Under the pieces are notes generated by a model that was not told where the DNA came from, did not search any database, and saw only the letters and a list, made by a program, of their open reading frames with translations. This document shows positions 1 through 30,361 of a stretch of DNA of 30,361 nt, in pieces. Source of the stretch: a virus; IMG/VR virus record IMGVR_UViG_3300042542_001733, positions 1 through 30,361 of that record; one strand, 5' to 3'. A program made the translations under genes and the position numbers. Each line of letters begins with the position of its first letter. Within the stretch, counting starts at the first letter, position 1.

Positions 1-135
1 ATCACCCTGCCAGCGCCCACACCCGCCGACAGCAAGCGCATCTGCCGCAACGTCAGCCAATACGGGCTACGGCACCAACGCTACTACCAGTGCCGCACAA
101 GGGACGGCGTAACGACCGTCACGCGCTTCAGGTAA
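1..135 (+). CDS. Partial small protein of unknown function (3' end only)
   Basis: The frame is open from the first base of the window to a TAA at 133-135, giving the last 44 residues of a protein whose start lies outside. The visible part is basic and rich in Arg and Tyr, with two cysteines (in RICRN and YQCRT). I do not recognise the family. Support for it being real is its position: the stop falls 5 bases before a strong terminator hairpin, and it converges with the primase/helicase gene on the other strand. Because only the tail is seen, it could be chance coding in GC-rich DNA. Confidence 0.4.
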   Translation: MTLPAPTPADSKRICRNVSQYGLRHQRYYQCRTRDGVTTVTRFR

Positions 136-139
136 AAGA

Positions 140-184
140 AAAGCCCCCGGTCTAGCGGAGTGAGGCCGCAAGACCGGGGGCTTT
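140..184. terminator. Bidirectional intrinsic terminator between convergent genes
   Basis: Bases 140-153 pair perfectly with 171-184 (14 bp, core CCCCCGG/CCGGGGG). The 17-base loop can form a further 4-bp stem (155-158 with 166-169). On the - strand the hairpin is followed by a U-rich run (CTTTTCTTTT including the stem end), which suits termination of the leftward replication operon ending at 211. On the + strand the T run is short (CTTTA). It sits in the 75-base gap between the + strand stop at 135 and the - strand stop at 211. Confidence 0.88.
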
Positions 185-210
185 ATGCAGGCGTCAGGAG
201 CAAACTGACG

Positions 211-2553
211 CTATGGCTTTACCACACCCCCGCCTGCGGTTGCAACCTCTTCGACCATGCGGCGCAACTCGCTCTTGCTGTATTTCTGCGCCACGTCAGG
301 GTTGGCAAAGATGTGCCGCTTCGTCTGGAGCGTGGCACTGGCCACACGACCGCAATCCTTCCAGCCTGCTTCCTTGAAGGCGTGCAGCAGCGCCGCCTGC
401 GGCACCTTCGTGCCAGCCGGAACGTAACCCGCCGTGATCGTGTCGCACAGCTTGTGGAACGGTCCTGCGACCACGCCCTGCGCGAACGGCCCGACACGCT
501 GCACCATCAGATCGACAAGGAAGGACTCGGCGACCGACAGGCCATGCTCAACCATGTTCAGCTTCCACTCAGTGACCGGCGGCGCAGCAGCAGGGTTGAA
601 CGCCGTCACGTCGCGCTGCCAGAGCCATGCAGCGACCTTCTGGAACCCGCCCGTCTTATACCATGCCCACAGCGCCGGCCCTGCCTCTGGCTCCATGCGC
701 GGCGCGTGCGACCACAGGCAGAACCAACGGCGATCCTGCGTCGGGATCGTGATCGGCAGGGGATCGTTCGTGAAGGCGATCACCTGCAAGCGGTTGAGCA
801 TCTCATACGGATGCAGCCCCTTGCGGTTGATGGAGATCGTCTCTGGCGGCGCGGCGATGACAGGTTTCAGCTTGTTGGCCAACGCGCGGCGCTCCCGCGC
901 CTCCGGTTCCTTCAACTCGTTCAGGATGACAACCTCGGCTTCCAGACCATAACCCCATTGGCTGTCCAGACCGCCCGTCTCAATGATCGACCGGTTGTGC
1001 TGATGCTCGCCGCCAATCGCCCACAGGAACGGTGCCCACATGGTGTCCTTGCCGCTGCCTTCGTCGCCGCCGTGCAGCACCGCGTGATTGATCTTCACGT
1101 TGGGGTGTTGCACCTTGTAGGCCATGACGTTGAGGACGTGCGTCAACTCGACATCATTCGGCACCAGCACGCGGCAGTGATCCAGCCACCGCTCCACGTC
1201 AGCATCCGCCATCAGATCGGAACCGCTCATGTCGGGGCGATGGTTGACCCACCGGTTGCCGTAGACCAGCCCATCACGGGCGACCATCACGTTCTCGCCC
1301 GGCGCGAACGTCACACCCGTCAGCGCCTTCGCGCCATACTCTTGGCGGCGCTCGTCGAAGTAATAGGACGCGCTGATGGGCTTCTTCCTGTTATGCACCG
1401 AACGGCAATCGACGTGACGGTAAAGCGCGTTGAACACGCCCCGCGGCACTTCGGTGCGCGTCACCATGTCGAAGTAGGCATCGTCCGACTGGATGTAGGC
1501 GAAGCGTTCGAACCACTCGGCTTTCTCCAGCCGTCCGGCTTCCTTGCGCTCCACGTCCCGCACGATAGCCGCCGCCTCATCCGGATAGGCGTCGGTCGGC
1601 GCGATCTTTTCGGCCATCTGCTTCATGCGCTCGGCGATCAACTCATCGCGCAAGCCGGGCATTACCTTGGGGCCGTTGTTCTCAGCGACCCAATTCAGGA
1701 AGGCGCGGCTGTCGATGTCCTGACAATGGCCGTGGTAGCAGCAGAACGAACGATCCAACGGTTTGTAGCGCGCTTCGATAGCGCCGTCGGTGTGTTCCTC
1801 ATGGTTGGGGCAGACCACGCCGCACCAGCCTTCGTTGTTGACCTTGGACAGCACCAGATTGTTGTCGGACAGCCATTGCAGCACCGTGTCGCCGCCAGTG
1901 TCGCGGATGGCGATCCGGCGGAACTCGGCAGTGTCTGGCTCGGCAGGCTCGACGCCCAACGCCTCACAAATCTGCGACAGAGTGTATTCGCGGTCAGGGT
2001 GGAACGCGGTCAGCCGTGCGGCGAACAGCCCGCGGCCTTGCTTCAGGTTGACGCTGCCGGGGATGCGGCAGTTGCGCACCGCGTTGGTCGCGCCCGGATC
2101 GGTGTAACCTGCGTCGGCTATGGCCTTGATGGCCGCCGTAAACTCATGCTTGGTCGGCTGCTGGCTGAAGGCGTAGCCCCACTGGAACGATCCTTCGCTC
2201 GTCTCCATGATCCATGTCGGCGGCAGGGCCGGCTCTTTGGACTTGGTGCCGATGTCGTCCAGCATCATGAACAGGACGTATTCGCAATTCTCACCGCGCG
2301 CGCTTGGCTTGCCGTCCTCAAATCGGTCGATGATGAACGATCCGGTGTTCACATACCACGCCTCGCCCTCACGGATGCGAGCCTTGTCGGGCATGAACGC
2401 CGGGAAGGTCGCCTTCGGCACGCCGTCACCGTGGTAGATGATGTCGCCCGCCGCGTCCTTCTTCGGCTTCTGCTTGAGCAACAGGGCAGTCTCGCCGTCC
2501 ACGTCGCCAAGCTGCGTGATGTAATCAATAAACGTCGTGCGATCCTCACTCAT
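211..2553 (-). CDS. Primase/SF3 helicase fusion (archaeo-eukaryotic-type primase plus DUF5906-like ATPase)
   Basis: A protein of 780 residues likely to prime and unwind DNA at the phage fork. The N-terminal third looks like an archaeo-eukaryotic-type primase: a hydrophobic strand ending in LDD (about 98-100) and a later RNCRIPGSVN segment (about 162-171). A Cys/His cluster follows (C244, C248, H251, H254, C271, C272, H274, C277) and probably binds zinc. The C-terminal half has a Walker A loop GGDEGSGKD (about 495-503, Lys502) and a Walker B-like VVILNEL (541-547), as in SF3/D5-type helicases. I chose the ATG at 2553 over one at 2577 because a good ribosome site (AGGAAGGGA) lies just before it; this leaves a 13-base gap after the polymerase stop. 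It is the last gene of its operon before the terminator. Confidence 0.85.
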   Translation of the reverse strand: MSEDRTTFIDYITQLGDVDGETALLLKQKPKKDAAGDIIYHGDGVPKATFPAFMPDKARIREGEAWYVNTGSFIIDRFEDGKPSARGENCEYVLFMMLDDIGTKSKEPALPPTWIMETSEGSFQWGYAFSQQPTKHEFTAAIKAIADAGYTDPGATNAVRNCRIPGSVNLKQGRGLFAARLTAFHPDREYTLSQICEALGVEPAEPDTAEFRRIAIRDTGGDTVLQWLSDNNLVLSKVNNEGWCGVVCPNHEEHTDGAIEARYKPLDRSFCCYHGHCQDIDSRAFLNWVAENNGPKVMPGLRDELIAERMKQMAEKIAPTDAYPDEAAAIVRDVERKEAGRLEKAEWFERFAYIQSDDAYFDMVTRTEVPRGVFNALYRHVDCRSVHNRKKPISASYYFDERRQEYGAKALTGVTFAPGENVMVARDGLVYGNRWVNHRPDMSGSDLMADADVERWLDHCRVLVPNDVELTHVLNVMAYKVQHPNVKINHAVLHGGDEGSGKDTMWAPFLWAIGGEHQHNRSIIETGGLDSQWGYGLEAEVVILNELKEPEARERRALANKLKPVIAAPPETISINRKGLHPYEMLNRLQVIAFTNDPLPITIPTQDRRWFCLWSHAPRMEPEAGPALWAWYKTGGFQKVAAWLWQRDVTAFNPAAAPPVTEWKLNMVEHGLSVAESFLVDLMVQRVGPFAQGVVAGPFHKLCDTITAGYVPAGTKVPQAALLHAFKEAGWKDCGRVASATLQTKRHIFANPDVAQKYSKSELRRMVEEVATAGGGVVKP

Positions 2554-2566
2554 CGCGTTCCCTTCC

Positions 2567-4549
2567 TCACTTGCCATATCTGACCATTGTGGCGACTTCC
2601 GCGTTCAGCGGCAGTCCCTTGGCCCATTCTGGCGGTTGACACATAACCTCGACTAGCCGGGCAGCCGCGTCATCCGCGTCCGCTTCCGGCACTTCCAGCA
2701 CCACTTCGTCATGCACATGAAGCACCACGTCCAGCCCCTCCCCGTCCAACCGCTTCAGCGCGTGACGCAACAGATCGTTGGCCACCGCTTGCGTTATGTT
2801 CTCGCAGGCCAGACCGCGCCAGAGACGGGCGCGCGGCCATTCCTTTGCGTCGGCTGACGGCTTCCACGACGCCTTCGCATAGGTCAGATCGCCTGCGTCA
2901 TCGAAGCGGGCGAAAGGATAGCATAGCACACGTCCGCTCGGCAGGGCATACCACAGATGCTGTTTGTCGAATAAATATGCGACCCGCCCCGCGTCGAACT
3001 TGCGGCCCGGGTTGCGCATGGCCGCCATGTAGGCGCTTTCCAGCTTCGACCAGTAGGGCACCGACCAGCTATTCGCCCGGCGCCATGCGTCCACCATCTT
3101 GCGGCTTTCGTTCTCGGACAGGATGATGTTGTAGATGCGGCCCATCGACGCGAACGCGCCCACGCCGCCCGCGAAGCCGCACGCCAACTCCTGCACCTTG
3201 CCGATCTGGCGCTGATCCTTGTCAACCTCGGCGTAGGGCACGCGGAAGGTCGCAGCCGCGTTGTGCTTATACACGTCCTCACCCTTGGCGAAGATGTCCA
3301 GCTTGGCGCGGCCGCTCTTGCTGCCCGACGCCCACGGCGTCACCCGCGCTTCGATGGCGGCCCAGTCGGCCACCACCAGCGCCTTGCCCGGCGCGGCCAT
3401 CAGAGCGGGGCGCAGCATACCCTTCAGAACGTCCGTGACGCGGCGGCCATGCTTGGGCACGACCTTGTGGCCGCGCACCATAGCGTCGCGCACTAATGCA
3501 GGGTCGGCGGCGCACTTTCGGGGAAAGTTGTGGACTTGAAGTCCATATGACGAAGCACGCCCAGTAGCACTGCCTCCTGCAAATACGAACGCGCCTCTAA
3601 CTCGGCTATCTTCCTCATCAGCCAACGCTGCCGCGCGCGCAAACTTTGCGACCGACGACGCCCACAGATCGTCTGCGCACTGGATAACGTCTGCCACTTG
3701 CGCCGGGACTTCATCAGGGTTTTCCTCCGCCAGCGCCAGCAGGTTGGCGCGCACGTTCTTGTCGATGGATAGCTTGGCTTCGCCGTCCTTGTGAACCGTG
3801 GCCAGTTTTATGGCTTGCGGCCCGACGCGGTCCAAGACCCACGAACGCATCTTCGGGCTGCGGACGGACGTGATTTCGCCTTCAGTAATCTCACAAACGA
3901 GGTTTTGTATCTCGACAGCCTCTTGTTCAGCGTAACGCACCGCCGCCAGAGCCAGAGGTTTATCAAGCAGGACACCGCGGTCGTTGATACGCTCATTAAC
4001 ATGATAGTCGTGCAGTTCATCCGCTGACAACTCCCGCTGCGCCTGACTGATCGCGCGCATCGCACGCACATCCTGCTCGCAATACTGGACCATCTCGGCC
4101 ATCAGGCCTTCGTCCTCACGGAACGAGCCATCGGCCTGCGGGATCGACAGCAGGCGAATGAGTTGAGCGCCGCGATGGTCCTTGCGCATCCCTGCGCCAG
4201 CGAAGCGGCCCACGTCTTCCAGACCGCCGGGCGCGCAGTTGGCGCGGGCCTGCGTTGCGGTGCAGTAGAACTGCTCCAGCTTGAACTCGCACTGGAGCAC
4301 ATACCAGAAGATCAGGCGCTCGAACGCGGCGTTGTGCGCGCGTATCTGGCCGGTGTGCTTGGCCACGTCCTGCGGGAAAGGCTGGCCATGCCGCCACGTC
4401 CGCACGGAACCACGGTCGAAGGCGTAGGACATACACAGCACGTCGGTGCTGGCGTCCTGCGCGTAGTTGTAGACGCCGTGACTGCGCAAATCGCAGCGGC
4501 TGCGCGTCTCGAAATCAACCCAAAGAATAGTCACGGATGCCTCACTCAT
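2567..4549 (-). CDS. Family A DNA polymerase with 3'-5' exonuclease domain
   Basis: The 660-residue replicative polymerase of the phage. The exonuclease domain has D12/E14 (DFETRS), an AHNAAFE segment (73-77, with Glu where Asp is usual) and YCEQD (Y156, D160), a DEDD-type set. Polymerase motif A is DWAAIEAR from D395, motif B runs from R447 to K451 and on to L455 and F459, and motif C is HDE at 613-615. The finger residue equivalent to E. coli Pol I Phe762 is Leu455. There is no 5'-3' nuclease domain, as is usual in phage enzymes. The gene follows the 219-residue protein by 50 bases, a gap holding a GC-rich hairpin. The ribosome site is weak. Confidence 0.95.
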   Translation of the reverse strand: MSEASVTILWVDFETRSRCDLRSHGVYNYAQDASTDVLCMSYAFDRGSVRTWRHGQPFPQDVAKHTGQIRAHNAAFERLIFWYVLQCEFKLEQFYCTATQARANCAPGGLEDVGRFAGAGMRKDHRGAQLIRLLSIPQADGSFREDEGLMAEMVQYCEQDVRAMRAISQAQRELSADELHDYHVNERINDRGVLLDKPLALAAVRYAEQEAVEIQNLVCEITEGEITSVRSPKMRSWVLDRVGPQAIKLATVHKDGEAKLSIDKNVRANLLALAEENPDEVPAQVADVIQCADDLWASSVAKFARAAALADEEDSRVRGAFVFAGGSATGRASSYGLQVHNFPRKCAADPALVRDAMVRGHKVVPKHGRRVTDVLKGMLRPALMAAPGKALVVADWAAIEARVTPWASGSKSGRAKLDIFAKGEDVYKHNAAATFRVPYAEVDKDQRQIGKVQELACGFAGGVGAFASMGRIYNIILSENESRKMVDAWRRANSWSVPYWSKLESAYMAAMRNPGRKFDAGRVAYLFDKQHLWYALPSGRVLCYPFARFDDAGDLTYAKASWKPSADAKEWPRARLWRGLACENITQAVANDLLRHALKRLDGEGLDVVLHVHDEVVLEVPEADADDAAARLVEVMCQPPEWAKGLPLNAEVATMVRYGK

Positions 4550-4558
4550 CCGCTACTC

Positions 4559-4586
4559 GCCGGGGCGGCCCAACGCCCACCCCGGC
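4559..4586 (-). other. GC-rich hairpin before the DNA polymerase gene
   Basis: GCCGGGG at 4559-4565 pairs with CCCCGGC at 4580-4586 around a 14-base loop. It lies in the 50-base gap between the stop at 4600 and the polymerase start at 4549. It has no T run after it on the - strand, so it is more likely an attenuator, RNA-stability element or translation modulator than a full terminator. Confidence 0.5.
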
Positions 4587-4599
4587 TTTCACGCCCTGT

Positions 4600-5259
4600 T
4601 TACGCTGTTGCGCGACGACGACGGCGCGGCGCTTCGTCAGCAGCCACTTCGTCTTCAACGTCTTCATCCGCTGCCGCGGCTTCAGCGTCAAGACCCACCC
4701 ACTTCAGAACGTCGAAGACGGGCGTAAAGATGCGGCCGTAGGACTTGTGCTGGTAGTGCTCCTTCTTGAGACGCACCAACGGCACCGGATGCGCCTGATC
4801 CTTGTCCACCTGCTCGGCAATGGCGACGGCAAGAGCCTGCACGGCCTTCTTACCGCCGACGGATGTGGCCGAATAACGCGCCTGCATCCCTTCGTCTTCG
4901 CCATTAGTGCACGCCAGCGTCATGCCGACCTGCATCTCCCAGCCCCGCTTCGAGGCGGCTGGTGCCGGTTCCAGTTCAGGCAGAGGCTCGGCAACGCCGA
5001 CCATCTTTTCGCCCAGCACTTCGCCTTCGCCCCAGCAGATGTAGCCGTGGACGAACGAGAACGGGTTCACCGCCCACACGCTATCGTCTTCGACTTCGGT
5101 CTGGTCTGCGCCGAACACCCAGTGGCCGGTCTTGTCCATCTTCAGGATGACCATACCGCCTGCGCCTGCACCCACGTCGGCTGCAACCGAACGAAGCGCC
5201 GACGACAGCGACTGGACTGACGGCAGGTTCGACCCGCCAAACTTCACGAGATCACTCAT
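4600..5259 (-). CDS. Conserved phage protein of unknown function, possible ssDNA-binding protein
   Basis: A soluble 219-residue protein with no motif I can name. It has a compact core of aromatic and Gly-rich strands (GHWVFGAD, HGYICWGEGEV, KRGWEMQVG), then HYQHKSYGRIFTPVF near residues 172-186. A linker rich in Ala, Asp and Glu comes next, and the end is five consecutive arginines followed by ATA. It sits between the DUF2800-type nuclease and PolA, the place where many phages carry a DUF2815 single-stranded DNA-binding protein. That suggests, but does not prove, a ssDNA-binding or annealing role. AAAGG precedes the ATG, in an 18-base gap after the nuclease gene. The acidic-then-basic tail is unlike the aromatic tip of bacterial SSB. 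Confidence 0.75.
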   Translation of the reverse strand: MSDLVKFGGSNLPSVQSLSSALRSVAADVGAGAGGMVILKMDKTGHWVFGADQTEVEDDSVWAVNPFSFVHGYICWGEGEVLGEKMVGVAEPLPELEPAPAASKRGWEMQVGMTLACTNGEDEGMQARYSATSVGGKKAVQALAVAIAEQVDKDQAHPVPLVRLKKEHYQHKSYGRIFTPVFDVLKWVGLDAEAAAADEDVEDEVAADEAPRRRRRATA

Positions 5260-5277
5260 TGTACTGTACCTTTCTGT

Positions 5278-6399
5278 TTACTGGATTTTGGCCATTGCCT
5301 TCGAGAGCATCTGACCGATCTGCAACACCGCGGGCCGGGGATCGCTCTCCGGTGCCAACGTGTTACCTGTGGAGACGGCGACCACGAGGTCTGCCGGCAA
5401 TTCTATTTTGGCCTTCTTGAGCGCCTTTTCCGCTTGCGCGGGCGACAGCGCCTTTGGCTCGCCCCACGCTTCAACACCTGCGCTGGACAGGAAGGCGACG
5501 GCCTTGTCTTCGTTCACCCACTGGCGCGTCGCGCGCTTGGGCACCAGCTTGTAGCCCGGCACCGGCTGGCCTTCTTCCAGCAGCCCGTGCGCCAACTGCT
5601 GCAAGTCCTTGATGAAGGACTCGATGGTCGGCACCATGCTGAGATAGTGCGCGATCTGATCGTGCGGCAGGGCTTCCAGCTTGGCCTTGACCATACGGTC
5701 CACCGCGCCCGTCATCAGCGGGCACACCGGCTTGGCGGCGCACCAGCGGCACCAGTCGCCCACGGCCATCGGCGCGTCCGGCTTCAGTGCGGTCTTGACA
5801 GCCGCGACCAATTCTGCCTCGAACGCCGCCACGCGGGCGGGCGTCGTCAACCAACGCTTGACGCTCGGCGGCTGGACGATGATCATCTCAATCTCGTCAG
5901 CGCCGTCGAACACCCACTTTACCTTAGGCGTCCGCATGGCAGCCGCTGCGTAGAACAGCAGTTGCGGGTTCTCTTCCGCGCTGACTGCCACGCCGTCGCC
6001 AAACTTCCAGTCAAGCACCACAGCGCGGCTACCAATCCGGCCAAGCATATCAGTAGAGCCGAACACGTCAGGCAACAGATCGCCAAACCCCACCCGACTT
6101 TCGACCGCATACTCCATCTCCCCTTGCGGATCGACGGCGTCGAGCGCGGCCAGCGCGACCGTCAGCTTGGTGTCGATCAGGTCTTGCGTCAGCACGGCGT
6201 CGTTGTGCTTGCGGCCGAGATAGCTTTCGACCGTGCCCTTGCCGTCCAGAATGTCTGCGATGGTGTCGTGCAGGAGCGTGCCTTCATCGGCGTAGCTGCT
6301 GCTGGGCTGCGGCGGCATCTTGTCCACCAGCGCCACACTGCCGGGGCAGTTGATGACGCGCTTGGCGGTCGAACCGCCGACGATCCTACTGTGCTGCAT
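5278..6399 (-). CDS. DUF2800-type PD-(D/E)XK nuclease with a probable 4Fe-4S cluster
   Basis: A 373-residue RecB/Cas4-like nuclease, probably an exonuclease for replication or recombination. The visible core is E39-x4-H44, D117, D130-x-K132 (in VLDWKFG) and Q146-x3-Y150, the RecB-family order. One cysteine near the N-terminus (C18 in NCPGS) and three near the middle (C217, C220, C226) match the one-plus-three arrangement that holds an iron-sulphur cluster in AddB, Dna2 and Cas4 nucleases. The start is the ATG at 6399: GAGG lies 6 bases upstream, while the open frame further upstream runs back through the divergent promoter region and into the VRR-NUC gene on the other strand. It is first in the leftward replication operon. 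Confidence 0.85.
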   Translation of the reverse strand: MQHSRIVGGSTAKRVINCPGSVALVDKMPPQPSSSYADEGTLLHDTIADILDGKGTVESYLGRKHNDAVLTQDLIDTKLTVALAALDAVDPQGEMEYAVESRVGFGDLLPDVFGSTDMLGRIGSRAVVLDWKFGDGVAVSAEENPQLLFYAAAAMRTPKVKWVFDGADEIEMIIVQPPSVKRWLTTPARVAAFEAELVAAVKTALKPDAPMAVGDWCRWCAAKPVCPLMTGAVDRMVKAKLEALPHDQIAHYLSMVPTIESFIKDLQQLAHGLLEEGQPVPGYKLVPKRATRQWVNEDKAVAFLSSAGVEAWGEPKALSPAQAEKALKKAKIELPADLVVAVSTGNTLAPESDPRPAVLQIGQMLSKAMAKIQ

Positions 6400-6430
6400 A
6401 CTGTACCTCACTTTACTGTCTAGGCCGCCC

Positions 6431-6458
6431 ACCCTACACGACACAAAAAGTGAGTCAA
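6431..6458 (-). promoter_or_regulatory. Candidate sigma-70-like promoter for the leftward replication operon
   Basis: Read on the - strand, TTGACT (6453-6458) and TAGGGT (6431-6436) are separated by 16 bases and lie about 30 bases before the nuclease start. The -35 box is close to consensus, the -10 box is poor. The sequence TCGTGTAG at the -10 side recurs in the candidate promoter at 25264-25292. The gap from 6400 to 6496 also holds a direct repeat ACACAAAAA (6441-6449 and 6467-6475) and an A6T4 tract (6471-6480). Confidence 0.45.
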
Positions 6459-6496
6459 CTCTTGAAACACAAAAAATTTTGGGGTAGCGGTTCTGC

Positions 6497-6772
6497 ATGA
6501 GCGAAAAAGAGATCGAATTGCACTTCGTCAAGAGCGTGAAGGCGCTGGGCGGTTTTGCGTACAAGTTCCGCAGCGTGAGCCAGCGCGGCGTCGCTGACCG
6601 CATCGCCTGTATGCCGAACGGCGAGACGTGGTTCGTGGAGTTGAAGAGGCCCGGCGGCCGGCTGTCTGCGTTGCAGGAGATATTCGCCGAGCAGATGGTG
6701 GCAACCAGTCAGCACTACGCCGTGCTGTGGTCAAAGGAAGGTGTGGATCAGTGGTGCAGCCGCTTCGCCTGA
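6497..6772 (+). CDS. VRR-NUC domain nuclease
   Basis: A stand-alone VRR-NUC nuclease of 91 residues, the usual size for phage versions. The active site of this PD-(D/E)XK subfamily is visible: D34 in GVADRI, then E48-x-K50 in FVELKRPGG, and Q60 in the next helix. Homologous domains in FAN1 and in phages cut branched or flap DNA, so it may process replication intermediates. It is the first gene of the rightward operon, and its 3' end overlaps the helicase start. The ATG at 6497 has only a weak ribosome site (GGGG 12 or more bases upstream). Confidence 0.92.
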   Translation: MSEKEIELHFVKSVKALGGFAYKFRSVSQRGVADRIACMPNGETWFVELKRPGGRLSALQEIFAEQMVATSQHYAVLWSKEGVDQWCSRFA

Positions 6773-8067
6773 GAGCCTACCAAGATGACGCGGCGGACTT
6801 CCTGTACGAACGGGACCGCGCGATGATCCTTGCGCCTGTCGGCGCGGGCAAGACGGCCATTACCCTGACAGCTATGAAGGCGATGCTTGATGACGGCCAT
6901 GTCAAACGCTGGCTCGTGCTTGCACCAAAGCGTGTGTGCACCGACGTGTGGCCTGTCGAGCAGCCCAAGTGGGCGGAGGGAATTACTCTGCGCGTTGCAG
7001 TCGGAACCCCCGCCGAGCGTGCCGCGGCTTGGGACAGCAACGCTCAGGTTATCGTCACGAACTACGATAACCTTCAGACCCTGTCCGACCTGTCCGCTTT
7101 TGACGGGATCGTCTTTGACGAACTCACGCGCCTGAAGAACCCCGGCGGCAAACGCTTCAAGGCGTTGGAGAAGCTGATCGCGCCGGTGCGCGTGCGCTGG
7201 GGTCTGACCGGTTCGTTCACGTCGAACGGCCTTGAGGATGTCTTCGGCCAGTGCAAGATCGTGGACCAGACGCTGCTGGGCCGCGCCAAGGGTGCCTTTA
7301 TGCAGCAGTACTTCATCTGCATCAACCGTGACTTCGGCCAGTGGGTGCCGGCGCACGGCGGGTTAGAGCAGGTGATGGAGCGCATCCGTCCGGCGACCTA
7401 TGTGCTGGAGCCGGGCGAGTACAAGGACAAGCTGCCGCCCTGCCACGTCAACGAGGTGCGGGTGGCGCTGGCCGACCGCGCGCCGTACGACAGCATGAAG
7501 AAGGAATACGTGACGCGCTTCGGCGAGGAGCGCATCATCGCGCAGAACGCCGGGGCCGTGACGAGCAAGCTTCAGCAGATGGCGTCGGGCTTTGCCTACA
7601 ACCGCGGCGCGGCGCAGGAGTCGATCTGGTTCAGCACGCACAAGTTTGACCGGCTGGAAGAACTGCTGGCCGAGAACCAGCGCACGAACACCATCGTCGC
7701 GTACAGCTACCTTGAGGAACTGGCGGAACTCAAGCGCCGCTTCCCGCACGCGCAGACGATGGACGACGACAACGTCATCGAACGCTGGAACCGCGGCGAG
7801 GTCGAACTGCTGCTGGTCCACCCCAAGTCGGCCGGGCACGGCCTGAACCTACAGCACGGCGGCTGCCACATGGTGTTCCTGTCGCTGCCGTGGTCGCTAG
7901 AACTATACGAACAAACCGTTGGGCGCCTGCACCGCAGTGGGCAGACGCGCGACGTTTGGGTCTACGTCATGCTGACGGGCAACACCATCGACGAACGGAT
8001 TTGGGCGGCGCTGCACGACAAGCGCGCCGTGTCAGACGTAGCATTAGAGGAATTAAAAAGTGGCTAA
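6751..8067 (+). CDS. SNF2-type DEAD/DEAH helicase
   Basis: A superfamily 2 helicase or translocase of 438 residues. It opens with a Q-motif-like LRAYQ, then has Walker A APVGAGKTA (about 28-36, Lys34), a DEAH-box equivalent DELT (123-126) and TGSF as motif III. The C-terminal RecA domain ends with the SNF2 signature GRLHRSGQ (about 391-398). It lacks accessory domains and is the short phage form. The start is the GTG at 6751, where AAGG lies 9 bases upstream; GTG at 6754 is also possible, and the earlier in-frame codons lie wholly within the VRR-NUC gene. It probably partners that nuclease in fork remodelling or recombination. Its end overlaps the next gene by 8 bases. Confidence 0.9.
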   Translation: MVQPLRLRAYQDDAADFLYERDRAMILAPVGAGKTAITLTAMKAMLDDGHVKRWLVLAPKRVCTDVWPVEQPKWAEGITLRVAVGTPAERAAAWDSNAQVIVTNYDNLQTLSDLSAFDGIVFDELTRLKNPGGKRFKALEKLIAPVRVRWGLTGSFTSNGLEDVFGQCKIVDQTLLGRAKGAFMQQYFICINRDFGQWVPAHGGLEQVMERIRPATYVLEPGEYKDKLPPCHVNEVRVALADRAPYDSMKKEYVTRFGEERIIAQNAGAVTSKLQQMASGFAYNRGAAQESIWFSTHKFDRLEELLAENQRTNTIVAYSYLEELAELKRRFPHAQTMDDDNVIERWNRGEVELLLVHPKSAGHGLNLQHGGCHMVFLSLPWSLELYEQTVGRLHRSGQTRDVWVYVMLTGNTIDERIWAALHDKRAVSDVALEELKSG

Positions 8068-8251
8068 GATTTCATGGCAGACGATTGCCGTCAAGCTATC
8101 TGAGTATGACGAACCGACGTTAGAGCGGATGCTCGACGACGAGGTCAAGAAACATAAGCGCGTCGCCATCGCCAAGCGGCTGCACCAGCGGCTGTGCAAG
8201 CTGCGCTCGCTGCGCGAACGCAAGGAACTGGTGAAAAGGATGAGCGCATGA
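8060..8251 (+). CDS. Small conserved phage protein of unknown function
   Basis: A charged, wholly helical-looking protein of 63 residues with a basic C-terminal half (KRLHQRLCKLRSLRERKEL). It starts with GTG at 8060, inside the end of the helicase gene, with GAGGAA upstream. It overlaps the DUF3310 gene by ATGA. The tight coupling to helicase and DUF3310 suggests a role in DNA metabolism, perhaps as a small DNA-binding or adaptor protein. No domain is recognised. Confidence 0.75.
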   Translation: MAKISWQTIAVKLSEYDEPTLERMLDDEVKKHKRVAIAKRLHQRLCKLRSLRERKELVKRMSA

Positions 8252-8505
8252 TCGACGATCAGTCAGACCCCGGCGCGTGGAAGGCGGCGCTCGACATGGT
8301 CAACCACCCGCCGCACTACCGGACCGGCGGGATTGAGGCCATCGACTACATCGAAGCCAAGCTGTCGCCGGAAGAGTTCGCCGGCTACTGCCGCGGGAAC
8401 GCGCTCAAGTACATCAGCCGCGCAGGGCACAAGGACGCCACGTCGCAGGAAGTCGGCAAGGCTATTTGGTATCTGGAGCGTTGGCGCGCCGCTCTCGACC
8501 GCTAA
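8248..8505 (+). CDS. DUF3310 protein (related to the C-terminal domain of T7 gp1.7 nucleotide kinase)
   Basis: An 85-residue protein with the full DUF3310 signature: VNHPPHY near residue 12-18, GGIEAIDYIEAKL, YCRGNALKYISRAGHK and a final KAIWYLERW. In T7 the gp1.7 protein carrying this domain acts as a dNMP kinase, but many phages have the short domain alone, whose activity is unproven. The ATG at 8248 overlaps the preceding stop (ATGA). It is the last gene of the rightward operon and its stop overlaps the stop of the convergent phosphoesterase gene. Confidence 0.9.
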   Translation: MIDDQSDPGAWKAALDMVNHPPHYRTGGIEAIDYIEAKLSPEEFAGYCRGNALKYISRAGHKDATSQEVGKAIWYLERWRAALDR

Positions 8506-9530
8506 ACGTTACGTGCGCGCTTCCACCCAAGAAACTCTACCGCCTCATGCGGGTCGAGGAAACACGTCACCGCGTTCAGTTTGTCTCCGTCTGGGTCGAT
8601 AACCGCCACGGCGCTAGCGCCGTATTCGTGGTTCCCGAAGCCGTGGTGATCCGCGTAGTCGTCGATGAACTTGTAGCCGCGCACGCGCAGCAGGTTATAG
8701 ACGAAGCCTCTGTGCGGGTTCTCGCCCTGCCGGTAGCCTGTGTCGTGATGGTGCCCTGCGACATAGAGGTGCGCCCAGTCTTGCATCTGCGCGGCGCGCT
8801 CAAGGCCGTGGAGGTTGTTCCAGATTGAGTTGCCTTTGAAGTTGTGCGCAGCCCACAAGCGTATCTCACGCCCGTTCGGGCTTGCGAGCGTGACCTTGGC
8901 CTGCCAGTCCTCAAGGGTGACGTAGTGCGGCGCGTGACGTTCGAACACGTCGCGCCCGACGGGGCCGTCCCAAAGGTCATGGTTGCCCGATAGCCACAGG
9001 AACCACGGAATATCACGCTCGCCCAGATAATGCTTGACAAGCTTTTTAGCGGTCGCCGCGCTTGTGTCTTGATCCGCCCACAGGCGAGACAGCCTGCCGA
9101 CCCAGTTGTTCGTCGTGTCGCCGATATTGACCGCGTAGAGATGTTCCGTGCGCGCCATTAGATCGCAGTGGTCTTCCCACAGCGGCCAGTTGCACCCGTC
9201 GTCGTCGAGGTGCGGGTCGCCCACGAACATCAGCGCGTAGGGGCCGGAAGTCGGAACCTCGAACCGCCGCCAGCGTTTAGCTAGGACGTTGGCGTGTTTG
9301 CGCTGGAAGGCGTTCTTGCGGTATTCGACGATCTGCTCAATGGGTAGGTCCGGGTCGGGAAGAGGCTCCGCAGTCGGGACTTGCGGTCGGTTTGAGTTGT
9401 AGCTTGCGCCCTCAAGCCTAGAGCGCAGCGCCCCCCGACTTATGCCCAGAGACGCGGCGGCTTTCGCCTGCGATTTGTGCTTCTCCACCGCCGCGAGTGC
9501 CTCGCGCTGCGTCTCGGTCATTTCGGTCAT
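8502..9530 (-). CDS. Metallophosphoesterase with an N-terminal helix-turn-helix
   Basis: A 342-residue calcineurin-like phosphoesterase. The metal-binding set is complete: D105-x-H107 (GDPHLDD), D138 (GDTTNNW), N183-H184 (SGNHD), H229 and H260-x-H262 (GHHHD). Residues about 5-40 look like a helix-turn-helix (KAAASLGISRGALRSRL), so the enzyme may be tethered to DNA; a nuclease or nucleotide phosphatase role is possible. I chose the ATG at 9530 because AGGAG lies 5 bases upstream; the earlier frame overlaps the spanin gene. It is the last gene of the late - strand block and converges with the DUF3310 gene. The same combination is seen in other phages, with unknown role. Confidence 0.88.
   Translation of the reverse strand: MTEMTETQREALAAVEKHKSQAKAAASLGISRGALRSRLEGASYNSNRPQVPTAEPLPDPDLPIEQIVEYRKNAFQRKHANVLAKRWRRFEVPTSGPYALMFVGDPHLDDDGCNWPLWEDHCDLMARTEHLYAVNIGDTTNNWVGRLSRLWADQDTSAATAKKLVKHYLGERDIPWFLWLSGNHDLWDGPVGRDVFERHAPHYVTLEDWQAKVTLASPNGREIRLWAAHNFKGNSIWNNLHGLERAAQMQDWAHLYVAGHHHDTGYRQGENPHRGFVYNLLRVRGYKFIDDYADHHGFGNHEYGASAVAVIDPDGDKLNAVTCFLDPHEAVEFLGWKRARNV
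8608..8623. repeat. 16-bp perfect palindrome inside the phosphoesterase gene
   Basis: ACGGCGCTAGCGCCGT reads the same on both strands. It lies about 105 bases inside the 3' end of the phosphoesterase gene, near the point where the rightward and leftward transcripts converge. It contains the rare CTAG. It may be chance, since the codons it spans (Gly-Ala-Ser-Ala-Val) are GC-rich. Confidence 0.55.
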
Positions 9531-9543
9531 AGTTGCTCCTGCG

Positions 9544-9780
9544 CTATGTTGCGGGACAGTCTTGCTCGCACAGACACGCCCACACGCTGTTGTGCTTTTC
9601 GATCTGCGCAACGGTCGCCGGACGGTCTACGCGGCTATCGTAGCGGATGGGTTCGGCGATGGCGCAGTACGAATTAGTCGCCGGCGGCGTCGTCGAAACG
9701 TGCGCGCAGCCGCTGGTTACGCTCAAGATCGTCAAGCCGAGCAGCGTACTCCGCCAGATCAAGTTGCCGTTGGACTTCAT
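9544..9780 (-). CDS. Probable outer-membrane spanin lipoprotein (Rz1-like)
   Basis: A 78-residue protein with a short basic start, a hydrophobic stretch (about 8-22) and a lipobox-like VTSGC placing Cys25 as the lipid-carrying residue after signal cleavage. Thr at -3 is not ideal, so a type I signal is possible. The mature part has a Pro-containing linker and then a pattern CAIAEPI ... QIEKHN-x2-W-x2-LC that I associate with small lipoproteins in phage lysis cassettes. The gene starts at an ATG (9780) inside the preceding small gene in another reading frame, the classic Rz/Rz1 arrangement, which supports the role. Confidence 0.65.
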   Translation of the reverse strand: MKSNGNLIWRSTLLGLTILSVTSGCAHVSTTPPATNSYCAIAEPIRYDSRVDRPATVAQIEKHNSVWACLCEQDCPAT

Positions 9781-9889
9781 CGGCTGCTTCCTTCTGCGCA
9801 TCTTGGCGCCCCTGCTGCCGCAACTTGTTGGCGTCCCACGCCGCCCAGAGGCGTTCGAGCAACGACAGCAGGGCCGTCAGAAGTTTCAC
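9674..9889 (-). CDS. Probable inner-membrane spanin (Rz-like, short)
   Basis: A 71-residue protein starting at a GTG (9889) that overlaps the holin stop as GTGA. Residues 1-20 are hydrophobic and amphipathic (LLTALLSLLERLWAAW) and the rest is a long charged helix likely to form a coiled coil. This is the build of an inner-membrane spanin, though it is shorter than lambda Rz (153 residues) and its membrane segment is marginal. The downstream half (9674-9780) is shared, in a different frame, with the lipoprotein gene. An alternative is a non-spanin coiled-coil protein of the lysis cassette. Confidence 0.6.
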   Translation of the reverse strand: MKLLTALLSLLERLWAAWDANKLRQQGRQDAQKEAADEVQRQLDLAEYAARLDDLERNQRLRARFDDAAGD

Positions 9890-10059
9890 TCGCCGTTGCC
9901 CTTCTCGGCCAAGATCACGGCGACCAGACCGGCCACGCCGGCGATGGCAGCGGCTGCTGCGTTGTAGAGTTCGCCCGAGACGCCGAGCGCCAACGCGAGG
10001 CCCGACAGCCCGGCGAAGGTTGACGGCTCCTTGAGCCGCGAGAGGATGAACTGAACCAT
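9886..10059 (-). CDS. Probable holin
   Basis: A 57-residue protein with an N-terminal amphipathic piece (MVQFILSRLKEPST) and two hydrophobic segments (about 15-27 and 34-51) joined by a short turn, ending in a charged tail. This is the typical form of small two-segment holins that open the inner membrane for the endolysin at lysis. It lies 9 bases after the endolysin gene and overlaps the probable spanin by GTGA. GGAG precedes the ATG. The call rests on topology and neighbours. Confidence 0.72.
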   Translation of the reverse strand: MVQFILSRLKEPSTFAGLSGLALALGVSGELYNAAAAAIAGVAGLVAVILAEKGNGE

Positions 10060-10068
10060 AATGATCTC

Positions 10069-10551
10069 CTATGCTTCGTTGGTGGACACCATGCCACCCT
10101 TCATGTGCACGGGCTTGCCGACGACGGGTTCGCCGCGGGGCCAGCGCGATGCGACGAGGCGGGACTTGCCCAGCTTCATCACATTCACAGCGTTGGACTG
10201 GTTGCCGCCCAACACATAATAGTAGCCGGTGTCCTCGCCGACGTAGAAGCCGACGTGGCCACCGCCAGCACGGTTGAAGACGAGGATCGCGCCGGGGGCC
10301 AGCCGATCCGGGCGCAGCAGCGCACCGTAATCCGACCACGCTTTCGCGCGCATATACAGCCGCGGGTAGGGTAGGCCAGCCTCCTGCATACAGTGCGCCA
10401 CGAACACGCCGCACCACGGCGTCTCGTCGTCACGCCACCAAGCGCGCAGCTTGGTCAGCCATCCGATGATGGTGGCGTTGTGGCGCGGGCCGGGCGTCTC
10501 CCGCAGACCTTCGTAAGCGTATGCGGTCCGAAGCCAGCGCGGATTAGTCAT
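10069..10551 (-). CDS. Endolysin, NlpC/P60-like amidase/peptidase (TIGR02594 type)
   Basis: A 160-residue single-domain cell-wall hydrolase. The catalytic Cys is C47 in TPWCGVF, the His is H99 in GGGHVGFYVG, and a GGNQSNAV segment at 116-123 supplies the polar residues typical of this family. An early YEGLRETPG stretch is also typical. It should cut the peptide part of peptidoglycan. It has no signal peptide, so it needs a holin to reach the wall, and the holin gene follows directly. No separate cell-wall binding domain is present, as expected for a phage of Gram-negative bacteria. Confidence 0.88.
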   Translation of the reverse strand: MTNPRWLRTAYAYEGLRETPGPRHNATIIGWLTKLRAWWRDDETPWCGVFVAHCMQEAGLPYPRLYMRAKAWSDYGALLRPDRLAPGAILVFNRAGGGHVGFYVGEDTGYYYVLGGNQSNAVNVMKLGKSRLVASRWPRGEPVVGKPVHMKGGMVSTNEA

Positions 10552-10817
10552 TACATCACCACACTAGAAATAGCGGCTACGGCAACGGGTAGCGCCCAAT
10601 CCAACGCCGACTTCAGGCTCCAGACTTTCAAATCGAACCCACCCCACCAAGGCATATTCGCGCGGCGCCCGGCGCCATAGCGTTCTATCCAACGGTACTC
10701 TGCCTGCGCATGTTCGCGCCCGACATAAAACGTGGCGGCCATAAGGCCAGCATCCCAGTACCCAGCCAGAAAACCCACGGCCAGCGTCACCAAGAGTGTC
10801 ACGCCCGCGTGTATCAT
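10551..10817 (-). CDS. Small membrane protein of the lysis region
   Basis: An 88-residue protein with a hydrophobic N-terminal segment (about 4-31) and a second at the C-terminus (about 70-87), separated by a polar loop with conserved-looking GREHAQAEYRWIE and RANMPWW. I have an impression of the same layout in other podoviruses but know no function. It overlaps the preceding small gene by 4 bases (ATGA) and abuts the endolysin. A second holin or antiholin role is possible. Confidence 0.72.
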   Translation of the reverse strand: MIHAGVTLLVTLAVGFLAGYWDAGLMAATFYVGREHAQAEYRWIERYGAGRRANMPWWGGFDLKVWSLKSALDWALPVAVAAISSVVM

Positions 10818-10990
10818 TTCAGACCCAACAAAGCTAAAAGGATGCCGATCAACAGCAGAATAATAGTGCCGGCCACCGTCACACCCATATTCTCTAGCCG
10901 CTTAAGTCGCGCGCAAATGCTGTCATACCGCAGGGCGCAAATCTCCTCGTGCGTGTTTAGTCGTGCTTCAGTCTGGTCAATCGTAGTCAT
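10814..10990 (-). CDS. Small protein with coiled coil and C-terminal membrane anchor
   Basis: A 58-residue protein: residues 1-33 form a polar, probably coiled-coil helix containing two cysteines, and residues about 35-56 are a single very hydrophobic segment (VAGTIILLLIGILLALLG). The layout resembles XhlA-type haemolysin/holin partners of lysis cassettes, but this is an inference from topology. The ATG at 10990 follows the ejection gene stop after one base. Its 3' end overlaps the next membrane protein gene by 4 bases. Confidence 0.7.
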   Translation of the reverse strand: MTTIDQTEARLNTHEEICALRYDSICARLKRLENMGVTVAGTIILLLIGILLALLGLK

Positions 10991-10991
10991 G

Positions 10992-13445
10992 TTAGCGCGG
11001 CCCGATGTAGTTACCAAATTCATCATAAGTGATATTACTGAATGGCATATCTGCGCCGGGCACGTCAATTTCCGGAAGCGCGGCCGCCTCTGGAACCGGC
11101 TGGACCGCGCCCATCTGGCCTTGCACAAGAGCCTGCCCCAGCGCCGCCCGCACGCTGGGCGCAAGACTGTTGACAAACTCAGCCATTTTGTTGTTGGCGC
11201 TGCGGACAGCCAGCAAATTCGATGCTGCTTGCGGGCTGACCATCGCCGGCACCAGATTGCGCATGGCATTCGATGACATTCTCTGCGCGTATTCGCGCGC
11301 GATTTGTTCGGCAGCGATGCTGCCGCCAGAAATGCCGGGCACGCCGCCAGTAACTCTGAAAACGCCGCGCGCGATGGGCGACAGCCCCGGCTCCAGCGCC
11401 TCTTCCACGCGGCGGCGGGCGCCCGTGGGTAGCGCACCACGAAGTTCACGCGGCAGTTCGCGCAAACCGCCTGCGCTTACGTCGAGGTCGGCGGCAATCT
11501 GACGGTTCAGTTGGCGCGCTGTGTCGCGTAATTCCGGAGGCAAAACGTCTTCAATCCGGATTTTGTCGGGGAAATACTCCTTAACGAATTCCGGGTCTTG
11601 GTTCTCCATAACCTTTTCGAAACGCTGCGGCGTTAACTTAGCCAACTCCCGCGCAAAATCTTGTTGTTCGGCGCGGCGCATACCTCCGCTGAATACGCGG
11701 TTAAACTCTGCAAACGGCGTTCCGGGACCGGCCGCTTCGTCGATGGCGTCGGTTATCAGCTTTTGCGTCTGCCCCAGCATCATGGACGTGCCGCGTTTGA
11801 GCGCCGACGGGTCTGCCTGCCCAAGAACGCTGGCCACAAACTCGTTCATATCGCGCTTGGCGAGATGCAAGCCTTCAGCGTCAATCACACCGCCATTTCT
11901 GGCCGCGCGCTGTTCTAGTGCGTTCGCAAACGCCGTGAACAATTGCTGGCGCTGGGGGCTTACCGCAAAAGCATCGTTCGCTAACTGACGCAGGCGGCCG
12001 ACAACGGGTGAGATGTCGATGGGTGCGTATCCTTGCGCGCGCAGGTCTTCGGCAACCGCTCTCGCTCGCGCCGCCTCATTGCGCATGAAAAGCTGCGCAT
12101 CAATACCTTCGTCCGCGCGGCGACCGGCTTGTTCGGCGACTTCGCCGATGCGTTCGACCACCCTGCCCGGCGTGAAAAATTCTGGGTTCTGGAACACAGC
12201 ATCTAGCTGTTCAAGCGAACGACCTTCCAGCCCGCGCATACGGCGCACGACACCAGACTCTGCAAGCTCGTCGGCGCGTCGCTCTAACGCCCCCGCGCCC
12301 CGCTCCAAAGGCAAGATTACATTGCGGCCGACGTTGGCCGCACGCATGGCTTCTTCAAGATAAGGTTCGGCCGTCTGGCGCGCACCCGCTTTCATGGCGC
12401 TGACGTTTTCCATCGCTTCGGCTTGTGTTTCGCCGCCGCGCAATTCGGCCTGTTGCGCGCGTCTGGCCGCCGCCCGTTGCAACGCCTGCTGTTCCAAGGG
12501 CTTACCGAAATTGCTAGCTTCCGCGATACGGGTGGCGGCGGCTAGTTCTGATGTCAGCAACCCTTCATCTGCCAAAAACTGCGCCGTGCTCTGCCGAGCA
12601 TCTGCCGGCGCGTCGCGCAGGGCGTTTGCGATAGCTGTAGGATTGTCCGCGATCAGGTTGCGCAAGACTTCAGCAGCTTTGACAGGGCCGGCCCGCCCGC
12701 GCACCTTATCGTAGATATACCCCAGCCCGCGCCGCGAAATCGTTCCGACCAGCGGAATGACCGCGCCGGCCAACGCTGCGTCGGTCAGGTCCTGATCCGT
12801 CAGAACAGCCGCAGCCGTTCCAGCCCCCGCACCGCCGCCGACGCGCAGCGCCATGCGACCCTTGCGCGTTGCTGCGATAGGCGCCTTGCCCGCCACGGCG
12901 GTCCGCGTTGGGGCACGCACGCCCATACCGCCGGTCTGCACCGCGCGGCCTGCAGCCTGTGTAGCGCGGCCCACCTTCTGTACCGCGCGTCCGCCCGTCG
13001 TGCCGCGCGCGGCCATCTGGCCCCCAACGCGGGCCAGTCTGCCGCCAGTTGCGGCGACCGCGCCGCCGCCAGTAGCGATAAGCGGTGCGGTGGCAGCGAT
13101 CTCGCCGGTAATTTTGCCGCCGGCGAAGAAGCCGGGGCGGTCCGCGACCGCTTGCTCGGCTTCTTTCGCCAAACGCGCTTGGCGGGCGGTCTGCTTTTTT
13201 TCGATGCTGGGGAAGAAATAGTTGACGATGTTAGAGACTGGGTCGAGCGCCTGCATTACATCCCCGACAGGCCGCATACCGCGTTCGACGCCGCGCACAA
13301 AGGCTTCGGTCCGAGACATAGGCTCCGGTTTTGCGTCCTGCGCGCGGACGCGCTTGATCTCGGCGGCGATCTGACGAGCAGCGCGGTCGTCGCCGGCTGC
13401 GTGGGCTTTCATCAACGCCCGTTCTAACTGCGTCATAGTAGGCAT
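10992..13445 (-). CDS. Large ejection (DNA transfer) protein, P22 gp16-like by position
   Basis: An 817-residue protein and the third of three ejection-type genes. The N-terminal part is charged and helical. A Gly/Ala/Thr-rich, strongly basic region spans about 105-215 with hydrophobic stretches that could enter a membrane, and a long helical Arg/Ala/Glu-rich region follows. No lytic transglycosylase or peptidase motif is visible. Size, order (small, medium, large) and location after tail genes match P22 gp7, gp20 and gp16, which leave the virion and form a conduit for DNA through the envelope. Homology cannot be shown from sequence alone here. An ATG at 13436 is an alternative start. Confidence 0.7.
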   Translation of the reverse strand: MPTMTQLERALMKAHAAGDDRAARQIAAEIKRVRAQDAKPEPMSRTEAFVRGVERGMRPVGDVMQALDPVSNIVNYFFPSIEKKQTARQARLAKEAEQAVADRPGFFAGGKITGEIAATAPLIATGGGAVAATGGRLARVGGQMAARGTTGGRAVQKVGRATQAAGRAVQTGGMGVRAPTRTAVAGKAPIAATRKGRMALRVGGGAGAGTAAAVLTDQDLTDAALAGAVIPLVGTISRRGLGYIYDKVRGRAGPVKAAEVLRNLIADNPTAIANALRDAPADARQSTAQFLADEGLLTSELAAATRIAEASNFGKPLEQQALQRAAARRAQQAELRGGETQAEAMENVSAMKAGARQTAEPYLEEAMRAANVGRNVILPLERGAGALERRADELAESGVVRRMRGLEGRSLEQLDAVFQNPEFFTPGRVVERIGEVAEQAGRRADEGIDAQLFMRNEAARARAVAEDLRAQGYAPIDISPVVGRLRQLANDAFAVSPQRQQLFTAFANALEQRAARNGGVIDAEGLHLAKRDMNEFVASVLGQADPSALKRGTSMMLGQTQKLITDAIDEAAGPGTPFAEFNRVFSGGMRRAEQQDFARELAKLTPQRFEKVMENQDPEFVKEYFPDKIRIEDVLPPELRDTARQLNRQIAADLDVSAGGLRELPRELRGALPTGARRRVEEALEPGLSPIARGVFRVTGGVPGISGGSIAAEQIAREYAQRMSSNAMRNLVPAMVSPQAASNLLAVRSANNKMAEFVNSLAPSVRAALGQALVQGQMGAVQPVPEAAALPEIDVPGADMPFSNITYDEFGNYIGPR

Positions 13446-13448
13446 GGG

Positions 13449-15155
13449 CTACAGTCCGTACATTTTGGCTACGTCGGGGGAGATGATGCTTTTCCGGCTT
13501 TTCTGATCTTTTGGCGCGCCTTTATACACCGGCGAGATCGTCGGCACTTGCAGTTTCATCCGCGGATCTTCAGGCAAGACTTCGCGGAACGTGTCGTTAT
13601 ATGTGGTCGCCGCCGTTGTCCGCATACGGTAGAGTTTGCGGCGCAGAGCCTTCAACTCTTCGTCGAACTTTGCCGGTTCACCTGTTTGGATAAGCGCGCT
13701 GGCTGCGGTTTCTACGATCTTCGCGTCGCGGTCGGTCGGGTTGGAGCCGAGCGGCGACCCGCCAGTCTCCGTGGATGATTTGAGTTTTGTCAACTCGGTC
13801 AAAGTTGCGGTGTTTTTGATCTTGTCAAAATCCGCCTGCACATCCGCGCGCGTACCCATCTGAAGCAGGCGCGGCAGATTTCCTTCAACCGGGCCGACAA
13901 TGGAGAAGCGGTATCGGTTGGCCAGCAGCCTGTCGATGGTGTTAATGCGGTCGTCGATGTCGGTGATCAAAGACGTGGTTGCGTTCTTGGCCGCCGGAAT
14001 GTCACCCCGCAGTTTCTCTACGCGCCTAGCGCGCTCTTCGCCGGCGACGATTTGGGGCTGCGTTACGATTTTGACGCCCTCGCTGCCTTGCGTTTCCGCC
14101 CCTTTTTGCTCCCTGATGACGGGCGTCGGCACCAACACCGAACCCGGCGCCGGCGACTGCATGGGGTCGCGCCCGCGGAACTGCGTTCCCGGGCGATTGA
14201 TAGCCTGCGCCATCTGCATCTGCGGCGCGGCGTCTTCGCCCGGACGGAACACGGCGCTGCGCATGGACGGCTCGCCGTCTGGCACGATCTGGATGTTGTT
14301 GGCGCGCAGGATTTGGTCGAATTGCGCCGCATTTTCGGGCGGCAAAACGTCCAGCATCAACTGACGGTTTGACTCAGTGACGCGGCCAGACTGCATCATG
14401 TCTTGCACAACCGCCGCGAGGTCCGGCTGGCCGCCCATCTGCGGGCCAGTCGTCATAGAAACCGGGCGCAGCGGGCTACCCATAGGGATAGACCGCGGGT
14501 CCACGCCCTGCTGCATCAGGTCGCTCGGCGCTGTAGCAGCGCCTTGCGTCGCGCGTGCGTCAACGCCGCCGGTTGCGGGCGCCTCCGCCATCGGCGGCTG
14601 TGCAAGTGCTGCCGGTGCGCCAGCGGGCGGCTGAACAACGACTTCTTGTGCCCTAGGTGACCCCATGCCGCCGACGGTAACGCCAAACGCGCCGCCGCCT
14701 TCGCCGTATTGCAGGCTGGCCGATGGCGTTGCAATAGTTTTGTCGATGAACGTTTTGGCGTCCATTGACACGCGGTTGACGAAATCAGCGTCGTAACGGC
14801 CGCCGCTCGCGCGGCGCAATTCGTCGGCGTATTCCGGGTCTTCTTGCCCTACTCGGCCAAGCCAATTGTTCCAGCTAACATCATCCTTTACGGAAGGAAG
14901 CTGGTCACGAAAATACGCCACACGCCCGACCGTGTATTCTTGCTGCGCTTTGCGCGCCGCCCGCTCTTCGGCGGTCACGGCGCGGCCTTCCGCCGCCATC
15001 GCAATCTCCATCTGCTGCTGCGCCACCGCCGTCTGACGCTCCGCAGCACGCTGCTGCGCCATCATGTTTATAAGCTGCGCGTTCTGCTGGACCGCGCCAC
15101 CAAGAAAGTTGGACTGCGGGGCGCGGGACTGAAGTGCAATTGCTTGGTTAGCCAT
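13449..15155 (-). CDS. Ejection protein, P22 gp20-like by position
   Basis: A 568-residue protein with a Gln- and Ala-rich helical N-terminal region (about 20-75, likely coiled coil). A long Pro/Ala/Met-rich central part looks disordered (about 170-370), and a charged C-terminal helical domain follows (about 380-520). Low complexity and helical ends are typical of podovirus internal virion proteins. It lies between the 282- and 817-residue ejection genes with gaps of 2 to 3 bases, so the three are likely translated together. No enzymatic motif is seen. Confidence 0.65.
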   Translation of the reverse strand: MANQAIALQSRAPQSNFLGGAVQQNAQLINMMAQQRAAERQTAVAQQQMEIAMAAEGRAVTAEERAARKAQQEYTVGRVAYFRDQLPSVKDDVSWNNWLGRVGQEDPEYADELRRASGGRYDADFVNRVSMDAKTFIDKTIATPSASLQYGEGGGAFGVTVGGMGSPRAQEVVVQPPAGAPAALAQPPMAEAPATGGVDARATQGAATAPSDLMQQGVDPRSIPMGSPLRPVSMTTGPQMGGQPDLAAVVQDMMQSGRVTESNRQLMLDVLPPENAAQFDQILRANNIQIVPDGEPSMRSAVFRPGEDAAPQMQMAQAINRPGTQFRGRDPMQSPAPGSVLVPTPVIREQKGAETQGSEGVKIVTQPQIVAGEERARRVEKLRGDIPAAKNATTSLITDIDDRINTIDRLLANRYRFSIVGPVEGNLPRLLQMGTRADVQADFDKIKNTATLTELTKLKSSTETGGSPLGSNPTDRDAKIVETAASALIQTGEPAKFDEELKALRRKLYRMRTTAATTYNDTFREVLPEDPRMKLQVPTISPVYKGAPKDQKSRKSIISPDVAKMYGL

Positions 15156-15157
15156 TA

Positions 15158-16006
15158 TCAGAATTCCGGGACAAAGCCGCGCGGGATCATCCCCACGCCA
15201 AGGTTGTTTTGGTTACCAAAGCCGAACGGCGAGCGCATCGAATTCGGTACGCCGCCGCCCATACCGCTCTGGCCGCCGCCGATGCCGCCGCCCGGCGTCG
15301 AAGGCTGCCGTCTAAGATAGTCCATCTGCGCCTGATACAACGGGAACGACATCGCTGCCGAACCGATACCCTGCAACGCACCGGCCAGCGCGTTGGCGCC
15401 GCCGACGTAGCCCGACGCGCGGGCCTGCCCGGCCCCAAGCTGCATCTGGCCGATGTTCTGACCCGCGGCGCCTGTCGCGCCGGTCATGACGTTGGTCGCC
15501 GACTGGCCTGCGCCCATCAGCGACTGAAGCGGGTTGAGGCGCGCGGCGCGCTCAATCTGGAAGCGGTTGAAGGCGTTGCCGTACTCTTGGCTGGCCAAGT
15601 CCTGACCGAACCGCTGGATGCCCTTCATGGTGTTGCCCGACATCAGATTGCCGCGGGCCGCTGCCGAACGCTCCAGCGCGCGCATCCCTTCGGCCTGCCG
15701 GAAGGCGTAGCCGGGGTCCTGCTCAAAGTCCTGCTGGCCGAACGGCCGCGCCAAACTGCCGTAGCCCGGCATACTGGCGTCGCCGCCGATGCCGAGCAAC
15801 TGCATGATCTGGTCTTGCGCGGTCATGCCCGCCTGACGGAACGGCTCCTGAAGCTGAAGCTGCCGCTCGAACATCTCGCGTTGCGTGTTCTCGGCGCTTT
15901 GCGCTGCGCGCTCCTGCGCGCGGGCGGCCCTCTTGGCGCCTTTAGACGCAATCAGGCCGCCGCCGAGAGCGGCCGCGCCACCGATAAGAGCAGATGCAAC
16001 AGCCAT
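15158..16006 (-). CDS. Ejection protein, P22 gp7-like by position
   Basis: A 282-residue protein beginning with a Gly/Ala-rich hydrophobic helix (about 4-22) with small-residue spacing like membrane-inserting ejection proteins. A charged helix follows (about 25-60). Then comes a recognisable EQDPGYAFRQAEGMRALERSA region near 95-115, a segment I associate with phage internal or DNA transfer proteins. The C-terminus is Gly-rich and probably flexible. It starts 2 bases after the acetyltransferase gene. It probably helps pass DNA through the host envelope together with the next two proteins. Confidence 0.7.
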   Translation of the reverse strand: MAVASALIGGAAALGGGLIASKGAKRAARAQERAAQSAENTQREMFERQLQLQEPFRQAGMTAQDQIMQLLGIGGDASMPGYGSLARPFGQQDFEQDPGYAFRQAEGMRALERSAAARGNLMSGNTMKGIQRFGQDLASQEYGNAFNRFQIERAARLNPLQSLMGAGQSATNVMTGATGAAGQNIGQMQLGAGQARASGYVGGANALAGALQGIGSAAMSFPLYQAQMDYLRRQPSTPGGGIGGGQSGMGGGVPNSMRSPFGFGNQNNLGVGMIPRGFVPEF

Positions 16007-16008
16007 TA

Positions 16009-16470
16009 CTATAGACCTTTCACAAAGGTACGTTCCATAGGCCTAAACCCAGAACGTTTGTACAACTTTGCCATGCGTTCGACGTTGTCGTTGTGCAAGG
16101 CTATCATAAACAATGCCACTGCGCCACTGTCTAGCGCCCAGTTTTCGATGTCTTTGTACATACGCTGGGCGACGCCGCTGCCGCGATGGCCCGGCGACAG
16201 CCACCACCACATCTCCTGCACGACAAAATTCTCTGGGCTAAAGAACATGGGGTACAGGGCCGCCCCCGTAATCCCGACCGGCACGCCGTCCACTTCGGCG
16301 AGGATGGCGCGGAAGTTCTCGTTGCCGATAAGGTTGGTCAGGAACTCTGCGGTGCCTTCCGGATCGAAGGGCATAAGGTCGCTCACCGGACAGTCCTCGT
16401 GGAACGCCGCGGCCATTTCGATGTACGCCGGCAAGTCCGTTTCGGTCAGGGGGCGAACGACGACATCCAT
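16009..16470 (-). CDS. GNAT-family N-acetyltransferase
   Basis: A 153-residue GNAT enzyme. The acetyl-CoA loop (motif A) is LSPGHRGSGVAQRM with the key residues R96, G97, G99; motif B is LYKRSGFRPME near 136-146. Both lie at normal family positions and the length is that of one domain. Its substrate is unknown: it could modify a virion protein, a host protein or a small molecule. It is embedded in the late operon between a small virion gene (1-base TAATG overlap) and the first ejection gene, so it should be made late and might act during assembly or be packaged. Confidence 0.92.
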   Translation of the reverse strand: MDVVVRPLTETDLPAYIEMAAAFHEDCPVSDLMPFDPEGTAEFLTNLIGNENFRAILAEVDGVPVGITGAALYPMFFSPENFVVQEMWWWLSPGHRGSGVAQRMYKDIENWALDSGAVALFMIALHNDNVERMAKLYKRSGFRPMERTFVKGL

Positions 16471-16805
16471 TAGCTGACCAGTCGGCCCGACGCGCGGATG
16501 TTGATGGCCGACGCCGTGCCGGCGATGGTCGAGATGAAGCCGTTCAGCGGCAGGACGTGGCCGACCAGTTCCGGGAAGGTGTACGTCTCGGACGGCTGGA
16601 GCGTCTTGGTCTTGACGATCAAGTTGTCGTTGCCCGCGCTGCCCGCAGCGGTCACGAGGTTGACGCTGATCGTCGCCGCCGTGGCGCTGTAATTGGTGGC
16701 CGTGAACTTGTCGATGATCGTCTGGACGCCGTTCGACGTGAATTGCGTCGTCTGGCTATTCTCCGCGGTCTTGGCCGGGATGATATTACTAATGGTAACG
16801 GCCAT
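16470..16805 (-). CDS. Small beta-rich protein, probable minor virion protein
   Basis: A 111-residue protein with alternating Thr/Val/Ile-rich strands, no Cys, Trp or His-rich motif, and a pattern suggesting a beta-sandwich (FTATNYSATAATISVNL, then LQPSETYTFPEL). I know no family name. It starts 2 bases after the tailspike stop and its stop overlaps the acetyltransferase start, so it belongs to the late operon. A role as tail or capsid accessory protein is likely from composition and location alone. Confidence 0.68.
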   Translation of the reverse strand: MAVTISNIIPAKTAENSQTTQFTSNGVQTIIDKFTATNYSATAATISVNLVTAAGSAGNDNLIVKTKTLQPSETYTFPELVGHVLPLNGFISTIAGTASAINIRASGRLVS

Positions 16806-16807
16806 AA

Positions 16808-18802
16808 CTACCCTCCGATCAATTCAACTGAGAACGAACTTTCATTTCCGTTAAAATTCAACGCGCCGCCGCTTGCCTGATATACTTCAACGCGGAAATT
16901 ATCGCCGGCGTCTGCGTACTGAATGACGCTTGGGTTCAGCACCGTGACCGCGACTGAACTGCCAACGCCAACAGCCGTGCAGCGGTCAACGACGTTCCCG
17001 TTCCGTAAGAAACGCGCCAAGCGCGGGCCTGTAGCGTTAGAAGCAAAGTTTGCGGTTGCAGTCAGACGATACCACCCCGGCTGCTTAACAAAGATATTTT
17101 CTGGTAGCGAAGTTGGGCTATGCAGCCCACCAAAATCATACGTGTCATTATCCCACGCAACAGCCGTCCAAGTTGCGTTAGGGATGGATTGAACGGTGGT
17201 GCTAGTTACCTGACAGATCACAGGTCCCATCGCCGACGTGAATTCAGTAATATTTTCGCTGGCGGTGCAGCCCGAAATTGAGTTGGCAATGTTCAGATCG
17301 TACCCTGCGGTGGGGTACTCAATGTCAATCACGTCGCTGACAAAACCCTTCACCGTAGTAGGCGTGTCTTGCGTGTCTGTGACCGAACAATTCTTAAACC
17401 GTATCGCGCGAGGATACGTCGGGTATAGCGCTCCGCGCGACAGGCGATAGCCGTCCCCACCAACATACGCCCAACCGTTTGCAAGAACGTTGACGACCTT
17501 ACACCCAACAACGTCGATATTTTGAGTGTTATATTTTTCTAGCCCGACGGGCAGCGCCACCGAACTCGGAGAGAAAATAAACCCAAAAGACCCGCAGTTG
17601 TTAGCGATGCACCCCGTCACTAAGCCGTCGCGGCTGACGTTTGCGAACTTAAACCCAAGCGACTCGCAGCTATCAGCGGTGCATCCTGCAATGGTCCAAC
17701 GACGATTACCTGTCCATGTATACCCAACGCCGGTTTCATACCCGCCGGAAAAGTCAAACCCTTGGTCAACCTCGATTGAGTTGCACCCGGTAATCGCGCA
17801 GTCGCGGATTTCCACGAACAAAAACCCGCGGGTCCACTTAATAGTTTCGACGCCGCTGAGACGCGTCTGCAAATTATAAACTTGGCAGTTGGCCAACGTA
17901 AAGTTCGCCGCGTTTACAAACTCAATGCCGTTCTGGCTGTCATTTGTCGGGTCGGGTGCTGAACCAGACACACGGTCGTGGACGATGCAGTTAGTTACAT
18001 TAAAACGTTCCGCGTGGCGAATTTGAATGCCCGCGCCGCAACCGTTTCCAGTCACGGTTACGCGGGTAATATTGAAGTTTTCTATGTATGTGAATTCGTT
18101 AACGCCGCCGATATACAGCGCGCTCGCAGCGTCGTCATTAAACGGTGACGTGATCTGCGGCCCCATGTTGATGGTGACGTTATCAATGAAGAAGTCAGAC
18201 GACCCGACGATGTTCAATGTGCGAAAATTGGTTGCCGTCTTATCGCCGATTTGGATGAGAAACGCATTCTGCAAACCGGCGATGGAAGTGGGGGAGCAGT
18301 TTCCGTTGATGGCATAGGTATACCCGCGGCCATCAACAGGGAACCCGCTTTCCAACGCCGCTTTAAGGGCTGCGCGGTCGTCGGTGACGCCGTCACCCAC
18401 AGCGCCGAAGTCGAAGGGTGTGACGAACTGACGCAGCTTATTCTGGACTGTAGTGGGGGTGCCGCCGTTCGGCATATAGCCAATCAAACTAGCCCCACTG
18501 GACGCGGCCAAGGCGGCGAGCGACGCAGGAGTCGCTCCGTCGATATTATCGACGGTCCAGATTTCTACGTCGTTGCTATCTGTCAGCTTAAATTTGTAGT
18601 TGGCGTTACTAAGCCAGACCGACGCTTCGCCGCGCGAGTTGAGGATGACGGGGTTAGCGTTGGCCGCACCGCCGCTTGCGTCCGCGTACGTCACCAAAGG
18701 TGTGGTCGTGCCCGCAGCATAGGTGTAGAGTTTACCGCCAGACAGCGGGTCGCCGCCGGCAGAAAAAAACTGCAGTTTAGGCTGCGGAGAGATAGTGGCC
18801 AT
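16808..18802 (-). CDS. Tailspike with beta-helix and C-terminal C1q/TNF-like domain
   Basis: A 664-residue receptor-binding protein. Residues 1-90 form an adaptor-like N-terminal domain (PKLQFFSAGGDPLSGGKLYTY, then NSRGEASVWLSNANYKFKL) that should bind the tail. VTPFDFGAVGDGVTDDRAAL at 128-147 marks the start of a right-handed beta-helix of the pectate-lyase/tailspike kind, which runs to about 510 with repeated Asn/Cys/Thr turns. The last 140 or so residues look like a trimeric jelly roll. Spikes of this sort bind and often cleave surface polysaccharide; no catalytic residues can be assigned. ATG at 18802 is preferred over a TTG 9 bases earlier. The DNA looks less GC-rich here than in neighbours. 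Confidence 0.85.
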   Translation of the reverse strand: MATISPQPKLQFFSAGGDPLSGGKLYTYAAGTTTPLVTYADASGGAANANPVILNSRGEASVWLSNANYKFKLTDSNDVEIWTVDNIDGATPASLAALAASSGASLIGYMPNGGTPTTVQNKLRQFVTPFDFGAVGDGVTDDRAALKAALESGFPVDGRGYTYAINGNCSPTSIAGLQNAFLIQIGDKTATNFRTLNIVGSSDFFIDNVTINMGPQITSPFNDDAASALYIGGVNEFTYIENFNITRVTVTGNGCGAGIQIRHAERFNVTNCIVHDRVSGSAPDPTNDSQNGIEFVNAANFTLANCQVYNLQTRLSGVETIKWTRGFLFVEIRDCAITGCNSIEVDQGFDFSGGYETGVGYTWTGNRRWTIAGCTADSCESLGFKFANVSRDGLVTGCIANNCGSFGFIFSPSSVALPVGLEKYNTQNIDVVGCKVVNVLANGWAYVGGDGYRLSRGALYPTYPRAIRFKNCSVTDTQDTPTTVKGFVSDVIDIEYPTAGYDLNIANSISGCTASENITEFTSAMGPVICQVTSTTVQSIPNATWTAVAWDNDTYDFGGLHSPTSLPENIFVKQPGWYRLTATANFASNATGPRLARFLRNGNVVDRCTAVGVGSSVAVTVLNPSVIQYADAGDNFRVEVYQASGGALNFNGNESSFSVELIGG

Positions 18803-18942
18803 GTCAATCAAACCTTTTTTGCGGTCGCCCTAGGTCTATCACAGCCTAGGTCAGTTCTCAAGTTCAGCCGTCTGCGCACCAAGTCAGACGCCGAATTTTA
18901 CGTAATGGCGGTGGCTTCAACGCCTCCGCTGGTAACGGCCCT
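18803..18942 (-). promoter_or_regulatory. Intergenic regulatory region with candidate promoter and paired CCTAGGT repeats
   Basis: This 140-base gap is the longest in the window. On the - strand TTGAGA (18856-18861) and TAGACC (18833-18838), 17 bases apart, could form a promoter about 31 bases before the tailspike ATG. CCTAGGT occurs at 18829-18835 and 18845-18851, 16 bases apart, overlapping the -10 and spacer like an operator. A 6-bp hairpin (18869-18874 with 18885-18890) lies between the upstream gene and the promoter. No small gene is convincing here. Confidence 0.4.
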
Positions 18943-19788
18943 TTATACCTCCAAGGAACTCACGTTGTCAGTCACGCTCAAAATAATTGACGGGATGGCA
19001 GGGTGGACTGCCGTGGCGGGGTCTGCAAACAGCGAAATGCCGGTGCTGTCCACTTCCCACATCAACTCAAAATAATCGCCAGCGTTCATCTGCAACAAAA
19101 AGTTCCACGCTGCGACATCCTCAGTGTTGTTCCCTTGAATACGGATGACAGTCGCGCTGTCGGGCACGTTGGTGCCGTTCTTGCGCAGCCATACCCAAAC
19201 GCGTTGTGCGCCGCCGCCAGTATGGACGAACTGCGCGGAGAACTGAATGTTGTAGATGTTGGGCCGGTCAACAAAAATGCGCGAAGTCGTGGTGCCACGG
19301 GTTACGCCATAAGATATGTCGGTCGTGTTGAACGTGATGGGGTAAGCCGTGTTGATGACGGCGGCCGTCTGATCGGTCGTGTCGTAGAACGATCCGTAGC
19401 GCGGCGAGATAAACTCTTTCGGCGGCGGCGATAGCGCCAGCGCCTGAAGCTGCGACTGGATGACCGCGATCTCACTGTCAGATGTAGCCGGGGGCGCGCT
19501 GTCCGCGGCCTGCGCAAGACTGTTGACTTTAGCGTCTACGTTGGCCGTTTCAGAGTAGCCGTCAGGCGCGCTTTCTATGCCTTGGATAGCGTCGCCAAAC
19601 ACAGTATCATAGGACGCGAGCAGCGACGCCGCGTTGGGCGCTAGTTCAGTTTCCTGCTGGGTCGCCTGCGTTGCAGTAAGCAGCGAAAGAAAGAACCGGA
19701 ACCATTCACGGCTAATCGCGCCCGTCCGTTCGTCGAGAAACGCAACGCGGGGTGGGGTAAGCTGGGTCGGGTTGATCGGCGCAACCAT
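18943..19788 (-). CDS. Tail fibre or needle-like protein with C-terminal C1q-like domain
   Basis: A 281-residue protein. The N-terminal 45 residues contain DERTGAISREWFRFFLSLL, a segment I associate with short phage fibres and which may dock to the tail. A helical or flexible part follows (about 46-120). Residues 128-281 form a beta-rich domain (YDTTDQTAAVINTAYPI, RIFVDRPNIYNIQFSAQF, WVWLRKNGTNVPDS) like C1q/TNF jelly rolls used as fibre heads. Its place after gp10-like is that of the P22 needle gp26, so it could be the tail plug or a fibre. It overlaps the gp10-like gene by one base (TAATG). Confidence 0.75.
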   Translation of the reverse strand: MVAPINPTQLTPPRVAFLDERTGAISREWFRFFLSLLTATQATQQETELAPNAASLLASYDTVFGDAIQGIESAPDGYSETANVDAKVNSLAQAADSAPPATSDSEIAVIQSQLQALALSPPPKEFISPRYGSFYDTTDQTAAVINTAYPITFNTTDISYGVTRGTTTSRIFVDRPNIYNIQFSAQFVHTGGGAQRVWVWLRKNGTNVPDSATVIRIQGNNTEDVAAWNFLLQMNAGDYFELMWEVDSTGISLFADPATAVHPAIPSIILSVTDNVSSLEV

Positions 19789-21308
19789 TAGGCGCGCGTT
19801 CCGCTCAAGATCAATTCTGCCCCCATGATGTAGATGCGGACCGGGTCGGTGCCAGACACCTCATAGACGCGGTCACGTATCTTCATCGTCGCACCAAGGC
19901 GGCGCCAGATCGTGCGGAAGCCGTAACGACCGATCTTGCCCATCGACTTCCAATGCTCGTTCGACCACGTATGGCCGGCGTCGTCTGACCAGCGCAGCAT
20001 GACCTGCGGATCGCTGCCCTGCACAACATTGAAGTCAAGCGCGATCTGGTCGCCATCTTCGGTGATAAGAAAATCGCCGTTTTCGGCCAACAAAAGACCC
20101 GTTTCCAGTTGCTGACCGTCTAACCCTACGCCTGTTTCGCAGTCGAGTTGCATCGCGTGCTGGATTGTGCGTGTCAGGTTGTTTGCGCCGGTCGGCAACG
20201 CGCGCCATGAGCGCAGCCACTTTTGCGGTTGGCCGTCATCAGCGTACACATCTAGATCGAAGCTATAAAGTTTGCCGTTTTGGTAGTCGCCAATGACGGT
20301 TTTGCTGTTGAAAAACACATGGCTGTTGCCGCGATGGCGGTTAAACTCGCCGTTTTCAAATGAAGCGCGTTCGTGCCACGCGCCGGTCGCCACATCGAAC
20401 ACCCACGTCGTGTTGGCGGTCGGGAAGTTCAGCACGTAGAAGCTGTGGCCGTCCTGCTGGTAAGTGTAGCCGACCGCGTCCGACAGGTCAGAATATTCCT
20501 GCATCTGCCATTCGATAGCGTGCGTCGAAATGCGCTGCCCCATATAGCCCGACGCGCGGAAGACCATACCTTGCCCGCGGTCGTCCTTGCCGAGCCAGTA
20601 AATCTGGTTGTCCATTTTGGCGATAGAATAGGGTGCAGCGCAACCCAGTTCATTGTACGCGCCTTGGATGCGGGCCAGCGGAAAGTCGAGCGTACCCGCG
20701 TTGTACCAAACTTCGGAAGAGTTTGTGCCGTAAACCCATACTTCGCGGTGGTCGATAAAAATGGCGACCACATTGTCAGGATCGCCTTCGGCGCTGGCAA
20801 AATCAAGCGGATCGACGCTGGTGCCGTCTAGCAACTGCGTCACCCAGATTTTCTGGCTGTTCGGTTCGTTGAACACAAAATAGCCGTCGAGATAGCCGAC
20901 TGTCACCGCGCCGGGGAAGTCCGGATCGGTGATCTGCTGGAACACGTCGGTCTGGACGTTGTAGATGTAGCCCTGTGGGTTCGCAGCGATAAAAAGTTGC
21001 GTACCGTTGTCAGTCATGCTGACGGGGCCGGTGCCGGCGACCGTACCTTTAGCAACGGCGGTCCAGTTACGGTCAATTTTGTACAGCGTGCTGCCAGAAA
21101 CAGCGTATGCGTAGCTGCCAAACTGCCAAAGGCCGCGAATTGGTCCGTTCCCAACTGTCAACAGCAGCGACAACCCCGGCGCGCGCTGAAGAAAGGCAGG
21201 CTCTTTGCCCCCCTCCGGAACAATCTCCGGAAACAGGTTGACCATGCGGTTGTCGGCGGCGTTGACGCTGCGAGCGACATACGCCGACCCCAAGATCGGC
21301 GTCTTCAT
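19788..21308 (-). CDS. P22 gp10-like packaged DNA stabilisation protein (tail hub)
   Basis: A 506-residue protein of the Phage_stabilise family, near the 472 residues of P22 gp10. Typical features are the start (GSAYVARSVNAADNRMVNLFPE), the APGLSLL segment and repeated beta-propeller-like blades: GLWQFGSYAYAVSGSTLYKI, then DGYFVFNEPNSQKIWVT, then VWVYGTNSSEVWYN. In P22 this hexamer sits under the gp4 ring and keeps the packaged genome in place. Gene order (gp4-like directly upstream, 1-base TGATG overlap) agrees. The C-terminal part ends in a beta-rich region. Confidence 0.92.
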   Translation of the reverse strand: MKTPILGSAYVARSVNAADNRMVNLFPEIVPEGGKEPAFLQRAPGLSLLLTVGNGPIRGLWQFGSYAYAVSGSTLYKIDRNWTAVAKGTVAGTGPVSMTDNGTQLFIAANPQGYIYNVQTDVFQQITDPDFPGAVTVGYLDGYFVFNEPNSQKIWVTQLLDGTSVDPLDFASAEGDPDNVVAIFIDHREVWVYGTNSSEVWYNAGTLDFPLARIQGAYNELGCAAPYSIAKMDNQIYWLGKDDRGQGMVFRASGYMGQRISTHAIEWQMQEYSDLSDAVGYTYQQDGHSFYVLNFPTANTTWVFDVATGAWHERASFENGEFNRHRGNSHVFFNSKTVIGDYQNGKLYSFDLDVYADDGQPQKWLRSWRALPTGANNLTRTIQHAMQLDCETGVGLDGQQLETGLLLAENGDFLITEDGDQIALDFNVVQGSDPQVMLRWSDDAGHTWSNEHWKSMGKIGRYGFRTIWRRLGATMKIRDRVYEVSGTDPVRIYIMGAELILSGTRA

Positions 21309-22018
21309 CAGTAGTTCCCGGCGAAGATGTTGAACCGCTGACGGGTCGCCACAATGCTGTAGGGCATCGACATGATGTCGTCAGGGTTGTTGATCCGCTT
21401 GAGATTGCGCTTGCTCGTCATGGCGATGCGCTGCACCTGCGGCGTTGGCTCCATGCCAAACTCCGGGGCCATCTCGGTCGCCAGATTGTAGCGGAAGGCG
21501 CGCAGGTAGCCCGGCGGGAAGTGCAGTTCGGTGGCCAGCGTGGCGGGCTTGGTCAGTTCCTCAACGGAGATGAAGTGCCACTCCAGCGCGCGTGTCGGGC
21601 GCGGGTAGATGTACATCTCTACGTTGGGGAATGTGTTGTTGACGAAGATCACCTGCGGGAACGTCGAAGTCACGGTCTTGACCGCGATGCCGTTGTACTG
21701 CTGCTGGTTGATGAATTTGATGCCGTAGCTGATGCCGGTGCTGGCGTCGCGGAAATAGGTGCTGTCATCCAGCAGCACGGGGCGGTTGCCGACGAAATCG
21801 CCGCTAGGGCCGAGCGTGCGCGAAAGCTGACCTGCCGGCCAAGTGAACACCTGATCCTGCGTCGCGAAGACTGATAGCCGTTCCGTGTTCCAGCTATCAA
21901 TCATCTGGTTCATGGCGGTCAGCGCGTCCTGCGACGTTTCCGCCGACGGCGTTTCGCCTTCTGCCAGAACGCCCAGCAGGCGCAGAGAACCATTAATGAT
22001 GTCGCCGGCGGTCGTCAT
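21308..22018 (-). CDS. P22 gp4-like head-to-tail adaptor
   Basis: A 236-residue protein resembling P22 tail accessory factor gp4, which forms a ring below the portal. The opening AGDIINGSLRLLGVLAEGE and the MNQMIDSWNTERL helix are typical of the family, and a YLRAFRYNLATEMAPEFG helix lies near 169-187. It is longer than P22 gp4 (166 residues). The ATG at 22018 follows the preceding stop after 3 bases, and its stop overlaps the gp10-like start. No peptidoglycan hydrolase motif is obvious to me, although P22 gp4 has been linked to such activity. Confidence 0.88.
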   Translation of the reverse strand: MTTAGDIINGSLRLLGVLAEGETPSAETSQDALTAMNQMIDSWNTERLSVFATQDQVFTWPAGQLSRTLGPSGDFVGNRPVLLDDSTYFRDASTGISYGIKFINQQQYNGIAVKTVTSTFPQVIFVNNTFPNVEMYIYPRPTRALEWHFISVEELTKPATLATELHFPPGYLRAFRYNLATEMAPEFGMEPTPQVQRIAMTSKRNLKRINNPDDIMSMPYSIVATRQRFNIFAGNY

Positions 22019-22021
22019 GGC

Positions 22022-22234
22022 TTATTCTTCCTGCGCTGCGCGTCGGCGTCCACGGCGCTTAGGCTCCGCCATTTCGTTGACTGGCTCTTCATCGCCTTCG
22101 TCAACGTCCGCCGCTTCGGCTGGCGTAATGGGATCATAGCGTTCCCAGCCGTGCATTTCATCTAAAATCGCTTCGTGTTCGCTGATAGCAACCTTAGCGC
22201 CGTGCGTCGGGTGGACCATGTAGATTACAGACAT
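22022..22234 (-). CDS. Small acidic/basic protein of unknown function
   Basis: A 70-residue protein: MSVIYMVHPTHGAKVAISE and EMHGWERYDPITP form a short beta-like domain, followed by an acidic stretch (ADVDEGDEEPVNE) and a very basic end (PKRRGRRRAA). I chose the ATG at 22234 because GAGG lies 7 bases before it; the frame extends upstream only through the hairpin. Small proteins of this pattern lie between coat and head-tail connector genes in some podoviruses. A connector or capsid accessory role is a guess. Confidence 0.75.
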   Translation of the reverse strand: MSVIYMVHPTHGAKVAISEHEAILDEMHGWERYDPITPAEAADVDEGDEEPVNEMAEPKRRGRRRAAQEE

Positions 22235-22245
22235 AGGTACCTCGT

Positions 22246-22271
22246 AAAAATGGACGGCCCGAAGGCCGCCC
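22246..22271 (-). terminator. Hairpin with UUCG loop and U tract after the 137-residue gene
   Basis: GGACGGCC (22252-22259) and GGCCGCCC (22264-22271) enclose a loop that reads TTCG on the - strand. One position pairs only as G.U in the - strand RNA, and a run of five U follows (22246-22250). This is an intrinsic terminator or attenuator for the leftward transcript, placed directly before the ribosome site of the 70-residue gene. Confidence 0.68.
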
Positions 22272-22278
22272 AAATTAA

Positions 22279-22692
22279 TTACAGTGCGTGCATAACCACA
22301 AAGTTAAACACGACTGCTTCGCTCAAGTTACCGCCGGTGATGTTGCGCAGCGTGATCGTTGCGGCACCTGCGGTCAGACCCGTCACCCACAGCGTGTAGG
22401 AGCCAGCCGTGGCCGTCCCACCAACAATCGACAGGATCACGGCGTCGTTTGCCGAAATCTTGCTGTTGTTCAACGTGAACGTCACCGAAGTGGTGCCGGC
22501 AAGCAGCGCCCCGTTCATGGTGACGGTGCCAGCCGACTTGTTCAGCGTGACAGGTTCAGCCTTGTTAACGCCCTGCGTCACCGCGCCGCGAGCGGCGGCA
22601 GTGTAACCGATTTCATCATCAGCGTAGAGGAAGTCTGCGCCGCGGATGTCTTGGTCGAGGAAGGCAACGCCAATTGCTTGGGAGTTCGCCAT
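22279..22692 (-). CDS. Probable capsid accessory/decoration protein, beta-sandwich
   Basis: A 137-residue protein. After a helical N-terminal part (1-50, AIGVAFLDQDIRGADFLYADDE), residues 50-130 are Thr/Ala/Gly-rich strands (GTTSVTFTLNNSKISANDAVIL, SYTLWVTGLTAGAATITLRN) that read like an Ig-type beta-sandwich. Proteins with such folds often decorate capsids. It is the second small gene after coat, flanked on both sides by tetraloop hairpins, and has a strong ribosome site (AGGAG, 8 bases before ATG), which suggests high expression. No family name is known to me. Confidence 0.7.
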   Translation of the reverse strand: MANSQAIGVAFLDQDIRGADFLYADDEIGYTAAARGAVTQGVNKAEPVTLNKSAGTVTMNGALLAGTTSVTFTLNNSKISANDAVILSIVGGTATAGSYTLWVTGLTAGAATITLRNITGGNLSEAVVFNFVVMHAL

Positions 22693-22713
22693 TTCGTTTC
22701 TCCTGAAAAGGTC

Positions 22714-22733
22714 GCCCCGGCCGAAGCCGGGGC
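22714..22733 (-). other. Hairpin with UUCG tetraloop between two virion genes
   Basis: GCCCCGGC (22714-22721) pairs perfectly with GCCGGGGC (22726-22733); the - strand loop is TTCG closed by C-G, an exceptionally stable RNA tetraloop. It lies 7 bases after the 134-residue gene. Only a short, broken T run follows (CCTTTTC), so it is a weak terminator or a 3'-end protecting structure. Confidence 0.6.
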
Positions 22734-22740
22734 AAACCGA

Positions 22741-23145
22741 TTAGTTTGCGATGCGGTACAGGGTGTAAGTGCCGTCGCCCGTCTTGCGAGCGCGGAACAC
22801 AACGGCCTTGCCAGCTTCGCCAGCGCCCGAACCAACCAGCGTCCAGCCCGTGCCGGCCGTCAGCGTACCGGCGCCAGCGCCAGTGCTCAGGAGAGCGAAG
22901 TCGAAAGCCGAGTTAACCTTGGCGCTGCTGATGCGGTCGTCAACGCCGCCAACGCCGGTAACAGCCGGAAGGGCGAGGTTAGCGCCGCTGCCCGAAGTGA
23001 AGACGATCAGCCCCTGCTCAAGATTGAGCACGGTCAAAGTCGCCGCGCCGGTGTAGGTGGTGGGAGCAACCTGCGTGCCAAGAATGACTTCGTTAAGATT
23101 GCCATCGCCGACCTGATAACCGCCGGCACCGTTAGGAAGAGCCAT
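22741..23145 (-). CDS. Probable capsid decoration or head-fibre protein
   Basis: A 134-residue protein that starts ALPNGAGGYQVGDGNLNEV, an opening I associate with small podovirus virion proteins next to the coat gene. The rest is Gly/Ala/Thr/Val-rich beta structure without Cys and ends in an RARKTGDGTYTLYRI hairpin-like segment. It follows coat by 54 bases, a gap containing a GC-rich hairpin, and has an AAAGGA ribosome site. Position suggests an abundant capsid surface protein. Confidence 0.7.
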   Translation of the reverse strand: MALPNGAGGYQVGDGNLNEVILGTQVAPTTYTGAATLTVLNLEQGLIVFTSGSGANLALPAVTGVGGVDDRISSAKVNSAFDFALLSTGAGAGTLTAGTGWTLVGSGAGEAGKAVVFRARKTGDGTYTLYRIAN

Positions 23146-23168
23146 AATAAAATCCTTTCAAGTGGTGT

Positions 23169-23190
23169 GCCCCCGGCCGGAGCCGGGGGC
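23169..23190 (-). other. Perfect 9-bp hairpin after the coat gene
   Basis: GCCCCCGGC (23169-23177) pairs with GCCGGGGGC (23182-23190) around a four-base loop (TCCG on the - strand), 10 bases after the coat stop. No T run follows, so it probably protects the coat mRNA 3' end or acts as a partial terminator that lowers expression of the genes behind it. Confidence 0.6.
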
Positions 23191-23199
23191 GGGTTCAGG

Positions 23200-24408
23200 T
23201 TAGCCCCAGACGCGGCAAGCCATCTGCGGACGGATCGTGCTGTAGCCGTACAGAACGTCAATACGGCAGGGCATACGGTCGTTGTTGATGTCGTACTGAC
23301 GAACAACGCGCAAGCTGATGCCGTTGTGGACCTGACGCGACGCCATATCGACGCCCTGCGGAAGCAGAAGGTCGGCGGTGGCGAAGGTGATTGCGTCCTT
23401 GTGGTACACGAGGTTTTGGGCGTACTGGCCGCCCGAAGCGCCGACGAACACGACGGCCTCACCGTTGCCCGGCAGGGCCGAGACAGTGGCAAGCGCGTGG
23501 TTGGCCGAGTAAATCGGAGCCACGGTGATGTTGCCTTCGCCCGAAGCGCCCAGTGTCACGTTCGTCAGCGAGACGAACTGGAACAGCGATCCGGTGCTTT
23601 CGCGGGTCTGCGGGTTGACAGCGAAGCAGCCGTTGACGGTGAACACGTCGCCGGCACGGACGGTGTCGTTAGCGCCAGCGCCGGTAATGGCGATGGTGGT
23701 TGCGCCTTCAGCAGTGACAGCCGCCGACAGCGAGCCGCCGATGGCGTCGCGGGTGCCGGTGGTGAACTGCTTGATCGACTGCGACATATTGATTTCGTCG
23801 AAGCCGAGCACGCCGGTGCCCATCATGCCGTTCTTGAACTGCTTGCTGATGGTGTCGGTGGGGTTGAAGAGGCCCTTCATACCTTCGACCAGACCAGCGT
23901 TGGCAGCCGGGTTGACGGTCGCGTAGCGCGGCGACATCACGGCGGCGTTTTCGTTCAGCTTCTGCTGGGCAGCCAGCAGCACAGCCGAAGTCGAAGGCGT
24001 GATGCCGGGGGTGCCGACCGAGTTGCCGATGGTGGCGAACGAGTTGGCGACATCCGCGTCGATGCTGGACGCAAGCTGCGAAATACGCGGCTTGAGAACA
24101 CGCTCGGCGAAGTCGTCAAGCTGCATGGTCAGTTCGGCCGAGGTGAAGTTCACGCCGATGTGCTTCTGCGAAGCAACGGTCAGGGTGGTGAACTGCTCGT
24201 TGTCGTCCTGCACCTGAAGGGCAGCGCCGTCGGTGACGAGGGCACGGTCAGGCAGACGGATGCGCAGGGTCGAGCCGATCTTGGCGCCTTCCACTGCGAA
24301 GCTGTCGTCGTACTGACGGTTGACGTTGCGGGTGAGCACGAGGTTGTTCTCGAGGATTTCGAGAGCCTTCCGCGTGATCATGTCGATAGTAAGAATGCTG
24401 TTGGACAT
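23200..24408 (-). CDS. Major capsid (coat) protein, P22 gp5-like
   Basis: A 402-residue coat protein of the P22 coat family (P22 gp5 has 430). The beginning NSILTIDMITRKALEILENNL is the characteristic N-arm helix, followed by VNRQYDDSFAVEGAKIGSTLRIRLP and TVASQKHIGVNFTSAELTMQL, all typical of this family. It should adopt the HK97 fold and assemble with the scaffold encoded 15 bases upstream. A hairpin follows the gene. An Ala/Thr/Gly-rich stretch near 235-260 could belong to the inserted domain seen in P22-type coats. Confidence 0.92.
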   Translation of the reverse strand: MSNSILTIDMITRKALEILENNLVLTRNVNRQYDDSFAVEGAKIGSTLRIRLPDRALVTDGAALQVQDDNEQFTTLTVASQKHIGVNFTSAELTMQLDDFAERVLKPRISQLASSIDADVANSFATIGNSVGTPGITPSTSAVLLAAQQKLNENAAVMSPRYATVNPAANAGLVEGMKGLFNPTDTISKQFKNGMMGTGVLGFDEINMSQSIKQFTTGTRDAIGGSLSAAVTAEGATTIAITGAGANDTVRAGDVFTVNGCFAVNPQTRESTGSLFQFVSLTNVTLGASGEGNITVAPIYSANHALATVSALPGNGEAVVFVGASGGQYAQNLVYHKDAITFATADLLLPQGVDMASRQVHNGISLRVVRQYDINNDRMPCRIDVLYGYSTIRPQMACRVWG

Positions 24409-24423
24409 GGTGGTATTCCCAAA

Positions 24424-25209
24424 TTAGCGGTTGCGTTGTGCCTCGTACTTCTTGATCTGCCGCAGCCGTTCCGCTTCGATCCATTCCGACGTGCTCATCG
24501 ACTTGGTCGAGCGAGGGTCGGTGGTGTCATACCGCGGCGTTCCTTGAGAACGAGCCGTGACAGGAGCAATCGGTGCCGGGGCGTTGGAGGTTCTTTTGAC
24601 CGGAGGTTCGGCGCCGAGCCTAGCTTCGATCTTTCCAATTTCCCGAGCCTGCAAGATAGGGTCAAGACGCGAAATCCGCGCGGCTTCGTTCGGGCTGTTT
24701 CCGAGGTGGTATAACACGTCGGGTCCGATCTCAGACGCTTGGATAGCACGAGCCATCGCTTCCGTCACGGGGAGGTTCGGGTTGTAGGCGACTTGTTCGA
24801 AGTCGTCGTACTTGTCCCGCACCGCCTCTTCACGGTCGTGATAAGCGTCGAGATATGCGCGCTGCTGTTGTTCCGCTTCGCGGCGTGACAGCAGTTCTAA
24901 GGCTTTACTTTCGGCCAGAGCCTCTGCGTAATCCTCGTAAGTCTCAAACTGTTCCGGAGCAATGTCGGTCGGCTGTCGCCGCGTCTGCTGTTCCGCAATC
25001 CGTTGAGCCTGTTCGCGTTCCCACTTGCGCTGCTCTCTTGCAAGACGCTTGCCGACGATGGCGTCAAGTTCTTCTTGTGTGAAGGTCTTGGACGCGTCCT
25101 GATCGACAGGCTGCTCTTCCGGCGTTTCGGTTTCTACGGGTTCTGGAGCCGCCGTGGTTTCCAGTTCCGGCGCGGGCACATCCGCTAGTTCAGGAGCATC
25201 ATCGCTCAT
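24424..25209 (-). CDS. Scaffolding protein
   Basis: A 261-residue assembly scaffold. The first 40 residues are acidic and Pro/Glu-rich, then comes TFTQEELDAIVGKRLAREQRKW, a hallmark of podovirus scaffolds. A long Glu/Gln/Arg-rich coiled coil (about 55-135) follows, and a basic C-terminal helix (EAERLRQIKKYEAQRNR), the end that binds coat protein in P22 gp8. It should guide coat into procapsids and then leave. It lies directly upstream of coat and has an AAAGG ribosome site. The preceding 112-base gap carries a candidate promoter. Confidence 0.9.
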   Translation of the reverse strand: MSDDAPELADVPAPELETTAAPEPVETETPEEQPVDQDASKTFTQEELDAIVGKRLAREQRKWEREQAQRIAEQQTRRQPTDIAPEQFETYEDYAEALAESKALELLSRREAEQQQRAYLDAYHDREEAVRDKYDDFEQVAYNPNLPVTEAMARAIQASEIGPDVLYHLGNSPNEAARISRLDPILQAREIGKIEARLGAEPPVKRTSNAPAPIAPVTARSQGTPRYDTTDPRSTKSMSTSEWIEAERLRQIKKYEAQRNR

Positions 25210-25263
25210 TTGGTTTTGACCTTTCCAGTCACCTGATGAGCCGCATCAGTACGGTTATCGGCC

Positions 25264-25292
25264 AAACTACACGATCTGTTGCAGTCTGGCAA
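25264..25292 (-). promoter_or_regulatory. Candidate promoter before the scaffold-coat genes
   Basis: On the - strand TTGCCA (25287-25292) and TAGTTT (25264-25269) are 17 bases apart, about 55 bases before the scaffold ATG, in a 112-base gap. The -10 box shares TCGTGTAG with the candidate promoter at 6431-6458. A separate promoter for scaffold and coat would fit the need for many copies. The rest of the gap (25210-25321) holds no gene. Confidence 0.42.
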
Positions 25293-25321
25293 TCTAAGCT
25301 ATAAAAGTCGCGTGGCCGCAA

Positions 25322-26080
25322 TTAGTGGAGGTCAACCCACGCGCCTGCGGCTCGGACTTGCAGTTTGTTGGTCGATGAATTGTACAGCATCAAACCGTTT
25401 GGCGGAGAGCCAATACCGTCGCGTTCAGCCGTAGTCATGCGTGGAGGCAGAAACCCCCGCGTTGTGGATGTAACATCCAAAAGTGCGGCTGCGTTTGGGC
25501 TGGCGGTGCCGATCCCAACCTCGCCGCCGCGGGCGATACGCATACGTTCAACGGGAATGTCGCTGTTCGACGTGAGAAAGCGCAAATCCGCTACGTTGCC
25601 GGCTATGTCCTGCACCGAACGGATGCCCGCGTAACGATCAGACCCGCCGTCGTTAACATAGAACCGAAGTTCCGTACCTGTCCCCGCCGCGTTTGCGACT
25701 GGGTTCGACAGGATCATAGACGCCGTAACAGCGCCACTTGAGGTTGAACGGCTTTCAAGTCTTCCGCCGGGCGACGTGGTTCCGATCCCAACGTTGGCTG
25801 CGGCGTTAATCCGCATGGCTTCAACCCCGCCCTCTACAAAAGCAATCGTGTCCGCGGTAGGGGAGAAAATGCCTGTGTTGGTATCACCCGTAAAGGTGTA
25901 GGCAGGCGTGCCAACCGCGCCGAGGCCGGTAGTGATGCTGGTCGCGCTTACGGCGCGCCCGGCAGTTACATCGGCGATGCTCACTTTTACCGTTGAGCCA
26001 CCTTGCACAATTGGCAGCACTTCAGTGCCAGCCAAAGGCGTGGACGCAGCGGTTAGCGCGGAAATTTTCTTGTCAGCCAT
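25322..26080 (-). CDS. Short fibre-like virion protein with GIGT-SP repeats
   Basis: A 252-residue protein of phage fibre type. It starts ADKKISALTAA and continues with TEVLPIVQGGSTVKVSIADV, a common N-terminal adaptor of fibres. Repeats of the kind VGIGTTSP (about 96-103) and VGIGTASP (about 190-197) lead into short beta strands. It ends with NSSTNKLQVRAAGAWVDLH, as in fibres that stop before an intramolecular chaperone domain. GGAG precedes the ATG, 4 bases after the 53-residue gene. Its place between portal and scaffold rather than among tail genes is unusual, so a head fibre is possible. Confidence 0.75.
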   Translation of the reverse strand: MADKKISALTAASTPLAGTEVLPIVQGGSTVKVSIADVTAGRAVSATSITTGLGAVGTPAYTFTGDTNTGIFSPTADTIAFVEGGVEAMRINAAANVGIGTTSPGGRLESRSTSSGAVTASMILSNPVANAAGTGTELRFYVNDGGSDRYAGIRSVQDIAGNVADLRFLTSNSDIPVERMRIARGGEVGIGTASPNAAALLDVTSTTRGFLPPRMTTAERDGIGSPPNGLMLYNSSTNKLQVRAAGAWVDLH

Positions 26081-26084
26081 TAAT

Positions 26085-26246
26085 CTACTCCAAAAGCAAA
26101 AGACCGCCGTCTTCTTGCACTAGGTTATCACCGTTTTCCGTTTCAAGGTTGCCTTGCGCCTGATCTGGGCCGTAGCCTGAGAACAACGCAACAATGCCCC
26201 CAAGGCCGAGGGCAACGCTGTTACGCAAGGCGACGCCGAAACTCAC
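26085..26246 (-). CDS. 53-residue small hydrophobic protein of unknown function
   Basis: A short gene starting at GTG (26246) with GGAA 7 bases upstream, 3 bases after the previous stop, and ending at TAG (26085-26087), 4 bases before the next ATG. The product begins MSFGVALRNSVALGLGGIVALFSG, a hydrophobic Gly-rich helix, and ends in an acidic stretch finishing DGGLLLLE. Exact fit between neighbours and a proper ribosome site support it. It could be a membrane or capsid-associated peptide. Confidence 0.68.
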   Translation of the reverse strand: MSFGVALRNSVALGLGGIVALFSGYGPDQAQGNLETENGDNLVQEDGGLLLLE

Positions 26247-26249
26247 AGA

Positions 26250-26555
26250 TCAGTTCCGGTTAATCGGCTTGCAGTAGATGGTGCCGTCGTTCGACACGCG
26301 GATCGCGCTCACGCGCCACGGGGCGCCCGACGAACTCACGTCCAGCACGAACGGGATTGGCGTGAAGGCCGGGATCGGGGTGCTGGCGGTGGTCGCCACA
26401 GCGCCGACGCCGACTTCGACGTAGCAAGCCTGATCCGACCAGACCAGCACACCCTGCGGGCCGGGTGCCCATGCAGTCGTGTTGCCTGCGCTGCCGGTGA
26501 AGGCGACGCTATAGGACGGATATGCGGTTTGATCGCAGGGATTAAGCAGTTCCAT
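26250..26555 (-). CDS. Small beta-rich protein, probable virion component
   Basis: A 101-residue protein with Gly/Ala/Pro-rich strands (SYSVAFTGSAGNTTAW, GVLVWSDQACYVEVGVGAVA) and a closing RVSAIRVSNDGTIYCKPINRN. Three cysteines are present. The pattern suggests a single beta-sandwich. It sits between the DUF5856 gene and the 53-residue gene in the head gene region; GAGG lies 7 bases upstream of the ATG. A capsid accessory role is likely but no family is recognised. Confidence 0.7.
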   Translation of the reverse strand: MELLNPCDQTAYPSYSVAFTGSAGNTTAWAPGPQGVLVWSDQACYVEVGVGAVATTASTPIPAFTPIPFVLDVSSSGAPWRVSAIRVSNDGTIYCKPINRN

Positions 26556-26564
26556 AGGTCAGCC

Positions 26565-26927
26565 TCACGCCAAAAATTTAAGTTTGTACAGGGTGGTGTA
26601 ATACAGCCCGAAAATCTCGTCGATGATATTCTGGATCGGTGTGCAATCCTTATCGACGACTTTATACCGCATTTCCATGAGGTCGTCCACTTGGCCTTCA
26701 AGGAACTCGACCACGTTGTTGGTCTTCTTAGCCGACATGAGCGTAATCGGGCCAATCAGGCCGTATTTGCCCTGATAGGCTTCGGCAAAGTTGTCCGCGA
26801 GGTCGATTATGCCTTCGTAGAACTTGCCCAGCGCCTTGTGCTTGGCAAAGCTGCGCGTGTTCAGGTGTGCGCTGTGCGTCACATCGCGGGCCAGAAACAG
26901 CATACCAACAAAATCAGCGCACTTCAT
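26565..26927 (-). CDS. DUF5856-type protein with Dps/ferritin-like residues
   Basis: A 120-residue, all-helical protein that I assign to the DUF5856 group of phage proteins. It carries H18, H21, H30, D45 and E49 in the first two helices (THSAHLNTRSFAKHKAL, then LADNFAEAYQG). The spacing H18-H30-D45-E49 equals that of four ferroxidase residues of Dps (E. coli H51, H63, D78, E82), while the fifth (D67) would be G34. A metal-binding four-helix fold is therefore possible. The ATG at 26927 overlaps the portal stop by one base (TGATG); a GTG 3 bases earlier is less likely. Its role in the virion or infected cell is unknown. Confidence 0.8.
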   Translation of the reverse strand: MKCADFVGMLFLARDVTHSAHLNTRSFAKHKALGKFYEGIIDLADNFAEAYQGKYGLIGPITLMSAKKTNNVVEFLEGQVDDLMEMRYKVVDKDCTPIQNIIDEIFGLYYTTLYKLKFLA

Positions 26928-29194
26928 CACATCAGTCCTTCAGGTGGTATTTCGCCTTCCATCGGCATTTCGCCGCCCATCGGCATCTCAGGAGGCATAC
27001 CGCCCTGTGGCATACCGCCACCCTGCATACCGATCACGTCGGCCATGTCGGGCATCTCGCGCATCTCAGGTGCCCCGTCGATCAGATCGCCGGTGTCCAT
27101 AGCGGCCGCGATGGTGTTCATCACGATCTCTTGAATTTGCTCTGGCGTCATGCCACCCGATACGACGCCGATACGCTTGGTTTCGGCGTTGTAGGCGTCG
27201 ATTTCGGACTTGTAGCGGTCGATCTCCACCTTCTGCTGTTCCGTGCTGTCCTGCACGTTTTGCAGGATATCCGTGACGCGGTTCAACTCCTGCGTCATGG
27301 CTTCGATCTGCTGCTGCGCGGCCATCATTTCGGGCGACTGATCGCCTTCCGACAGCACCTTGGGGTCCAAAATCTTCTTGAACCGCTGCGCCATTTCCTG
27401 CGCGCCGGGCCAGTCCATGTTCTTGATGAACAAATCGCCCGCCACAGCCCAAAGCTGCGGGTTGGACTGCAAAATCTGGCTCATCGCGTCGAGGGCTTCC
27501 TGACGCTTCGTCATGTAGCCCGGACCAGTCGTGACCATCACGTCGTAAACGCCGACGCTGGGGTTGTAGATTTTTTCGATCAAAGCGCCCGTGTCCATGT
27601 CGCGAATTTCCTTGACGGGTTCCTGCTGCATGGGGTTGAACTTGACCATATCGACTTCGCCATCGACGCCGATGATGCGGGCGATGCGCTGGGTGTCGTA
27701 AATCTTCGGGATGATGTCCACGATCTGACGGGTCAGGTGACGGATCGCACGGGCCAGATTGTCCACGTAGTGATACGTGCCGGTGTCACCCTGCTTTTCA
27801 CGCGCCACGATGGCCTTGGCGGACCTTTCGTTGCCGCCCATGCCCAGCGAGGCGTCGTACTGGCCTGTGGTGCCCTTGATGTCTTCAGCAGCCCCCATCT
27901 TGGCTTGGATCAAACCAGTCTGGGGCAACGGAGGCGGCGCACGCTGCGGTAAGGGGAGGACTGACCCGGCACCGTCCGTCACGTCGGGATTGACTTCCAG
28001 ATACGGCCAGTTGGTCGTATTGGCGGTCTTCCACTGCATTTCGTACCCTTCGAACTGGCCGCCATAGCCAATAAAGGGTGCCTTGGGTGCCAGCGCGAGC
28101 ATTTCGGCCTCTTGGCTGGTCCAATAGTTGTACATACGCTGCGCGTCTTTGGCGTTGCGCACGAGGCCTGAAATGTACATCCGGCCTTCGACTTCCCACT
28201 CGTTCCCGATGACGCGGACGACGGGTATCCACTTGCCCGGCCATTCGCGCTCTTCGAGCACGTCAAAGCCGTTGGTCTTCATCCACATGACCTTCTTGCG
28301 GTCTACCTCACGGCTGCGGATGGGCTTGCCGAACATACTCGACAACTGCTTGTCCCGCTGCGAACCGCGGAAAGCGGTCTGGTTGTCGGGGTACAGGTGC
28401 AGCGTGGCGCGCTCGTTTTCGTAGTAGAAATACTCGGCGATCCGGATGGTGTTCTCGGCCAGCCACTGCGCCATGCTTTCGTTGCCGACGCCCTGCGCCA
28501 TCAGCGTGCTGACGGGCGATGCGTCCGGGAACATCTCTTCGTATTCGGTCGTCAGGATATCCTGCGTAATGAAGCACCACTTGGCATCCGCACCGCACGG
28601 GTCTTGGATCGTGGGGTCCATGTAGACGCTGAAGGCGTTGCGCACGCGGCCGATCTTGATGTCCTGATCGAACGTCTCGTCGTTGCAGTACTCGGTCAGC
28701 AGGCGGATGTAGCCTTCGCCATACGTGACCTGATTGTCGCAGGCCGTGTCGTAGGCCACGTCGGCGTCTGACATATACTCAATGTGGCGCACCACACCGT
28801 TGAAAATCTCAGCGACCTGAACGTCAGCGTTGTCGTCGGCCGGGATGACCTTGCCTGATGGGCGGTTCTGGCGCTGCTCGTTCGTCACCATGCGGACGTG
28901 CTGGGGCAGCTTGTTGATCGTGAGGCACGGGCGCGCGTTGATGGTCTGGCCCTGCACGGACCCGCGGGTGGCGAGCACGTCCGCCGGCCACTGCCACTGG
29001 TTGTCGGGCGAGCCGGCCATGAAGCGCAGATCGTCCAACTCGTCCTCGCGGCTGTCAGAGTACGCAGCCATCGCCATCTGGAGACGGCTGCGCATGGTCG
29101 CCATCTTGTCGTCGTTGTCCTCAGACGACTTCGCCGGGTTGGACCCTACGTTGGCGACTTTGCCCGCCGTATTAATGCCTGTCGGATCGGCCAT
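26927..29194 (-). CDS. Portal protein, P22 gp1-like
   Basis: A 755-residue portal (P22 gp1 has 725), the dodecameric ring through which DNA enters and leaves the capsid. The stretch MRSRLQMAMAAYSDSREDELDDLRFMAGS, then QWPADVLATRG and RPCLTINKLPQHVRMVTNEQRQNRPS, is characteristic of the P22-type portal family. Residues 623-675 form a long Gln/Glu-rich helix likely to build a barrel, as in P22. The last 45 residues are a Met/Gly/Pro repeat tail (GGMPQGGMPPEMPMGGEMPM). The gene starts 4 bases after the 46-residue gene and overlaps the DUF5856 gene. Confidence 0.94.
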   Translation of the reverse strand: MADPTGINTAGKVANVGSNPAKSSEDNDDKMATMRSRLQMAMAAYSDSREDELDDLRFMAGSPDNQWQWPADVLATRGSVQGQTINARPCLTINKLPQHVRMVTNEQRQNRPSGKVIPADDNADVQVAEIFNGVVRHIEYMSDADVAYDTACDNQVTYGEGYIRLLTEYCNDETFDQDIKIGRVRNAFSVYMDPTIQDPCGADAKWCFITQDILTTEYEEMFPDASPVSTLMAQGVGNESMAQWLAENTIRIAEYFYYENERATLHLYPDNQTAFRGSQRDKQLSSMFGKPIRSREVDRKKVMWMKTNGFDVLEEREWPGKWIPVVRVIGNEWEVEGRMYISGLVRNAKDAQRMYNYWTSQEAEMLALAPKAPFIGYGGQFEGYEMQWKTANTTNWPYLEVNPDVTDGAGSVLPLPQRAPPPLPQTGLIQAKMGAAEDIKGTTGQYDASLGMGGNERSAKAIVAREKQGDTGTYHYVDNLARAIRHLTRQIVDIIPKIYDTQRIARIIGVDGEVDMVKFNPMQQEPVKEIRDMDTGALIEKIYNPSVGVYDVMVTTGPGYMTKRQEALDAMSQILQSNPQLWAVAGDLFIKNMDWPGAQEMAQRFKKILDPKVLSEGDQSPEMMAAQQQIEAMTQELNRVTDILQNVQDSTEQQKVEIDRYKSEIDAYNAETKRIGVVSGGMTPEQIQEIVMNTIAAAMDTGDLIDGAPEMREMPDMADVIGMQGGGMPQGGMPPEMPMGGEMPMEGEIPPEGLM

Positions 29195-29198
29195 AACG

Positions 29199-29339
29199 CT
29201 ACTTTTTGCCCTTTTTGGCCGCCTGCCGCTTCACCGAATAGGCGATAGCGACAGCCTGTTTCTGCGGCTTTCCAGCCGCAATTTCGGCCTTGATGTTCTT
29301 GCGAAACGCCGTTTTGCTGGGTGATTTGACCAGCGGCAC
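29199..29339 (-). CDS. 46-residue basic conserved phage protein
   Basis: A tiny gene from GTG (29339) to TAG (29199-29201), giving a protein that begins MPLVKSPSKTAFRKNIKAE and continues AGKPQKQAVAIAYSVKRQAAKKGKK. The KSPSK-x-AF and GKPQKQAVAIAYSV pattern recurs in small phage proteins near terminase and portal genes. It has about ten lysines and no acidic patch, so it may bind DNA. It starts one base after the previous stop (TAACGTG). Function unknown. Confidence 0.8.
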   Translation of the reverse strand: MPLVKSPSKTAFRKNIKAEIAAGKPQKQAVAIAYSVKRQAAKKGKK

Positions 29340-29340
29340 G

Positions 29341-29688
29341 TTATTTCTTCTTCGGCGGCGTGGTGCGCTCGCGCACGGTAATGCTGATGACCTGCGGCGC
29401 CTTTTTGCGCATCATGCGTGCCTCTTTGGCTTCCATCGCCTGCGCACGGTTAGCGCGGTCGATGGCCGCTTCGGCAGCCGACGTAGTCTTCTTGGCGCCA
29501 GCGCCCATCATCCGCATTTCACGCGCTTCCATCGCCTGCGAACGGTTGGCGCGGTCAATAGCCGACGCGGCAGGGGCCGCCGCCTTGGCGCGGGGCTTGA
29601 CCAGCGGCATGATCCGCGGCGCAGGCTTTGCAGCGCCCTTGGGTGCTGGTTTCGGCATTTTGGGCATCATGCGGGGCGGCTTGGCCAT
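29341..29688 (-). CDS. Basic Ala/Met/Lys-rich protein with two internal repeats
   Basis: A 115-residue protein. The first 40 residues are Pro/Lys/Met-rich and disordered-looking, like histone H1 tails. Two 19-residue repeats follow (43-61 and 75-93), both reading AIDRANR-x-QAMEA-x-E-x-RMM and differing at three positions; they should form amphipathic helices. It ends in a short beta-like VISITVRERTTPPKKK. The ATG lies directly after the previous stop (TAAATG). No family is known to me. A DNA- or capsid-binding role is a guess from composition. Confidence 0.72.
   Translation of the reverse strand: MAKPPRMMPKMPKPAPKGAAKPAPRIMPLVKPRAKAAAPAASAIDRANRSQAMEAREMRMMGAGAKKTTSAAEAAIDRANRAQAMEAKEARMMRKKAPQVISITVRERTTPPKKK
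29410..29562 (-). repeat. Tandem-like coding repeat, two copies of 57 bases, 96 bases apart
   Basis: Bases 29506-29562 and 29410-29466 encode the two 19-residue repeats of the 115-residue basic protein. The protein copies differ at three positions while many third bases differ, so this is an old duplication kept by selection on the protein. Confidence 0.7.
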
Positions 29689-29850
29689 TTACTTACCTTT
29701 CTTGGCAGGTTTTTTAGCGGTTTTGGCGCTCTCTTTGAACGCCTTGGCTGTGGGGGCACCCTTAGCGCCAACTTTGCGCATTTTCTCGCCCGATCCGGCC
29801 TTGATGCGCTCGCGTTTGGCGTGAATATTGGCGTAGAGCCCTGTTTTCAT
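29689..29850 (-). CDS. 53-residue basic conserved phage protein
   Basis: A tiny gene with ATG at 29850 overlapping the preceding stop (ATGA), ending TAA at 29689-29691. The product begins MKTGLYANIHAKRERIKAGS, followed by GEKMRKVGAKGAPTAKAFKESAKTAKK, a pattern I know as a widespread small phage protein near the terminase gene. It is strongly basic with a Lys/Ala tail. Function unknown; a nucleic-acid or head-associated role is possible. Confidence 0.85.
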   Translation of the reverse strand: MKTGLYANIHAKRERIKAGSGEKMRKVGAKGAPTAKAFKESAKTAKKPAKKGK

Positions 29851-30113
29851 GAGCATTTCCACCGCTTGAGGCTGGCACGGGCGCGTTCGCCGTCCTTAGC
29901 CTTGGCTGCAACAGCGCCCATCCGGGCGCAAAACGACTTCTTACGGCCTTCGTCGGCCTTTGTCTTGGGGTTGGGTGCCGGAGCCTTCAGTTTGCTGCCC
30001 GTAGCGGCGTTATACTTGGCCCGGCCCTTAGCCGTCAGTCCTGCGCCTTTGGACGCGGGCAGCTTTTCCCCGCGGCCGACAGCCAATGACACTGACTTGC
30101 GCTTGTCGGCCAC
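29847..30113 (-). CDS. DUF6321-type small basic protein
   Basis: An 88-residue basic protein with the sequence pattern KGAGLTAKGRAKYNAATGS, then NPKTKADEGRKKSFCARM and a closing RARASLKRWKC, which I recognise as the DUF6321 group of phage proteins. The start is uncertain: GTG at 30113, with GGATGGGG upstream, gives MADKRKSVSLAVGR; a TTG at 30131 is possible. Either way the gene overlaps or abuts the terminase end. It overlaps the next gene by ATGA. Function unknown, perhaps linked to packaging by position. Confidence 0.78.
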   Translation of the reverse strand: MADKRKSVSLAVGRGEKLPASKGAGLTAKGRAKYNAATGSKLKAPAPNPKTKADEGRKKSFCARMGAVAAKAKDGERARASLKRWKCS

Positions 30114-30115
30114 GC

Positions 30116-30361
30116 TTAAGACCCCATCCAAGATGTAGATACACCGGCTGAAGAATACCCTCGCATGGGCTTTCTGTCAACGCGGTCGCCGCGATACTCG
30201 CGTGAGGCCACTGGGAAGGCGAATGTGAGCGCGATGGCGTCGGCCGCGTCGGGCGACGCCAGCCCCCGCGACTTCATGTCCTTCTTGCTTTCGAGGAACA
30301 GCGTGCCCTTGCTGTCGGGCTTGATGCGCGGGCCGATCAGGTCGGTCTTCAGGAAGCGATC
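30116..30361 (-). CDS. Terminase large subunit, C-terminal 81 residues
   Basis: The window edge cuts this gene; only the end of the nuclease domain is seen. The visible sequence contains LFLESKKDMKSRGLASPDAADAIALTFAFP, in which the motif E/SKK-D-x2-x-RGLASPD-x-ADA-x-ALTFA is typical of large terminases; the Asp residues of SPDAADA belong to the metal site of the RNase H-like nuclease. The enzyme packages DNA through the portal and cuts it. The stop is TAA at 30116-30118. Confidence 0.88.
   Translation of the reverse strand, partial: DRFLKTDLIGPRIKPDSKGTLFLESKKDMKSRGLASPDAADAIALTFAFPVASREYRGDRVDRKPMRGYSSAGVSTSWMGS

Follow-up and report, generated by a model that had tools for sequence, protein, structure and literature searches.

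In its passages on Dps, a 2021 survey counts seven Lactobacillus phages, the 'Gratiaviridae' and 36 other genomes as carriers of a phage-encoded Dps, and the DUF5856 family does not occur in those passages (PMC8008677). One member of that family is T4 RI.-1 (MobD.6), the product of a lysis-inhibition accessory gene that has had no biochemical function so far, and DUF5856 itself is listed as unknown. The passages on rI.-1 in one paper describe it as sharing an operon with rI, the antiholin gene, and report, citing Golec 2010, that its overexpression makes lysis inhibition slightly longer (PMC6832632). A frameshift with a premature stop in rI.-1 (L085:1962-2348) separates some laboratory T4 sublines (PMC8573959); the gene therefore appears to be dispensable in culture, and the frameshift is relevant to any test of it. 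In a literature search that left most subscription journals outside, we found no paper joining rI.-1 with Dps and none naming DUF5856.

The DUF5856 protein described here is encoded in a viral DNA stretch of 30,361 nucleotides (IMG/VR record IMGVR_UViG_3300042542_001733), referred to below as the window. Its gene, identified as that of a Dps-like mini-ferritin by sequence, family and fold searches, occupies 26565..26927 on the minus strand, running from an ATG at 26927 to a TGA stop at 26567-26565 and encoding 120 aa. A Shine-Dalgarno-like AAGGA (26936..26940, minus strand) is found 8 nt upstream of the start codon. The P22-like portal protein gene (26927..29194, minus strand; P22_portal match, 5e-165) ends on this start codon, its TGA stop sharing one base with the ATG in the sequence TGATG. 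The overlap suggests coupled, late expression, with presence in the virion possible. The genes on this strand follow the order portal, DUF5856, a 101-aa ORF, tail-fibre-like protein, scaffold and coat. A portal homologue was present in 75 of 80 loci from close relatives, usually ending at the DUF5856 start. The 101-aa ORF immediately 3' of the DUF5856 gene (26250-26555, minus strand) had no match when searched against Pfam and PHROG, and a homologue of it was seen in 59 of the 80 loci. We also observed a 72% identical copy of the window protein beside a portal homologue (L260:6001-6363) on CP070643.1, a 4.2-Mb contig labelled as a Betaproteobacteria chromosome. This copy could be part of a prophage or an assembly artefact, and it offers a hint as to the host group.

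The window protein matched Pfam DUF5856 (PF19174) at 2e-21, with 77.3 bits against a curated cut-off of 34.6, and PHROG 858 at E 2e-26. Approximately 1,400 phage records contain a match to the family. T4 RI.-1 is a DUF5856/PHROG 858 member that has all ligand residues in common with the window protein, from which it differs by an N-terminal extension of ~12 residues and by the location of its gene beside rI rather than the portal gene. A scan of genome contigs for cellular homologues returned only 14 loci, all metagenome-assembled and ten of them with a portal homologue nearby, and thus revealed no clear cellular family.

Kinship of this family with Dps, which the preliminary description had proposed from residue spacing, was supported by a profile-to-PDB search, a profile-profile comparison with shuffles, Foldseek and reciprocal PHROG matches. 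When a 14-member profile was compared with all PDB sequences, the top five matches were Dps/NapA chains (best E 7e-4), and the alignments placed H21, H30, D45 and E49 on Dps ligands. A 60-member profile found NapA at 1e-4 among hits that included a small number of designed helical proteins of low complexity. Comparison of the family with an alignment of seven Dps sequences by hhalign gave a probability of 95.8% (E 7e-9) over 111 columns spanning the whole bundle, compared to 0.4% for a reversed profile and at most 0.9% for 100 column shuffles. With the five ligand columns masked, the probability was 63% and the score was twice that of the best shuffle. E. coli Dps matched PHROG 858 weakly (E 0.009), and a jumbo-phage member matched the phage Dps family, PHROG 3636, at E 1.6e-4. 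With E-values of up to 10 allowed, none of five family members matched Pfam Ferritin (PF00210), whereas E. coli Dps, run as a control, did so at 2e-22. We conclude that the DUF5856 family is very probably homologous to Dps and has a Dps-type fold. A chance resemblance between Dps and a generic four-helix bundle of other descent could draw on the designed helical proteins that score in the profile searches and on Foldseek E-values that are non-significant alone, but the reversal and shuffle controls, the masked-ligand comparison and the invariance of ligands at homologous positions strongly disfavor it and leave it highly improbable.

AlphaFold2, using a 60-row alignment, predicted the four-helix bundle that had been anticipated for the window protein, with a pLDDT of 95.2 and helices at residues 3-23, 27-55, 72-90 and 96-118. 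The model has no helix in the B-C loop, from residue 55 to residue 72, and the length of this loop ranges from 11 to 24 residues across the family. In a Foldseek search of the PDB with the predicted structure, the first eight matches were Dps or Dps homologues (probability 0.77-0.99, E 0.1-0.5, TM by query up to 0.67), and bacterioferritin appeared further down the list. With a jumbo-phage member, all 50 matches listed were Dps or Dps chimeras at a probability of 1.00. Because the Foldseek E-values for the two proteins are weak (0.02-0.5, with modest TM of ~0.5-0.67), the fold lends support but would not settle the matter alone, and it is the profile evidence that carries the case for Dps. Foldseek searches of BFVD also returned similar predicted folds among proteins of giant eukaryotic viruses, namely A0A481ZC29 of Pithovirus LCPAC404 (E 7e-4) and A0A7D3V608 of Fadolivirus (E 6e-3). 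From these models, the range of the DUF5856 fold may extend beyond phages.

Conservation was assessed in 208 distinct sequences, taken from phage records as well as from viral and genome contigs. D45 (codon 26793..26795, minus strand) and E49 (26781..26783, minus strand), the counterparts of Dps D78 and E82, were present in 208 of 208, and H21 (26865..26867, minus strand) and H30 (26838..26840, minus strand), the latter the counterpart of Dps H63, in all except one truncated sequence. H18 (26874..26876, minus strand), located one helical turn before H21, is near-invariant, occurring in 202 sequences and replaced by R or Q in five; NapA-type Dps proteins also have a His at the equivalent position. 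These residues thus do not vary freely. In a diverse set of 14 phage members with 25-75% identity to the window protein, H18, H21, H30, D45, E49 and D103 occur in every sequence. Position 34, the equivalent of Dps D67, is mostly N, G, A or Q, with D or E found in just 10 of the 208 sequences; it is G34 in the window protein, as the preliminary description had recorded.

That description had given the 120-residue length and the positions of H18, H30, D45 and E49, as well as of H21 and G34, exactly, and had equated the intervals of 12, 15 and 4 with those between Dps ligands. The numbers are right, and the H-x11-H-x14-D-x3-E pattern is rare, judging by its occurrence in 40 of 200,000 shuffles of the window protein and 4 times in 1.09 million residues from other ORFs. 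The H18-H30 interval, however, is not the homologous one, and the set that corresponds to Dps is H21/H30/D45/E49. In profile alignments, H21 pairs with Dps H51, a gap of 3 residues being introduced. Along H18-H21-H30-D45-E49, the most common set of intervals is 3-9-15-4 (196 sequences), followed by 3-13-15-4 (nine) and 3-12-15-4 (two). The eleven members in which H21 and H30 are 12 or 13 residues apart, mainly from jumbo phages, have a Gly-containing insertion, e.g., HLQITGEGSYAGH, similar to the loop of Dps (HWNMRGANFIAVH in E. coli). Because this insertion restores the 12-13 residue interval, we take H21 as the counterpart of the E. coli ferroxidase ligand H51. H18 was rejected for this role on the strength of the profile alignments, the interval restored in jumbo phages and the five members that lack it, and since the true counterpart is H21, the exact spacing from H18 is a coincidence within real homology. 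The preliminary description had mentioned H21 for its 'different register', and in this one detail it was wrong, as it is H21 and not H18 that corresponds to H51.

H30 is 15 and 19 residues from D45 and E49 along one helix, or about 22-28 Å. At this distance, the residues could share a metal only through a two-fold partner, so a site built from H21, H30, D45 and E49 would require a Dps-like dimer. We consider such a putative metal-binding intersubunit site likely. The window protein is very probably a divergent, minimal Dps-branch member of the ferritin-like fold. It most likely assembles into two-fold dimers of the Dps kind, and perhaps further into a cage, where iron would be bound jointly by the H21/H30 pair of one subunit and the D45/E49 pair of its partner. 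Fe(II) would be oxidised with peroxide or oxygen. With synthesis alongside the head proteins in the window phage, this could result in less Fenton damage to the phage DNA and the infected cell during head filling, late in infection. We favor with some confidence the view that the window protein is a Dps-type mini-ferritin whose binding and oxidation of iron would keep oxidative damage in check, and we hold to the same degree that iron oxidation would be its main function. The likelihoods that we attach to homology and fold, to the metal site, to iron oxidation and to virion presence are judgements rather than computed values.

The T4 data raise the question of whether a protein with the Dps fold could serve mainly in lysis timing or in other protein-protein regulation, as proposed for rI.-1, with any metal being structural only. 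The operon shared with rI and the slight extension of lysis inhibition upon overexpression, as given in the rI.-1 passages, fit such a role (PMC6832632). However, many relatives are encoded away from rI, phage RaK2 has an RI.-1 homologue without RI, RIII or T holin (PMC3622015), and the invariance is concentrated on redox-metal ligands, leaving lysis timing unlikely as the main function relative to iron oxidation.

Gene neighbors vary across the family: the portal gene in the window phage, rI in T4-like phages, endolysin and GroES genes in one group, and RusA, HNH and GroES genes in another. Since the position of the gene differs among phages, the portal link is lineage-specific, and the varied neighbors are more in keeping with an accessory protein from which many phages benefit than with a constant part of the head. 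GroES-like co-chaperonin genes were seen near DUF5856 in three unrelated phages (L082:3561-3809, L083:6540-7103 and L088:3904-4095), recurring in 36 of 80 L083-group loci and 18 of 80 L088-group loci and in 0 window-clade loci.

The neighbor data also bear on whether the protein belongs to the head near the portal, as a minor structural or an ejected component whose ligand residues hold a structural metal such as zinc. Direct coupling to the portal gene in the P22-like relatives would agree with this, as would the detection of gp108/gp100 of the T4-like Klebsiella phages ValerieMcCarty03/04 with 26/27 spectra in CsCl-purified virions (PMC13119998); by sequence, ValerieMcCarty03 gp108 (P0004) is a DUF5856-family member. 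These counts are above the authors' cut-off of 15 spectra yet outside the abundant virion components, and the same authors warn of low-count contamination (PMC13119998). With the different neighbors in other phage groups also weighing against it, we rate a head-protein function as slightly less probable still than one in lysis timing. In RaK2, the RI.-1 homologue gp015 is treated under host interaction and not as a structural protein, and the RaK2 virion list gives no support for virion presence. That the window protein is carried in the virion of the window phage is, in our judgement, possible but doubtful. N-terminal extensions resembling MK(K)F-x-x-F, with a capsid-targeting-like start (MKFxDF), were seen on the T4-like and jumbo-phage members L312, L304, L305, L085 and P0004 and are lacking in the window protein; as read from these motifs, the extensions might target the head, but they are given no weight in the argument. 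It is conceivable, though speculative, that the virions of many tailed phages, including T4 and its relatives, contain a minimal mini-ferritin that accompanies the genome and keeps iron and peroxide under control as the heads fill or in the first minutes of infection, and that the timing of lysis inhibition in T4 responds, via RI.-1, to the redox or iron state.

Database names point to a Dps-like protein that binds or condenses DNA, or to a transcription regulator. PHROG 858 is labelled 'starvation-inducible transcriptional regulator' and the protein of phage DSL-LC05 is named 'DNA binding protein', so a remote similarity to Dps was evidently noticed earlier; the regulator label itself appears to have been inherited from that similarity and is probably wrong and misleading. 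There is no basic N-terminal tail: members usually have 15-19 residues before H18, all of which are required for helix A. The pI values (6.3 for the window protein, 4.3-6.8 for the family) are also unfavorable to DNA binding, although E. coli Dps binds DNA while acidic overall. We find a DNA-binding or regulatory function improbable. A DNA-binding N-terminal tail in the window protein was rejected, as helix A runs from residue 3, with the proviso that a basic tail is not universal in Dps; DNA binding by way of such a tail is not supported, the protein beginning directly with helix A.

From the Dps-like identity and an invariant metal signature of the intersubunit type, iron binding and oxidation can be predicted as a concrete activity, which is testable in T4, the best-studied phage.

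Ferritin, bacterioferritin and rubrerythrin hold a di-iron site inside one bundle by means of ExxH motifs. DUF5856 proteins have the ferritin-like four-helix bundle in common with them, and an intrasubunit di-iron ExxH motif was absent from the invariant set of 42 DUF5856 representatives. The phage-encoded true Dps proteins (PHROG 3636) of Lactobacillus, Streptomyces and 'Gratiaviridae' phages, as described in the survey's Dps passages (PMC8008677), are of the same fold class and are likewise carried by phages; unlike DUF5856, they are ordinary Dps proteins detectable by sequence. With DUF5856 included, phages that encode ferritin-like proteins are far more numerous than the Dps counts in those passages (PMC8008677). 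Closest of all are the Dps/NapA proteins (E. coli Dps and the NapA proteins of H. pylori and B. burgdorferi; PF00210), which share with the family the four-helix bundle, a full-length profile alignment and the ligands H51/H63/D78/E82, matched by the invariant H21/H30/D45/E49, and in which the helix B His and the acidic ligands are likewise too distant for a one-subunit site. The family differs from Dps in lacking the fifth ligand, D67 (an Asp/Glu four residues after H63), and from Dps/NapA in an A-B turn that is 3 residues shorter in most members, while the window protein, at 120 aa compared to ~145-170, has no predicted B-C loop helix, no N-terminal tail and no PF00210 match.
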